Positions 1-64,000 of a DNA stretch of 64,000 nucleotides are shown piece after piece. Origin of the DNA: Herbaspirillum hiltneri N3 (GTDB taxonomy: Bacteria > Pseudomonadota > Gammaproteobacteria > Burkholderiales > Burkholderiaceae_D); the NCBI RefSeq assembly GCF_001267925.1, contig NZ_CP011409.1, forward strand, positions 186,001 to 250,000. The letters are read 5' to 3'. Both the position numbers and the translations under genes were made by a program. Positions within the stretch are counted from its first letter, which is position 1. The number at the start of each line of letters is the position of its first letter. The notes beneath the pieces are model-generated. The model did not search any database and was not told the DNA's origin. It saw nothing but the letters and a program-made list of their open reading frames with translations.

Positions 1-254
1 CTTCCGCCAGCCTCGACGCCGATGTGCCGCCGCTGCCGGCGAGCGTGTTTTCCGGCGCCACGCTGGCCTACGACATGATGTACGGCAAGCAGCCGACGGT
101 GTTCATGGAGTTCGCCCGTCGCCACGGCGCGGTCACCCGCGACGGCCTCGGCATGCTGGTCGAGCAGGCCGCCGAAGCCTTCCTGCTGTGGCGCGGCGTG
201 CGGCCGGAAACCGCCGACGTCTTCAGCGCGTTGCGCCGCCAGCTCAGCCAGTAA
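1..254 (+). CDS. aroE: Shikimate dehydrogenase, C-terminal part (cut by window edge)
   Basis: The reading frame is open from base 3 to the TAA at 252-254 and gives the last ~84 residues of AroE, the NADPH-dependent enzyme reducing 3-dehydroshikimate to shikimate in aromatic amino acid synthesis. The end shows the family's C-terminal signature: [17 protein letters not shown] (corresponding to the ..DxvYxPxxT.. loop) followed by [19 protein letters not shown], the helix carrying the shikimate-binding Gln. The N-terminal substrate domain and most of the Rossmann domain lie outside the window. mtgA follows 113 bases downstream on the same strand, an order common in Burkholderiales. Confidence 0.9.
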
Positions 255-367
255 GATCGTGAACCCGTTCCAGGGAAATTGTGTTGCGGCGCGTTGCTTG
301 CGCTTGCAGCTTTGCCCGCCACCGACTACGCTTGTCCGCATCACGCCAAAAATACTCAGATAAAAAA

Positions 368-1123
368 ATGAAGCTCCTGCGCAAGTTGTTCCTGTGGCTG
401 ATCGTCTTGCCGATCACCTTGCTGTTCCTGCTGCAACTGTATTTCTTCGTGCAGATCTGGTGGTGGGTCGATCATAATCCCGAATCCACCAGCTTCATGC
501 GCCACCAGCTGTCGCTGCTGCAGGAAAAGAATCCCAATGCGCAGCTGCAATTCAAGTGGGTGCCGTACAACCGCATTTCCAACAACCTCAAGCGCGCCAT
601 CATTGCGTCGGAGGATTCCAATTTTTCCGAGCACGAAGGCGTGGACTGGGATGCGCTGCAAAAGGCGTACGAAAAGAACACCAAAAAAGGCAAGGTGGTG
701 GCCGGCGGCTCGACCATTACCCAGCAGCTGGCCAAGAACCTGTTTCTGTCGGGCGAGCGCAGCTACCTGCGCAAGGCGCAGGAATTCATCATCACCTACA
801 TGCTCGAGTTCCTGATGGACAAGCAGCGCATCTTCGAGATCTATCTCAACGTGGTGGAGTGGGGTAACGGCGTGTTCGGCGCCGAAGCCGCATCGCTGCA
901 TTACTACAGCGCATCCGCCGCCAGCCTCGGCCCCAGCCAGGCGGCGCGGCTGGCGGTGATGTTGCCGCGCCCGCGCTTCTATGACAAGAATCCCGGCTCG
1001 GCCTACCTCGCCAATCGCACCGGACTGATCCTGCGCCGCATGAACGCAGCCGAACTGCCGCCGGCCAAACCGGTGGAAAAGCCGGCCGCCAAACCGGTCG
1101 CCAAGCCGCCGGCCAGGAAATAA
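368..1123 (+). CDS. mtgA: Monofunctional biosynthetic peptidoglycan transglycosylase
   Basis: Inner-membrane GT51 enzyme that polymerises lipid II into glycan strands without a transpeptidase domain. The 251-residue protein has one N-terminal membrane segment (residues ~8-30), then the GT51 motifs: [14 protein letters not shown] with the catalytic Glu, [16 protein letters not shown], and [19 protein letters not shown]. The C-terminus carries a Pro/Lys/Ala tail ([17 protein letters not shown]), a low-complexity extension not needed for the fold. The frame is open back to 281, but ATG 368 gives the normal family start just before the membrane segment. It follows aroE on the same strand. Confidence 0.93.
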
Positions 1124-1323
1124 GACCGCCGGGCACCGCCGTTGCAGGAACGTGCTTGCCTGCGGTGGAGCTAAAACGTACACTTGCGTTCGTTTCGCGG
1201 GCGGCCTTCTGCGGTGCATGTCGATTCAGCAAGTTTCTGCAGCCCGGCCGTACCGGCGTGTTGTCGGCGGCGCCAAAAGCGGCGCCTGCATCTTCAGTCG
1301 TCTTGTCCTGACAGTGAGATCAC

Positions 1324-2289
1324 ATGATTAATGTTTTTGTTTTGCAGAACGGTCGACTGAACCAGGTCAATATCGACAGCCGCAGCGATCTGGAAACGAT
1401 TGCGCCGGTGTGGGTCGACCTGACCGAGCCGACCGACGACGAGCGTGCCTGGGTCAAGAGCATCTACGGCGTGACGCTGCCAGACGAAGACGAATTCAGC
1501 GACATCGAAGCCTCGGCGCGCTATTTCGAAGCCGAGAACGGCGACCTCCACCTGCGCACCGATTTCCTGTTCGAAGGCGACGACGACACCTCGGCCACCA
1601 TGACGGTAGCCTTCATCCTGGCGCGCAATATCCTGTTTTCAGTGCATGCCGAAGACTTGCCGGTGTTTCGCCTGGTGCGCATGCGCGCCCGTTCGCGTCC
1701 CGGTTCGATCGGCGACTACCGCGACGTGCTGCTGGACCTGTACGAAACCGACGCCGAGTATTCGGCCGATGCGCTCGAAGGGATTTACCAGAAGCTCGAA
1801 GCGGTCAGCCACAGCGTGCTCAAGAAAAGCCTGTCCGACCAGGCTGCCGCCGAAGTGCTCAACACCATCGCCCACGAAGAAGACTTGAACGGCCGCATCC
1901 GCCGCAACATGATGGATACGCGCCGCGCGGTCAGCTTCCTGATGCGCGGCCGCCTGCTCAGCGCGGACCAGTTCGAGGACGCGCGCCAGATTCTGCGCGA
2001 CATCGAATCGCTGGACGGCCACACCGCCTTCCTGTTCGACAAGATCAACTTCCTGATGGACGCCACCGTCGGTTTCATCAACATCAACCAGAACAAGATC
2101 ATCAAGATCTTCTCGGTGGCCTCGGTCGCCTTCCTGCCGCCGACGCTGATCGCCAGCATCTACGGCATGAACTTCGACTGGATGCCGGAGCTGCATTGGG
2201 GTGGCGGCTACCCGCTGGCGATTGCGATGATGATCGGTTCGGCGATCGCGCCGTTCTGGTACTTCCGCCGGCGCGGCTGGCTGAACTGA
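1324..2289 (+). CDS. corA: CorA family magnesium/divalent cation channel
   Basis: A 321-residue protein with the CorA layout: a large N-terminal cytoplasmic domain rich in acidic residues, a long helical stalk (about residues 150-260), then two C-terminal membrane segments. The selectivity-filter signature YGMNFDWMPELHW lies between the two, i.e. the GMN motif with the acidic periplasmic loop. The C-terminus is short and basic (FRRRGWLN), as expected inside the cell. It should form a pentameric Mg2+ channel (Co2+/Ni2+ also possible). It stands alone, with a 200-base gap after mtgA and a convergent binding-protein gene downstream. No riboswitch was recognised in its short leader. Confidence 0.93.
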   Translation: MINVFVLQNGRLNQVNIDSRSDLETIAPVWVDLTEPTDDERAWVKSIYGVTLPDEDEFSDIEASARYFEAENGDLHLRTDFLFEGDDDTSATMTVAFILARNILFSVHAEDLPVFRLVRMRARSRPGSIGDYRDVLLDLYETDAEYSADALEGIYQKLEAVSHSVLKKSLSDQAAAEVLNTIAHEEDLNGRIRRNMMDTRRAVSFLMRGRLLSADQFEDARQILRDIESLDGHTAFLFDKINFLMDATVGFININQNKIIKIFSVASVAFLPPTLIASIYGMNFDWMPELHWGGGYPLAIAMMIGSAIAPFWYFRRRGWLN

Positions 2290-2328
2290 GCACGGACAGG
2301 CAGCTTCCGCCAACCTGCTGTTCCAGTG

Positions 2329-3516
2329 TCAGGGCAGCGTGTTAAGGGTTTTCCAGCGGCCCTGTTCGGCGCGATACAAGGTGTAAGGAGGCGCTATCAG
2401 GCTGCCGTCGGGCGCGAACGAGATCGCCCCGGACAGCCCGTTGAATTTCATCTGATGCAGGATCGGCGACAGCAGGCGTGGATTGGTCGAGCCCGCGCGC
2501 TTCATGGCTTCGGCCAGCATATCCACTGCATCGTAGGCGAACCAGGTTCGGGGGATCAGCGGGGAGGTGTACTTTTCGCGATAGGCCTGCTCCAGCCGCT
2601 TGAAATTCTGTACTTTCTCCACCGGATGGCCATTCACCAGCACCAGCGTTCCTTCGGGATATTCCTCGGTCTTGCGCGGGAAAAGCGGGTTGACGGCGCC
2701 GCCTGCCAGCAGCAGTCGGGTTTGCAGGCCGAACTGGCGCAAGCGCACGGCGAAAGCGCTGGTCTGCGGCTCCACGCCGGCGAAGAACACCAGATCGGGG
2801 CTGGCGTTCCTGATCTTCGCCACGGCGGCGTTGAAATCCGAACTCTTGGCGTTGATTTTGTCGCTGTCCACGATCTGTCCGCCCTGGCGCGTCACGGCCG
2901 CTGCGAAGCCGCGCGCCAGCGCCTTGCCGAGCAGCGTGTCGTTGTCGATCAGCATGATGCGTTTGGCGCGCAGCACTTTGATGGCCGTTTCCGCCAGGTA
3001 CTGCGAGGTGTATTCGCTGTGTCCGAGCAACTGGAAGACGGTTGAATAGCCGAGCTGCGTGAATTCGCGGCCGGACGAGGTCGGCGACAATTGCGGCACG
3101 CCGGCTTCGTTGTAGATTTTGGCGGCAGCGATGCTGGCGTCGGTGGTGAGGTGGCCGACCACGCCGACCACCCCGGCAGCAACAGCGGCACGGGCATTGA
3201 TGACGGCCAGATTGAGGTCGTTCTTGTCGTCGGCGAGGAACAACCTCAGCACGATGTTCTTATCGCCGACGCGCAGTCCTTGCGCGTTGATCTTATCTAC
3301 CGCAAATTGGGCCCCGTCGCGAGTGGTCTTGCCGCGCGGAATCGTCAGCGGACCGATCACGCCGATCAGCACGGTCTGGAATTGAGATGGCGGTGACGCT
3401 CCGTCCGCGGGCACAGCAGTCGCCGTCGTGGTCATGGCCGTGCACAGTGCAACACCAAACAAAAGAGAGAGGGTGCGGCGCATCGGAGCTCCTCGGGAAG
3501 GCTGACGGGTATTCAT
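2329..3516 (-). CDS. Periplasmic LivK-type (Peripla_BP_6) substrate-binding protein, orphan copy 1
   Basis: A 395-residue secreted protein of the branched-chain-amino-acid-binding class. It has an N-terminal signal peptide (RRTLSLLFGVALCTA then a small-residue cleavage region), then IGVIGPLTIPRGKTTRDGAQFAVDKIN, the type I periplasmic-binding entry motif, and the YNEAGVPQLSPTSS hinge motif. ATG 3516 has GGAGG upstream. An internal ATG at 3483 also has GAGGAG and would place the signal peptide right at the start, so the start is uncertain between these two. No LivHMGF genes are nearby. It is related to the proteins at 13695-14894 and 19915-21069. Ligand unknown. Confidence 0.85.
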   Translation of the reverse strand: MNTRQPSRGAPMRRTLSLLFGVALCTAMTTTATAVPADGASPPSQFQTVLIGVIGPLTIPRGKTTRDGAQFAVDKINAQGLRVGDKNIVLRLFLADDKNDLNLAVINARAAVAAGVVGVVGHLTTDASIAAAKIYNEAGVPQLSPTSSGREFTQLGYSTVFQLLGHSEYTSQYLAETAIKVLRAKRIMLIDNDTLLGKALARGFAAAVTRQGGQIVDSDKINAKSSDFNAAVAKIRNASPDLVFFAGVEPQTSAFAVRLRQFGLQTRLLLAGGAVNPLFPRKTEEYPEGTLVLVNGHPVEKVQNFKRLEQAYREKYTSPLIPRTWFAYDAVDMLAEAMKRAGSTNPRLLSPILHQMKFNGLSGAISFAPDGSLIAPPYTLYRAEQGRWKTLNTLP

Positions 3517-3772
3517 GCTACCTCCCTCGGTTGCGGCACATAGCGTGGAAAAGACGCGAGTTCGGCGCGCTCTTCCGGATTGTTTGTCTTCATGGAAACA
3601 TTTTGTTGCCATCGCACTGCAGCGGCGTCTTGCGTGCGGGGAATGTCTGACAAGGATTTGAGCACTTATCCGATGTTGCAGCCCGGCATGCCCGTCGACA
3701 ATAGGCATAAATAGGCACACACAGCCGCGCGCTGCACGCGTTCCCGCCCTCAGACACTCCAAGGACCCGGCA

Positions 3773-4228
3773 ATGAAACATCATTACATCTCCCTGCTCG
3801 CCATCGGCTTGAGCATGCTGGCCATCCTCAATGGTTGCGCCGGTCCCGACTACCGTTCGCAGCCCAACAACGCGGGTGCGCCGCCGCCTTCCTATTCCTA
3901 TAACACCACCGGCGTCATTGAAGCCATTGATGTCGCGCATGAAAACAGCAGCGGCGTCGGCGGTACGCTGATAGGCGGTGCGGTGGGCGGCTTGCTCGGC
4001 AATCAGATCGGCAGCGGCTCGGGACGCACGGCGGCAACCGTGGCCGGCGCAGTCGGCGGCGCCGTGGTGGGCAATCAGGTGCAGAAGAATCACGGCGGAC
4101 GCGAAGTCTACAATATCCGCGTGCGCATGAATGACGGTTCTACTCAGACGTTCGCGCAGGACAGCGCCGGTGATCTGCGCATCGGAGATCGCGTGCGCCT
4201 CGACGGCGGCAGAGTTTACCGGTATTGA
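3773..4228 (+). CDS. Glycine-zipper 2TM-domain outer-membrane lipoprotein (SlyB/17 kDa antigen type)
   Basis: A 151-residue lipoprotein. The N-terminal signal ends in the lipobox LNGC (Cys about residue 23), so it should be lipidated. A glycine zipper follows: GGTLIGGAVGGLLGNQIGSGSGRTAATVAGAVGGAVVGNQV, seen here as two short pieces GGAVGGLLGNQIGSG and AGAVGGAVVGNQVQ, the two-helix membrane hairpin of this family. The C-terminal part (VYNIRVRMNDGSTQTF) is a small beta domain with RIGDRVRLDGGRVYRY at the end. An AAGGA ribosome site precedes ATG 3773. The role is probably envelope integrity; the exact function is not known from the sequence. Confidence 0.85.
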   Translation: MKHHYISLLAIGLSMLAILNGCAGPDYRSQPNNAGAPPPSYSYNTTGVIEAIDVAHENSSGVGGTLIGGAVGGLLGNQIGSGSGRTAATVAGAVGGAVVGNQVQKNHGGREVYNIRVRMNDGSTQTFAQDSAGDLRIGDRVRLDGGRVYRY

Positions 4229-4239
4229 TTAAGTCTGCA

Positions 4240-4257
4240 AATCCGGCGCGCCGGATT
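4240..4257. repeat. Perfect 18-base palindrome between convergent genes
   Basis: The bases AATCCGGCG and CGCCGGATT abut with no loop. It lies between the convergent lipoprotein and anmK stop codons. No T-tract follows on either strand, so it is not a classical intrinsic terminator; it could form a weak bidirectional stop or be a protein-binding site. Confidence 0.5.
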
Positions 4258-4262
4258 ACCGA

Positions 4263-5426
4263 TTATTGCGCCGGATAGAGACCGCCGAGCACGCGCAAAC
4301 CGCGTGCGCCGGTGACGGCGGGCAGATTGCCTGGCAGGCGCAGGCAAAAGCGTTGCGCCAGCCAGGCGAAGGCCAATGCTTCCACATGATTGGGCGCCAC
4401 GCCCAGCACTTCGGTCGACATGACCGGAACGGTGCGGCCCGCACTGGCCTGCAAGGCTTGCGCCAGCTGCTCCAGCAAGTACCCGTTGTAAGCGCCGCCG
4501 CCGCAGACATAGAGCGCAGCGGTGGCAGGTGCATGCGCGACGATGGCGTCGGCGATGGTGGTTGCGGTGAACGCCGTCAGCGTCGCCTGCACGTCAGCCG
4601 GCGGCAGCTGCGAGAAACCTTGCAGGCGCTGTTCCAGCCATTCGACGTGGAACAAGTCGCGGCCGGTGCTCTTGGGCGGCGGCAGCGCGAAATAGGCATC
4701 GCTGCGCAAGGCCGCCAGCAGGGCGGCGTCCACTTTTCCGGAAGCGCCCCAGGCGCCGTCGGCGTCATAGCTTTGACCCTGATGCCGCGCGATCCATGCA
4801 TCCATCAATACATTGCCCGGACCGGTGTCGAAGCCTGAGGTGGCAGCTTGCCGGCCGGCAGGCAGGATGCTGATGTTGCTGATGCCGCCGATGTTGACCG
4901 CGACGCGCATCTCGCTGTCGCTGCCGAATACTGCCTGATGGAAGGCCGGCACCAGCGGTGCGCCCTGGCCTCCGGCGGCGACGTCGCGGCTGCGGAAGTC
5001 GGCGATGACGTCGATGCCGCACAGTTCGGCCAGCAGGCTGGGGTTGTTGGTCTGGCGCGTATAGCCGAGTTCGGGGCGATGGCGGATGGTTTGTCCATGC
5101 ACGCCGACCGCGCGAATGTATGCCGCAGGAATCGCGCTTTTTTCAAGCAGTTGCGCCACGCATTGCGCGTAATGATTGGCCAACTGGTTCGCGGCCAATG
5201 CTTCGCGCTGCAATTCATTCTCGCCGTTGGATTGCAGCGCCATCAGCGCGGCCCGCAAATCTTGCGGGAACGGCACGTAGGCCGTCGCCAGCGTCGCCAT
5301 CGGCTGGCCGTCGTCGGGCAGTGAAGCGAGCACGCCGTCAACGCCGTCCAGGCTGGTGCCGGACATCAGGCCGATATACAGGGATGAGGAGGCGGAGCGC
5401 TGCGGCGAAGAGAGTTCGGCGGGCAT
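4263..5426 (-). CDS. anmK: Anhydro-N-acetylmuramic acid kinase
   Basis: Cytosolic kinase that hydrolyses and phosphorylates 1,6-anhydroMurNAc to MurNAc-6-phosphate during peptidoglycan recycling. The 387-residue length is normal. The signature GLMSGTSLDGVDG (phosphate-binding) is near residue 20, GVHGQTIRHRP near residue 110, and NIGGISNISILP plus FDTGPGNVLMDAW in the middle; the C-terminal half has YVCGGGAYNGYLL and ALAFAWLAQRF. Genes upstream on the same strand encode an M23 endopeptidase, consistent with a wall-remodelling theme. The ATG has no Shine-Dalgarno sequence: it sits directly against the T-tract of the terminator at 5431-5480 (see findings). Confidence 0.93.
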   Translation of the reverse strand: MPAELSSPQRSASSSLYIGLMSGTSLDGVDGVLASLPDDGQPMATLATAYVPFPQDLRAALMALQSNGENELQREALAANQLANHYAQCVAQLLEKSAIPAAYIRAVGVHGQTIRHRPELGYTRQTNNPSLLAELCGIDVIADFRSRDVAAGGQGAPLVPAFHQAVFGSDSEMRVAVNIGGISNISILPAGRQAATSGFDTGPGNVLMDAWIARHQGQSYDADGAWGASGKVDAALLAALRSDAYFALPPPKSTGRDLFHVEWLEQRLQGFSQLPPADVQATLTAFTATTIADAIVAHAPATAALYVCGGGAYNGYLLEQLAQALQASAGRTVPVMSTEVLGVAPNHVEALAFAWLAQRFCLRLPGNLPAVTGARGLRVLGGLYPAQ

Positions 5427-5480
5427 AAAAAAACCGGTGATGGAGTCGCTGCAATTCTACAGCGATTCCATCACCGGTTT
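5427..5480 (-). terminator. Intrinsic terminator after the M23 endopeptidase gene
   Basis: Twenty-base arms (5431-5450 and 5471-5480 plus 5461-5470) surround a 10-base loop; they are complementary except for one G-T pair. On the minus strand the stem is followed by a T-run (A-run 5427-5433 on the plus strand). It lies 37 bases after the M23 stop codon and immediately before the anmK ATG. Confidence 0.85.
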
Positions 5481-5517
5481 TGAGTCCCGGAGGTTCCGGC
5501 GGATCGTGAACAGGTTC

Positions 5518-6918
5518 TTAGCGCGATGCCACCGTCAGGTTGCCGTTTTCACCGGCCGGACGCAGGAGCGAAAGACGGCGGTTCATGTCGGTGGAGACCG
5601 CGCGGAAACGCGCCAGTTGACCGCCGCTCAGCGGTTGCGCATTCGGCACGTCGACCGACAGCGGATTGCGCGGCACGTTGCTGACGCGGAATTCGTAGTG
5701 CAGATGCGGGCCGGTAGCCCAGCCGGTCATGCCGACAAAGCCGATCACTTCACCCTGGCTGATCTTGTCGCCCTTGCGCAGGCCGGTAGCGAAGCGGCTC
5801 ATGTGGCCGTAAGCGGTGGAATAATTGTTCCAGTGCTTGATCACGACGATGTTGCCGTAGCCGTTTTGCTTGCCGACGAAGTCAACCACGCCGTCGCCCG
5901 AAGCATGAATCGGTGTGCCGGTCGGTGCTGCAAAGTCGACGCCGGTGTGCTGCTTCCAGATGCCGAGGATGGGGTGCACGCGCATCGAGAAGCCCGATGA
6001 AATACGCGTGAAGGCCAGCGGCGACTTGAGGAAGGCTTTCTTCAGCGACTTGCCGTCGAAGGAGTAATAGCCGCCGCCGATCTTGCTGCCCGGTTCGTCG
6101 AACCAGACCGCCTGGTAAGTGTTGCCGGCGTTGCTGAATTCGCCTGCCAGCACGCGGCCGGTGCGCACCGGTTCGCCATTGTTGTAGAAGGTTTCATAGA
6201 CCACGTTGAAGCGGTCGCCGCGGCGCAGGTCGGACGCGAAGTTGATGTTGGTGGAGAACATGTCGACCAGTTGGGTCGCCACGCTGTCCGGGATCTGCGC
6301 ATTATCGGTCGCCGCGAACAGCGACGAGCGGATCTGGCCGGAGCGCATTTCGACGCGGCGTTCCAGTACGGCCGGCGCGGTGCTGGCCTTGAACGTGTCG
6401 CCGCTGCGTTCGATCACGAGATTGTTGACCTGCTGGCCGTCGCGGCCGTCGCTCAGCGTCGCGGTCAGCTGTTGCAGCTCGCCATCTTCGGAAGTGCGCG
6501 CCATCACGCGCTTGCCGGCGCGCAATTGCATGACCGCGCGGGCCAGGGTGTCGGACTTGATGAAGTTGGCGGCGGCCTCGTCGTCCACGCCCAGGCGTGT
6601 CAGCAGCGTGGCCAGCGTGTCGCCGGAACGGACTTTTTCTTCGTTGACGTAAAACTCTTCACGGTCTTCCAGTTGCGCGACCTGTTGTTGCAAATCCGGC
6701 AAGGCCAGATCCTTGACGATGGCGTGGACCGGCGCATCGGAAGTGTCGGGCTCGGCCGGGGCGAAGCCGGCGGCGCCGATCGTGAAGGCGCCGAGGAACA
6801 GGGCGCCTGCGGACAGGATCTTGGTCTTGCGGGAAGAACCGTGGAATTTCTCCTGGCAGAGGAGATGGGTGGTGCGGTATAGGGAGGCGACGCGCGCGAA
6901 TTTATCTTTAGGGAACAT
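5518..6918 (-). CDS. M23 family metallo-endopeptidase (peptidoglycan DD-endopeptidase type)
   Basis: A 466-residue envelope protein. Near the N-terminus a hydrophobic segment (ILSAGALFLGAFTIGAAGFA, residues ~34-53) acts as signal anchor. Then comes an OapA/LysM-like region (VRSGDTLATLLTRLGVDDEAAANF), as in MepM/YebA-type proteins. The C-terminal peptidase domain has the zinc motifs HTGVDFAAPTGTPIHASGDG (HxxxD) and GPHLHYEFRV (HxH), all intact. It should cut peptide cross-links to allow sacculus growth. It is divergent from tyrS, an arrangement frequent in betaproteobacteria. The first ATG has no obvious ribosome site, so the start may be a little inside. Confidence 0.9.
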   Translation of the reverse strand: MFPKDKFARVASLYRTTHLLCQEKFHGSSRKTKILSAGALFLGAFTIGAAGFAPAEPDTSDAPVHAIVKDLALPDLQQQVAQLEDREEFYVNEEKVRSGDTLATLLTRLGVDDEAAANFIKSDTLARAVMQLRAGKRVMARTSEDGELQQLTATLSDGRDGQQVNNLVIERSGDTFKASTAPAVLERRVEMRSGQIRSSLFAATDNAQIPDSVATQLVDMFSTNINFASDLRRGDRFNVVYETFYNNGEPVRTGRVLAGEFSNAGNTYQAVWFDEPGSKIGGGYYSFDGKSLKKAFLKSPLAFTRISSGFSMRVHPILGIWKQHTGVDFAAPTGTPIHASGDGVVDFVGKQNGYGNIVVIKHWNNYSTAYGHMSRFATGLRKGDKISQGEVIGFVGMTGWATGPHLHYEFRVSNVPRNPLSVDVPNAQPLSGGQLARFRAVSTDMNRRLSLLRPAGENGNLTVASR

Positions 6919-7229
6919 GCAATACGTTAAAATCTACCGTTTACGCTTGTTCCGAATCCTGTTGCAGGATGGCAATGAAGTTGGCGGATCGTTCCGCGCT
7001 GCCGGTGTGGTGAAACATACGACCGGCCAACCAGGTTGCCATTCAACCGCAAGCAGCGTCAATGACTCCCCGATGACGCACGCTTTTTACAGATTCTCGA
7101 CAGGCGATGAATGCTAAATTCTCTGCTGATTGCGCTTCTAGATGGCGTGCGGCAGAAAGACGAAAGCGCGATTATAGCAAAGCGTCAATCCGGTACTGTC
7201 CTACAAAAGCCTATTTTTTAGTTATATCA
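6919..7229. promoter_or_regulatory. Divergent intergenic region, M23 endopeptidase / tyrS
   Basis: A stretch of 311 bases with no supported gene. It must hold the leaders of both flanking genes. It is more AT-rich near the tyrS start (TTTTTTAGTTATATC just before the ATG). I see no T-box (none expected in Proteobacteria), no convincing paired -35/-10 elements and no strong hairpin. Confidence 0.4.
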
Positions 7230-8474
7230 ATGAACGCCGAACAGCCTACACCCCAAACTCTCCTGCCCCTGTCCGATAAAGTCCAGGAAGCGCTGGCCAT
7301 CACCAAGCGCGGCGTTGACGAATTGCTCATCGAAAACGAATTTGCGCAAAAACTGGCGCGCGCCGAAAAGAGCGGCCAGCCGCTGCGCATCAAGCTGGGC
7401 CTCGATCCGACTGCGCCCGACCTGCATCTGGGTCACACCGTGGTCCTGAACAAGATGCGCCAGCTGCAGGACCTCGGTCACAACGTGATTTTCCTGATCG
7501 GCGATTTCACTTCGATGATCGGCGACCCGTCCGGCCGCAACGCCACCCGCCCGCCGCTCACGCGCGAGCAGATCGAGGTCAACGCCAAGACCTATTTCGC
7601 CCAGGCCAGCCTGGTGCTGGATGCGGCCCGGACCGAGATCCGCTACAACTCCGAATGGTGCGACCCGCTCGGCAGCCGCGGCATGATCCAGCTGGCTTCG
7701 CGCTATACCGTGGCGCGCATGATGGAGCGCGACGATTTCACCAAGCGATTCAAGGAAGGCACGCCGATTTCGGTGCATGAGTTCCTTTATCCGCTGATGC
7801 AGGGTTATGACTCGGTCGCGTTGAAGTCTGACCTCGAGCTGGGCGGCACCGACCAGAAGTTCAACCTGCTGGTGGGCCGCGAGCTGCAAAAGGATTTCGG
7901 CCAGGAGCCGCAGTGCATCCTGACCATGCCGCTGCTGGAAGGCCTGGACGGCGTCGACAAGATGTCCAAGTCCAAGAACAATTACATCGGCATCACCGAA
8001 CCGGCCAACACCATGTTCGCCAAGGTGATGAGCATTTCCGACGTGATGATGTGGCGCTATTACGAACTGCTGTCGTTCCGTTCGATCGCCGACATCGCCG
8101 GCTTCAAGGCCGAGGTCGCCGAAGGCAAGAATCCGCGCGACATCAAGGTGGCGCTGGCGCAGGAAATCGTCACGCGCTTCCACTCGCAACAGGCGGCCGA
8201 AGATGCGCTGGCCGATTTCGTCAACCGCTCCAAGGGCGGCATTCCGGATGATGTGCCGGAAGTCAGCCTGACCGGCGCGCCGCTGGGCATCGGCCAGCTG
8301 CTCAAGCAGACCAACCTGTGCGCCTCGACTTCGGAGGCCTTGCGCATGGTGGAGCAGGGCGGCGTGCGCATTGACGGTACGGTGATCAGCGACAAGGGGC
8401 TCAAGGTCGACGCCGGCGTATTCGTCGTGCAGGTCGGCAAGCGCAAGTTCGCCCGCGTTACCTTGTCGCAATGA
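7230..8474 (+). CDS. tyrS: Tyrosyl-tRNA synthetase
   Basis: A class I aminoacyl-tRNA synthetase of 414 residues that charges tRNA-Tyr. [20 protein letters not shown] contains the HIGH-like [16 protein letters not shown] is the KMSKS loop. The C-terminal S4-like RNA-binding domain is present ([16 protein letters not shown]). The frame is open back to 7107, but ATG 7230 gives the usual start; no clear Shine-Dalgarno sequence precedes it. dtd follows 19 bases downstream, so synthetase and D-Tyr proofreading enzyme are probably co-transcribed. Confidence 0.96.
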
Positions 8475-8493
8475 CAGCGACGGCAGCAGCGTC

Positions 8494-8946
8494 ATGATCG
8501 GATTGTTGCAACGAGTCCGCAAAGCTGATGTCGTAGTGGAAGGCGAGCAGGTCGGGGCCATCGGTGCAGGCCTGATGGTGCTGGTCTGCGCCGAACGCGG
8601 CGACACCGTCAGGGAAGCCGACGGGCTGCTGACCAAGCTGCTGGCCTATCGCGTGTTTGCCGACGAGGCCGGCAAGATGAATCGCAGCGTGACCGACGTG
8701 CTGGGCGGCTTGCTGCTGGTGCCGCAGTTCACGCTGGCGGCCGACACCCGCTCCGGCACGCGGCCGTCGTTCACGCCGGCCGCACCGCCGGCGGAAGGCA
8801 AGCACCTGTTCGATCATTTCGTTACGCAGGCAAAAGCCCGCCACGGCGTGGTGGAGACCGGCCGCTTCGGCGCCGACATGCAGGTCTCCTTGACCAATGA
8901 CGGGCCCGTCACGTTCTGGCTGCAGGTAAAACCGGCTGCCACCTGA
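8494..8946 (+). CDS. dtd: D-aminoacyl-tRNA deacylase
   Basis: A 150-residue cytosolic enzyme that removes D-amino acids mischarged on tRNAs. It starts [17 protein letters not shown] as is typical. The catalytic signature is [10 protein letters not shown] (usually SQFTL; Pro replaces the Ser here), with the C-terminal cross-subunit [10 protein letters not shown], equivalent to the Gly-cisPro chirality motif. It is 19 bases after tyrS. The Ser to Pro change is the only oddity; the rest is canonical. Confidence 0.94.
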
Positions 8947-8996
8947 CGATAGTTGATGGCATTCAATAGCAGGCTGATTTTCAAAGGAGAGCACAT

Positions 8997-9638
8997 ATGA
9001 AACTCTGGAGCGATTCTTTTCAGGACGGCGCAGTCATTCCGGGCGAATTCGCCTTTGCCGTCGCCGATCCCAAAAACCACGTAGCCTTGTCGTCCAACAA
9101 AAACCCGCACCTGGCCTGGAGCGATCTGCCTCCCGGGACCAGGTCGCTGGTGCTGGTGGTGCATGATCCCGATGTGCCGTCGCGCGGCGACGACGTCAAC
9201 CAAGAAGGCAAGACCGTGCCGGCCGATTTGCCGCGCGTCGATTTCTTCCACTGGACAATGGTGGATATTCCGGCCGGCGTCACCGAGCTGGCCGCGGGGC
9301 AATTCAGCAGCGCCGTCACCACGCGCGGCAAGGCCGGCCCGGCGATTCCCGGCGATCCGCTGTCGGGCGCGCGCCACGGCCTCAACGACTACACCAGCTG
9401 GTTCGCCGGCGACGGCGACATGAGCGGCGATTACTTCGGCTACGACGGTCCGTGCCCGCCGTGGAACGACGCCATCGCGCATCGTTACATTTTCACGCTG
9501 TACGCCATCGACCAGGAACAACTGACCGTCACCGGCAAGTTCACCGGCACCGACGTGCACAATGCGCTGCAAGGCCACGTGCTGGCGCAGGCGGCCATCA
9601 CCGGCACGTACACGCTCAATCCCGACCTGATCAAGTAA
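8997..9638 (+). CDS. YbhB/YbcL family Raf-kinase-inhibitor-like protein (PEBP fold)
   Basis: A 213-residue protein with the bacterial PEBP signatures HLAWSDLPPGTRSLVLVVHDPDVP (seen as AWSDLPPGTRS and VHDPDVPSRGD), VDFFHWTMVDIPAG and YDGPCPPWNDAIAHRYIFTLYA. These line the small anion-binding pocket of the fold. AAGGAGA precedes the ATG at good spacing. No signal peptide is present, so it is cytosolic. The biological role of YbhB proteins is not settled. It lies between dtd and a histidine phosphatase on the same strand, 50 bases after dtd. Confidence 0.9.
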   Translation: MKLWSDSFQDGAVIPGEFAFAVADPKNHVALSSNKNPHLAWSDLPPGTRSLVLVVHDPDVPSRGDDVNQEGKTVPADLPRVDFFHWTMVDIPAGVTELAAGQFSSAVTTRGKAGPAIPGDPLSGARHGLNDYTSWFAGDGDMSGDYFGYDGPCPPWNDAIAHRYIFTLYAIDQEQLTVTGKFTGTDVHNALQGHVLAQAAITGTYTLNPDLIK

Positions 9639-9659
9639 TCAGCAACTACCGCACGCGCC

Positions 9660-10358
9660 ATGATCGCCACGCCCGCCAAGACCTCTACGACCGCCACGGC
9701 CGCCACGACTGATATCTTGCTGATTCGCCACGGCGAGACCGACTGGAATGTCGACAAACGGCTGCAAGGCCACATCGATATTCCGCTCAACGCCGAAGGG
9801 CGGCGGCAGGCGGCGGCGCTGGGCCGGGCGCTCGGCAGCGAGCCGCTCGACGCGATCTACGCCAGCGACCTGCAACGCGCGCGCGACACGGCGCAGGCGG
9901 TCGCCGCGCTGCAGGGCAAGGACGTGCACGTCGATGCAGCGCTGCGCGAACGCTGCTATGGCGGCTTCGAAGGCCTGCAGCATCACGACATCGCACAGCG
10001 TTATCCGCTGGACTATGCCGCCTGGAAAGCACGCGAACCCGATGCCCGCTATCCGGCCGGAGAACGCATCGCCGAAACCATGCGCGAATTCTCCGAGCGC
10101 ACCGTCGGTGCGGTCACGCGCCTGATTCGCCACAGCAACGCCCTGCAGCACCGCAAGATCGCTATCGTCACGCATGGCGGCGTGCTCGAATGCATCTATC
10201 GCTGGTCGCGCCGGACCGGCTTTGGGCACGCGCGCGATTTCGACATCTTCAACGCCGGCATCAATCGCATGCAATGGGATGGCGAGCACCTCCACATCGC
10301 GCAGTGGGCCGACGTGGCGCATTTGTCGGCCGGCGTGCTGGACGAGGTCGATCGCTAA
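9660..10358 (+). CDS. Histidine phosphatase family protein (phosphoglycerate-mutase-like)
   Basis: A 232-residue branch-1 histidine phosphatase. The phosphorylated-His motif ILLIRHGETDWNVDKRLQGH starts near residue 20; the second Arg is in YASDLQRARDTAQ; the acid/base region is ALRERCYGGFEG; and IAIVTHGGVLECIYRW carries the second catalytic His. Residues 1-18 are a Thr/Ala-rich leader that may not be part of the fold. The substrate cannot be told: cofactor-dependent mutase, alpha-ribazole phosphatase and general phosphatase members share these motifs. No cobalamin genes are nearby. Confidence 0.88.
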   Translation: MIATPAKTSTTATAATTDILLIRHGETDWNVDKRLQGHIDIPLNAEGRRQAAALGRALGSEPLDAIYASDLQRARDTAQAVAALQGKDVHVDAALRERCYGGFEGLQHHDIAQRYPLDYAAWKAREPDARYPAGERIAETMREFSERTVGAVTRLIRHSNALQHRKIAIVTHGGVLECIYRWSRRTGFGHARDFDIFNAGINRMQWDGEHLHIAQWADVAHLSAGVLDEVDR

Positions 10359-10544
10359 ACCCCTTCCTGCCTTCCCGTTCCGTTCTGTCGGGCTGGATAC
10401 GACGCCGGGTGGCAATTCTTGTCGCTTCGTCAAATGTGTTGTCGCCGCTGCGCTGCAAGACCGATTCTTGTTGGGGCGCACGGCCAATCGCGCTAAAATG
10501 ACGCCCTTCCCCTGCAACCACACGACCGCACCGTCCAACGACCC

Positions 10545-11561
10545 GTGAATATCGGCCCGCATTCCCTGCGCAATAACGTTTTCGTCGCCCCGATGGCTGG
10601 TGTGACGGATCGGCCTTTCCGCCAGTTGTGCAAGCAACTGGGGGCGGGTTACGCCGTGTCGGAGATGGCGGCCTCGGATCCGCGCTTGTGGCAAAGCGAG
10701 AAGACGTCGCGCCGCACCAACCACGACGGCGAGATGGAGCCGAAGGCGGTGCAGATCGCCGGCGCCGATCCCGCCATGCTGGCCGATTGCGCGAAACATA
10801 ACGTCGACCGCGGCGCGCAGATCATCGACATCAACATGGGCTGCCCGGTCAAGAAGGTGTGCAACAGCTGGTGCGGTTCGGCCTTGCTGCAAAACGAAAA
10901 GCTGGTCGGCCAGATTCTCGACGCGGTCGTCAATGCGGTCGACGTGCCGGTGACGCTGAAATTCCGCACCGGCTGGAACCGCGAAAACAAGAACGCCCTG
11001 GCCATCGCCGCCATGGCCGAACAAAGCGGCATCGCCATGCTGACGCTGCACGGCCGTACGCGCGCCGACGGCTACAGCGGCGAAGCCGAGTACGAAACGA
11101 TTGCCGCCGTCAAGGCGGCGGTGAAGATTCCGGTGGTCGCCAACGGCGACATCACCACGCCCGAGCGTGCACGGCATGTGCTGGCGGTGACCGGCGCCGA
11201 CGCCGTCATGGTCGGCCGCGCAGCCCAGGGACGGCCGTGGATCTTCCGCGAAATCGATCACTTCCTGCGCACCGGCACGCATTTGCCGGCGCCGATGGTA
11301 GCGGAAGTGCAGGAACTGATGCTGGAACATCTGCAGGCGCACTACGCGTTTTACGGCGAGTATCTCGGCGTACGCACGGCGCGCAAGCACATAGGATGGT
11401 ATGTCCGCGACCTGCCGGAGGGGGAACAATTCCGGCAGCGCATGAACCGTCTCGAAGATTGCCAGCTGCAATGGAACGCAGTGCGCGATTTCTTTGAATC
11501 GCAGGCGGCATATGGCGAGCGGTTACAATACGGGATTGCCGATCAGCCGCTGGCAGCATAG
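10545..11561 (+). CDS. dusB: tRNA-dihydrouridine synthase B
   Basis: An FMN enzyme of 338 residues reducing specific uridines in the tRNA D-loop. The barrel starts NNVFVAPMAGVTDRPFRQLC. The catalytic region is INMGCPVKKVCNSWCGSALL with the active Cys, followed by KFRTGWN, LHGRTRADGYSG and VVANGDITTPERA. The GTG start at 10545 is chosen because homologues begin MxIGPxxLxN. fis lies 80 bases downstream, reproducing the dusB-fis pair known from enterobacteria. Confidence 0.95.
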   Translation: MNIGPHSLRNNVFVAPMAGVTDRPFRQLCKQLGAGYAVSEMAASDPRLWQSEKTSRRTNHDGEMEPKAVQIAGADPAMLADCAKHNVDRGAQIIDINMGCPVKKVCNSWCGSALLQNEKLVGQILDAVVNAVDVPVTLKFRTGWNRENKNALAIAAMAEQSGIAMLTLHGRTRADGYSGEAEYETIAAVKAAVKIPVVANGDITTPERARHVLAVTGADAVMVGRAAQGRPWIFREIDHFLRTGTHLPAPMVAEVQELMLEHLQAHYAFYGEYLGVRTARKHIGWYVRDLPEGEQFRQRMNRLEDCQLQWNAVRDFFESQAAYGERLQYGIADQPLAA

Positions 11562-11641
11562 CTGCGAGGCGGATTGGCCTGGACTTGGAGCCAGCGGCTT
11601 TTCATTGATCAACACACTAAAAAGAACAGAAGCATTTCGTA

Positions 11642-11875
11642 ATGAGTAAAGAAAGTATCGAGGATGTCGTCAGGAAGAGCCTTGACAAGTATTTCAAGGA
11701 CCTGGGCGAGCAGCTGCCATCGAATGTCTATGACATGGTTGTTTTGACGGTCGAGAAACCGATCTTCGAAGCAGTGATGGCGCGCGCCGACGGCAATCAG
11801 TCGCAAGCCGCAGAAATTCTCGGCATCAACCGCAATACCCTGCGCAAGAAATTGCAGCAGCACGGCTTGCTGTAA
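11642..11875 (+). CDS. fis: Fis family nucleoid-associated transcriptional regulator
   Basis: A 77-residue DNA-bending protein. The C-terminal helix-turn-helix [27 protein letters not shown] is complete (seen as [11 protein letters not shown] and [11 protein letters not shown]) and nearly identical to Fis. The N-terminal beta-hairpin arm is shorter than the 98-residue E. coli Fis, as is usual in betaproteobacteria. It lies directly after dusB and 101 bases before purH. Confidence 0.94.
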
Positions 11876-11976
11876 CACTTGCATGCGGCGGTGCGCCTGC
11901 CAGCGCATCGCCGGTCACACCTACACCGTCGCCGAATTCCTTCATCCACGCAGTTCTTCTTCTCCTTCATGCCATC

Positions 11977-13548
<1,572 letters not shown>

Positions 13549-13577
13549 TTCTTCTCTGGCGCTGCAACACGGCATCC

Positions 13578-13610
13578 AAGCCCGGCACACGTGCCGGGCT
13601 TGTTGTTTTT
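13578..13610 (+). terminator. Intrinsic terminator after purH
   Basis: Eleven-base perfect arms AAGCCCGGCAC (13578-13588) and GTGCCGGGCTT (13591-13601) are followed by TGTTGTTTTTT. It lies about 30 bases after the purH stop. Confidence 0.9.
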
Positions 13611-13694
13611 TGCGTGGGGTGAAGTCCGATGTTGGCATCAAGGCAATTTTTCGATGGATAATGAGCGATCACTTTCTCTCGTGGGAGGTTGCCG

Positions 13695-14894
13695 ATGAAC
13701 CGTCCGTTGCTGTCGTGTCGTAACGAGAATCCTCGCTCTCCTGCGTGGCGCATTGGTGTGTTTCTGCTGCTGTCTTGGGTCGGTCTCAGCGGTTTTCCTG
13801 TCCCCGCCTCGTCTCAGGAAACCCACGAAATCAAGGTCGTCATCGGTTTTCTGGCGCCCCTCAGCGGATCCAATCAGGCGCGGGGCGCCAGCATGATCAA
13901 CGGCGCACAACTGGCGATCGATGAACTCAACAAGAAAGCCATCAAGGTCAACAACACCAGGGCCGTCTTTGAACTGATCCCGCAAGACGATCGTTTCGAC
14001 GCCAACGCCGGCAAACTGGCGACGGATTATCTGCTCAAGAGAAACCTCACGGCGCTTGTCTGCCATAGTTCCACGGTATGCATCGCCACTGCCGCACAGG
14101 TCCAGGCCGCGCGCATCCCTTACATCTCGGTCGGCGCGACCAACCACAAATTCACGCAGCTCGGCTACGACAACACATTTCGCATGTTCGGCCACAGCGA
14201 ACAGGGCGGCATTCTTTTCGGGCACTATGTGTATGACGACCTCAAGGTCGATCGCATGGCGGTGATCGACGACAAGACGCCGTCTGGCACGGCGATGGCG
14301 GATCAGTTCAGCGAGGGCTTCCGGAAAGCAGGGGGGCTTTTGCTCGGTCGGTACTCGGTCAGCGACAAGACCTCCGATTTCAACCAGGTGCTGGCCGATA
14401 TCAAGGAGAGCAGGGCGGATGCGATATTCTGGGGCGGCACGCATTTGCAGGCCGCCAACATGATAGTGAACGCGAAGCGGCTGGGCGTGAATACGCGCTT
14501 CCTGAATGCGATGAACGGCATGAACAACCGGAACTTCCTGAACCAGGTCAACGGCGCCGGCAATATCTTTACGCTGGAATCGGACCAGCAACGAGATAAA
14601 CTGCCAGGATGGAAGAATTTTGAAAAGAATTATGTCGCGCGGTTTTCTTCATCGTATATCGACGTCAGCAGTTTACGCGCCTATGATACGGTGCAGACGG
14701 TGGGCGAAGCGATTCGCTCGGGCAATTCCGTCGATCCGCGCAAACTGATCGAAGCGTTGCACGCGGAAAAATTCAAGGGACTGACCGGCGTGATTTCGTT
14801 TGACCGGGAAGGCAACCTGAATGATCCCGTGTTTACCGTGTATGAAGCACAGGGCGGCGACTGGAAAATAGTGAAGGCGCTCAAGGGGCGTTGA
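13695..14894 (+). CDS. Periplasmic LivK-type (Peripla_BP_6) substrate-binding protein, orphan copy 2
   Basis: A 399-residue secreted binding protein. The N-terminal hydrophobic stretch [15 protein letters not shown] and ASS-Q form an export signal. [30 protein letters not shown] is the family entry motif (shown in part as [14 protein letters not shown]). The middle has [20 protein letters not shown], strikingly like FTQLGYSTVFQLLGHSE in the copy at 2329-3516. ATG 13695 is chosen over the TTG six bases earlier because GGGAGG at 13683-13688 is well spaced. There are no transport partners nearby. It stands between purH and ruvC, where related genomes usually have those two adjacent. Confidence 0.85.
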
Positions 14895-14947
14895 TTGCCT
14901 TCTCGCCCGGATCTCCTTCTGAAACGATTGACTCACATTCTGTTTGC

Positions 14948-15490
14948 ATGAAAATTATCGGCATCGACCCCGGCTTGCGCACCACCGGCTTTGGCGTGAT
15001 CCACAAGCAGGGCAGCAAGCTCACCTATATCGCGTCCGGCACCATCAAGACGCCGGACGGCGATCTGGCGCCGCGGCTCAAGGTCATCCTGGACAGCGTC
15101 GGCGAAGTCATCCAGACGTATTCACCCGATTGCGCCGCGATCGAAAAAGTCTTCGTCAACGTCAACCCGCAATCCACCTTGCTGCTCGGCCAGGCGCGCG
15201 GTGCTGCGATCTGCGCGCTGGTGCAGGCCGACCTGCAGGTAGCGGAATACACTGCGCTGCAGGTCAAGCAAGCCGTCGCCGGTCACGGCAAGGCGCAGAA
15301 GCAGCAGGTGCAGGACATGGTGCAGCGCCTGTTGGCGCTGCCGGGTTTGCCGGGCACCGACGCGGCAGATGCGCTCGGCGTAGCGATCTGCCATGCGCAT
15401 AGCGGCGAGATCCTCAGCGCGCTTGGCGGACTGGCGCCGGCGCTTGCGAAGAAAGGCCTGCGCATGCGCGGCGGCCGTCTGGTCGGCTAA
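14948..15490 (+). CDS. ruvC: Holliday junction resolvase
   Basis: A 180-residue endonuclease that nicks Holliday junctions symmetrically with RuvAB. The catalytic acids are visible: Asp7 in [14 protein letters not shown], Glu in [16 protein letters not shown], and the C-terminal Asp pair in [20 protein letters not shown] 14948 is the conserved start; the frame extends upstream without family similarity. Its stop overlaps by four bases the stop of the convergent DUF808 gene, which separates ruvC from ruvAB here. Confidence 0.95.
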
Positions 15491-16398
15491 TCCTTCTTGA
15501 ATATCTTCAGCACGCGTTGCACCAGCGTCACCAGCAGCAGCACCACACCGCCGGCGATCACGCCAAACACCGCATCCAGCACCGACGGCGCCACTGCCGA
15601 CAACAAGCCGCCAATGGCCGGTATTGCCGCCAGCGGCGCACTGACGCCGGCGATCCAGTGATGCGCCGGCGCAAAGCCGTGCGTCAGAATTCCGCCGCCG
15701 ACCATGAACATCGCCACCGTGCCGATCACGGTCAGACTCTTCATCATGATCGGCGCCGCGACCAGGATGGCGCGGCCGATGCGGCGGCCGAATGCGCCGC
15801 CGGTGCGCAGCAGGTAGAGGCCGCCATCGTCGAGCTTGACGATGCCCGCGACCACGCCGTAGACCCCGACCGTCATGATCAGCGCGATACCGGCCAGCAC
15901 CGTGATCTGCTGCTGCAACGGCGCGCCGGCGACCGTGCCCAGCGTGATGGCGATGATCTCCGCCGACAGGATGAAGTCGGTGCGGATGGCGCCCTTGATC
16001 TTGTCCTGCTCGCTTTCGGCGGCTTCAGGAGCGGCAGCCTCGTCAAGGTGTTCTTCTTCGTGCGGCAGATACTTGTGCGCCAGTTTTTCGAAGCCTTCAA
16101 AGCACAGGAAGGCGCCGCCCAGCATCAGCAGCGGCGTCACCGCCCACGGCGCGAAGGCGCTGATCGCCAACGCGGCAGGCACCAGGATCGCCTTGTTCTT
16201 CAGCGAACCGAGCGCCACCGCCCACACCACCGGCAATTCGCGGTCGGCGTTGACGCCGGACACCTGCTGCGCATTGAGCGCCAGATCATCGCCCAGCACG
16301 CCTGCGGTTTTCTTGGCTGCGACCTTGGTCATTGCGGAAACGTCGTCGAGGATGCCGGCGATGTCGTCGATCAACGCGAAAAAGCTGCTGCCTGCCAT
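15487..16398 (-). CDS. DUF808 family inner-membrane protein (YedI-like)
   Basis: A 303-residue hydrophobic protein with the DUF808 opening [43 protein letters not shown] (shown in part as [16 protein letters not shown] and [18 protein letters not shown]). Several membrane segments follow and a basic tail ends in LKIFKKD. A charged acidic loop ([24 protein letters not shown] region) sits mid-protein. The function of the family is unknown. It runs opposite to ruvC and ruvA and lies between them, sharing its 3' end with ruvC. Confidence 0.88.
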
Positions 16399-16492
16399 GG
16401 GATCCTTGCGTGGTTATGGGTACGTGAGGCCAGACGATAGCCCGGCAAGGTGCTTCAAGGCAAGCGTACGGGGCTGCCTTGGCGGATTCATA

Positions 16493-16512
16493 TACTGTTT
16501 ATCCGAACAGTA
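16493..16512. promoter_or_regulatory. LexA (SOS) box upstream of ruvA
   Basis: The bases TACTG and CAGTA are separated by exactly ten bases; the core is CTGT-N8-ACAG. This is the established LexA operator pattern of E. coli and other beta/gammaproteobacteria. It lies 38 bases before the ruvA ATG, so ruvAB are probably induced by DNA damage. Confidence 0.85.
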
Positions 16513-16550
16513 CTGTATCATTCCACCATTCATCTTTCTGCCCAGCCATC

Positions 16551-17129
16551 ATGATCGGTCGCCTCTCCGGAATCCTGCTCGAAAAAAATCCCCCGCAATT
16601 GCTGGTCGACTGCAACGGCGTCGGATATGAAGTCGGCGTGCCGATGAGCACCTTCTACAACCTGCCGGGCCTCGGCGAAAAAGTGGTGCTGCTGACGCAC
16701 CTGGCGATCCGTGAAGACGCACACGTGCTGTTCGGCTTCGGCAGCGCCGAAGAGCGCAACACCTTCAAGGAACTGATCAAGATTTCCGGCGTCGGTGCGC
16801 GTACGGCGCTGTCGATCCTGTCCGGCATGTCCGTCAGCGATCTGGCGCAGGCCGTGACGCTGCAGGAAGCCGGGCGTCTCACCAAGGTCCCCGGCATCGG
16901 CAAGAAGACCGCCGAACGCCTGTTGCTCGAACTCAAGGGCAAGCTCGGCGCCGACCTCGGCGTGGTCGGCGGCGCGGTGCATCACGATGCGACTTCGGAT
17001 ATCCTCAACGCCTTGCTGGCGCTCGGTTATTCCGACAAGGAAGCAACCCTGGCGCTCAAGCAGGTGCCGGCCGACGCCAGTGTCTCCGACGGCATCAAGC
17101 ACGCGCTGAAAGCACTATCCAAAGCCTGA
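16551..17129 (+). CDS. ruvA: Holliday junction branch-migration protein RuvA
   Basis: A 192-residue protein that binds the junction and loads RuvB. It begins [20 protein letters not shown] (OB fold). Two helix-hairpin-helix motifs follow, [17 protein letters not shown] and [20 protein letters not shown]. The C-terminal domain III ([18 protein letters not shown]) contacts RuvB. ATG 16551 is the conserved start. It is preceded by the LexA box at 16493-16512 and followed ten bases later by ruvB. Confidence 0.96.
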
Positions 17130-17139
17130 ACGGTAAATC

Positions 17140-18195
17140 ATGAGCATCCAGACCGACGACTTTTCCGAACAACGCATCATTGCCGCCACGCCGGCCTCGG
17201 CCAACGAGGAGGCAATCGAACGCGCCCTGCGGCCCAAGCAGCTCGATGAATACGTCGGCCAGGAAAAAGTGCGCGGCCAGCTCGAGATCTTCATCTCGGC
17301 GGCGCGCCAGCGCGGCGAAGCGCTTGATCACACCTTGCTGTTCGGTCCGCCGGGTCTCGGCAAGACCACCATGGCGCACATCATCGCGCGCGAAATGGGC
17401 GTCAACCTGCGCCAGACTTCCGGCCCGGTGCTGGAGCGCGCGGGCGATCTCGCAGCGCTGCTGACCAATCTCGAAGCCAACGACGTGCTGTTCATCGACG
17501 AGATCCATCGGCTGTCGCCGGTGGTGGAAGAAATCCTCTATCCCGCGCTCGAGGACTACCAGATCGACATCATGATCGGCGAAGGCCCGGCGGCGCGTTC
17601 GGTGCGCCTCGACCTGCAGCCGTTCACCCTGGTTGGCGCCACCACGCGCGCCGGCATGCTGACTAATCCGCTGCGCGACCGCTTCGGCATCGTCGCGCGC
17701 CTGGAGTTTTACACGCCACCCGAACTGGCGCGCATCGTCACGCGCAGCGCCGGCCTGCTGAACGCGCCGATCGTCGAAGAAGGCGCGCTGGAGATCGCCA
17801 GGCGCAGCCGCGGCACCCCGCGCATCGCCAACCGCCTGCTGCGCCGCGTGCGCGACTATGCCGAAGTCAAGGGCAACGGTCGGATCACGCAAGCGATGGC
17901 GGATGCTGCGCTGGTCATGCTCGACGTCGATCCGGTCGGGTTCGACGTGATGGATCGCAAGCTGCTCGAAGCGGTGCTGTTCAAATTCAACGGCGGCCCG
18001 GTCGGTCTCGACAATCTGGCCGCGGCAATCGGCGAAGAACGCGACACCATCGAAGACGTGCTCGAGCCTTACCTGATCCAGCAAGGCTATCTGCAGCGCA
18101 CGCCGCGCGGTCGCGTGGCGACGCCGGCGGCGTACACTCACTTCGGCGTGACCGCGCCGCGCACCGGTCCCAACGGCGATCTTTGGGCCGGTTGA
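17140..18195 (+). CDS. ruvB: Holliday junction branch-migration ATPase RuvB
   Basis: A 351-residue AAA+ motor. Walker A is [15 protein letters not shown], Walker B is [16 protein letters not shown], sensor 1 is [20 protein letters not shown], and the C-terminal winged-helix region has [19 protein letters not shown]. All motifs are intact. It forms an operon with ruvA (ten-base spacing) and should share its SOS control. Confidence 0.97.
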
Positions 18196-18499
18196 ATTCT
18201 CCCTGCGGAAATTGTATCGGCGCTGCCGCCGGTACACTTCATCCGATGGCCATCACTTCCATGCGTGCCGATCGGCAACAGCTGTTGAGCAGCGTCAACT
18301 CACGTTCAAACTGAACTGGCCTGACCATTTGGCCGGGTGATTGCATCGCCTGAAAAATGTCTCGCCATGTCGTCAATTCATTAGAAATTTGCCAAGAATT
18401 TCATGCGATCTTCTTGTGATTTCTTTATTTTCACTTGTGCAAAAATTAATCGTCACCGACAATGGATAGCTAATCACTATCTTTGTGGGCGAGCCTCTC
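18196..18499. promoter_or_regulatory. Intergenic region before the hydratase gene, with two short inverted repeats
   Basis: About 300 bases with no supported gene. The second half is clearly AT-rich against its surroundings. Two short perfect inverted repeats are visible: GAAATT-N7-AATTTC (18384-18402) and GATAG-N7-CTATC (18465-18481), the latter ending 18 bases before the chosen ATG. They could be operators for the downstream gene; nothing in the sequence names the regulator. Confidence 0.35.
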
Positions 18500-19342
18500 A
18501 TGCTTATGTCGAGCCAAGCCAGCAGGTACGCGCATCAACTCCTCGATGCCCGTGCAAACACACGCCTGTTGCCGCTCCTGTCCTCTTCCCAACCGCTGTC
18601 CGTTGACGATGCCTACGACATCGCCCGCCGTATCGTCGATATCCGCGTGGCGCAAGGCGAACAGCCGGTCGGCCGCAAAATCGGCTTCACCGTGCACAAG
18701 ACCTGGGACAAATACGGCGTTACCGACGACACCCGCATTCCGATCTGGGCGCACATCTACGACTCCACGGTGCGCTACGCCGAAGACAATCACGGCAAGC
18801 AATGCCTGCGCGGTGCGCTGCAGCCGCGCATCGAACCGGAAATCGTCTTCAAGCTCGGCCGGGCGCCGTCGCGCGACGCGACCATCGACGAACTGGCCGA
18901 ATGCATCGAATGGATGGCGCACGGTTTCGAGATCGTCACCTGTCCGTTCGCCAACTGGGAATTCACGGTAGCCGATTCGATCGCCGCCTTCGGCCTGCAT
19001 GGCACGCTCATCATCGGCGAGCCGCATGTGCTGTCGTCGGCTACGCGCCACAACCTGCCGCAGATCCTGGCGAGCGCCAGCGTGTCATTGTCGAGCAGCA
19101 CCGACAGCACCGGCCGGCTGCATGCCGCGGGCTTCTTCAACGACGAAGCCGACAGCCCCTTGCACGCGCTGTGGCACCTGCATCAGCTGCTCAACACCCA
19201 GCCGCAATTCACGCCGCTGCAAGCCGGCGAAATCATTACCACCGGCACCTGGACCGACGCCTATCCGGTGGAAGCCGGGCAGACCTGGATCACGGCATTT
19301 TCCGGCGTCGCCTTGCCGGGACTGACGGTGTCGTTTGTCTGA
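18500..19342 (+). CDS. 2-keto-4-pentenoate hydratase-like protein (fumarylacetoacetase fold)
   Basis: A 280-residue protein of the hydratase/decarboxylase branch of the FAH superfamily. It has VGRKIGFTVHKTWDKYGV near residue 60, then LQPRIEPEIVFKLG with the metal-binding E-x-E, EWMAHGFEIVTCPFANWEF, and TTGTWTDAYPVEAGQTWITAF at the end. These enzymes act on 2-oxo-pent-4-enoate-type acids from meta-cleavage pathways, but no other aromatic degradation gene is nearby, so the true substrate is open. A GTG at 18485 is in frame; ATG 18500 or 18506 seems more natural. A terminator follows. Confidence 0.8.
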   Translation: MLMSSQASRYAHQLLDARANTRLLPLLSSSQPLSVDDAYDIARRIVDIRVAQGEQPVGRKIGFTVHKTWDKYGVTDDTRIPIWAHIYDSTVRYAEDNHGKQCLRGALQPRIEPEIVFKLGRAPSRDATIDELAECIEWMAHGFEIVTCPFANWEFTVADSIAAFGLHGTLIIGEPHVLSSATRHNLPQILASASVSLSSSTDSTGRLHAAGFFNDEADSPLHALWHLHQLLNTQPQFTPLQAGEIITTGTWTDAYPVEAGQTWITAFSGVALPGLTVSFV

Positions 19343-19373
19343 TACCCGCGCGTTCGCTGCATGCCGCACTTCT

Positions 19374-19403
19374 CATCGGACCCGTTGCGGTCCGATGTTT
19401 TTT
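19374..19403 (+). terminator. Intrinsic terminator after the hydratase gene
   Basis: Arms CATCGGAC (19374-19381) and GTCCGATG (19390-19397) with an eight-base loop are followed by six Ts (19398-19403). Confidence 0.85.
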
Positions 19404-19441
19404 CGAGAGCCGATGTGAGAGCCGCGACGTGAGAGCTGATT

Positions 19442-19897
19442 ATGCAAATCTGGGTTGATGCCGATGCCTGTCCGGGCGTCATCAAGGACATGTTGTTCCG
19501 TCTCGCCGAGCGCACGCACATCCAGGTTACGCTGGTGGCGAACAAACTCCTGCGCGTGCCGCCATCGCGCTTCATCAAAGCTGTTGTCGTGCCGGCCGGC
19601 TTCGACGTCGCCGACAAGGAGATCGTCAGGCTGACGCAACCCGGCGACCTGATCATCACCGCCGACATTCCGCTGGCAGCAGAGGCCATCGCCAAGGGTG
19701 GGGCTGTGCTTAATCCGCGTGGCGAAATGTATTCCGCCGACAATATCCAACAGCACCTGACCATGCGCAATTTCATGGAAGAGCTGCGCAGCAGCGGCGT
19801 GGAAACCGGTGGACCTGCTGCGTTCAGTCAGAGCGATGGCCGCGCCTTCGCACGCCAGCTCGACAGCTATGTCGCCAAATACAAGCCGGCGCCATAA
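19442..19897 (+). CDS. YaiI/YqxD family protein (DUF188, UPF0178)
   Basis: A 151-residue cytosolic protein with the DUF188 start [20 protein letters not shown] (a PIN-like acidic cluster), then [30 protein letters not shown] and [17 protein letters not shown]. Length and motifs are typical. The family has a PIN-like nuclease fold but no established role. It ends 17 bases from the convergent stop of the binding-protein gene at 19915. Confidence 0.9.
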
Positions 19898-19914
19898 CCC
19901 GCAGTGTCGGTCGT

Positions 19915-21069
19915 TCACTTTGCCGTGAAGACGCGCAGCGGCACCCACTTTTGCTGCTCCATGCTGTACAGCGTATAGGCGGGCTTAAGCAGCGTGCCAT
20001 TGGCGTCAAAGGAAATGGTGCCGGTGATGCCGCTGTATTTTATTTCGTGCAGCGCGTCGACGATCTTGCCGCGATCCAGCGAGTTGGCCTTCTTGGCCGC
20101 GGCAACCAGCACGTGCACGCTGTCGTAGGCGTATGCCGCAAACGGCAGCATCTCCATATTGAATCTCTCCATGTATTTTTTTTGCAGCGCCACTACGCCT
20201 GGACGTTTTTCCATCGGCGTGCTGGGTAGGATAGCCATCAGGCTGATGTTGATCTTCTCGGCATTGCGCAGGAAGTTGCCGGTCACGACGCTGCCGGTGA
20301 TCAGCAACTTTGCAGACAGGTTGAAGCGGTGCAGGTTGCGCGCCAGCACATCGCTCTGAATCACGCGCCCGCTGAAAAAAATCAGATCCGGTTTGACCTG
20401 CTGGGCTTTTTGCAGCGGGGCGTTGAAGTCGGAGGTCTTGCCGTTGACCGACGTCCGGTACACGATCTCGCCGCCCGCCGCCTTGACATGGGCCGACAGA
20501 TAATCGGCCATGCTGGTGCCGAGATAGGCGCCATCGTCCAGCACGAATACGCGCTTGAGTTGCTGTTCCCTGACCAGATAGTCGGCAGCATAGGCGAGGC
20601 CGGCATCATCGGTGCCAAGGATCTGGAAAGCGGTCTTGAAAGACTTCTCAGTGAAGCCGCGGCTCCACGATGCCGGAGACACCTGCGCCATTCCCGCTTC
20701 GTTATAGATGGGGGCCGCAGCCACTGTGGCGTTGCTGGTCCAATGGCCGACGACGCCAATGGCTTTGCTGCCGGCGAAGTAACGGGCAATGTATTCGGCA
20801 ATGCGCGGATCGGCTTTGTCGTCTTGTTCGACGAGTTCAAAAATCACCGCCTGGCCATTGATGCGCGGGACGCCCTTATTGATTTCTTCGATGGCGAGGA
20901 TCGCCGCATTGCGCCCGTTCCTGGCATTGATCTCGCTCAGCGGTCCGGCAAAGCCGATCGGAACGATCTTTACTGGCAGATCGGTTGCCGAGGCTGCCGC
21001 CGCTAGAGCTGAAATGAATAGCACAGACACGACGTGTCGCGAAAGAAAGCCATGCCACCGTTGCCACAT
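19915..21069 (-). CDS. Periplasmic LivK-type (Peripla_BP_6) substrate-binding protein, orphan copy 3
   Basis: A 384-residue secreted binding protein. The signal peptide (HVVSVLFISALAAAASA) is followed by IVPIGFAGPLSEINARNGRN, the type I binding-fold entry. The middle has YNEAGMAQVSPASWSRGFTE and FQILGTDDAGLAYA, which parallel YNEAGVPQLSPTSS and FQLLGHSEYTSQY of copy 1. ATG 21069 is chosen for a G-rich ribosome site and because it starts just before the signal peptide; an in-frame GTG lies at 21123. No LivHMGF partners are nearby. Ligand unknown. Confidence 0.84.
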   Translation of the reverse strand: MWQRWHGFLSRHVVSVLFISALAAAASATDLPVKIVPIGFAGPLSEINARNGRNAAILAIEEINKGVPRINGQAVIFELVEQDDKADPRIAEYIARYFAGSKAIGVVGHWTSNATVAAAPIYNEAGMAQVSPASWSRGFTEKSFKTAFQILGTDDAGLAYAADYLVREQQLKRVFVLDDGAYLGTSMADYLSAHVKAAGGEIVYRTSVNGKTSDFNAPLQKAQQVKPDLIFFSGRVIQSDVLARNLHRFNLSAKLLITGSVVTGNFLRNAEKINISLMAILPSTPMEKRPGVVALQKKYMERFNMEMLPFAAYAYDSVHVLVAAAKKANSLDRGKIVDALHEIKYSGITGTISFDANGTLLKPAYTLYSMEQQKWVPLRVFTAK

Positions 21070-21261
21070 ACGCCCCCCGGTCTGAAGCCATACGTTTTGC
21101 GGAATGGGATTGCAGGGAATCACGATGCTCCCGACGAACCTGAAAGAGCAGGTCCGGTCCCATGAAAAAACACTTATTTTTTATATGATTTTCAGTGACA
21201 GCGAACTTGATTATAAAACAAGAAAACCGCCGCGCCGGACAAAAATGTCGCGCAAAAACAA

Positions 21262-21280
21262 AAGCGGCCGAAGCCGCCTT
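21262..21280 (-). terminator. Intrinsic terminator after the DUF2147 gene
   Basis: On the minus strand an AGGCGGC/GCCGCTT stem (one G-T pair) closes on a TTCG tetraloop and is followed by TTTTGTTTTTG. It lies 25 bases after the DUF2147 stop at 21305. Confidence 0.8.
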
Positions 21281-21304
21281 GTTGTCCGGAAACACTGATG
21301 CGGC

Positions 21305-21757
21305 CTAATCTTCGCGCACCCAGGTCTGGGTACGGCCCAATATCGGCATGCCGATGTAGCCGCGCACGTTGAGCTTCTTGCCGTCTTCGATGACGGTCAG
21401 CTTGCTCTTGTACAACTTGCCGTTGGCAGGATCGAGAATCTGTCCGCCGTTGTATTCATCGCCGTCCTTCTTCAGGCCGGAGAGGATGGTCATGCCGATG
21501 ATGGGCTGATCCTTGAGCGCGCCTTCGCACTTTTCGCACTTGGGATTCTGCTCTTCTTCGGCGGGGCGAAACAGCTTCTCGATCTTGCCCTTGAGCTCGC
21601 CGTCGCTCTCGGTGATGCGGATCAGCGCCTTCGGTTTGCCGGTGGCGTCGTCGATGTTCTTCCACAAGCCCACGGGTGATCCCTCGGCCCAGGCGGTGGC
21701 GCCGGCCAGTGTGCCAAGGGCCAGCAGGATGCTGCTCAGGATGATGCGAGTCTTCAT
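21305..21757 (-). CDS. DUF2147 domain secreted protein
   Basis: A 150-residue exported protein. The signal peptide (ILSSILLALGTLAGATAWA) cleaves before EGSPVGLWKNIDDATGKPKA, the opening of DUF2147. Further on are FRPAEEEQNPKCEKCEGALKDQPIIG (a CxxC pair, shown in part as NPKCEKCEGALKDQP), NGGQILDPANGKLYKSKLTV and the C-terminal GYIGMPILGRTQTWVRE. ATG 21757 has GGAGAC upstream; the frame runs on further without meaning. The family is periplasmic, of unknown function; a Cys pair here might form a disulphide. It is downstream of valS but separated from it by a terminator. Confidence 0.88.
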   Translation of the reverse strand: MKTRIILSSILLALGTLAGATAWAEGSPVGLWKNIDDATGKPKALIRITESDGELKGKIEKLFRPAEEEQNPKCEKCEGALKDQPIIGMTILSGLKKDGDEYNGGQILDPANGKLYKSKLTVIEDGKKLNVRGYIGMPILGRTQTWVRED

Positions 21758-21873
21758 GATGTCTCCGTCCAGTGATGGGGATGGTTGGGAATAAAAATCC
21801 GCGTATAAAAGCACGGTTGTTCTAATTTATTCGACTAGTGTAGACAAGCTTGGGATGTCCCGCAAGGAATAAA

Positions 21874-21910
21874 AAAGCCGCCGTTCCACAAGGGATGGCG
21901 GCTTTGTTTT
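21874..21910. terminator. Intrinsic terminator after valS, T-rich on both strands
   Basis: Arms AAAGCCGCC (21874-21882) and GGCGGCTTT (21897-21905) have a T-run on the minus side (A-run 21871-21876) and GTTTTTG on the plus side. It serves the valS transcript on the minus strand. Confidence 0.85.
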
Positions 21911-21944
21911 TGCGCCCGGCAACAGGCGCGGCAGCTGCTTCGGC

Positions 21945-24764
21945 TTACTTCAGCTTGGCCAGCTGCTCCTGCAATTTCGCCAGCGTCGTGGTGAAGTTGG
22001 CGAGGCGCTCCTTCTCTTGCGCCACGACCGCCTCCGGTGCGCGTGCGACGAAGCTCTCGTTGGACAGCTTGGCATTGGCCTTGACGATCTCGCCGCTGAT
22101 GCGGGTGATCTCCTTGGCCATGCGTTCGCGTTCGGCAGCGACATCGATTTCCACCTTCAGCATCAGCTTCAGATCGCCGACGATGGCGACCGGCGCAGGC
22201 GACTCCGGCAACAGCGTGACGACTTGCGCTTCGCTCAGCTTCACCAGCGTTTGCAGGTAAGGCAGGAAGGAGTTCACCGCTTCCGCGTCTGCCGCGTCTG
22301 CTGCTTCGACGATCAGCGGCACGCGCAGCGCCGGCGACAATTGCATCTCGCCGCGCAGGTTGCGGCAGGCGTCGGTCAGGGTCTTCAGCTGCGCCATCCA
22401 GGCTTCCGCATCGGCGTCAATCTTTTCCAGATCGGCTTGCGGATACGGTTGACGCATGATGGAGTCGCCGGTCGGATCGAGCTTCTTGTCGGTCAGCGGC
22501 GCCACGCTTTGCCACAGCGCCTCGGTGATGAACGGCAGCACCGGATGCGCCAGGCGCAGCACGCCTTCCAGCACGCGCAGCAAGGTGCGGCGGGTGGCGC
22601 GCTGCTGCGCTTCATTGCCGTTCTGGATTTGTGACTTGGCCATTTCCAGGTACCAGTCGCAGTACTCGTCCCACACGAACTTGTAGATGGCCGAGGCGAT
22701 GTTGTCGAAGCGGTAGTCGGCGAAGCCCTTTTCGACTTCGGCTTCGGTGCGCTGCATCAGCGACACGATCCAGCGGTCGGCTTGCGAGAACTGCAGCTTT
22801 TCCTTGTTGCACTCGCCTTTGACGTGGCCGTCGAAGCCGCAGTCCTGGCCTTCGGTGTTCATCAGCACGAAGCGGGTGGCGTTCCACAGCTTGTTGCAGA
22901 AGTTGCGATAGCCTTCGCAGCGGCCGAGGTCGAAGTTGATGTTGCGGCCCAGGGTCGCCAGCGAAGCGAACGTGAAGCGCAGCGCATCGGTGCCGAAGGC
23001 CGGGATGCCGTCGGCGAATTCCTTGCGCGTGGCCTTCTCGATGCTGGCGGCCTGCTTGGGATTCATCAGGCCGGCAGTGCGCTTGGCGACCAGGTCATCC
23101 ACGCCGATGCCGTCGATCAGGTCGATCGGATCGAGCGTGTTGCCCTTGGACTTGGACATCTTCTGGCCGCTGGCGTCACGCACCAGGCCGTGCACGTAGA
23201 CCGTGTTGAACGGCACCTGGCCGGTGAAATGCGTGGTCATCATGACCATGCGCGCCACCCAGAAGAAGATGATGTCGAAGCCGGTCACCAGCACCGACGA
23301 CGGCAGGAACAGTTTGTAGTCGGGCGTAATTTCCGGCCAGCCCAGCGTCGAGAACGGCACCAGCGCCGACGAGAACCAGGTATCGAGCACGTCGTTGTCG
23401 CGCGTCACGGCCTTGCCGCCGGCCTGCGCCTGCGCTTCCGCTTCGGTGCGGGCAACGTAGACCTTGCCGTCTTCGTCGTACCACGCCGGGATCTGATGGC
23501 CCCACCAGAGCTGGCGTGAGATACACCAGTCCTGGATGTTGTTGAGCCACTGGTTGTAGGTGTTGCTCCAGTTTTCCGGGATCAGCTTGATCTCGCCGTT
23601 GGCGACTTTTTCCAGCGCCACTTCGGCGATCGACTTGCCGGGGAAGTAGGTGCCTTCCGGCGCCGGCTTGCTCATCGCGACGAACCATTGATCGGTCAGC
23701 ATCGGCTCGATCACGACGCCGGTGCGGTCGCCGCGCGGCACCATCAGCTTGTGCGGCTTGACCAGATCCAGCAGTCCGGCGGCGTCCAGATCGGCAACGA
23801 TTTGCTTGCGGGCTTCGAAGCGGTCCATACCCTGGTATTTGGCCGGGCCGTTTTCGTTGATCTTGGCGTCCAGCGTGAAGATGCTGATCTTTTCCAGGTT
23901 GTGGCGCGCACCGACCTGATAATCGTTGAAGTCATGCGCCGGGGTGATCTTCACGCAGCCGGTGCCGAATTCCTTGTCGACGTACTCATCCTTGATGATC
24001 GGGATCTCGCGATCCGACAGCGGCAGCTTGAGCATCTTGCCGACCAGGTGCGCGTAGCGTTCGTCAGTCGGATCCACCGCCACGGCGACGTCGCCCAGCA
24101 TGGTCTCGGGACGCGTGGTGGCGACCGTGATGCTGCCGCTGCCATCCGCCAGCGGATAGCGGATATGCCACATCGAACCGTCTTCCTCTTCCGACACCAC
24201 TTCCAGGTCGGAGACCGCGGTGCCCAGCACCGGATCCCAGTTCACCAGTCGCTTGCCGCGATAGATCAGGCCTTGCTCGAACAGGCGCACGAACACTTCC
24301 GTAACGACGTTCGACATCTTGGGATCCATCGTGAAGTACTCGCGGTCCCAGTCGGTCGAGGCGCCCATGCGGCGCATCTGGCCGGTGATGGTGGAGCCGG
24401 ATTTTTCTTTCCATTCCCACACTTTCTCGACGAACTTCTCGCGGCCGAGGTCATGGCGTGAAATTTTCTGCGCATCGAGCTGGCGCTCCACCACGATCTG
24501 CGTGGCGATACCGGCGTGGTCGGTGCCCGGGATCCAGGCGGTGTTGAAACCGCGCATGCGATGGTAGCGGGTCAGACCGTCCATGATGGTCTGGTTGAAC
24601 GCATGGCCCATGTGCAGCGTGCCGGTCACATTCGGCGGCGGCAGCTGGATGCTGAACGACGGCTTTTCAGGCGCGGTGGTGGCGGCGAAATATCCGCGCT
24701 TTTCCCACTCCTCGCGCCAGAATTTTTCGATATCGGCAGGCTCGAACGACTTGGCTAATTCCAT
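21945..24764 (-). CDS. valS: Valyl-tRNA synthetase
   Basis: A class Ia synthetase of 939 residues. The HIGH-like motif is [15 protein letters not shown] at residues ~45-59; the KMSKS loop [13 protein letters not shown] is near residue 535. The editing domain lies between ([16 protein letters not shown]). The C-terminal coiled-coil arm is present ([18 protein letters not shown] and [20 protein letters not shown]). The frame extends upstream for another ~120 codons into the LysR gene, but [20 protein letters not shown] at 24764 is the conserved start. It lies 82 bases downstream of the LysR gene on the same strand. Confidence 0.96.
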
Positions 24765-24846
24765 GATTTGACGTGTGTTTTTGCGAAACCGTCCATTATA
24801 AAGGAGTCGCCGCCCAAACAGGCTCCCAGCCCGGAATTCGGCACAT

Positions 24847-25734
24847 TCAGCCGTGTTGCGCCTGCGCCGACAGCCAGCGCTTGAAGCGCTCCACCTTGGC
24901 CCATTTTCCATGCGTGGCCGGATACACCAGGTGATGCGCATGGACGCGGATGCCCTTGCGATCCGGAAACACCGGCACCAGCCGGCCTTCCTTGAGCGCC
25001 GTGGCGGCCAGCCAGGTGCTGTCGAGCGCGATTCCCAATCCCTGTATCGCTGCTTCGATGGCCAGATAGGCGCGATCGAAACTGAGCGCGTACTGGCTCG
25101 GACTGACCTGGATGCCGTGTGCGGCAAACCATTGCGGCCATTGCACCAGATTGACTTCGGAAAAGATCAGGCTTTGCTGCAGCAGGTCGTGCGGATTGTG
25201 CAGATTCAGCCGTTGCGCCAGCGCGGGACTGATCATGGGCATGACCTCTTCCGTCGAGATCGTTTCCACATGCAGGTCGGCCCAGCGCGCCGCGCCATAG
25301 CGGATATCGAGGTCGATCTCCCCCTGCGAAAAATCGGAATGCATGTACGACGCCGATAGCCGGATGCGGATGTCGGGATGTTCGTGCATGAAGGCAGGCA
25401 GCCTTGGCATCAGCCACAAGCTGGCGAAACTCGGCGAAGCATGCACCCGCAGCACTTCGATGCCGTCGTCGGCATGCGCATTTTGCGCCGCGCTGGCGAT
25501 GAGTGCCAGCGCGCCGGCCAGGCTTTGCTGATAGCGCTCCCCGGCCGGCGTCAGCACGACGCCGCGCGAGGTGCGGCCGAACAGTTTCAGGCCGACGAAA
25601 TTCTCCAGATTGGTGATCTGGTGGCTGACGGCCGAGGGCGTCAGGTTCAGCTCTTCGGCGGCCTTGCTGATGTTGCCCAGGCGCGCGACTACCTCGAAGG
25701 CGATCACCGACTTGAGTGGCGGCAGATGGTGCAT
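24847..25734 (-). CDS. LysR family transcriptional regulator (GcvA-like)
   Basis: A 295-residue regulator. The N-terminal helix-turn-helix [22 protein letters not shown] spans residues ~23-44 (shown here in part as [15 protein letters not shown]), followed by [17 protein letters not shown]. The effector domain contains [18 protein letters not shown] and [12 protein letters not shown], typical of the GcvA subgroup. It is transcribed away from the SDR-transketolase-TRAP cluster starting at 25925 and is therefore its probable local regulator. The inducer is unknown. Confidence 0.88.
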
Positions 25735-25785
25735 GGCGTGTCTCCCTGCAGGGGTTCTTTTGCTTGTTCTTGTTATGAAAATTAT

Positions 25786-25799
25786 TCAAAGCATGTTGA
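25786..25799. promoter_or_regulatory. Possible LysR-type operator in the divergent promoter region
   Basis: The bases TCAA-N6-TTGA form a short dyad in the 190-base region between the LysR gene and the SDR gene. It also fits the loose T-N11-A rule of LysR sites. The site is short, so chance is a real alternative. Confidence 0.3.
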
Positions 25800-25924
25800 G
25801 GGATTCTAGCTTGCCGGCCCATTGAGCGGGGTGAATACTCCATCCGTCGCCAGGCCCGTTGTGAAATAAATCTAATAGAGCCGGCCTGGCGCCAGGAACG
25901 AACAAATCCATCAAGGAGACAAAA

Positions 25925-26674
25925 GTGTTACTCAAAGACAAAGTCGCCGTCATCACCGGCGCTGCTTCCGCTCGCGGTATCGGCAAGGCCGTGGCCCGTT
26001 TGTTTGCCGCGCATGGCGGCCGCGTCGCCATTCTCGATCTGGACGAAGCCGCCGCCGTCGCTGCTGCCGGCGACATCGGCGCCGGCCATATCGGGCTGGC
26101 CTGCAACGTCACGGTCAAGGCCGATTGCGAACGCGCCGCCGGAGAAATCCTGCAGCGTCTCGGCCAGGTCGACATCCTGGTCAACAACGCCGGCATTACG
26201 CAGCCGTTGAAGATCATGGACATCCGGCCGGAGAACTACGAAGCCGTCACCGACGTCTCGTTGCGCGGCACGCTCTACATGAGCCAGGCGCTGATCCCGC
26301 ACATGCGCAGCCGCCGCAGCGGTTCCATCGTTTGCCTGTCGTCGGTGTCGGCACAACGCGGCGGCGGCATCTTCGGCGGCCCGCATTACTCCGCCGCCAA
26401 GGCCGGCGTTCTCGGACTGGCGCGCGCCATGGCGCGTGAACTGGGACCGGACAACATCCGCGTCAACTCGCTCACGCCCGGCCTGATCCAGACCGACATC
26501 ACCGCCGGCAAGCTGACCGACGAGATGAAGGTCGACATCCTCAAGGGCATTCCGCTCAATCGTCTCGGCGTTGCGGATGACGTTGCCAACAGCTGCCTCT
26601 TCCTCGCCAGCGACCTGTCGTCCTATCTGACGGGCGTCACGCTGGACGTCAACGGCGGCATGCTGATTCACTAG
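25925..26674 (+). CDS. Short-chain dehydrogenase/reductase (FabG-like)
   Basis: A 249-residue classical SDR. The NAD(P)-binding Gly motif is VITGAASARGIGKAVARLF, then LVNNAGITQPL, the catalytic Ser in CLSSVSAQRGGG and YSAAKAGVLGLARAMA with Tyr and Lys; the end VNSLTPGLIQTDI and YLTGVTLDVNGGM is typical. The acidic residue in AILDLDEA suggests NAD preference. The start is a GTG with AAGGAGA upstream. It heads a cluster with a split transketolase and a TRAP transporter, so it is likely to oxidise or reduce an intermediate of the imported compound rather than act in fatty acid synthesis. Confidence 0.88.
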   Translation: MLLKDKVAVITGAASARGIGKAVARLFAAHGGRVAILDLDEAAAVAAAGDIGAGHIGLACNVTVKADCERAAGEILQRLGQVDILVNNAGITQPLKIMDIRPENYEAVTDVSLRGTLYMSQALIPHMRSRRSGSIVCLSSVSAQRGGGIFGGPHYSAAKAGVLGLARAMARELGPDNIRVNSLTPGLIQTDITAGKLTDEMKVDILKGIPLNRLGVADDVANSCLFLASDLSSYLTGVTLDVNGGMLIH

Positions 26675-26695
26675 CCGATTCACCAAGGAGTTGCA

Positions 26696-27535
26696 ATGAC
26701 CACCACGGAACAAAATTTCACGCTCGCCGAACGCGCCTACCGCATCCGCAAGAAAGCGCTGCGCATGGGCGAGGTACAGGGACAGGGCTATATCGCCCAG
26801 GCGCTGGGCATCTCCGACGTGCTGGCAGTCGCGTATTTTCGCGCGCTGCGCTACAAGCCGGGCAATCCGCACTGGGAAGAGCGCGATCGCTTCCTGCTGT
26901 CGATCGGCCACTACGCCATCGCCTTGTATGCGGTGCTGATCGAGGCCGGCGTGCTGCCCGAGGAAGAGTTGGAAACCTATGGCGGCGACGACAGCCGTTT
27001 GCCGATGTCGGGCATGGCGGCCTATACGCCCGGCATGGAAATCACCGGCGGCTCGCTGGGGCAGGGACTGACGGTGGCGGTCGGCATGTCGCTCGGCCTC
27101 AAGCGCAAGAAATCTTCTTCTTTCGTCTACAACCTGCTGTCGGACGGCGAGCTCGATGAAGGCGCGACCTGGGAAGCGGCCATGTCCGCCGCGCACTGGA
27201 AGCTCGGCAACCTGATCGCCATCGTCGACGTCAACAACCAGCAAGCCGACGGTCCGTCCAGGAGCGTGCTCAACTTCGAACCGCTGGCCGACAAATGGCA
27301 AGCCTTCGGCTGGTACGTGCAGCGCGTCGACGGCAACAACCTCAAGGAAGTGGTCGCGGCATTCGATCGTGCGCGCGTGCTGGCGGAAGACAAGCCGCGC
27401 GTGATCATCTGCGACACCAAGATGTGCAAGGGCGTGCCTTTCCTCGAAGGGCGCGAAAAGAATCACTTTATCCGTGTCGATCCTGAAGAATGGCAACTCG
27501 CGCTCGATACGCTTTATGTCGGGAGCGAAGCATGA
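26696..27535 (+). CDS. Transketolase-like protein, N-terminal (TPP-binding) subunit
   Basis: A 279-residue protein equal to the N-terminal half of transketolase. It has DVLAVAYFRAL, GHYAIALYAVLIEAG, GSLGQGLTVAVGMSLGLK and the TPP/Mg motif LLSDGELDEGATWEAAMSAAHWKLGNL (shown in part as LSDGELDEGATWEAAMSAA) with VDVNNQQADG. The pyrimidine-binding and C-terminal domains are in the next gene, whose ATG overlaps this stop (ATGA), so the two chains probably form one enzyme. AAGGAG precedes the ATG. Such split transketolases often serve specialised catabolic routes rather than the pentose phosphate pathway. Confidence 0.9.
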   Translation: MTTTEQNFTLAERAYRIRKKALRMGEVQGQGYIAQALGISDVLAVAYFRALRYKPGNPHWEERDRFLLSIGHYAIALYAVLIEAGVLPEEELETYGGDDSRLPMSGMAAYTPGMEITGGSLGQGLTVAVGMSLGLKRKKSSSFVYNLLSDGELDEGATWEAAMSAAHWKLGNLIAIVDVNNQQADGPSRSVLNFEPLADKWQAFGWYVQRVDGNNLKEVVAAFDRARVLAEDKPRVIICDTKMCKGVPFLEGREKNHFIRVDPEEWQLALDTLYVGSEA

Positions 27536-28578
27536 GTCAGGTAAAAGAAAATCAGGTAATAGAAAAACAAATGGACGCAAAGAACGAGGCGCCCGCCAAG
27601 CCGCGTTTGACCACCTCCGCGATGATCGCCTCGCTGGCGGCGGAGGGGCAAGCCACGCGTCCGGCGCCGTTCGGCCACGCGCTGGCGGAGCTGGCCAACG
27701 TGCGCACCGACATCGTCGGCATGACCGCCGATCTGGCCAAGTACACCGACCTGCATATCTTCGCCAAGGAACATCCGGAACGTTTCTATGAAATGGGCAT
27801 GGCGGAACAACTGCTCATGGGCGCCGCCGCCGGCATGGCGCGCGAAGGCATGGTGCCGTTCGCCACGACCTACGCCGTGTTTGCGTCGCGCCGCGCTTAC
27901 GATTTCATCTGCATGGCGATCGCCGAGGAGAGCCTCAACGTCAAGATCGTCGCCGCTTTGCCGGGACTGACCACCGGTTACGGCCCCAGCCATCAGGCCA
28001 CCGACGACCTGGCGATTTTCCGCGCCATGCCCAACCTGACCATCGTCGATCCCTGCGACGCGCTCGATATCGAACAGGCCGTACCGCAGATCGCCGATCA
28101 CCGGGGACCGGTGTACATGCGCCTGCTGCGCGGCAACGTGCCTGCGGTGCTGGACGAGTACAACTACAAGTTCGAGCTGGGCAAGGCCAAGATGATCCGC
28201 GACGGCCGCGATGTGCTGATCATTTCCACCGGCCTGATGACCATGCGCGCACTGGAGGCGGCCAAGCTGCTGCAAAAGGACACCGTGGACGTCGGCGTAC
28301 TGCATGTGCCGACCATCAAGCCGCTCGACGAGGAGACCATCCGCAAGGAAGCGGCGCGCAGCGGCCGCATGGTCATCGTCGCGGAAAACCATTCCGTCGT
28401 CGGCGGTCTCGGGGAAGCGGTGGCCGGCGTGCTGATGCGCGCCAACGTGCGGCCGCCGGCTTTCCGCCAGATCGGCCTGCCGGACGCCTTCCTCGACGCC
28501 GGCGCCTTGCCGACCCTGCACGACCGCTACGGTATCTCGGCCGCAGTGATGTCGGCCAACATCAAGTCGTGGCTATAA
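27532..28578 (+). CDS. Transketolase-like protein, C-terminal (pyrimidine-binding) subunit
   Basis: A 348-residue partner of the preceding gene, joined by a four-base ATGA overlap. Residues 1-30 are an extra charged leader. The body has FGHALAELANVRTDIVGMTADLAKYTDL (seen as TDIVGMTADLAKYTDL), HPERFYEMGMAEQLLMGAAAG with the catalytic Glu of the TPP pyrimidine site, and PSHQATDDLAIFRAMPNLT. The C-terminal domain includes VIVAENHSVVGGLGEAVA. Ketose donor and aldose acceptor cannot be deduced. The frame opens earlier, at 27490, within the previous gene; the overlap ATG is preferred. Confidence 0.89.
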   Translation: MSQVKENQVIEKQMDAKNEAPAKPRLTTSAMIASLAAEGQATRPAPFGHALAELANVRTDIVGMTADLAKYTDLHIFAKEHPERFYEMGMAEQLLMGAAAGMAREGMVPFATTYAVFASRRAYDFICMAIAEESLNVKIVAALPGLTTGYGPSHQATDDLAIFRAMPNLTIVDPCDALDIEQAVPQIADHRGPVYMRLLRGNVPAVLDEYNYKFELGKAKMIRDGRDVLIISTGLMTMRALEAAKLLQKDTVDVGVLHVPTIKPLDEETIRKEAARSGRMVIVAENHSVVGGLGEAVAGVLMRANVRPPAFRQIGLPDAFLDAGALPTLHDRYGISAAVMSANIKSWL

Positions 28579-28666
28579 GTACTGCGCACCAGAAAAGGAA
28601 ACAAGACAGGAAAAACAGGAACGACTGCATGCAATAACAAGTAAAACCAAAATCAAGGAGACAGAC

Positions 28667-29707
28667 ATGACCAAGGACACACTCACGCAGAGCGGGACCA
28701 CCCGCCGCAAGCTACTCACCTACGGTGCCGCCGGTGCGGCCTTGCCGATGTCGGCATGGATCGCCAAATATGCCCATGCCGCCGAATTCAATTACAAGTT
28801 CGCCACCGGCCAGGATCCCACGCACCCGGTCAACAAACGCGCGCAAGACGCCATCACCCGCATCAAGGAAGCCACCAGCGGTCGCGTCGACATCAAGCTG
28901 TTTCCTGCCAACCAGCTCGGCTCGGATACCGACTTGCTGGCGCAGGTGCGCAACGGCGGCGTCGAGTTCTTCAACATCGCCGCGTCCATCCTGGCGACGC
29001 TGGTGCCGGCGGCCGGCATCGTCAACACCGGCTTCGCCTTCTCCAACTACGATGAAGTGTGGAAGGCGATGGACGGCGATCTCGGCAAGTACATCTTCAG
29101 CCAGATCGACAAGGTCGGCGTGATGAGCATGTCACGCGCCTGGAACAACGGCTTCCGCCAGATCACTTCGGGCGTCAAGCCGATCCGCACGCCGGACGAC
29201 CTGCGCGGCATGAAGCTGCGCGTGCCGGCGGCGCCCATTCTGACCTCGCTGTTCCAGTCGCTGGGCGCAGGTCCGACGCCGATCAATTTCAACGAGGTGT
29301 ATTCCTCGCTGCAGACCAAGCTGGTCGAAGGCCAGGAAAATCCGTTGCCCATCATCGCTACGGCGCGCCTGTATGAAGTGCAAAAGTATTGCAGCATGAC
29401 CAGCCACGTGTGGGATGCGTATCTGGTGCTCGGCAACAAGCGCGCCTTCCAGAAATTGCCGGCGGACGTGCAGGCCATCGTGCTGCGTGAATTCGACAAG
29501 GCGGCGCTGGATCAGCGCGCCGACATCGCCAGGCTCAACGATTCGCTGCGCCAGGAGCTCAGCGGCAAGGGCCTGCAATTCATCGACGTCGACAAGAACG
29601 CCTTCCGCGATGCCTTGCGCAAGACCACGTTCTATAAAGACTGGAAAGCCAAGTTCGGCGAACAAGGCTGGCATTTGCTGCAGCAATATTCCGGAGAGCT
29701 GGCATGA
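28667..29707 (+). CDS. dctP: TRAP transporter substrate-binding protein (DctP family)
   Basis: A 346-residue periplasmic receptor. The N-terminus TTRRKLLTYGAAGAALPMSAW has a twin-arginine followed by a hydrophobic run and an AHA-A cleavage site, so Tat export is likely. The body has GQDPTHPVNKRAQDAI and LFPANQLGSDTDLLAQVRNG. The family's conserved carboxylate-binding Arg fits the segment MKLRVPAAPILTSLFQSLGA, followed by INFNEVYSSLQTKLVEGQENP. Ligands of the family are usually organic acids; the specific one is unknown. Its stop overlaps the start of the permease gene. Confidence 0.9.
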   Translation: MTKDTLTQSGTTRRKLLTYGAAGAALPMSAWIAKYAHAAEFNYKFATGQDPTHPVNKRAQDAITRIKEATSGRVDIKLFPANQLGSDTDLLAQVRNGGVEFFNIAASILATLVPAAGIVNTGFAFSNYDEVWKAMDGDLGKYIFSQIDKVGVMSMSRAWNNGFRQITSGVKPIRTPDDLRGMKLRVPAAPILTSLFQSLGAGPTPINFNEVYSSLQTKLVEGQENPLPIIATARLYEVQKYCSMTSHVWDAYLVLGNKRAFQKLPADVQAIVLREFDKAALDQRADIARLNDSLRQELSGKGLQFIDVDKNAFRDALRKTTFYKDWKAKFGEQGWHLLQQYSGELA

Positions 29708-31569
29708 TGGCCGCCGGCCATCACATAGAGACCATGCCGTGCCCCAGTCTGGGTTTGACGCATCTGGACCGTGCGCTGGGCATGCTCATCGAGATTCCGG
29801 CTGCCATCGCCGTGGTGGCGGAAGTGGGCATTTTGCTGACCAGCGTGTTCTCGCGCTTCGTGCTGCATCAGCCGCTGGTGTGGGCCGATGAACTGGCGTC
29901 GACGGTGTTCCTGTGGCTGGCGATGTTCGGTGCCGCGGTCGCCTTGCGGCGCGGCGAACACATGCGCATGACGGCGCTGATCGGCAAACTGTCGCCGGCC
30001 TGGCGCGCGCGCATCGAAGCGATTGCGGTCGGTACGCCTTGCCTGTTCATCGGCATGCTGTTGCTGCCCGCCGTCGACTACGCACAGAACGAATGGGTGG
30101 TGGAGACGCCTGCGCTGGGTTTGCCCGGCACCGTGCGCGAGGCGGCGCTGGCGGTGGGATGTCTGCTGATGCTGTGCGTCTCCGGCCTGCGTCTGGCGCG
30201 GCACGGCTGGCGCGATCTGGGATTCGTCGCCGTGGTGCTGGCGGCGATTGCCGCCGCCTTGTATCTGGGCGGCAGCCAGTTGCAGGCCATGGGCAACTGG
30301 AACCTGGCGTTCTTCTTTATCGCGTTGCTGGGGGCGGGCGTGCTGGCCGGCGTGCCGATTGCATTCTGCTTCGGGCTGGTGACGATTGCCTATCTGCTGT
30401 GCACTACGTCGACGCCGCTGGAGGTGGTGCCGGGCCGCATCAACGAAGGCATGAGTTCGCTGATCCTGTTGGCGGTGCCGCTGTTCATCCTCCTCGGGCA
30501 ACTGATTGAAATGACGCAGATGGCCAAGGCCATGGTGGCTTTTCTTGCCTCGCTGCTGGGCCACGTGCGCGGTGGTTTGTCGTACGTGCTGCTGGGCGCG
30601 ATCATGCTGGTGTCGGGTATCTCCGGCGCCAAGACGGCCGACATGGCGGCGGTAGCGCCGGTGCTGTTCCCCGAGATGAAAAAACGCGGTATGGAGGAAG
30701 GCGAACTGGTGTCCCTGCTGGCGGCATCGGGCGCGATGGCCGAGACAATCCCACCGTCGCTGGTCCTCATCACCATCGGCTCGGTCACCGGCGTGTCGAT
30801 TGCCGCCTTGTTCACCGGCGGCCTGTTGCCGGGCATCGTGCTGGCGATCGCGCTGGCGATCCTTGCGCGCCAGCGCATCTCGGAGAGCAACCTCAAGGAC
30901 GTCAAGCGTGCATCGCTGCAAGTCGTGCTGCGCACCTTCGTCGTGGCGCTGCCGGCGCTGGCGATTCCCGTGCTGATCCGCACCGCCGTGGTGGAAGGCG
31001 TGGCGACGGCGACCGAAGTCTCGACCATCGGCATCGCCTACACCATCGTGGTCGGCATCCTCGTCTATCGCCGCTTCGACGTGAAGCGCCTGTATCCGAT
31101 GCTGGTCGAAACCGCTTCGCTGTCAGGCGCGATCCTGTTCATCATCGGCACCGCGACCTGCATGGCATGGGCACTGACGCAGTCGGGCTTTTCGCACGAC
31201 CTGGCGCACATCATGTCGCTGATGCCGGGCGGACGCTGGGGTTTTCTGCTGATTTCCATCGTCACCTTCATCGTGCTGGGCAGCGTGCTGGAAGGCATCC
31301 CGGCGATGGTGCTGTTCGGGCCGCTGCTGTTTCCGATCGCCAGGCAACTCGGCGTGCACGAGGTGCATTACGCGATGGTGGTGATCCTGGCGATGGGCAT
31401 CGGCCTGTTCGCGCCGCCGTTCGGATTGGGCTATTACAGCGCCTGCACCATCGGCCGCGTCAGCCCCGATGCCGGCATGCGCAAGATCTGGCCTTACCTC
31501 GGCGCGCTGCTTGCCGGGCTGCTGATTGTTGCTGCGGTGCCATGGATTTCCATAGGATTTCTCTCATGA
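29704..31569 (+). CDS. dctM: TRAP transporter fused permease (DctQ-DctM)
   Basis: A 621-residue inner-membrane protein. Residues ~15-175 form the small four-helix DctQ part (FSRFVLHQPLVWADELASTV, LRRGEHMRMTALIGKL). The remainder is the large DctM subunit with LGAIMLVSGISGAKTADMAAV, LLAASGAMAETIPPSLVLI and a C-terminal LFAPPFGLGYYSACTIGRVSP. Fusion of the two subunits is a known variant. It overlaps dctP by ATGA and completes the SDR-transketolase-TRAP unit; 94 bases later the TPP riboswitch begins. Confidence 0.92.
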   Translation: MMAAGHHIETMPCPSLGLTHLDRALGMLIEIPAAIAVVAEVGILLTSVFSRFVLHQPLVWADELASTVFLWLAMFGAAVALRRGEHMRMTALIGKLSPAWRARIEAIAVGTPCLFIGMLLLPAVDYAQNEWVVETPALGLPGTVREAALAVGCLLMLCVSGLRLARHGWRDLGFVAVVLAAIAAALYLGGSQLQAMGNWNLAFFFIALLGAGVLAGVPIAFCFGLVTIAYLLCTTSTPLEVVPGRINEGMSSLILLAVPLFILLGQLIEMTQMAKAMVAFLASLLGHVRGGLSYVLLGAIMLVSGISGAKTADMAAVAPVLFPEMKKRGMEEGELVSLLAASGAMAETIPPSLVLITIGSVTGVSIAALFTGGLLPGIVLAIALAILARQRISESNLKDVKRASLQVVLRTFVVALPALAIPVLIRTAVVEGVATATEVSTIGIAYTIVVGILVYRRFDVKRLYPMLVETASLSGAILFIIGTATCMAWALTQSGFSHDLAHIMSLMPGGRWGFLLISIVTFIVLGSVLEGIPAMVLFGPLLFPIARQLGVHEVHYAMVVILAMGIGLFAPPFGLGYYSACTIGRVSPDAGMRKIWPYLGALLAGLLIVAAVPWISIGFLS

Positions 31570-31663
31570 CAACTAGTCGAAATTTGTGATGTCACGGGCC
31601 GGATTATGGGTGTAGAATCCGGCCCACGACGTTTGAAACTGAACGTGGTAAGAGAACAAATGC

Positions 31664-33752
<2,089 letters not shown>

Positions 33753-33778
33753 TTGCTTTGACGATTGCGGTGAATGCG

Positions 33779-33979
33779 ATGCAGATTGAATTGAATGGCA
33801 AGCCGCACGCCCTGGCCGACGGTGCCGACCTGGCCCAGCTCATCGCCGAGCTGGAGCTGACCGGCAAGGCCGTGGCGGTGGCCGTGAACCGGCAAGTGGT
33901 GCCGTCGCAGCTGTGGGCCGGACGCGTGCTGGCCGACGCCGATCGTGTCGACGTGGTGCGCGCCATCGGCGGCGGCTGA
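33779..33979 (+). CDS. thiS: Sulfur carrier protein ThiS
   Basis: A 66-residue ubiquitin-like protein. It starts MQIELNGKPHALADGADLAQ and ends in the essential diglycine (VVRAIGGG), the site of adenylation and thiocarboxylate formation. It has the usual ThiS length. The start ATG at 33779 comes 26 bases after thiC with no clear ribosome site, suggesting coupling to thiC. The partner ThiG follows; ThiF and ThiO are not in the window. Confidence 0.93.
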   Translation: MQIELNGKPHALADGADLAQLIAELELTGKAVAVAVNRQVVPSQLWAGRVLADADRVDVVRAIGGG

Positions 33980-33997
33980 AACCTGAAAGGAATTGAC

Positions 33998-34807
33998 ATG
34001 AATATGAACGACGCTCCCGCGCTGACTGCAGATGCGGGTCTGACCATTGCAGGCAAGACCTACAACTCGCGCCTGCTGGTCGGCAGCGGCAAGTACAAGG
34101 ATCTCGACGAAACCCGTCTGGCCACCGAGGCCAGCGGCGCGGATATCATCACCGTGGCGATCCGTCGCGTGAACATCGGCCAGGACCCGAATGCGCCCAG
34201 CCTGCTCGACGCGGTGCCGCCTTCGCGCTACACCATCCTGCCGAACACCGCCGGCTGTTACAACGCTGAGGATGCGGTCTACACCTTGCAACTGGCGCGT
34301 GAACTTCTGAACGGCCACAAGCTGGTCAAGCTGGAAGTACTGGGCGATGAAAAGACCCTGTTCCCGAACATGCCGGAGACGCTGAAAGCCGCCGAGACGC
34401 TGGTCAAGGATGGTTTCGACGTGATGGTTTATTGCAGCGACGATCCTATCCAGGCGCGCATGCTGGAAGATATCGGCGTGGTCGCGGTGATGCCGCTGGC
34501 GTCGCTGATCGGCTCCGGCATGGGCATCCTGAATCCGTGGAATCTCTCGCTGATCATCGAGCAGTCGAAGATTCCGGTATTGGTCGATGCCGGTGTCGGC
34601 ACGGCCTCCGATGCGGCCATTGCGATGGAACTCGGTTGCGACGGCGTGCTGATGAATACGGCCATCGCCGGTGCGCGCGATCCGCTTCGCATGGCGCGGG
34701 CGATGAAGCTGGCGGTGGAAGCCGGCCGCGAAGCCTTCCTCGCCGGTCGTATCCCGAAACGCTTCGCGGCGTCGCCGTCGTCGCCGATGGCGGGACGCGT
34801 AGTCTGA
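33998..34807 (+). CDS. thiG: Thiazole synthase
   Basis: A 269-residue TIM-barrel enzyme forming the thiazole phosphate from deoxyxylulose-5-phosphate, ThiS-thiocarboxylate and dehydroglycine. It shows [19 protein letters not shown], the imine-forming Lys region [34 protein letters not shown], and [20 protein letters not shown] with [16 protein letters not shown]. The AAAGG ribosome site and the 18-base gap from thiS indicate operon membership. Confidence 0.96.
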
Positions 34808-34821
34808 GCGGGCCGGGCCTG

Positions 34822-35655
34822 ATGACGACTTCCTATCGTCCGGCGCCACCGTGCGTGCTGGTGTTTTCCGGGTCCGACCCCAGCGGCGGTGCAGGGATGC
34901 AGGCCGATATTCCTGCCATCAGCGCGCTCGGTTGCCATCCGCTGTCGGTGCCGACGGCGCTGACGGTGCAGGACAACGTCAGCGTGTTTGCCGTGCATCC
35001 GATCGATGCGGAGCTGATCCGCCATCAGGCGCAGGTGCTGATCGACCGCTTCGACATTCGCGCGGTCAAGCTGGGCATCGCCGGCAATCGGCGCAACGCC
35101 GAGACGATCGTCGAATTGATCTTGCAGTTGCGATCCCGCCGGCCGGATTTGCCCGTGGTGGTCGATCCGGTGCTGGCCAGCGGCCATGGCAATCGCCTGT
35201 CCACGGATGACCCCGCGCAGGCGATTGCGCCTCTGTATGCCGTCGCCACCGTCATCTTGCCCAATCTGAATGAAGCAGATCGCCTGTGCGGCGGCGAGCA
35301 TGGCAGGGAAGCGCAGGCCGCGATATTGATGCAACGCGGCTGCGAACATGTCTTGCTGAAAGGCGGCCACGGTCCGCAAGAGGAAGATGTGGTCAATCGC
35401 TGGTTCGGTCCGGAGGGCGCAGGTGCATCGTGGCGCTGGCCGCGTTTGCCGGATGAATTCCACGGCACCGGCTGTACGCTGGCGGCGGCCTTGTCGGCGA
35501 TGCTGGCGCACGGCCTCGGCATGCGCGACGCCATCGACGCGGCACAGCACTATTGCCAGCACGCGCTGGCGACCTCCTATGCGATTGCACCCGGGCAGCG
35601 CATTCCCAATCGCGTGCCGTTGCATGAAAAATCCTTTGCAGGAGAATACAAATGA
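34822..35655 (+). CDS. thiD: Hydroxymethylpyrimidine/phosphomethylpyrimidine kinase
   Basis: A 277-residue ribokinase-fold enzyme that phosphorylates HMP and HMP-phosphate. LVFSGSDPSGGAGMQADI is the substrate-binding N-terminal motif; LLKGGHGPQEEDVVNRW and DEFHGTGCTLAAALSAML form the anion hole and catalytic Asp region (in other members xGTGC). The frame extends upstream to 34432 inside thiG, but MTTSYRPAPPCVLVFSG at 34822 is the sensible start, 14 bases after thiG. Its stop overlaps the thiE ATG. Confidence 0.92.
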   Translation: MTTSYRPAPPCVLVFSGSDPSGGAGMQADIPAISALGCHPLSVPTALTVQDNVSVFAVHPIDAELIRHQAQVLIDRFDIRAVKLGIAGNRRNAETIVELILQLRSRRPDLPVVVDPVLASGHGNRLSTDDPAQAIAPLYAVATVILPNLNEADRLCGGEHGREAQAAILMQRGCEHVLLKGGHGPQEEDVVNRWFGPEGAGASWRWPRLPDEFHGTGCTLAAALSAMLAHGLGMRDAIDAAQHYCQHALATSYAIAPGQRIPNRVPLHEKSFAGEYK

Positions 35656-36281
35656 GTGAAGTGAAACCATGGTCCTTGCGCGGACTGTACATCGTGACGC
35701 CGGACTGGGACGAGACCGGCAAACTGGTCGACGCAACCGAACAAGCCATTAGAGGGGGCGCGAAGCTGGTGCAGTACCGGCACAAGACCGCTGCTGCGGA
35801 CCTGCGCAAGGAGCAGGCGAGCGCCTTGCTGCAAGTCTGCCGCCGCCACGATACGCCTTTCATCATCAACGACCACGTCGACCTCTGCCTGGAACTTGAC
35901 GCCGAAGGCATCCATGTCGGCGGCACCGATGCGTCGGTGGCGGACGTACGCGCACGGGTCGGCAAGGACAAGATCGTCGGCGCCTCGTGCTACGGGACCT
36001 TGCAACTGGCGCGCGATGCGTACGCGGCCGGAGCGACGTACGTGGCGTTCGGCGGCTTCTACCCGTCGCGCGTGAAGAAGTACGATTTCAGGACCGCGCC
36101 GGAAATCGTGGCAGAGTCGAAGAAGGAAATACCGCTGCCGGTGGTCGTCATCGGCGGCATGACGCAGGAAAACTGCCTGCCGCTGATAGCTCAGGGGACC
36201 GACATGGTGGCCGCCATCAGCAGCGTCTACATGACCGACGATCCGGAGGCGGCGGCGCGCCGGTTTGCCGATCTGTTCTGA
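35652..36281 (+). CDS. thiE: Thiamine-phosphate synthase
   Basis: A 209-residue TIM barrel joining HMP-PP and thiazole-phosphate. It has GLYIVTPDWDETGKLVD, IRGGAKLVQYRHKTA (diphosphate-binding), FIINDHVDLCLELDAEGIHVG, VGASCYGTLQLARDA and VVVIGGMTQENCLPLIAQG with the terminal phosphate loop. The ATG overlaps the thiD stop (ATGA). It closes the thiamine operon and is followed by a strong terminator. Confidence 0.95.
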   Translation: MSEVKPWSLRGLYIVTPDWDETGKLVDATEQAIRGGAKLVQYRHKTAAADLRKEQASALLQVCRRHDTPFIINDHVDLCLELDAEGIHVGGTDASVADVRARVGKDKIVGASCYGTLQLARDAYAAGATYVAFGGFYPSRVKKYDFRTAPEIVAESKKEIPLPVVVIGGMTQENCLPLIAQGTDMVAAISSVYMTDDPEAAARRFADLF

Positions 36282-36300
36282 ACGCGTCGTGCCGGAAATG

Positions 36301-36340
36301 AAAAATGCCGCTGCATCGTCATGATGTCAGCGGCATTTTT
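36301..36340. terminator. Bidirectional intrinsic terminator between thiE and dps
   Basis: Perfect 13-base arms AAAAATGCCGCTG (36301-36313) and CAGCGGCATTTTT (36328-36340) surround a 14-base loop. T-runs are present on both strands, fitting the convergent thiE and dps genes. Confidence 0.92.
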
Positions 36341-36363
36341 TCATGCGCGGCAGATGCCGGATA

Positions 36364-36852
36364 TCAGCCTTCGAGCAGGCTGCGCAGCATCCATGCGTTC
36401 TTTTCATGCAGCTGCATGCGCTGCGTCAGTAAATCGGCGGTCGGTTCGTCGGCTGCGGCGTCGACGGCCGGGAACAGCGAACGCGCGGTGCGGGTCACCG
36501 CTTCCTGGCCGGCCACCAGTTGGGCGATCATGTCTTGTGCGGATGGCACGCCTTCGGCTTCGGGGATCGACGACAGCTTGGCGAATTCCTTGTACGAACC
36601 GGGCGCCGGATAACCCAGCGCGCGAATACGTTCGGCGATCAGGTCGACGGCCAGCGCCAGTTCGTTGTACTGGCCTTCGAACATCAGGTGCAGCGTGTTG
36701 AACATCGGGCCGGTGACGTTCCAGTGGAAATTGTGGGTCTTGAGGTAGAGCGTGTAGGTATCGGCCAGCAGCTTGCTGAGACCGTCCGCAATCTTCTTGC
36801 GATCCTTGTCGTTGATGCCGATGTTGATCGCTGCTACGTTTTTCTTTGCCAT
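36364..36852 (-). CDS. dps: Dps family DNA-protecting ferritin-like protein
   Basis: A 162-residue four-helix protein that forms dodecamers storing iron and shielding DNA. The ferroxidase site is in [20 protein letters not shown] (His) and [20 protein letters not shown] (Asp/Glu), characteristic of Dps rather than ferritins. The N-terminal KK pair may help bind DNA. GGAG lies at the right distance before ATG 36852. It is convergent with thiE. No regulatory site such as an OxyR or Fur box was recognised upstream. Confidence 0.93.
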
Positions 36853-36953
36853 TGTTTCGCTCCTTGGTGTGATGGAATGCAACGCTGCGATTTTATGCCA
36901 AAACTGCAGCCCCATGAATAACACTTGGGGATGAAAGGCATCATCACAAGGCG

Positions 36954-38225
36954 TCAGCGTGTTGTTTCGACGGCAAGTTGCGCACGCCGGAACAGGGACA
37001 GCGTCAGCACCACCGCGCACAGTGCGCCGACGGCGGCGAAGAGGAATACTTCTTCGTAGCCGAATTGCCCCACGATCAGGCCCGCCAGCGGACCGGTGAT
37101 GCCCAGCGCCAGGTCGAGGAACACCGAATACGCGCCCAGCGCCGCGCTGCGGTTGGGCGCCGGCACCAGGCCGACCGCTTCCACGCCCAGCGACGGGAAC
37201 ACCAGCGCAAAACCGAAACCGGCCAGCGCGGCGCCGGCCATGGCGACTTCCGCAGAACCGGCCAGCCACAAGATGATCAGGCCGGATGCCTCGACGATGA
37301 AGGACGCAATCGCCACCTTGAAGCCGCCGAAACGATTGATGGCGTTGGCGAACAACAGGCGCGAGCCGATGAAGCAGCCGCCGAACAGCGTCAGCGAAAA
37401 CGCCGCGTTGGACCACTGATGGCTGGCGTAATACAGGGTGATGAAGGTGGCGATGGCGCCGAAGCCGACCGTGCCCAGCGCCAGGCCGATGCCGTATGGC
37501 AGCACGCGGTTGAGCACCAGGCGGAAGGCCAGGCGTTCGCCGCGCACGACGGGGACGGCAGGGCGGCGGCGCGCGATCGCGTAACCGATCAGCGGCAACG
37601 CCAGCGCCAGGAAGCCGATGGCCGCAAAGCCGCCCACGTGCAGCAGCGCCACGCCCAGCGGCGCGCCGATGGCCAGTGCGCCATAGGTGGCGATGCCGTT
37701 CCACGAAATCATGCGCGCGGTATGGGCGGCGCCGATGCGGCCGATGCCCCAGATGATGGAGCCGGTGCCGGCCAGGCTTTCGCCGATGCCGAGGCAGAAG
37801 CGGCTGACCAGAATCATGGACAGGCTCAGCCACGGAAGTTCCGCCGACCATGCCGCCAGCACCAGGAAAGCGCCGCTGGCGACGCAGGCCAGCATGCCGC
37901 GCATGACGGTCTTCTTGGGGCCGACGGTGTCGACCATGCGGCCGGCCTGGGCGCGCGTGATCAAGGTCGACAGATATTGCACGCTGATGGACAGGCCGGC
38001 GATGAACGAGCTGTAACCGAGATCCAGGTGGACATAGCCGGGCAACACCGCGAGCGGGATGCCGATGGTCATGTAGGCAAGGAAGGTGAACAGCACGGTC
38101 GACAGGATCTGGACCATGACGGCGGTTTGGGAGGGCGATGCCGAAATCGGCGTCGACTGCGCGTGTGCGTGCGGGGATGCGCCTTCGGCGGCGAGGGGAA
38201 CTGGGCGTAATGCTTCTTCGGACAT
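36954..38225 (-). CDS. MFS transporter (YhhS/YfcJ-like)
   Basis: A 423-residue 12-helix carrier. After a polar N-terminal tail of ~36 residues comes [20 protein letters not shown]. The MFS loop motif appears as [17 protein letters not shown] (between helices 2 and 3). A central [16 protein letters not shown] loop divides the two halves. The organisation [20 protein letters not shown] in helices 4-5 is typical of the YhhS group, whose substrates are poorly known. The start is uncertain: ATG 38225 has no ribosome site, and an internal ATG at 38117 would remove the tail. It is divergent from the helicase gene. Confidence 0.82.
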
Positions 38226-38408
38226 GTTGGACGTAAGAGGAGGGCGAGCAGGAGGGCAAGCGGCGGCGATGCCGTGATACCGTGTTGCCGTGCAGAATTT
38301 TACGCCGTTTGACGGAAACCTGCCGGCGGCGCGGGATTTCGGCGGGCCGGCGGGGCCGCGCCAAGCCGGAATATGCAGGCTGCGCGCATCCGCGATGACG
38401 TGCGGACG

Positions 38409-38414
38409 TATAAT
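38409..38414 (+). promoter_or_regulatory. Perfect -10 hexamer just before the uvrD-like start codon
   Basis: TATAAT occupies 38409-38414, six bases before ATG 38421. A sigma-70 start from this hexamer would fall at or next to the A of the ATG. No good -35 is visible at 17 bases upstream (GCATCC). Confidence 0.45.
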
Positions 38415-38420
38415 CGCGGG

Positions 38421-40718
38421 ATGCAAAATCTTCTCCACAATCTCAACGCCGAGCAGCTTGCCGCCGTCACCCTTCCCGCACAATCCGCACTGATCCTAGC
38501 CGGCGCCGGTTCGGGCAAGACGCGCGTGCTGACCACGCGCATCGCGTGGCTGATCCAGACCGGGCAAGTGTCGCCTTCGGGCATCCTGGCGGTGACGTTT
38601 ACCAACAAGGCGGCCAAGGAAATGACCGCGCGCCTGTCGGCGATGATGCCGATCAACACGCGCGGCATGTGGATCGGCACCTTCCACGGCCTGTGCAACC
38701 GCCTGCTGCGCGCGCATCACCGCGACGCCGCGTTGCCGCAGACTTTCCAGATCCTCGACTCGCAGGATCAACTGTCGGCCATCAAGCGTCTGCTCAAACA
38801 GATGAACGTGGACGACGAGAAGTATCCGCCGCGCAATCTGATGTACTTCATCAACGGCGCCAAGGACCAGGGCCTGCGCGCCAAGGACGTCGAGGCGCAT
38901 GACGACTACAACCGCAAGTTCGTCGAGCTCTACGACCTGTATGACCAGCAATGCCAGCGCGAAGGCGTGGTCGATTTTGCCGAGCTGCTGTTGCGCACCT
39001 ATGAACTGCTGTCGCGCAACCAGCCGTTGCGCGAGCATTACCAGCGCCGCTTCCGCCACGTGCTGGTGGATGAGTTCCAGGACACCAACGACCTGCAGTA
39101 CAAGTGGCTCAAGATCATGTCCGGCCAGGGCCAGGTCGACGGCGGCGCGGTGTTTGCGGTGGGCGACGACGATCAGAGCATCTATGCATTCCGCGGCGCC
39201 AATGTCGGCAACATGACGGCGTTCGAGCGCGAGTTCCGCGTGCAGAACCTGATCAAGCTGGAGCAGAACTACCGCTCGCACGGCCACATCCTCGACGCCG
39301 CCAACATCCTGATCGCCAACAACAGTAAGCGCCTCGGCAAGAATCTGCGCACCGACGCCGGCCATGGCGAGCAGGTGCGCGTGTTCGAAGCGAGCAGCGA
39401 TCTGCAGGAAGCGCAATGGATCATCGAGCAGGTCAAGAACCTGATCGCCGAAGGCTGGGCGCGCAGCGAGATCGCCTTGCTGTATCGTTCCAATGCGCAG
39501 TCGCGGGTGCTCGAGCATGCCTTGTTTTCGTCGGCGATTCCGTATCGCGTGTACGGCGGCCAGCGCTTCTTCGAGCGTGCCGAAGTCAAGCACGCAATCG
39601 CGTATCTGCAGCTGATGGACAATCTGCACAACGACTCGGCGTTCCTGCGCGTGGTGAACTTCCCTACGCGCGGCATCGGCGCCAAGGCGCTGGAGCAATT
39701 GCAGGATGCTGCGCGCCAGTACAACTGCTCGCTGTATGCGGCGGTGCCTTACGTGGCGGGCAAGGCCGGTTCGACGCTCAACGGTTTCGTCAAGCTGATC
39801 GAAGCCGCGCGTTTTGAAACGCAGAATCTGCCCTTGCAGGAAATGGTGCAGGTGGTGCTCGACAGCAGCGGTTTGCTGACGCACTACCGCAACGAGAAAG
39901 AGGGCGCCGACCGCATCGAGAATCTGGAGCAGCTGGTCAGCGCCGCGACCTTGTTCGTCTCGGAAGAAGGCTACGGCCTGGATGCGCCTGCCTTCCTGGG
40001 ACCGCAGGCGCAAGCCGTTGCCGGCACGTCCATCACGACCGCCGACGGTATCGAGATCATCGACGCCGACGCCGCGCTGACGACCATCATGTCGCCCCTG
40101 TCGGCCTTCCTCTCGCATGCATCGCTGGAAGCCGGCGACAACCAGGCGCAGGCCGGGCAGGATGCTTTGCAACTGATGACCGTGCACTCGGCCAAGGGAC
40201 TGGAGTTCGACGCGGTGTTCATTACCGGGTTGGAGGAGGGCTTGTTCCCGCACGAGAACAGTGCCAAGGAAGAGGGCGGCGTGGAAGAAGAGCGGCGCCT
40301 GATGTACGTGGCCATCACGCGCGCGCGCAAGCGGTTGTACATGAGTTTTTCCCAGACGCGCATGCTGCATGGCCAGACGCGTTACAACATGCGCTCACGC
40401 TTCTTTGACGAACTCCCGGACGAGTCCATCAAGTGGCTTTCGCCGAAGATTCAGCCGCAGCAGCACAGCTGGTTTGCGCATCCCAAGTCGGCCTGGGACG
40501 CTGCGCCGGAATCCGGCAACAACAAGATCGCACAAAACTTTTCGCGGCCGGATTCCGGATGGCGGATCGGGCAGAATGTGGCGCATGCCAAGTTTGGCGA
40601 GGGGGTGATCGTCAATATCGAAGGCGGCGGGGGGAGTACGCGGGCGCATATCAACTTCGGGAAGTTCGGGATGAAGTTGCTGGATTTGAGTGTGGCGAAG
40701 TTGGATAAGGTGGGGTGA
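38421..40718 (+). CDS. uvrD: UvrD/PcrA-type superfamily 1 DNA helicase
   Basis: A 765-residue 3'-5' helicase. Walker A is [20 protein letters not shown] near residue 25; motif Ia is [19 protein letters not shown]; motif II is [19 protein letters not shown]; motif III is [16 protein letters not shown]; motif IV is [12 protein letters not shown]; motifs V-VI are [19 protein letters not shown] and [17 protein letters not shown]. The C-terminus has the Tudor-like piece [19 protein letters not shown] found in PcrA/UvrD. All motifs are intact. It should act in mismatch and excision repair. The in-frame upstream ATG at 38373 lacks a ribosome site. Confidence 0.94.
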
Positions 40719-40809
40719 GTTCTTGTCGGTTGTTCCGACGGACTTGTCTTATCTACCTAAATCTTTTCTTTCTTCGGACGACCGTGGTTGCCGGGGGCGG
40801 CCCGGCAGC

Positions 40810-40980
40810 CGCTCACTTTCTTTGCTTCGCCAAAGAAAGTAAGCAAAGAAAGGCGACCGCGATTCGCCGCCCCTTCGGGGTACCCGTTGGTGCCGTACTC
40901 AAATCGGGAAGGGAAACAAACTCGCTGCGCTCAGACAAGTTTCCCTTCTTTATCCGATTTGAGTACGGCACCAACGGCGA
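40810..40980 (+). repeat. Structured intergenic repeat, copy A
   Basis: Two hairpins joined by a conserved linker. Hairpin 1: ACTTTCTTTG (40815-40824) pairs with CAAAGAAAGT (40831-40840). Linker: AAGCAAAGAAAGGCGACCGC (40841-40860). Hairpin 2: a 33-base left arm (40885-40917) pairs with 40939-40976, with a five-base bulge (TTTAT), around a loop AAACTCGCTGCGCTCAGACAA. The 60-base core 40901-40960 recurs, inverted, at 41171-41230. Confidence 0.8.
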
Positions 40981-41159
40981 CTCATAAGCGGAACTTCTTT
41001 CTCGGCTCGCTTCGCATTGCCTTGGGGGGGCTCGCCTTCGGCATCGTGATTGCCATCTTTGGTTTGATTGATAGCGGAGAACTGTGGCTTTCACTCCACC
41101 TCCATCCCCTGGCGACGCGCAGCGAGCCAGTCTGGCCGTCCGCTTGCGAGTAGCCGGTG

Positions 41160-41325
41160 GCGGCAGGTGCAAATCGGATAAAGAGGGGAAACTTGTCTGA
41201 GCGCAGCGAGTTTGTTTCCCCTCCCGATTTGCGCCTGACGACGCCGGGAACCCCCGGCAGGGGGCTACGAACCAGCGGTCGCTTCTTTTGCTTACTTTTC
41301 TTGGCGAGACAAGAAAAGTGAGTAG
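41160..41325 (-). repeat. Structured intergenic repeat, copy B (inverted)
   Basis: Read on the minus strand it repeats copy A: hairpin 1 ACTTTTCTTG/CAAGAAAAGT (41294-41319 on the plus strand), the linker with GCGACCGC, and hairpin 2 with the core at 41171-41230. The 60-base core differs from copy A at two positions only, and these two pair with each other. The outer arms of hairpin 2 differ in sequence from copy A but still pair with each other (GCAAATCGG with CCGATTTGC, extended by CAGGT/GCCTG with one mismatch). Confidence 0.8.
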
Positions 41326-41413
41326 CTGCCGGGCTACCCCCGGCGAAGGGTTGATCGAAGAAAAAAATCCAAATTACCGAAGAACCACCAGTCGGAACAA
41401 AACAAAAAAGCGC

Positions 41414-42316
41414 TCAGCGATTAACCAGCTCCTGCACCTCATCCCAGGTCGCCGCATAAGCCCCCGCCCGCGCCGCCGACAACGCCGCCGCCGCAGCAGC
41501 ACACTGCAAATGCGTCACCACCGGCGCATCCGCCTGACGCAAGATGCTGGCGATCCAGCCTCCCATGGAAGCATCGCCGCAACCGACGGTATCAATCACC
41601 TCCACCCGATAAGCCGCTTGATCGACAACGCTCTCTCCCTTGATCCAGGACAGCCCATCGGCTCCACGCGTGAACAGGATCTCCGCCTGCGGCGCCAGCG
41701 ACTTCAGCGTCGCCATCGGCTGCGCATCGTCAGGGAATAATTTCTCCAGATCTTCGTCCGACACCTTCACGTAATGCGATAACGCCAGCAGCTTGCGCAT
41801 CAGCACGTGATAGCCGGGCTGATCCATCAGCTTGCGCCAGTTCGGATCGAAGGCAATGCGCTTGCCGCGTTGCGCGCCTTCGGCGGCAATCGCAAGCAGG
41901 CGAGACGCCAATGGTTCGCGCGTCAGGCTGATGCAGCCGAAGTGCAATATGCGCGCTTCATCCATCCAGCCGGAAGGCAACTTGCTCGGATCGAAATGCA
42001 GGTCGGCGCTGTCGTCGCCGACGAAGAAATAATCGGGCGGCGTGGTTGACGTCACCATGGCCAGCAGCGGCGATTTGTCGACTTGCTGGAGGTAGCGCAT
42101 GTCGAGTCCCGCCTCTTGCGTGAGCACGCGCAATTCTTCGCCGAAGACGTCGCTGCTGACGCTGCCGGCATAACCGGTCGCCGCGCCAAGACGCGCGCCG
42201 ACGCGCGCGACGTTCCAGCAGGCGCCTCCGGGCAGGGCGCGCCACTCGCCGCCGGGCTGGCGAATGAAGTCGGTCAGGGCTTCGCCGAAGACGACGAATT
42301 CGATGGGATGCGGCAT
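41414..42316 (-). CDS. PfkB family sugar kinase (probable fructokinase of the polyol locus)
   Basis: A 300-residue ribokinase-fold kinase. It begins FVVFGEALTDFIRQPGGEW, has PGGACWNVARVGARLGAATGYAG (shown in part as GGACWNVARVGARLG) and ends with the anion-hole and catalytic-base motif IDTVGCGDASMGGWIASIL (usually DTxGAGD; the second Gly-Ala-Gly appears as Gly-Cys-Gly). By position and by analogy with MtlZ of the Pseudomonas mtl operon it is probably a fructokinase that takes fructose made from mannitol or sorbitol; the sequence alone does not fix the sugar. It lies 53 bases downstream of the SorC-type regulator gene, on the same strand. Confidence 0.85.
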   Translation of the reverse strand: MPHPIEFVVFGEALTDFIRQPGGEWRALPGGACWNVARVGARLGAATGYAGSVSSDVFGEELRVLTQEAGLDMRYLQQVDKSPLLAMVTSTTPPDYFFVGDDSADLHFDPSKLPSGWMDEARILHFGCISLTREPLASRLLAIAAEGAQRGKRIAFDPNWRKLMDQPGYHVLMRKLLALSHYVKVSDEDLEKLFPDDAQPMATLKSLAPQAEILFTRGADGLSWIKGESVVDQAAYRVEVIDTVGCGDASMGGWIASILRQADAPVVTHLQCAAAAAALSAARAGAYAATWDEVQELVNR

Positions 42317-42369
42317 AAATGTCTCCGTAATGCTGATGCTGAAATTGTTGTTCTGGCGCTGCGCGGAAT

Positions 42370-43338
42370 TTAATCCTGCAACGCAAATTGCGCGCAGTAC
42401 TCGTCGGTGACGAGACCCGTCAGCCAGCCGCCGCGCAAGGCGCCGCGCACCGCTTCGGCTTTCTTGCGACCGCCTGCCAGCGCGATGACCGGCTTGGGCG
42501 GCGGCGAGGTGAGCGGCGGGGTGGTGATGCGCGCGGCCAGCGGCGAACGGAGCATGTTGCCGGCGGCGTCGAAGGCGTGGCAGATCAGTTCGCCGACCGC
42601 GCCTTGATTTTGCAGCTGCGCGACTTCGTCGTCGTCGATGAAGCCGTCTTCATGCATCGCGCCTTGCAATGCAATCGTGCCGATGCCGAGGAAGGTGACG
42701 TCGGCGCGTTGCGCCAGGCCGGTGACGATCTGGTAGGCGCGATGGTTGCACCACTGCTTGCGGTCGGCTTCGCTTTCCGCCACGCGCGGCGCCGGCAAGA
42801 GGTAAAAGCGGCTCTGCATTTTTTCAGCGGCGAGCAGGGCGACGTCGTAGCGGTTGGCGGAACCGTCGGAAGCGAAGGCGCCGATCATCGAGACGATCTG
42901 GTGCTGCGGGCGTTCCATGTCGCTGATCTTTTCAATTGCGGCCTTGAGCGTGCGACCCGAGCCGACGTTGACGATCAGCGGTTCTTCCTGCCGCAGGTAT
43001 TGTTCCATCAACTCGGCGCCGGCGACCGCCAGCATCTGTTGCACACCGTGTGCATCATCCCCGGCCGCGGCGTCATTGCCCGTGTTGCCGGGCACCACGC
43101 GGCAGACGTCCAATCCGTAGCGCTGTTGCAGGCCCTGCGCAAGTTCCAGGCAGGACGAGATCGGATGGGCGATCTGGACCTTGACCAGGTTCGACGCGCC
43201 GGCGTAGGCCACCATGCGCTGCGCCATCTGGCGCGAAATGCCGAGGCGCTCGGCGATTTCATTCTGGGTGTTGCCGGCGACGTAATACATCCATGCGGCG
43301 CGCGCCGCCAGATCGAGTTTGGATGGGCTGGATGACAT
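42370..43338 (-). CDS. SorC/DeoR-type sugar-binding transcriptional regulator
   Basis: A 322-residue regulator. The helix-turn-helix at residues ~24-45 reads NTQNEIAERLGISRQMAQRM; the rest is the SorC effector domain with IVNVGSGRTLKAAIEKISDM, FYLLPAPRVAES, VTFLGIGTIALQGAMHEDGF and the final VIALAGGRKKAEAVRGALRG (sugar-phosphate-binding). It is divergent from the polyol transport operon and probably controls it through the 257-base shared promoter region. Known mtl operons of Pseudomonas use an AraC-type activator (MtlR) instead. Confidence 0.9.
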   Translation of the reverse strand: MSSSPSKLDLAARAAWMYYVAGNTQNEIAERLGISRQMAQRMVAYAGASNLVKVQIAHPISSCLELAQGLQQRYGLDVCRVVPGNTGNDAAAGDDAHGVQQMLAVAGAELMEQYLRQEEPLIVNVGSGRTLKAAIEKISDMERPQHQIVSMIGAFASDGSANRYDVALLAAEKMQSRFYLLPAPRVAESEADRKQWCNHRAYQIVTGLAQRADVTFLGIGTIALQGAMHEDGFIDDDEVAQLQNQGAVGELICHAFDAAGNMLRSPLAARITTPPLTSPPPKPVIALAGGRKKAEAVRGALRGGWLTGLVTDEYCAQFALQD

Positions 43339-43450
43339 CGGTTTTCCTTGTTGTGAACCTGCCGCGTCGCGCTGGCCGATCCGGCATTGTACGGACTTTG
43401 AGCGCCTGTTCCTGCGGGACGTCAGACGTCATTATTATCAAAATTGAACA

Positions 43451-43528
43451 TTTGCTCAACAAAAAAGCAAATGCTTGACAATCTTTCGTCAATGTTTGAT
43501 TATTTGCTCGCAAACAGATTTTTTGCTC
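43451..43528. promoter_or_regulatory. Probable operators of the polyol locus: three TTTGCTC direct repeats
   Basis: TTTGCTC occurs at 43451-43457, 43503-43509 and 43522-43528 in the AT-rich divergent region, and an inverted relative (AAAGCAAATGCTT) lies at 43465-43477. The repeats bracket the promoter at 43475-43503. Their position suggests binding by the adjacent SorC-type regulator. Confidence 0.45.
43475..43503 (+). promoter_or_regulatory. Probable sigma-70 promoter of the polyol transport operon
   Basis: A perfect -35 TTGACA (43475-43480) and, 17 bases on, GATTAT (43498-43503, four of six matches to TATAAT). Transcription would start near 43510, about 85 bases before the binding-protein ATG. 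Confidence 0.6.
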
Positions 43529-43595
43529 AGAAAACTACATCGAGGCGAGGAAGGCGGCAACGCTCATCCTCAGCCCGTACACAATGGAGACAAGC

Positions 43596-44930
43596 ATGAA
43601 ACTTCGCGCCCCCGCATTTCCCTTGGCACGCCTTGCTGCCGCTATCGCCGTATTCGGTTTCGCCGGTCTTGCCGCTGCCGATCCCGTTACCCTGAACATC
43701 GCCTCGATCAACAACCCCGACATGATCGAACTGCAAAAGCTGTCGCCGCAGTTCGAAAAAGCCAATCCCGACATCAAGCTGCGCTGGGTCACGATGGAGG
43801 AGAGCGTGCTGCGCCAGCGCCTGACCACCGATATCGCCACCAACAGCGGCCAGTTCGACCTCATGACCATCGGGGCGTACGAAGCGCCGATCTGGGCCAA
43901 GAAGGGATGGCTGGCGCCGATGACCGGCTTGCCCGCCGATTACGATGAAGCCGACCTGATCAAGACCGTGCGCGAAGGCTTGACCAGCGACGGCAAGCTG
44001 TACGCGCTGCCGTTCTATGCGGAAAGCTCGATGACCTATTACCGCAAGGACCTGTTCGCGCAAAAGAACCTGAAGATGCCGGAAAAGCCGACCTGGGAAG
44101 AGATCGGCAAGCTGGCGGCGCAACTGCATGATCCGGCCAAGGGTGTCTACGGCATCTGCCTGCGCGGACGCGCCGGCTGGGGCGAAAACATGGCGCTGGT
44201 CGGCACCATGGTCAATGCTTACGGCGGCCGCTGGTTCGATGAAAAATGGCAGCCGCAGCTCGATACGCCGGAATGGAAACAGGCCGTCAATTTCTACGTC
44301 GACCTGATGCGCAAATCCGGTCCGCCGGGTGCCAGCTCCAACGGTTTCAATGAAAACCTGGTGCTGTTCTCGGGCGGCAAATGCGGCATGTGGGTAGACG
44401 CCACCGTCGCCGCCGGCATGCTGTATCACGGCAAGGATTCCAAGGTGTCCGACAAGGTCGCGTTCGCGCCGGCGCCGATGGCGACCACCGACAAGGGATC
44501 GCATTGGTTGTGGATCTGGTCGCTGGCGGTGCCGAAGTCGTCCAAGTCGCAGGACGCCGCGAAGAAGTTCGCCGCCTGGGCGACTTCCAGGGACTACATC
44601 AAGCTGGTCGCCAAGGATAGCGGCTGGGCATTGGTGCCGCCGGGTACGCGCACCTCGACCTATGCTTCCGCCGAGTACAAGAAGGCGTCGCCATTCTCCG
44701 ACTTCGTCCTCGACGCGATCGAGAAGGCCGATGCCAACAATCCGACGCTCAAACCGGTGCCTTACACAGGCATCCAGTTTGCGACGATTCCCGAGTTCCA
44801 GTCGATCGGCACCATCGCCGGCCAGGCGATTGCCGGTGCGCTGGCCGGCAAGGGCACCGCAGACGCTGCGCTGAAGACGGCACAGGCGCAGACTGTGCGC
44901 ATGATGAAGCAGGGGCGTTACATCAAGTAA
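43596..44930 (+). CDS. Polyol (sorbitol/mannitol-type) ABC transporter substrate-binding protein
   Basis: A 444-residue family 1 solute-binding protein, equivalent to MtlE/SmoE. It has a signal peptide (LAAAIAVFGFAGLAAA), then VTLNIASINNPDMIELQKLS, LYALPFYAESSMTYYRKDLF, RAGWGENMALVGTMVNAYGG, MWVDATVAAGMLYHGKDSKV and PVPYTGIQFATIPEFQSIGT, a pattern typical of polyol-binding members. ATG 43596 is chosen because GGAG is six bases upstream; ATG 43584 lies within that ribosome site. First gene of the rightward operon, 125 bases before the first permease. A paralogue lies at 51839-53188. Confidence 0.92.
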   Translation: MKLRAPAFPLARLAAAIAVFGFAGLAAADPVTLNIASINNPDMIELQKLSPQFEKANPDIKLRWVTMEESVLRQRLTTDIATNSGQFDLMTIGAYEAPIWAKKGWLAPMTGLPADYDEADLIKTVREGLTSDGKLYALPFYAESSMTYYRKDLFAQKNLKMPEKPTWEEIGKLAAQLHDPAKGVYGICLRGRAGWGENMALVGTMVNAYGGRWFDEKWQPQLDTPEWKQAVNFYVDLMRKSGPPGASSNGFNENLVLFSGGKCGMWVDATVAAGMLYHGKDSKVSDKVAFAPAPMATTDKGSHWLWIWSLAVPKSSKSQDAAKKFAAWATSRDYIKLVAKDSGWALVPPGTRTSTYASAEYKKASPFSDFVLDAIEKADANNPTLKPVPYTGIQFATIPEFQSIGTIAGQAIAGALAGKGTADAALKTAQAQTVRMMKQGRYIK

Positions 44931-45055
44931 TGCCGCTCGCGCCGCTGTGCGTTCGCCCGGCCTGACGCCGGGCGGCGCACAACACCGTGTCACCGATTTC
45001 CGCCGGATCGTCCGCAGCATGACGCCGGCCCGAACCTGATTGCATCGAGGCCGCC

Positions 45056-46033
45056 ATGTCGTCGATATCGAATACCTCTCCCATGCCCTCCGAAGCCGGC
45101 GCTTCGCCTCCGTCCTCGCAGAAATCCCGGCGCGGCAAACATATCAAGCACGCGGGCAGCGAGCGCTTCCTGCCGATTCGCCTGCTGCAGACGCCGGCAG
45201 TGGCGTTGCTGTTCCTGTGGATGATCGTGCCGCTGGCGATGACGGTGTATTTCTCCTTCAATCGCTACAACCTGATGTCGCCCGACCAGACCGGTTTCAT
45301 CGGGCTGGAGAACTATCAGTTCCTGCTGGAAGACCCGGCGTTCTGGCCGTCGATCGCCAACACCGCCTTGCTGATCGGCTCCGTATTGGGCATCAGCGTG
45401 ATCGGCGGCACTTTGCTGGCGGTGTTGTTCGACCAACCGTTCCGTGGACGCGGCATCGCCAGGCTGCTGGTGATCGGGCCGTTCTTCGTGATGCCGACCG
45501 TGGCCGCGCTGATCTGGAAAAACATGATCATGCATCCGGTCTACGGCATGCTGGCCTTCGCCATGCGCCATCTCGGCATGGAGCCGATCGACTGGCTCGC
45601 GGAGTATCCGATGCTGTCGGTGATCATTATCGTGTCGTGGCAATGGATACCGTTCGCCTTCCTGATCCTGCTGACGGCGCTGCAGTCACTGGATGTCGAC
45701 CAGAAGGAGGCTGCCCAGCTCGACGGCGCCGGACCGATCCGCATCTTCTTCTACATCGTGCTGCCGCATCTCAAGCGCGCGATCACCGTGGTGATCATGA
45801 TCGAAACCATCTTCCTGCTATCGGTGTTCGCGGAAATCTTCACCACCACCGCCGGCGGACCCGGCACTGAAACCACCAACCTGACCTACCTGGTGTATTC
45901 GATCGGCCTACAGCAATTCGACATCGGCATTGCGTCGGCGGGCGGCATCTTCGCCGTGGTGCTGGCCAATATCGTGTCGTTCTTCCTGGTGCGCATGCTG
46001 GCGAAGAATCTCAAAGGAGCGAACGAAAAATGA
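45056..46033 (+). CDS. Polyol ABC transporter permease 1 (MtlF/SmoF-like)
   Basis: A 325-residue MalF-type inner-membrane subunit. A polar N-terminal tail of ~45 residues is followed by six predicted membrane segments (first LLQTPAVALLFLWMIVPLAM). The coupling-helix EAA loop reads EAAQLDGAGPIRIFFYIVLPHL (shown in part as AAQLDGAGPIRIFFYIVLP). The segment TTAGGPGTETTNLTYLVYSIG is typical of this sugar/polyol group. GAGG precedes the ATG. The stop overlaps the start of permease 2 by four bases. Confidence 0.92.
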   Translation: MSSISNTSPMPSEAGASPPSSQKSRRGKHIKHAGSERFLPIRLLQTPAVALLFLWMIVPLAMTVYFSFNRYNLMSPDQTGFIGLENYQFLLEDPAFWPSIANTALLIGSVLGISVIGGTLLAVLFDQPFRGRGIARLLVIGPFFVMPTVAALIWKNMIMHPVYGMLAFAMRHLGMEPIDWLAEYPMLSVIIIVSWQWIPFAFLILLTALQSLDVDQKEAAQLDGAGPIRIFFYIVLPHLKRAITVVIMIETIFLLSVFAEIFTTTAGGPGTETTNLTYLVYSIGLQQFDIGIASAGGIFAVVLANIVSFFLVRMLAKNLKGANEK

Positions 46034-46845
46034 ACGACGCCAAAAAGAGTCCGCTCTGGGTAGGCCTGCTGGCATGGACCTGCGCCATCGTCCTGTTTTT
46101 CCCGATTTTCTGGATCGCCGTCACGGCGTTCAAGACCGAGCACCAGGCCTACATGCCGAGCCTGATTTTCATGCCGACGCTGGATACCTTCCGCGAAGTC
46201 TTCGAGCGCAGCAACTACCTGGCCTTCGTCAAGAACTCCATGATCGTCTCGCTGGGGGCGACCTTGCTGTCGCTGCTGATTGCCGTGCCCGCGGCGTATT
46301 CGATGGCCTTCTTCCCGACCGGGCGTACGCAAAAACTCTTGCTGTGGATGCTGTCGACCAAGATGATGCCGGCCGTGGGCGTGCTGGTGCCGATCTACCT
46401 GCTGGCCAAGAACAGCGGCATGCTCGATTCGGTCACCGGCCTGACGCTGATCTACACGCTGATCAACCTGCCGATCGCGGTGTGGATGGCATTCACCTAT
46501 TTCAACGACGTGCCGAAAGAGATTCTCGAAGCGGCGCGCATCGACGGCGCCAATGCCTGGCAGGAGATGCTGTACCTGCTGCTGCCGACCGCCATGCCGG
46601 GACTGGCGTCGACCGCGCTGCTGCTGATCATCCTGTCCTGGAACGAGGCATTCTGGAGCCTCAACCTCACCAGCGTGGACGCCGCGCCGCTGACGGTGTT
46701 CATCGCCTCGTATTCGAATCCGGAAGGGCTGTTCTGGGCCAAGCTGTCGGCCGCATCGCTGCTGGCGATCGCACCGATCATGGCGCTGGGCTGGCTGGCG
46801 CAGAAGCAGCTGGTGCGCGGCCTGACCTTCGGCGCCGTGAAGTAA
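46030..46845 (+). CDS. Polyol ABC transporter permease 2 (MtlG/SmoG-like)
   Basis: A 271-residue MalG-type subunit with six membrane segments. WVGLLAWTCAIVLFFPIFWI is the first; the region FKTEHQAYMPSLIFMPTLDTF and the EAA loop EAARIDGANAWQEMLYLLLP are canonical, with the final WLAQKQLVRGLTFGAVK. It is translationally coupled to permease 1 through ATGA. Together with permease 1 and the ATPase at 47633 it forms the importer. Confidence 0.93.
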   Translation: MNDAKKSPLWVGLLAWTCAIVLFFPIFWIAVTAFKTEHQAYMPSLIFMPTLDTFREVFERSNYLAFVKNSMIVSLGATLLSLLIAVPAAYSMAFFPTGRTQKLLLWMLSTKMMPAVGVLVPIYLLAKNSGMLDSVTGLTLIYTLINLPIAVWMAFTYFNDVPKEILEAARIDGANAWQEMLYLLLPTAMPGLASTALLLIILSWNEAFWSLNLTSVDAAPLTVFIASYSNPEGLFWAKLSAASLLAIAPIMALGWLAQKQLVRGLTFGAVK

Positions 46846-46881
46846 GAGAGCGGCTTTTTGCTGCTCCAAATGAAAGGAAAC

Positions 46882-47577
46882 ATGAAGCCGGAAATTACCC
46901 ACCTGGTCTGCGACTGCGACGGCGTGCTGCTCGACAGCGAGAGCATCGCCTTGCGCGTGCTACATGAGCATCTGCTGCCGCTGCTGGAGAATCCGGCCGA
47001 CGGCGACAAACTGCATCACGCGATTGCTTCCCGCCTCGGCATGTTCACGGAATTGCTGCTCGATGAACTCGACGTCGAGTTCAGCTTCGGCCTGAACGCT
47101 GCGCAATATGCCGCCATCAATACCGCCGTCGGGATTGCCTGCGGCGACGAAGTGCAATTAGTGCCGGGCATTGCCGACGCCTTGCAGAAAATCGACCTGC
47201 CCAAGGCGGTCGCCAGCAACAGCAGCACCGACCGCATCATCAAAGGCCTGCAGCGCTGCGACCTGCTTGCCTTGTTCGACGGTCACATCCACAGCGCACA
47301 CGACGTCGGCCGCCCCAAGCCGGCGCCGCATGTCTATCTCGCTGCAGCGGCAGGCTACGGCGTCGCGCCGCAGCACTGCGTCGCCGTCGACGACAGCGTC
47401 ACCGGGGTACGCGCCGCCAGCAGCGCAGGCATGCGCGTGCTCGGTTTCACCGGCGTGGCGCACGACCGTCACGGCATGCGCCAGAAGCTGCTCGATGCCG
47501 GCGCCGAGCTGGTGTTCGACGACATGCAGGAATTGCCGGTGCTGATCGCGGCCTTGCTGCCGGGACGCGCAGCGTAA
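46882..47577 (+). CDS. HAD family hydrolase (beta-phosphoglucomutase/phosphatase-like)
   Basis: A 231-residue cytosolic HAD subfamily I protein. Motif I is VCDCDGVLLDSESIA (DxD), motif II is AVASNSSTDRIIKGL, motif III GRPKPAPHVYLAAAAGYG with the Lys, and motif IV HCVAVDDSVTGVRAASSAG. A helical cap is present between motifs I and II. ATG 46882 follows AAAGGAAA. It sits inside the polyol operon between permease and ATPase, which suggests a phosphatase acting on a polyol or ketose phosphate, possibly to relieve sugar-phosphate stress; the substrate is inferred, not shown. Confidence 0.85.
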   Translation: MKPEITHLVCDCDGVLLDSESIALRVLHEHLLPLLENPADGDKLHHAIASRLGMFTELLLDELDVEFSFGLNAAQYAAINTAVGIACGDEVQLVPGIADALQKIDLPKAVASNSSTDRIIKGLQRCDLLALFDGHIHSAHDVGRPKPAPHVYLAAAAGYGVAPQHCVAVDDSVTGVRAASSAGMRVLGFTGVAHDRHGMRQKLLDAGAELVFDDMQELPVLIAALLPGRAA

Positions 47578-47632
47578 GAACCCCGACCGACAACGCATCA
47601 GGCACCACCAGTAACGAAACAAGGAGATCACC

Positions 47633-48748
47633 ATGGCAGCCGTCACCATCCGCAACCTCGCCAAGCGCTACGACGACAACGAAGTGATGCGCGACATTAA
47701 CCTCGACATCGACGACGGCGAGTTTGTCGTCTTCGTCGGCCCTTCCGGATGCGGCAAGTCGACGCTGCTGCGCATGATCGCCGGCCTCGAAGACATCAGC
47801 GCCGGTGAGCTCAACATCGGCGAGCGCCGCATGAACGACGTTCCGGCCGCCAAGCGCGGCATCGCCATGGTGTTCCAGTCGTACGCGCTGTATCCGCACA
47901 TGACGCTGTACGACAACATGGCATTCGGCCTCAAGATCGCCGGCAAGTCCAGGACGGAGATCGACAGCGCCGTGCAGCACGCGGCCAGGATTCTGCACAT
48001 CGACCATCTTCTCGATCGCAAGCCGCGCGCCTTGTCCGGCGGTCAGCGCCAGCGCGTCGCCATCGGCCGCGCGATCACGCGCCAGCCCAGCGTGTTCCTG
48101 TTCGACGAGCCGCTATCGAATCTCGACGCCGCCTTGCGCGTGAAGATGCGGCTCGAGTTCTCCAAGCTGCATGACGATCTCAAGACCACCATGATCTACG
48201 TCACGCATGACCAGATCGAAGCCATGACGCTGGCCGACAAGATCGTCGTGCTGTCGGCAGGACGGATCGAACAGGTCGGTACGCCGCAGCAGCTGTATCA
48301 CCACCCGGCCAACCGTTTCGTGGCGGGCTTCATCGGCTCGCCCAAGATGAACTTCATCAACGGCGTTGTCGCCGGCGTCGGCGCGGAGGGCGCGCTGGTG
48401 GATGTGGCTGGCGGGGGACGCCAACTGGCGGCGGTCGAAGCAGGGACGCTCAAGGTCGGCGACAAGGTGACACTGGGTATCCGTCCTGAGCATCTCGCCA
48501 TCGTCACTGAACAGCCGATGCTGCAGGCGCACTACACGGCGCTGGAACTGTTGGGCGATTTTTCTTACCTGTATGCCGCCACGGATGCGTCCGACGAGCC
48601 GCTGATCCTGCGCGTGCCGGACAGTCTTCAGCTTGCTTCCCGCAGCGTCATCGGGGTCGGCGCGGAGGCGCATCGCTGTCACCTGTTCCGCGAGGACGGC
48701 AGCGCGGTGAAGCGTCTTTTGCGCGATCCGGCCATGGCGGTACATTGA
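47633..48748 (+). CDS. Polyol ABC transporter ATP-binding protein (MalK/UgpC type, MtlK/SmoK-like)
   Basis: A 371-residue ATPase. Walker A is VGPSGCGKSTLLRMIAGLED, the Q-loop is MVFQSYALYPHMTLYDNMAF, the signature is ALSGGQRQRVAIGRAITRQP, Walker B is VFLFDEPLSNLDAALRVKMR, followed by the H-loop MIYVTHDQIEAMTLAD. The C-terminal OB/TOBE domain (LGIRPEHLAI) is present, as in the MalK group, so regulation via that domain is possible. AAGGAGATCACC precedes the ATG. Energises the importer encoded by 43596, 45056 and 46030. Confidence 0.95.
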   Translation: MAAVTIRNLAKRYDDNEVMRDINLDIDDGEFVVFVGPSGCGKSTLLRMIAGLEDISAGELNIGERRMNDVPAAKRGIAMVFQSYALYPHMTLYDNMAFGLKIAGKSRTEIDSAVQHAARILHIDHLLDRKPRALSGGQRQRVAIGRAITRQPSVFLFDEPLSNLDAALRVKMRLEFSKLHDDLKTTMIYVTHDQIEAMTLADKIVVLSAGRIEQVGTPQQLYHHPANRFVAGFIGSPKMNFINGVVAGVGAEGALVDVAGGGRQLAAVEAGTLKVGDKVTLGIRPEHLAIVTEQPMLQAHYTALELLGDFSYLYAATDASDEPLILRVPDSLQLASRSVIGVGAEAHRCHLFREDGSAVKRLLRDPAMAVH

Positions 48749-48763
48749 ACAGCAAGCGAGAAC

Positions 48764-50179
48764 ATGATGACGAACCGTGATTCAAAAGACGACCTGGTCT
48801 GGCTGCACATCGGCGCCGGATCGTTCCACCGCGCCCACCAGGCGGTCTACCTGCATCGCCTGCGCGAGCGCGGCAATGACGACGATCGTCGCTGGCGGCT
48901 GGCGCTCGGCAACATCCGCGCCGACATGGCGCCGCTGCTGAAGGAGCTGGCGCAAAGCGAAGGCCGCTATACCTTGGAGACGGTGACGCCGCACGGACAG
49001 CGCGCCTATGAGACGATCCGCGCCATCCGCGATATCGTGCCCTGGGATGCGCAGCTGAAAGGCCTGGTCAGGACCGGTGCCGAAGCGCGCACGCGCGTGA
49101 TCTCGTTTACCGTGACCGAGGGCGGCTACTACCTCGACCATGAGCATTTGCTGGATGTGCATAACCCAGATCTGGCGGCCGATATCGGCGGTGATCGCCG
49201 CACGATTTACGGTGCGGTGACGGCGATCCTGCAAGCGCGCCAGGACAGCAATGCCGGCGGCGTGACGCTGCTCAATTGCGACAACCTGCGCCATAACGGC
49301 GAGCGCTTCTTCGGCGGGCTGCAGCAATTCCTGGCCTTGCGCGGCCATCATCAGTTGCTGGAATGGGTGCGCGCCAATGTCGCCAGCCCCAATTCCATGG
49401 TCGATCGCATCACGCCGCGTCCGACCGACGCCGTACGGCAGCGAGTGAAAGAAGCCACCGGCGTCGACGATCCATGCGCGCTGATGGCCGAGTCTTTCAT
49501 CCAATGGGTGATCGAGGACGATTTCAAGGCAGGCCGTCCGGCGCTGGAAAAAGTCGGGGTCGAAATGGTGGCGTCGGTGTTGCCCTATGAAGAGGCCAAG
49601 ATCCGCATCCTCAACGCCAGCCACAGCTGCATCGCCTGGGCCGGCACCATGATCGGCCTCGGCTATATCCACGAAGGCACGATGCACGAAGACATCCGCC
49701 GCATGGCTTACGACTACATCACGCAAGACGTGATTCCGTGCCTGACTCCGAGCCCGCTGGATCTCGAAGCGTATCGTGACACGACGCTGGCGCGTTTTGC
49801 CAATCCAGCCATCCAGGACACCAACCAGCGGGTGGCGGCGGACGGTTTTTCGAAGATACCCGGCTTCATTCGTCCCACCATTTCCGACAGCCTCGCACGC
49901 AGTCATCAGGCGCGCGCCACGGCCCAGGTGGCGGCGCTGTTCTTCGCCTTCCTGCAGCGCTGGCGGCGCGGCGAGCTGGCATATGAATATCAGGACGGCG
50001 TATTCGATCCGGCGGCGGTCGGGGCGATGCTGGACGGCCCCGATCCGGTACGCGCCTATTGCAACGATCCTTTGCTGTGGGGCGAACTGGCAGGCAGCGT
50101 CCAGCTCGAACGGCTGTTGCGGGAGGGCGTGGTCAGCGTGAATGCCTGGCTTGCCGCTTCGACTAAAATGTCCGCTTAG
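48764..50179 (+). CDS. dalD: Mannitol-dehydrogenase-family polyol dehydrogenase, probably D-arabinitol 4-dehydrogenase
   Basis: A 471-residue long-chain polyol dehydrogenase. It has [21 protein letters not shown] at the NAD site, [33 protein letters not shown], and the catalytic Lys-Asn-His set in [20 protein letters not shown]. The run of [18 protein letters not shown] is characteristic. From memory of the family the whole is closest to D-arabinitol 4-dehydrogenase (DalD), which makes D-xylulose; mannitol or sorbitol 2-dehydrogenase activity is the alternative. A xylulokinase follows, which supports the arabinitol assignment. Confidence 0.85.
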
Positions 50180-50222
50180 TGCCGCTGGCGGAGAAAGACC
50201 ACAATCAATAACAAGGAGCGCC

Positions 50223-51704
50223 ATGTATCTGGGGATTGACCTTGGTACGTCGGAAGTCAAAGCGGTCGTCATTGACGCCGAAGGAAAACTGCTGGCCCTG
50301 GCCGGCTCGCCGCTGACGGTGTCGCGGCCGCATCCGCGCTGGTCGGAGCAGGATCCGCAGCATTGGTGGCGCGCCGCTTGCGATACCGTTGCGAGCCTGC
50401 GCGAACAATTGGGCGCTGCACGTTTCGCGGCCATTCGCGCCATCGGCCTGTCCGGTCAGATGCACGGCGCGGTCCTGCTGGATGCGCAGGAGCGCGTGCT
50501 GCGGCCGGCCATCCTGTGGAGCGACTCGCGCAGCACCGATGAATGTGCGGAACTGACGCGGCGCTGGAACGAATCAGGCGACTTGCATCAGCTCGCGGGC
50601 AACCTCGCAATGCCGGGATTCACTGCACCAAAATTGCTGTGGGTGGCGCGTCACGAGCCGCAACTTTTTGATCAGGTCGCCTGTGTCTTGTTGCCCAAGG
50701 ATTGGCTGCGGCTGCGGATGACAGGGCGCAAGACATCCGATCCCTCCGACGCCGCCGGCACGCTCTGGCTGGATGTGGCGCAACGCGACTGGTCGGATGC
50801 CTTGCTGGCCGCAGGCGGCATGCATCGCGGACAGATGCCGGAACTGGCTGACGGCAATGCCGCCGCCGGTTTCCTGCTGCCGGAAGTGGCGCGGGCCTGG
50901 GGACTGGCGGATGGCGTGGTGGTGGCGGGCGGCGCCGGCGATGGCGCGGCGAGCGCGGTCGGCATCGGTGCAGTCAGACCGGGCGACGGTTTCCTGTCTC
51001 TGGGGACCTCGGGCGTGCTGTTCGTGGTCAATGATAAATTCCGTCCCAATCCGGCGCGCGCCATCCATGCGTTTTGCCACACCTTGCCGCAGCGCTGGCA
51101 CCAGATGAGCGTGATGTTGTCGGCTGCGAGTTGCCTGCGCTGGTTCTGTCGCCTGTGCAGCGTTGACGAAAAAACGCTGTTGCAGGAAGTCGCCGCACTT
51201 GATGACGAAGCGCTGGCCAACGCGCCGCTGTTCTTGCCTTATCTGTCCGGCGAGCGTACGCCGCACAATGATCCCTACGCGCTGGGTGTATTCCATGGTC
51301 TCTCGCATGAGCATCAGCGCGCGGCGCTGGCCTACGCGGTGCTGGAAGGCGTGAGCTTCGGCATGGTGGACGGCCTCGACGCCTTGCGCGCCGCCGGCAC
51401 CGACGTGCAGCAGTTGTCGCTGGTGGGCGGCGGGGCGCGCAGCGCCTATTGGGCGCAGTTGCTCAGCGATGCGCTCGATGTGCGCATCGTGACCCACATC
51501 GGCAGCGAAGCCGGCGGCGCGTTGGGCGCCGCGCGACTGGCCTGGCTGGCCGATGGGGGCAACGAAGAAGAGGTTTGCTGCAAACCGCCGCAACAGGATT
51601 GCTACGAACCGCGGCGCATGCGCCACGCGCAGCTGCAACCGCGCTTGCAACGTTACCGGGATATTTATCAGCCGTGGAAGCCGTTGCCCTCAGGTTCTGC
51701 CTGA
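50223..51704 (+). CDS. xylB: Xylulokinase
   Basis: A 493-residue FGGY-family kinase that makes D-xylulose-5-phosphate. It begins YLGIDLGTSEVKAVVIDAEG (phosphate 1 motif), then GLSGQMHGAVLLDAQERVLR with the catalytic region, WSDSRSTDECAEL, SDAAGTLWLDVAQRDWSD and the FGGY C-terminal signature GVSFGMVDGLDALRAAGT with LVGGGARSAYWAQLLSDAL. ATG 50223 follows AAGGAGCGCC; the frame opens earlier inside the dehydrogenase gene. It completes the route polyol to D-xylulose to xylulose-5-phosphate. Confidence 0.93.
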   Translation: MYLGIDLGTSEVKAVVIDAEGKLLALAGSPLTVSRPHPRWSEQDPQHWWRAACDTVASLREQLGAARFAAIRAIGLSGQMHGAVLLDAQERVLRPAILWSDSRSTDECAELTRRWNESGDLHQLAGNLAMPGFTAPKLLWVARHEPQLFDQVACVLLPKDWLRLRMTGRKTSDPSDAAGTLWLDVAQRDWSDALLAAGGMHRGQMPELADGNAAAGFLLPEVARAWGLADGVVVAGGAGDGAASAVGIGAVRPGDGFLSLGTSGVLFVVNDKFRPNPARAIHAFCHTLPQRWHQMSVMLSAASCLRWFCRLCSVDEKTLLQEVAALDDEALANAPLFLPYLSGERTPHNDPYALGVFHGLSHEHQRAALAYAVLEGVSFGMVDGLDALRAAGTDVQQLSLVGGGARSAYWAQLLSDALDVRIVTHIGSEAGGALGAARLAWLADGGNEEEVCCKPPQQDCYEPRRMRHAQLQPRLQRYRDIYQPWKPLPSGSA

Positions 51705-51765
51705 TGCACATGTACGTTTTGCGCTGCGGAAAGCCGCGCCGCTTTTTCATTAAACAGACACTCGC

Positions 51766-51794
51766 TTGACTTGCAGCAGGCCTTGTCTGATGAT
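51766..51794 (+). promoter_or_regulatory. Possible internal promoter before the second binding-protein gene
   Basis: TTGACT (51766-51771) and, 17 bases on, GATGAT (51789-51794) lie in the 134-base gap after xylB. The match is fair only; the gene could also be read from the main operon promoter. Confidence 0.35.
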
Positions 51795-51838
51795 CCCCTG
51801 AACAGGCCGGAACCCATTCCAATGCCCGGGGGATTTGC

Positions 51839-53188
51839 ATGAAACCTTACGCACGTCGCGGCGCCTTCGCGCGCCGGCTGTCGATGCTTGCCATTCTCAG
51901 CGGCCTGCTTTGCCCAGGCCTTGCCTGCGCCGACGTGGTGACCGTCGTCAACATCGCCACGACCAACAACCCCGACATGCTGGAACTGCAGCGTCTGTCG
52001 GCGGTGTTTGAAAAAGCCAATCCCGGCCTCAGACTCAACTGGCACATCATGGACGAAGGCGTGTTGCGCGAGCGCGTGACCACCGACATCACGACCAGCG
52101 GCGGGCAGTTCGATCTGATGACCATCGGCCTGATGTCCACGCCGCTGTGGGCGGAGCAGGAATGGCTGGTGCCGATGAACGACCTGCCGCCCGGCTATGA
52201 CGTCGACGACTTGCTTAAGCCGGTGCGGGCCGGCTTGAGCAGCAACGGCAAACTGTACGCATTGCCGTTCTATGCGGAAAGCTCGATGACGTATTACCGC
52301 AAGGATCTGTTCGCGCAAAAGCAGCTGGTCATGCCGACCAGGCCGAGCTGGGACGAGATCGCGACCTTCGCCGCGCAGCTGCATGACCCTGCCGGCGGCG
52401 TCGCCGGCATTTGCCTGCGCGGACGCCCGGGATGGGGCGAGAACATGGCCCTGATCGGCACCATGGTCAACGCATTCGGCGGCCGCTGGTTCGACGAGCA
52501 ATGGCAACCGCAGCTCGATACACCGGAATGGGCGCAGGCGGTCGGCCTGTATGTCGACCTGCTCCGCAAATACGGTCCGGCCGATGCGGTGCAGAACGGC
52601 TTCAACGAGAACCTGGCGCTGTTCGCCGCAGGCAAGTGCGCCATGTGGATCGACGCCACCGTCGCGGCCGGAACGCTCTATCACGGCAAGAATTCCAAGG
52701 TGTTCGACAAGACCGCTTTCGTGGCGGCGCCGACCGCAACCACGGCGAAGGGCGCGCAATGGCTATGGGTATGGGCGCTGGCGGTCCCTCATTCCTCAAA
52801 ATCGAAAGAGGCGGCCAAGAAATTCGCCATGTGGGCTACCTCCAAGGAATACATCCAGCTGGTCGCGGAGAAGGATGGCTGGGGATTGGCGCCGCCCGGC
52901 ACGCGCAAGTCGACCTATGCGTCGGCTGGCTACCAGAAGGCCTCGCCGTATGCAGATTTCGTCCTCGACGCTATCCAGAGCGCGGACCCCGACAGTCCCA
53001 CCCTCAAGCCGGTTCCTTACGTGGGCATCCAGCTTGTGACGATTCCGGAATTTACCAGCATCGGCACGGTCACCGGCCAGGCCATCGCGCGCGCGCTGGT
53101 GGGCAGGAGCAGTGTGGAAAACGCGTTGAAGTCCGCGCAGACCATCACGACGCGTCTGATGCAGCAGGGGCGCTACATCAAATACTGA
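51839..53188 (+). CDS. Second polyol-type ABC substrate-binding protein (paralogue of 43596-44930)
   Basis: A 449-residue secreted binding protein, clearly a duplicate of the first operon gene: both carry LYALPFYAESSMTYYRKDLF, both have GENMALxGTMVNAxGGRWFD, both have WQPQLDTPEW, and both end with MxQGRYIK. The signal peptide is LSMLAILSGLLCPGLACA. The N-terminal lobe differs more (e.g. NWHIMDEGVLRERVTTD versus RWVTMEESVLRQRLTTD). It has its own G-rich ribosome site and no further transport genes; it probably delivers another polyol to the same permease. A terminator follows. Confidence 0.9.
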   Translation: MKPYARRGAFARRLSMLAILSGLLCPGLACADVVTVVNIATTNNPDMLELQRLSAVFEKANPGLRLNWHIMDEGVLRERVTTDITTSGGQFDLMTIGLMSTPLWAEQEWLVPMNDLPPGYDVDDLLKPVRAGLSSNGKLYALPFYAESSMTYYRKDLFAQKQLVMPTRPSWDEIATFAAQLHDPAGGVAGICLRGRPGWGENMALIGTMVNAFGGRWFDEQWQPQLDTPEWAQAVGLYVDLLRKYGPADAVQNGFNENLALFAAGKCAMWIDATVAAGTLYHGKNSKVFDKTAFVAAPTATTAKGAQWLWVWALAVPHSSKSKEAAKKFAMWATSKEYIQLVAEKDGWGLAPPGTRKSTYASAGYQKASPYADFVLDAIQSADPDSPTLKPVPYVGIQLVTIPEFTSIGTVTGQAIARALVGRSSVENALKSAQTITTRLMQQGRYIKY

Positions 53189-53208
53189 AGCGCTTGCGGG
53201 GGAAAGAA

Positions 53209-53246
53209 AAATGGCAGCCGGAGAAAACTCCGGCTGCCATTTTTTG
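53209..53246. terminator. Intrinsic terminator after the second binding-protein gene
   Basis: Perfect 15-base arms AAATGGCAGCCGGAG (53209-53223) and CTCCGGCTGCCATTT (53229-53243 region) enclose an AAAA loop and run into TTTTTT. The A-run on the other side means it can also stop the convergent chemoreceptor transcript. Confidence 0.92.
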
Positions 53247-53271
53247 CTGCGATCCTGCAGTGCAGGAAGAC

Positions 53272-54834
53272 TTATTTATGCTGGAATTTGAATACCGAAA
53301 TCGCCTGCAACAGGCGGCCGGTTTGTTCTTCCAGACTGCCTGCGGCAGCGGCGGCTTGTTCCACCAGAGCGGCATTCTGCTGCGTGCTTTCATCCATGTC
53401 GGTGACGGCCTGATGCACTTGCGTGATGCCGGCGCTTTGCTGCTGGGTGGCGACGGTGATTTCGTTCATGATGCCGGTCACGCGTTTGACCGATTCGACG
53501 ATCTCGGTCATGGTGCTGCGCGCGTCGTCGACCAGGCGATTGCCGATATCGACCTTTTCCACCGAGTCTTCGATCAGCGTCTTGATTTCCTTGGCGGCGC
53601 CGGCCGAACGCTGCGCCAGGCTGCGCACTTCGGAAGCCACGACCGCAAAGCCTCGGCCCTGTTCACCGGCGCGCGCTGCTTCGACGGCGGCGTTCAGCGC
53701 CAGGATATTGGTCTGGAAGGCGATGCTGTCGATCAGGCTGATGATGTCGACGATCTTCTTCGACGATGCGCTGATTTCGCTCATCGTGGTGCCGGTCTTG
53801 GCGACCACGTCGCCGCCTTTGACCGCAATCGACGAGGCCGAGGCCGCCAGCTGGTTGGCCTGCAATGCGCTGTCGGCATTCTGGCGCACGGTGGCGGCCA
53901 GCTGTTCCATGCTGGACGCAGTCTCTTCCAGATTGGATGCCTGCGACTCGGTGCGGTGCGACAAGTCCATGTTGCCGGTGGCGATCTCGCGCGTAGCGCC
54001 GTTGATCGACTCGACGTTGGAGCGCACGTCGCCGATGATCGCGGTCAGGTTGATGTTCATCTGGCGCAATGCGCGCAACAGCCGGCCGATCTCGTCGTGG
54101 CGGTCGGATTCGGCGCGGTTCGACAAGTCGCCGCCGGTGATGGCGTAAGTAGCCAGCAGCGCCGCCTGGATCGGGCGCACCAGCGCACTGTGCAGCGCGT
54201 ACCAGATGGTCAGCGTGATCAGCATGGTGGCGATGCAGATGGCGGTGTTGAGCATGCTGTGATCGGTCAGGAAGCTGACGCTCGCGGCCACCAGCTGCAG
54301 CCCCAGCAGCGTGATCATGGACAGGTTGATGCGGGTGTTCAGCTGGATCTTGCCGAGCTTGGCGATCCAGCCCTTGAAGCCGGTTCTGACGACGTTGCCC
54401 TGCTCGATGGCGATGCCCTTGGCCTTGCCCTTGCGCATGTCGGCGTACAGTTTTTCCGCGCCGGCGACGTCCTGGCGCGACGGCTTGGTACGCACCGACA
54501 TGTAGCCGATGACCTGGCCTTTTTCGCGTACCGGCGTGATGTTGGCCAGCACCCAGTAATGATCGCCGCTCTTGCGGCGATTCTTGACCAGGCCGGTCCA
54601 GGGGATGCCCTTCTTGACGGTTTTCCACATGTCGGCGAAGGCTTCAGCCGGCATGTCGGGGTGGCGCACGATGTTTTGCGGTGCGCCCATCAGCTCTTCT
54701 TCGTGGAATCCGCTGACTTCGATGAAGTAGGGATTGACGTAGGTAATGTTGCCCTTCAGATCAGTTTTGGAGACGATCGATTTGCCGTCTTGTAATTCAT
54801 ACTCGGCATTGGTGACCGGCAGGTTCATGCGCAT
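53272..54834 (-). CDS. Methyl-accepting chemotaxis protein with N-terminal PAS domain (Aer-like)
   Basis: A 520-residue receptor. Residues ~10-120 form a PAS domain ([60 protein letters not shown]), the arrangement of the redox sensor Aer. One or two membrane segments ([17 protein letters not shown] and [18 protein letters not shown]) are followed by a HAMP-like stretch and the conserved signalling tip [20 protein letters not shown] and [20 protein letters not shown]. There is no CheR/CheB-tethering pentapeptide at the C-terminus. FAD binding is inferred. No che genes are nearby. Confidence 0.9.
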
Positions 54835-54891
54835 CTTATTTCCCCGTGACAGCTGCGTTGTGGTGGTTATTCTTGCTTTTCGGCAAGCACT

Positions 54892-55689
54892 TTACCTTGC
54901 GCCGTCGTTGCTCTCTGGAACAGGTGCTTCGTCGCGCGGGGGCTTGCCAAAGACTGCAGTGTAAGTTGGGTAAAAAGAGCAATACATGACCACGGTCAAT
55001 ATTATCGACAATGGCAGCAAAATAAACACGATCACCGTCATGTTGTTGAACAGCAATGCAACAATGGTGCTGATGGTGGCCGGCAGCAGCACGCCGATCA
55101 CCAGCCACGCCAGGCCGTAGACCGTGAATGCCTTGGCGGCGCGGCGCACCGCGAAGAAGCTGTAGAACAGCGCCTTGCCCAGCGGCATCTTGTGCCAGGC
55201 GATCAGCGGCGCGGCGAACCAGAACGCCATGGCCGCCGGGATGTATACCAGCGCGGCCACGATCATGGCCAGACGCAGATTGCTGCCTTCGATGTCCCTG
55301 GGGTCCAGGCCGGGGCCGGTCATGGCTTTCCAGAAGGCGCCGCCGTCGACCAGCGTCGAGACGGCGACCGCCGCGAAGGCCGCCAGCAGATACAGTACGC
55401 CCAGCGCCAGCAGCGTGCGCAGCGCCGGCGAACGGAAGCTCACCAGCAGCAGGCTTGGATAGACGCGTTTGCCTTCCTCGATCTGGCGGCAGGCTTGCAT
55501 GAACGACATGGCGAACACCGGCACCAGGATCAGTGGCAGCAGCTGGCCGATGATGGGCAAAATGCCCAGTGCCAGCATCAGGAACATGTAGCTCAGGAAC
55601 AGCGTCGACACTTCCGCGGGTTGCTTGCGGAACAGCGCCAGGCCTTCCTTGACCCAGAGCCAGCCGGTTTTTGCAGGCAGTTTTTCCAT
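54892..55689 (-). CDS. BPSS1780 family membrane protein
   Basis: A 265-residue protein with about six membrane segments (e.g. STLFLSYMFLMLALGILPII, LGVLYLLAAFAAVAVSTLVD). It starts KLPAKTGWLWVKEGLALFRK, a soluble amphipathic lead characteristic of this betaproteobacterial family, and ends in a charged tail PPRDEAPVPESNDGAR. The function is unknown. Its ATG lies one base after the thrB stop on the minus strand, so it is translated from the DUF2782-thrB operon. Confidence 0.85.
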   Translation of the reverse strand: MEKLPAKTGWLWVKEGLALFRKQPAEVSTLFLSYMFLMLALGILPIIGQLLPLILVPVFAMSFMQACRQIEEGKRVYPSLLLVSFRSPALRTLLALGVLYLLAAFAAVAVSTLVDGGAFWKAMTGPGLDPRDIEGSNLRLAMIVAALVYIPAAMAFWFAAPLIAWHKMPLGKALFYSFFAVRRAAKAFTVYGLAWLVIGVLLPATISTIVALLFNNMTVIVFILLPLSIILTVVMYCSFYPTYTAVFGKPPRDEAPVPESNDGAR

Positions 55690-55690
55690 A

Positions 55691-56656
55691 TCAGTTCGGT
55701 CCCGGCAGCGGCGGTACGGCGCCGTTCACGCGCAACCGCAGGATGCGTTCGAAGTGTGTCGGATCGTGCGGCGTCAGCATTTCGGCGGCGCGCGGCAGGT
55801 AGAAATCATACAGGCGCGACAGCCAGAAGCGCAGCGCGGCGGCGCGCAGCATGGCGCTCCAGGCCTGCTGCTCGGCCGCACCGAATGGCCGCACCGCGTG
55901 ATAGGCGTCCAGCATGGCTTGCACGCGCGCGACGTCAAGCGCGCCCGTGGCCAGGTCGATGCACCAGTCGTTGACGGTGACAGCGAGGTCGAACAGCCAG
56001 GTATCGCAGCCCGCAAAGTAGAAGTCGAAAAAGCCGGTCAGACGTGTGCCGACGAACATGGCGTTGTCGCGGAACAGGTCGGCGTGCACCGGGCCATTCG
56101 GCAATTGCGGGTAAATCTCGGAGGCGGCGAAGTCTTCCTGGAATTGCATTTCGGCGCGCAGCATTTGCTGCGTCCCGGCGTCGAGATAAGGCAGCACCAC
56201 CGGGGCCGTTTCGCGCCACCATGGCAGACCGCGCAGATTCGGCTGGCGGATGCCGAAGTCCTGCGCCGCCAGATGCATTTTTGCCAGCATGGCGCCGACT
56301 TCGGCGCAATGCACCGGTTCCGGCTTCGGCTGGTAAGCGCCTTCCAGCTTGGTCACGATCGAGGCCGGCTTGCCGTTGAGGGCATTGATGATGCTGCCGC
56401 TCCGGTTGGGAATCGGCGCCGGCACCAGCACGTTGCGCTGGGCCAGGTGACGCATCAGTTCCAGGTAAAACGGCAGTTGCTCGAAACTCAGTTTTTCAAA
56501 CAGCGTCAGGACGTATTCGCCGCTTTCGGTCGTGATGAAGAAATTGCTGTTCTCGATACCGGAAGAAATGCCTTTGACGGCCAGCGCTTTGCCGAGAGAA
56601 AACTGGGTGATCCAGCCGGAGAGGTCATCCAGGCTGACCGGAGTAAAAACTGCCAT
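55691..56656 (-). CDS. thrB: Homoserine kinase (aminoglycoside-phosphotransferase fold)
   Basis: A 321-residue ThrB of the APH-fold type used by betaproteobacteria (not the GHMP type of E. coli). It begins [19 protein letters not shown] and has [20 protein letters not shown], the nucleotide loop, then the catalytic loop [19 protein letters not shown] with Asp and the metal motif [18 protein letters not shown]. It phosphorylates homoserine for threonine synthesis. ATG 56656 is the conserved start; the frame runs 20 codons further up. It sits between the DUF2782 gene (69 bases upstream) and the BPSS1780 gene. Confidence 0.93.
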
Positions 56657-56725
56657 GTGCGGGAGTGATGAAGAACGATGGAAAATCCGGACGGCATGCC
56701 GTCCGGAGAGGATCAATATGAGTTA

Positions 56726-57136
56726 TTACTTGCTGGCGTCGCCGGCTTCGCCTTCTTTGGCTTTCTTCTTGCCGCCCCAGTCGAATTCCTTGATCTGCCA
56801 TTGGGCGCCGCTCGGCGGACCGCTTTGGACATCGCCCGGCGTCGAGCCGCCGAGTTGCTGCGTCGGCTTCAGGTAATACGTGCTCGGGCCCGATTTGACT
56901 TTGACTTCTTTGGTCTGGCCGTGGTCGCGGCGCTCGGTGATGCTGTTGCCGCTGCCTTGTTCTTCGCCCGGCTTCTTGATGGTCACGGCAGGCGGTTCGC
57001 CTTCTTCCAGTGTTTGCAGCTCAGGCGGCGGCGGGGCCGGCTTGTCCGATATTGCCTGGGCGTGCGCCAGTGAGGACAAGGAGAGCATCAGCAGGGAGAA
57101 GCAAAGCGATACGGCGGACCGGCTTCGGGTAATCAT
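56726..57136 (-). CDS. DUF2782 domain secreted protein
   Basis: A 136-residue exported protein. The signal peptide (SAVSLCFSLLMLSLSSLAHA) cleaves before QAISDKPAPPPPELQTLEEG. The DUF2782 core is VTIKKPGEEQGSGNSITERR plus TKEVKVKSGPSTYYLKPTQQ, and the C-terminus is very basic and charged (GGKKKAKEGEAGDASK). The family is common next to polA and thrB in betaproteobacteria and has no known function. It heads the thrB operon. Confidence 0.87.
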   Translation of the reverse strand: MITRSRSAVSLCFSLLMLSLSSLAHAQAISDKPAPPPPELQTLEEGEPPAVTIKKPGEEQGSGNSITERRDHGQTKEVKVKSGPSTYYLKPTQQLGGSTPGDVQSGPPSGAQWQIKEFDWGGKKKAKEGEAGDASK

Positions 57137-57281
57137 GGGGAACTCGCAATCTGGACAGGTTGACAGTAGGGGACCATTGTAACAAACGAATCAGCAGGAG
57201 CCTGCATCCTCGCGAATGGGTTCCCCATGCAGATGGCGGCATGTTGCCGCGACTCAAGCGTTTTCTGCGCGCGATTCTCGT

Positions 57282-58379
57282 CTATTTGCGGCCCGTTGCG
57301 GTCTTGCGGGCGGTTTCCTGCAGGATTTTCCAGGCATCGCCGCGGCGCGCCAGCACCAGCGTCTTGGCGCTGGTCTCGGTCAGTTGGTCGGAGTTGTATT
57401 CCTGTGTGAAGGCCACCGTGGCCTCGCTGTTGTCGGCGTTCATGGCGACGCGCGGCGCAGTGATCTTGATGACAATGCGCTTGCGGCCATCGATGCGCGT
57501 CTTTCTCTGTGCCGCCCAATCGCTGCGGCTTTCGCCGTTCGGCGTGCGGAAATCGTCGGCGTAATGACCCAGATAGGCGTCGACGTCCTTGCGGCTCCAT
57601 GCCGCTGCCCAATCCTGGATGGCAGCGAGTACGACAGAGGATTCCGGCGCTGCAGCGGTCGCCGCCGCTGTGGCCGGCGCGGCAGCAGCAGCCGCAACCG
57701 CAGCCGCAACAGCAGCAGGCGCAGTCGTGACGGCATTCGTCGTGCGCGAAACCGGCGCGGCCGGACGTTTCAATTCAGCCAGCGCTTGTCGCGCCGGCGC
57801 ATAGTCCTGAGCCGCGGCGCGGGTATACCATTGCGCCGCCATCGCTTCGTCGGTGCGCACGCCATAGCCGTTCTGATGCATTTTGCCTAGGCTGTATTGC
57901 GCCAGCGGCAGGCCTTGGGCGGCGGCTTTTTCAAACCAGGACAGCGCCACGCGGAAATTCTGCGCGACGCCGTCGCCATTGAGATAAATCGCTCCAAGAT
58001 TGGCCTGCGCCAGCGTGTTGCCCTGTTGTGCCGATTTGTTCAGCCACTCGATCGCCGACGCTGTACTCTTCGGGACGCCGTCGCCCAGCAGATAGCTGGT
58101 GCCAAGACTGAATTGCGCATTCGCGTGGCCCTGATTCGCGGCCTTTTGCAACCACAAGGCCGCCGCCGCCGGATCCCGCGGCACGCCGCTGCCACTGCCG
58201 TACATCTGCGCCAATGCGTATTGGGATTCGGCATCGCCGGCGACGGCTGCATCGGCGACCTTCGTCACGGCCGGCGACAGCGCGCCTGCGCTTGCACTCG
58301 TCGATTGGGCCAAAGCAAGCGGGTTCGCCTGCACCGCAGCGAATGCAACCAGGCAGCACAGCCAGTGTTTGGTGATCAT
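57282..58379 (-). CDS. Secreted Sel1-repeat protein with C-terminal NTF2-like domain
   Basis: A 365-residue exported protein. The signal peptide ends near AVQANPLALA. Four Sel1 (TPR-like) repeats of 36 residues follow at ~48-83, 84-119, 120-155 and 156-191, each with the G...AQ..LG..Y..G.GV pattern (e.g. AQFSLGTSYLLGDGVPKSTA), and a partial fifth. A long Ala-rich linker (~215-245) joins them to an NTF2-like domain of the Cds6/SnoaL kind (IQDWAAAWSRKDVDAYLGHY, YADDFRTPNGESRSDW). It probably scaffolds envelope complexes; the substrate or partner is unknown. Low-complexity GCN codons make up the linker. Confidence 0.82.
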   Translation of the reverse strand: MITKHWLCCLVAFAAVQANPLALAQSTSASAGALSPAVTKVADAAVAGDAESQYALAQMYGSGSGVPRDPAAAALWLQKAANQGHANAQFSLGTSYLLGDGVPKSTASAIEWLNKSAQQGNTLAQANLGAIYLNGDGVAQNFRVALSWFEKAAAQGLPLAQYSLGKMHQNGYGVRTDEAMAAQWYTRAAAQDYAPARQALAELKRPAAPVSRTTNAVTTAPAAVAAAVAAAAAAPATAAATAAAPESSVVLAAIQDWAAAWSRKDVDAYLGHYADDFRTPNGESRSDWAAQRKTRIDGRKRIVIKITAPRVAMNADNSEATVAFTQEYNSDQLTETSAKTLVLARRGDAWKILQETARKTATGRK

Positions 58380-58507
58380 GTTCGGTCCGGTCGAAGAGGA
58401 GAAGAGCAGCAGGCTTTGAGGGACGCTGAGGAATTTTGTTCAGCGTTGCGTCGATTATGCGACGATTACAGCGGAGTTGTAGAAAAATTACTATTCGTTG
58501 TCCATAA

Positions 58508-58546
58508 AAAACGCCAGCCGGAACATGCGTTGCGGGCTGGCGTTTT
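58508..58546 (-). terminator. Intrinsic terminator after the LOG family gene
   Basis: Perfect 12-base arms AAAACGCCAGCC (58508-58519) and GGCTGGCGTTTT (58535-58546); on the minus strand the stem ends in a T-run. Confidence 0.88.
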
Positions 58547-58562
58547 CGACGATGCGGGGAAA

Positions 58563-59306
58563 CTACAGATACATGCCGGTCTGGCGTTCCGTATCTTCCG
58601 GATCCGCCGGTTTTTGGCGCGCTTCGTAGAACTTCTGCACCGCCACCACGACTTCGGCCGGATCGTCGATCACCTGCAACAGGTCAAGGTCCTTCGCGGA
58701 AATCATGCCGTCGTCGACCAGGCGCGTACGGATCCACTCCATCAGGCCTGCCCAGAACTTGCTGCCGACCAGGATCACCGGCATCAGGCGCGATTTGCCG
58801 GTCTGCATCAGCGTCAGTGCTTCGGTCAGTTCGTCGAGCGTGCCGAAGCCGCCCGGCAGCACCACGTAGGCATCGGCGTATTTGACGAAGGCGACCTTGC
58901 GCGCGAAGAAATGGCGGAACGACAGCGAGATGTCCTGCCAGCCGTTGCCGTGCTGTTCATGCGGCAGTTCGATGTTGAGGCCGACCGATGGCGAGGCGCC
59001 GTCGAAGGCGCCCTTGTTGGCCGCTTCCATGATGCCCGGGCCGCCGCCCGAGATCACCGCAAAGCCGGCGTCCGACAGGCGCCGGGCGATGTCGATGCAC
59101 AAGGCATAATGCGGATCGTCCGGTTTTGTGCGGGCGGAACCGAAGATGGAAACCGCCGGCCGCAGCTCGGACAGGCGCTCGGTGGACTCGATAAATTCTG
59201 CCATAATCGTGAGTACATGCCATGACTCGCGCGCCTTCTTGGCGGTGGCGCGCTCGATGTCATCCACTTCCCGCAGTCGCGGGACATTTTTTCCTCTAAG
59301 TTCCAT
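58563..59306 (-). CDS. LOG family protein (TIGR00730, cytokinin riboside monophosphate phosphoribohydrolase type)
   Basis: A 247-residue Rossmann-like protein. The hallmark motifs are SGGGPGIMEAANKGAFDG and VLPGGFGTLDELTEALTLMQ (PGGxGTxxE). Such enzymes release the base from nucleoside monophosphates; some act as cytokinin-activating enzymes, others on AMP. The N-terminal ARESWHVLTIMAEFIESTER block is conserved in the longer proteobacterial subgroup, so ATG 59306 is preferred over ATG 59204. ATG 59306 directly abuts the polA ATG on the other strand (CATATG). Confidence 0.88.
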   Translation of the reverse strand: MELRGKNVPRLREVDDIERATAKKARESWHVLTIMAEFIESTERLSELRPAVSIFGSARTKPDDPHYALCIDIARRLSDAGFAVISGGGPGIMEAANKGAFDGASPSVGLNIELPHEQHGNGWQDISLSFRHFFARKVAFVKYADAYVVLPGGFGTLDELTEALTLMQTGKSRLMPVILVGSKFWAGLMEWIRTRLVDDGMISAKDLDLLQVIDDPAEVVVAVQKFYEARQKPADPEDTERQTGMYL

Positions 59307-62093
59307 ATGCAAAAAACCTTGTTGTTAGTTGATGGTTCCAGTTACCTCTATCGTGCATTCCATGCTCTGCCCGACATGCGTAACGCGGAAGGCGCGCCGA
59401 CCGGTGCGTTGTACGGCATCATCAATATGCTGCGCCGACTGCGTAATGATTATCCTGCAAGTTACATCGCTTGTATATTCGACGCCAAGGGCAAGACTTT
59501 CCGCGACGACCTGTACGCCGAGTACAAGGCTACACGCAAATCGATGCCGGAAGATCTGGCGTTGCAAATCGAACCGATCCACGCAGCCGTGCGCGCGCTC
59601 GGCTGGCCGATCTTGATGGTCGAAGGCATCGAGGCCGACGACGTCATCGGCACGCTGGGCGTGCGCGCCGCCGAAGAAGGACTCAAGACCATCGTCTCCA
59701 CCGGCGACAAGGACATGGCGCAACTGGTCAACGACCACGTCACGCTGGTCAACACCATGAGCAACGAAACCATGGATCGCGCCGGCGTGATCGGCAAATT
59801 CGGCGTACCGCCGGAACGCATCGTCGATTACCTCAGCCTCATCGGCGACACTGTCGACAACGTTCCCGGCGTCGAAAAGTGCGGCCCCAAAACCGCCGTG
59901 AAATGGCTCACCCAATACGACTCGCTCGACGGCGTCATTGCCAACGCCGACAAGATCAGCGGCGTGGTCGGCGAGAACCTGCGCAAGGCCTTGCCCTGGC
60001 TGCCGCAAGCGCGCGTGCTGGTGACCGTGAAGACCGACTGCGATCTGTCGGCGCACATGGGCACCATCCTTGAGTCGCTCACCGTGCAACCCAATGACAA
60101 TGCGGCGCTGCGCGAGATTTTCACGCGCTACAACTTCCGCACCTGGCTGCGCGAGCTGGACGCGGCTTCAGCTTCGGGTGCCGATGCTGCAGCCAAGCCG
60201 GCATCTGCATCTGCAACCGGCGCGGTCGCCGCCGATGCTGCCACAGGTCCCGCGCAAGTCGGCCTGTTCGACGCCAGCGCAGCGATCGCCAAGGAATACG
60301 AAACCGTCCTGACCGAAGCGCAACTCGATGCCTGGATCGCCACCATCAATGCGGCCAAGCTCACTGCGGTGGACACCGAAACAACTTCGCTGGTTCCCAT
60401 GCAGGCGCAACTGGTCGGCATTTCGCTGTGCTGCGAAGCGGGGCGTGCGGCTTACATTCCGGTCGCGCACAACTACCAGGACATGCCGGCGCAACTGCCG
60501 CGCGAACTGGTGCTGGCCAGGCTCAAGCCTTGGCTGGAGGACGACAGCAAGCCCAAGCTCGGACAGAATCTCAAATACGACAGCCACATCTTCGCCAACC
60601 AGGGCATACAGTTGCGTGGCATCGTGCACGACACGCTGCTGGAATCCTATGTGTTCGAATCGCACCGCACGCACGACATGGACAGCCTGGCGCTGCGCCA
60701 TCTGAACCGCACCACGATCAGCTACACCGACGTGTGCGGCAAGGGCGCTTCGCAAATCGGTTTCGACCAGGTCGAGATCGGACGCGCCACCGACTATGCG
60801 GCGGAGGATGCCGACGTTACACTGGCGCTGCACCAGGCCATGTGGCCGCAAGTCGAGAACGACGCCAAGCTGCGCTATATCTACGAAAAAATCGAAGTAC
60901 CGACCTCGGTGGTGCTGCAAAAGATCGAGCGCAACGGTGTACTGATCGACGCCGCCATCCTCGCCACGCAATCGAATGAACTCGGCAAGCGCATGCTCGA
61001 GATCGAGCAGCAGGCGTATGAACTCGCGGGTCAGCCGTTCAACCTGAATTCACCCAAGCAGCTCGGTGAAATCCTGTTCGAGAAACTGCAATTGCCGGTC
61101 GTCAAAAAGACGCCGTCCGGCACGCCGTCCACCGATGAAGAGGTACTGCAGAAACTGGCCGAAGATTATCCGCTGCCGAAAATCCTGCTCGACTATCGGG
61201 GCTTGTCCAAGCTGAAGTCGACCTACACCGACAAGCTGCCGAAGATGGTTGATCCGACCACCGGCCGCGTGCACACCAACTATGCCCAAGCCGTGGCCGT
61301 CACCGGCCGGCTGGCGTCCAACGATCCCAACCTGCAAAATATCCCGATTCGCACCGCCGAAGGCCGCCGCATCCGCGAAGCCTTCATCGCACCGCCGGGC
61401 AGCACGATCGTTTCCGCCGACTATTCGCAAATCGAGTTGCGCATCATGGCGCACATCTCGGAAGACGCGAACATGCTCAAGGCCTTTGCAGACGGCGAAG
61501 ACATTCACCGCGCCACCGCCGCCGAAATTTTCGGCGTCGGTCTCGGCGACGTCACCAGCGAGCAGCGCCGCTATGCCAAGGTCATCAACTTCGGCCTGAT
61601 CTACGGCATGAGCGCTTTCGGCCTGGCCGGCAATCTCGGCATCGAACGTTCGGCGGCGCAGATGTACATTGACAAGTATTTCCAGCGCTTCTCCAGCGTC
61701 AAGCAATACATGGACAACACGCGCCTTGAAGCCAAGTCGCAGGGCTACGTCGAAACCGTATTCGGCCGCCGCCTGTGGCTGCCCGAGATCAACTCGCCCA
61801 ACGGCCCGCGCCGCCAGGGCGCCGAACGGGCAGCGATCAACGCGCCGATGCAGGGCACCGCCGCGGACCTGATCAAGCTGGCAATGATTTCCGTGCAAGG
61901 CTGGATCGAGCGTGACGGCCTGCAATCCAAACTGATCATGCAGGTGCACGATGAACTGGTGATGGAAGTGCCAGATGCGGAGCTGGCGCTGGTGCGCGAA
62001 AAACTACCGGAACTGATGAAAAATGTTGCGGAGCTCAAGGTGCCGCTGATCGCCGAAGTGGGGACCGGCAAAAACTGGGACCAAGCCCATTAA
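59307..62093 (+). CDS. polA: DNA polymerase I
   Basis: A 928-residue repair and Okazaki-processing polymerase. The 5'-3' exonuclease spans residues 1-~290 (LLVDGSSYLYRAFHALPDMR, EGIEADDVIGTLGVRAAEEG, LIGDTVDNVPGVEKCGPKTA). The 3'-5' proofreading domain is active-looking: TAVDTETTSLVPMQAQLVGI (DxE) and YAAEDADVTLALHQ (YxxxD). The polymerase has motif A IVSADYSQIELRIMAHISED, motif B RRYAKVINFGLIYGMSAFGL and motif C MQVHDELVMEVPDAEL. The start abuts that of the divergent LOG gene and has no obvious ribosome site. Confidence 0.97.
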   Translation: MQKTLLLVDGSSYLYRAFHALPDMRNAEGAPTGALYGIINMLRRLRNDYPASYIACIFDAKGKTFRDDLYAEYKATRKSMPEDLALQIEPIHAAVRALGWPILMVEGIEADDVIGTLGVRAAEEGLKTIVSTGDKDMAQLVNDHVTLVNTMSNETMDRAGVIGKFGVPPERIVDYLSLIGDTVDNVPGVEKCGPKTAVKWLTQYDSLDGVIANADKISGVVGENLRKALPWLPQARVLVTVKTDCDLSAHMGTILESLTVQPNDNAALREIFTRYNFRTWLRELDAASASGADAAAKPASASATGAVAADAATGPAQVGLFDASAAIAKEYETVLTEAQLDAWIATINAAKLTAVDTETTSLVPMQAQLVGISLCCEAGRAAYIPVAHNYQDMPAQLPRELVLARLKPWLEDDSKPKLGQNLKYDSHIFANQGIQLRGIVHDTLLESYVFESHRTHDMDSLALRHLNRTTISYTDVCGKGASQIGFDQVEIGRATDYAAEDADVTLALHQAMWPQVENDAKLRYIYEKIEVPTSVVLQKIERNGVLIDAAILATQSNELGKRMLEIEQQAYELAGQPFNLNSPKQLGEILFEKLQLPVVKKTPSGTPSTDEEVLQKLAEDYPLPKILLDYRGLSKLKSTYTDKLPKMVDPTTGRVHTNYAQAVAVTGRLASNDPNLQNIPIRTAEGRRIREAFIAPPGSTIVSADYSQIELRIMAHISEDANMLKAFADGEDIHRATAAEIFGVGLGDVTSEQRRYAKVINFGLIYGMSAFGLAGNLGIERSAAQMYIDKYFQRFSSVKQYMDNTRLEAKSQGYVETVFGRRLWLPEINSPNGPRRQGAERAAINAPMQGTAADLIKLAMISVQGWIERDGLQSKLIMQVHDELVMEVPDAELALVREKLPELMKNVAELKVPLIAEVGTGKNWDQAH

Positions 62094-62533
62094 TGACCTG
62101 GTGAAGCTACTGCGCGCGCCCGTGTACGGCCTGCGGTGCTCGACGTACTCGCGTACGACTCCGCTCCTCGGCCGCACACGGGCGCGCTCGCTACGCTTCA
62201 CCAGGCCATTGAGCACTGGCAGGTACTCGGAGCGTCATCTTTTCACATGAATTTATATTGATGCACGACAACGCAGATTGATGCAAAATGCATTTTCGGA
62301 AGCAGGGATACACTTGCCGGAAATACAAGATAAAACGAATAACGATAAAAGTTGCAACAACGGCATCGCCCGATGCCGCTTGGGATAACAAACACAAACG
62401 TAGTAGAGACACGAAGCTGTTGCGGTGAAGTTGGCTGTTGCGTCGACGGAAACACAGGCATAGGCAAGACGACGGATTCGGCGGACATTCGCGGGCGACC
62501 GCTTCTCGGACAAGCAGAAACGAGGAGGCGTCA
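62094..62533. promoter_or_regulatory. Intergenic region between polA and the second chemoreceptor
   Basis: About 440 bases without a supported gene. It holds the large inverted repeat at 62097-62205, then an AT-richer stretch that should contain the chemoreceptor promoter. A perfect palindrome CGGCATCG-CC-CGATGCCG (62361-62378) in it may be an operator. No clear sigma-28 or sigma-54 promoter could be matched. Confidence 0.45.
62097..62205. repeat. Large inverted repeat just after polA
   Basis: Outer arms CCTGGTGAAG (62097-62106) and CTTCACCAGG (62196-62205) pair perfectly; after an internal loop, GCGCGCCCGTGT (62114-62125) pairs with ACACGGGCGCGC (62176-62187); the apex contains CGTAC-TCGC-GTACG (62144-62157). 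It begins four bases after the polA stop. No T-tract follows, so it may stabilise the transcript end or be a dispersed repeat unit. Confidence 0.7.
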
Positions 62534-64000
62534 ATGGTTGCAGGGATGAAGGTGGGGACACGGCTGGGGCTGGGGTTCGCGTGGGTGGTATTGCTGCTGA
62601 TCGCGGTGACTGCGTTCGGCTTGTACAACATGGACCAGATGCAGCGGCGGTTCCTCGATGTGGTCGAGGTGAACAATCCTGAGACCAAACTGGTCAACGA
62701 AATGATGGGCACGGTTTCGGAACGCTCCATCTCGCTGCGTAACCTGATGCTGCAGGGTGGTTCCGACGACATCGAAAGAGAAGCCGCCTACATCAAGGCG
62801 CAGACACAGAAATATCAGAGCTCGGAGCAGAAGCTTCGCACCATGTTCGACAAGGATACGGGGGCTGTTGCCGAGAAGAAGGCAGCTATCCAGAAGATCA
62901 AGGCGCAGGGCGATATCGCCCACAAGCTGATCGATCAGGCGGTCGATCTCGGTCTCAAGCGTGAAGCCTATGAACTGGCGCAATTCCTCAAGGACGAATA
63001 CCTGCCGGTGCAAAAGAAATGGCAGACCGAACTGTCCGCACTGGTGGCAGTCGAAGACCGCCTTAACACCGACGCCTCGCAAGCCAGCACCAGTGCATAC
63101 ACGGCTGCGCGCTGGCTCATGCTGGTCACCAGCGCGGTCGGCATCATCACCGCGCTGATCGCGGCAGCGTGGATCACGCGCAACTTGCTGAAGAAGCTCG
63201 GCGGCGAGCCTGACTACGCAGTAGCGATCGCCGGCCAGATCGCCGACGGCGACCTCGCCGTGCACATCGACACCAAGCCGGGGGACAAGGACAGCCTGCT
63301 GATGGCGATGAAGGGCATGCGCGACAAGCTGGCCGCCATCGTCACAGAGGTGCGCGTCGGTTCCGAAACCATCAGCACAGCTTCGACCGAAATCGCTCGC
63401 GGTAATCTCGATCTGTCGTCGCGCACCGAACAGCAGGCCGGCTCGCTCGAAGAAACCGCCTCGTCGATGGAACAGCTAAATTCCACCGTCAAGCAGAACG
63501 CCGAAAATGCGCAGCAGGCCAACCAGCTCGCCGTCGCCGCATCCGACGTCGCAGTACAAGGCGGCAGCATCGTGTCGCAGGTGGTGCAGACCATGGAATC
63601 GATCAACGCGTCGTCGCAAAAGGTGGTCGATATCATCAGCGTGATCGACGGCATCGCCTTCCAGACCAACATCCTCGCCTTGAACGCCGCGGTCGAAGCC
63701 GCGCGCGCCGGCGAGCAAGGGCGCGGCTTCGCCGTGGTGGCGTCGGAAGTGCGCAGCCTGGCCCAGCGCTCGGCCAGCGCCGCCAAGGAAATCAAGGTGC
63801 TTATCGGCGACTCCGTCGGCAAGGTCGAGAACGGCAGCAAGCTGGTCGAACAGGCCGGCGTGACCATGAACGACATCGTCACCAGCATCCGCCGCGTCAC
63901 CGACGTGATGTCCGAAATCACCAGCGCCAACAGCGAACAGAGCAGCGGCATCGAACAGGTCAACGAAGCCATCATCCAGATCGACGACATGACCCAGCAG
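62534..64000 (+). CDS. Methyl-accepting chemotaxis protein (cut by window edge)
   Basis: The frame is open from ATG 62534 (GAGGAGG five bases upstream) to the window end, 489 residues. A first membrane segment ([21 protein letters not shown]) is followed by a periplasmic four-helix-bundle ligand domain (4HB_MCP type, residues ~35-190), a second membrane segment ([20 protein letters not shown]), a HAMP domain and the signalling tip [20 protein letters not shown] with [20 protein letters not shown]. The C-terminus is missing. The tip is almost the same as in the receptor at 53272-54834, but the sensor domains differ completely. Ligand unknown. Confidence 0.92.

Follow-up and report, generated by a model that had tools for sequence, protein, structure and literature searches.

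Two copies of a two-hairpin element lie head to head in the gap between two convergent genes of Herbaspirillum hiltneri N3, and the differences between their cores fall on bases that can pair with each other. The locus raises the question whether a DNA structure or an RNA is conserved here, and on which strand. The window analysed is a stretch of 64,000 nucleotides (contig NZ_CP011409.1, positions 186,001 to 250,000 of the forward strand), and plain positions below refer to it.

The inverted pair and its family

The 60-base cores of the two copies (40901-40960 and, as reverse complement, 41171-41230) are identical except for 40910 (A/G) and 40946 (T/C), as a first-pass annotation of this DNA had noted. 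Its further statement that these positions pair with each other is borne out in the genome at large: among 14 distinct own-genome rows the mutually paired columns (104 and 140 of the alignment) read AU in 8 and GC in 6. The exchange of two adjacent pairs in hairpin 1 is likewise present (ACTTTCTTTG/CAAAGAAAGT versus ACTTTTCTTG/CAAGAAAAGT). Absent from that annotation was a third segment after the hairpin, AAAGAAA versus AAAAGAA, which covaries with the hairpin-1 exchange; the GCGACCGC linker that it listed as conserved overlaps one strand of the pseudoknot proposed below. The whole intergenic gap is an inverted repeat, with 116-nt arms that are 80% complementary and 84-nt arms that are 74% complementary. 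Hairpin 2 of both copies folds far below shuffled sequences (z of -5.5 to -11.3 as DNA and -5.9 to -9.8 as RNA). The earlier observation is confirmed, and its interpretation is partly supported. The inverted pair is a single unit (dimer) of a dispersed repeat family, with the following parts and neighbours.

38373..40718, plus strand: left neighbour, UvrD/Rep-type helicase gene, 3' end at the element
40732..41398, no strand: whole dimeric element, with outermost inverted ends GTTCCGAC ... GTCGGAAC; filled versus short sites in relatives
40768..40783, plus strand: left inner terminal repeat CTTTCTTCGGACGACC
40790..40812, minus strand: half A, proposed second pseudoknot, GCGGC-U-GCCGGG-CCGC-C-CCCGGC on the RNA strand; loop/flank pairs covary between copies and genera (by eye)
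40811..40844, minus strand: half A, 14-bp stem S2 (one G-U) and loop, the loop pairing with the 5' flank (S1); covariation
40845..40851, minus strand: half A, candidate third strand X1 (RNA strand UUUCUUU), running parallel to AAAGAAA of the stem; mirror-rule covariation
40852..40858, minus strand: half A, GGUCGCC, 5' strand of S1, whose UCGCC pairs with loop GGCGA; S1 covariation
40869..40881, minus strand: half A, short hairpin GCCCC/GGGG
40884..40977, minus strand: half A, hairpin 2, long covarying stem; covariation and folding
40918..40942, minus strand: half A, apical motif AAACUUGUCUGAGCGCAGCGAGUUU (RNA strand); in relatives the ends are conserved and the inner stem is variable (by eye)
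41006..41015, minus strand: half A, inner GCGAAGCGAG motif
41154..41247, plus strand: half B, hairpin 2
41189..41213, plus strand: half B, apical motif
41249..41266, plus strand: half B, short hairpin
41277..41282, plus strand: half B, S1 5' strand GGUCGC
41283..41289, plus strand: half B, candidate third strand X1, UUCUUUU, changed together with AAGAAAA of its own stem
41290..41323, plus strand: half B, S2 stem-loop GCUUACUUUUCUUG-GCGAGA-CAAGAAAAGUGAGU
41322..41344, plus strand: half B, proposed second pseudoknot GUAGC-U-GCCGGG-CUAC-C-CCCGGC
41349..41363, minus strand: right inner terminal repeat (complement TTTCTTCGATCAACC)
41414..42316, minus strand: right neighbour, PfkB-family sugar kinase gene, 3' end at the element (convergent)

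In the proposed second pseudoknot 62.5% and 84.1% of cells are paired, in an imperfect alignment.

A 541-nt probe recovers 8 full dimers and 4 single halves in the own genome. The covariance-model search that had been recommended for finding more copies (model R1) returns the same 20 halves, together with 20 further matches that are opposite-strand readings of them. Nested inverted repeats are present at the outer ends, and the spacers of the dimers are related to one another. Within the genus R1 matches 31 of 34 genomes, and among 27 further genomes of the family and order it matches 7. At least 120 stretches contain an identical 43-mer from the pseudoknot domain; the genera among the matches listed (80 of the 120 stretches) are Herbaspirillum, Herminiimonas, Undibacterium, Collimonas, Noviherbaspirillum, Variovorax, Polaromonas, Curvibacter, Neisseria, Deefgea, Silvimonas and others. 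A model of the pseudoknot domain (R2) finds matches in 87 of 370 genomes of the class and in 72 of 273 genera; at most 12 candidates per genome were scored, so that copy numbers are lower bounds. Phage records contain no similar sequence at the limit used, and plasmid records contain short pieces only, in five records. At the gathering score Rfam gives nothing in the window except a TPP riboswitch elsewhere (31655-31759, plus strand). Its sub-threshold matches in the gap are mostly to microRNA families, which we take to be an effect of the long hairpins. A published description of the repeat family was not found in one open literature library, outside which most subscription papers lie, and six 14-16-nt pieces of the element do not occur in the open-library papers searched.

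With regard to sites and REARRANGEMENT, the long element may be absent from orthologous gaps of relatives. At sites without it, genome G005 keeps a short outer-end palindrome in three cases, and no such palindrome is kept at the one site examined in each of G001 and G009. One orthologous gap of G031 contains a single half. A short form is also present in the own genome (G000:C1:1298030-1298083), a palindrome with the terminal repeats of the element and no R1 halves. Terminal inverted repeats are present, and the flanks at sites without the long element align too poorly for a target duplication to be read. One widely spaced pair (L150) is a possible autonomous form. In a comparison with G030, among 10 elements with both flanks tested, L002, L005 and L012 keep both flanks among the matches listed, and neighbours are re-paired at 7 of the 10, a pattern like that expected of inversions with breakpoints at the elements. 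The 2900 bases at 40770-43669 are 100% identical to G000:C1:2500258-2503157 (L027 10259-13158), which may reflect a recent duplication or an assembly error. This duplicate has its left end in an element and its right end within a solute-binding-protein gene; at that point the other copy continues into a different ORF, which looks like pnuC. A second segmental duplication (L030 9816-13248 and L031 7204-10634; 3.4 kb, 99.7%, inverted) also ends in an element and contains a 557-codon ORF and a gene that by eye is LysR-like.

Covariation and the folded strand

The first-pass annotation had suggested that the folded form is what is conserved, and this holds beyond the two copies, in the Watson-Crick covariation as well as in that of S1 and the third strand. 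It had named arm changes that do not compensate each other, or a lack of further copies, as observations that would speak against a selected structure. What we find is 20 halves in the genome and, in the alignment of the 14 distinct own-genome rows (A1, from which the duplicated segments L001 and L010 are excluded), 13 of 48 pairs changed on both sides, which together greatly exceeds what chance would give. The covariation score of A1 (0.180) is reached by none of 500 shuffles, and structures slid along the alignment give at most 0.080; the number of pair types is 18, against a higher 21.6 in the shuffles. In a second alignment of 62 diverse halves (A4, made of 61 of 104 diverse halves and one own half) the corresponding count is 17 of 26 pairs, with a covariation of 0.305, compared with 0.135 for shuffles and no more than 0.108 for slid structures. 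The script behind A4 selected stem arms that pair perfectly over 8 bp or more, together with a GGNCGCC-type anchor followed by TT, and its stem and anchor counts are favoured because intact stems and anchors were selected. Overall, the covariation among the aligned sequences is strong.

On a tree the majority of pair changes are reconstructed as one-step changes of both bases, with 234 double events from one Watson-Crick pair to another. Such a pattern would also arise if template switching between the arms matched them without any selection. However, template switching cannot make the mirror (non-inverted) X1/X3 matches, the strand-asymmetric wobble or the S1 pairing described below, and the mirror covariation led us to rule it out as the sole cause. 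Mutational compensation of this kind is highly improbable as the explanation of the structure, and it may add to the turnover of the hairpin-2 arms.

The types of mismatch point to the strand that is folded. The strand counts, the tree and the comparison of folding with shuffles use the first 103 of 150 rows of a third alignment (A3; 86 distinct halves, at least 88 bits); one search covered 99 of the loci. Read on the strand drawn in the first-pass annotation, the paired cells of the 86 halves comprise 3762 Watson-Crick pairs, 123 A-C, 66 other mismatches and 4 G-U, and tree parsimony gives 48 origins of A-C from Watson-Crick pairs versus 4 of G-U. An A-C cell becomes a G-U wobble when the complementary strand is read, so that this strand is indicated as the folded one, and the strand drawn earlier has to be exchanged for it. 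A cruciform does not predict such an asymmetry, while an RNA or one strand of single-stranded DNA does. Of the two forms that had been offered, RNA or cruciform DNA, this count favours the former. Base composition predicts an A-C excess of only about 1.35 to 1 (an estimate from base counts), and the model, being fitted to the annotated strand, should favour G-U, contrary to the excess found. The lower stem of the pseudoknot domain has 26 G-U versus 2 A-C on the RNA strand in a MAFFT alignment. No G-U bias on that strand is seen in the second pseudoknot (12 G-U versus 14 A-C) or its outer hairpin (11 versus 12), both of which are poorly aligned, and S1 has 0 G-U versus 3 A-C. Three of the 4 G-U cells on the annotated strand are located in the short hairpin. 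In general, setting A-C departures against G-U departures reveals which strand of a palindromic repeat is selected.

The RNA strand also folds better than its complement in all 86 distinct halves; among the other 37 distinct rows of A3, a mixture of other genera and opposite-strand matches, it is better in 27 and worse in 10. The energy difference between the strands averages -14.7 kcal/mol, of which -7.7 is also present in dinucleotide shuffles, and in 32 of the 86 halves the observed difference is reached by at least one of 10 shuffles. About half of the lower folding energy is thus composition.

Single-stranded DNA, if only one strand were concerned, could show the same wobble bias. This would be the case if a transposase (REP/IS200-like or another HUH enzyme) acted on the element and the fold were selected for strand-specific DNA recognition, which would explain the strand asymmetry, the palindromic ends, the spread of copies and the short palindromes at the three G005 sites. 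However, the sense bias of the element to genes, described below, is not expected from such a substrate, and the presence of Y1 transposases is mismatched with that of the elements. A link to REP-associated transposases, which the first-pass annotation had put up for checking, is not supported: the sole Y1-transposase match in the own genome (PF01797, 390962-391285) has no element beside it, the nearest being at 226800 and 515862, and a RAYT association was dropped. Across 61 genomes the Y1 gene does not track the elements; G040, G055 and G056 have element matches and no Y1 match, while G024, G027 and the incomplete G028 have a Y1 gene and no element match. We consider a transposase substrate decidedly unlikely, and the conserved fold was very probably selected at the level of RNA.

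A putative pseudoknot with a third strand

Read on the RNA strand, the conserved block consists of GG-UCGCC, UUUCUUU, GCUUAC-UUUCUUUG, GCGAAG and CAAAGAAA-GUGAGC. The pyrimidine tract upstream of the stem follows the purine arm of the stem by a parallel rule, A with U and G with C. An arm with AAAGAAA goes with the tract UUUCUUU and an arm with AAGAAAA with UUCUUUU, and this exchange is already exhibited by copies A and B of the window. Other families combine arm AAAAGAAA with tract UUUUCUUU, AAGAGAAA with UUCUCUUU, AAGGAAA with UUCCUUU and AAAAAAA with UUUUUUU. In G049 an A-to-U change of the arm is accompanied by G in the tract (by eye), which corresponds to the known G.TA triplet.

In 40 distinct halves from 28 genomes the rule is obeyed at 230 of 240 positions, and the best of 5000 permutations reaches 218. 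These loci lie outside model building (none of the 42 matches has the first 50 nt of a training row, and one of the 42 was not parsed), and the class loci among them are the best-scoring ones per genome. The matched run is shorter than 5 nt in 7 of the 40 rows. An earlier, unfiltered test, into which unrelated rows were mixed, was weaker, with 108 of 156 positions against a permutation mean of 87.4 and a maximum of 106; its 16 rows with asymmetric X3 gave 76 parallel versus 68 antiparallel matches of 112. Pairing of the GGUCGCC segment with the loop (S1) also changes in concert, for example as UGUCC with GGACA, GUGGCC with GGCCAC and GGCCACC with GGUGGCC. The mean S1 run in the 40 halves is 4.65 bp versus 3.06 bp when permuted, and none of 5000 permutations reaches 4.65. 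In 20 of the 40 rows there is no linker between X1 and the stem and 6 bp lie below the matched zone, and 4 more rows have a 1-nt linker and 5 bp. From A-form geometry, a loop of an H-type pseudoknot crosses the deep groove over 6 bp.

S1, S2 and the third-strand covariation all fall on one strand, in the arrangement of an H-type pseudoknot. This suggests that hairpin 1 and the linker form such a pseudoknot, and that the pyrimidine linker, by tracking the purine arm under the parallel Hoogsteen rule, makes a telomerase-like triple helix. We regard the formation of the triple helix as likely, and the prediction is open to a test by compensatory mutations.

Mirror and inverted symmetry are equally present in the DNA itself, and it is possible to read the element as a DNA-level one, in which an intrastrand DNA triplex (H-DNA or of the BoxC/PIT type) or a cruciform stalls replication and drives rearrangement, with no RNA function. 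Three-arm BoxC/TMECO repeats are known and tied to instability (PMC4666352), and the re-paired flanks and the two duplications that end in elements point in the same direction. Recombination between copies suffices for these rearrangements, and homologous recombination alone explains breakpoints at dispersed repeats. The mismatch asymmetry, in cells as well as in origins, favours one strand. The favoured strand would have the pyrimidine-motif triplex, feasible in RNA, and not the purine motif, which is not (PMC4666352). Moreover, H-DNA does not need the loop-to-flank pairing of S1. A purely DNA-level element is therefore unlikely in our view. Intergenic palindromes that are dispersed in genomes are commonly regarded as features of the DNA; the mismatch asymmetry and the three-way covariation suggest that here one widespread family is kept for its RNA.

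Gene ends, a possible role and known systems

Neighbouring halves less than 1.4 kb apart point outward in 59 of 64 pairs (1 inward, 4 tandem), with a spacing of 342-537 nt in 47 of the 59. Orientation relative to genes was counted for units L214-L333 with ORFs called at both sides by a simple ORF caller. Monomers are sense to the gene 5' of them in 27 of 32 cases, and with co-directional neighbours 16 are sense and 3 antisense (27 of 33, and 16 to 5, in a rougher earlier count). Dimers lie between convergent genes in 15 of 28 cases, between co-directional ones in 11 and between divergent ones in 2.

Such a location at gene ends, with frequent convergent neighbours, would also suit an ordinary bidirectional terminator that has been repeated by recombination, and this would be compatible with an RNA role. 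The gap contains 6 terminator-like hairpins versus 1.5 in shuffles, and four of the six read inward. However, their tails are interrupted T tracts and a continuous U-run is absent, the selected strand reads outward into an RNA whose 3' end is A-rich, and the conserved pseudoknot and third strand far exceed the needs of a terminator. We find this explanation improbable. No sigma-70-like promoter was found within 40700-41420, which speaks against the RNA reading.

Comparative sequence analysis shows the family itself, its Watson-Crick covariation, the choice of strand, the covariation of S1, the parallel covariation of the third strand and the outward arrangement of pairs. A strand-specific fold is thus kept by selection, and it is likely that the element acts as RNA at 3' ends. 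The reading that we favour, and hold to be fairly probable, is that of a dispersed intergenic repeat with a structured RNA as its selected product, which carries hairpin 2, the triplex pseudoknot and the second pseudoknot. In each half the RNA would start at the inner end and run outward, which places it on the minus strand in copy A and on the plus strand in copy B. Its 5' part would be hairpin 2, a long stem with an apical motif and with arms that are free to vary yet stay paired. The middle would be the H-type pseudoknot, in which GG-UCGCC pairs with the hairpin-1 loop GGCGA and UUUCUUU occupies the deep groove of the stem of hairpin 1, forming a U.A-U / C+.G-C triple helix, and the 3' part would be a second small pseudoknot.

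The apical part of hairpin 2 is variable, and some members of the class can have TwoAYGGAY (RF01731) there. In 21 of 30 TwoAYGGAY loci (15 of 20 above the curated cut-off and 6 of 10 below it) the R2 domain lies just 3' on the same strand, two of the 21 being weak matches (E about 0.001-0.002). RF01731 reaches the gathering score in the relatives L350, L358 and L362, and has no match in the window or the own genome (G000). TwoAYGGAY has been proposed to bind CsrA (PMC4333381); the own-genome copies are without AYGGAY loops, so the CsrA link is not transferable to them. In L347 the pseudoknot domain has, close to its 5' side and on its own strand, a sub-threshold match to RsmW, another CsrA-type sRNA (1626-1745, minus strand). 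Through this association an orphan Rfam family would gain a larger context and a reason for its many copies.

The element might be transcribed within 3' UTRs, where the triplex pseudoknot could be a compact cap, or exonuclease roadblock, that shields the RNA 5' of it. Hairpin 2 could then be a mount for protein-binding cargo, with CsrA-type AYGGAY loops in some relatives and another motif here, and the palindromic pair could serve both of two convergent genes. As a function, a cap against 3' exonucleases combined with a cargo-bearing hairpin 2 is a tentative proposal. More speculative still is the broader idea that many transcripts acquire a telomerase-like triple-helix pseudoknot at their 3' ends through the spread of a superfamily of bacterial dispersed repeats. 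The pseudoknot would cap the RNA and display an exchangeable protein-binding hairpin (a CsrA sponge where this is TwoAYGGAY), and the palindromic dimer would let one insertion serve two convergent genes.

Telomerase RNA and the SAM-II riboswitch contain an H-type pseudoknot with a triple helix, and the telomerase pseudoknot has the same topology as the pseudoknot and third strand proposed for the element. In the version predicted for the element, a pyrimidine loop would occupy the deep groove of one stem and work like the telomerase pseudoknot. The element differs in being a dispersed repeat of many copies, with neither a ligand site nor a reverse transcriptase known; we claim a likeness of design and not descent, and homology is not claimed. 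REPs are hairpins of 20-40 nt preceded by a fixed GTAG/GGAG tetranucleotide, whereas the tetranucleotide of the element varies with the loop (GTAG, GCGG, CTAG, CTTG and others; by eye). REP/BIME repeats with RAYT resemble it as palindromic intergenic repeats in alternating orientation (PMC2817692), but the halves of the element are complex, about 260 nt long and 20 per genome, and no RAYT lies beside them in this genome. H-type pseudoknots with a triple helix are also found in SAM-V (PMC6061858) and guanidine-III (PMC5696562) RNAs. TwoAYGGAY (PMC2864571, PMC4333381) lies directly 5' of the same pseudoknot domain on the same strand in the class loci counted above, and its Rfam model comprises CsrA-motif hairpins and a stem without the pseudoknot domain.

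The closest described repeats appear to be BoxC/PIT of enterobacteria, which together with TMECO are linked to instability (PMC4666352). These are G/C-rich, and the work on them concerned a purine-motif DNA triplex of about 35 nt; the available part of that paper describes neither a hairpin-2 domain nor RNA-strand evidence for them, and the word pseudoknot is absent from its text (PMC4666352). The DNA triplex of BoxC/PIT was found in vitro, and no support for its stable formation in vivo was obtained in that study (PMC4666352), and the first two arms of the BoxC pattern CCCTCNCCC N3-6 GGGNGAGGG N3 GGGNGAGGG have 0 matches in the window. What the two have in common is the design of a dispersed intergenic repeat with a pyrimidine arm, a purine arm and a mirror third arm, tied to rearranged loci (PMC4666352), and the three-arm symmetry of an intrastrand triplex is present in the window element as well.
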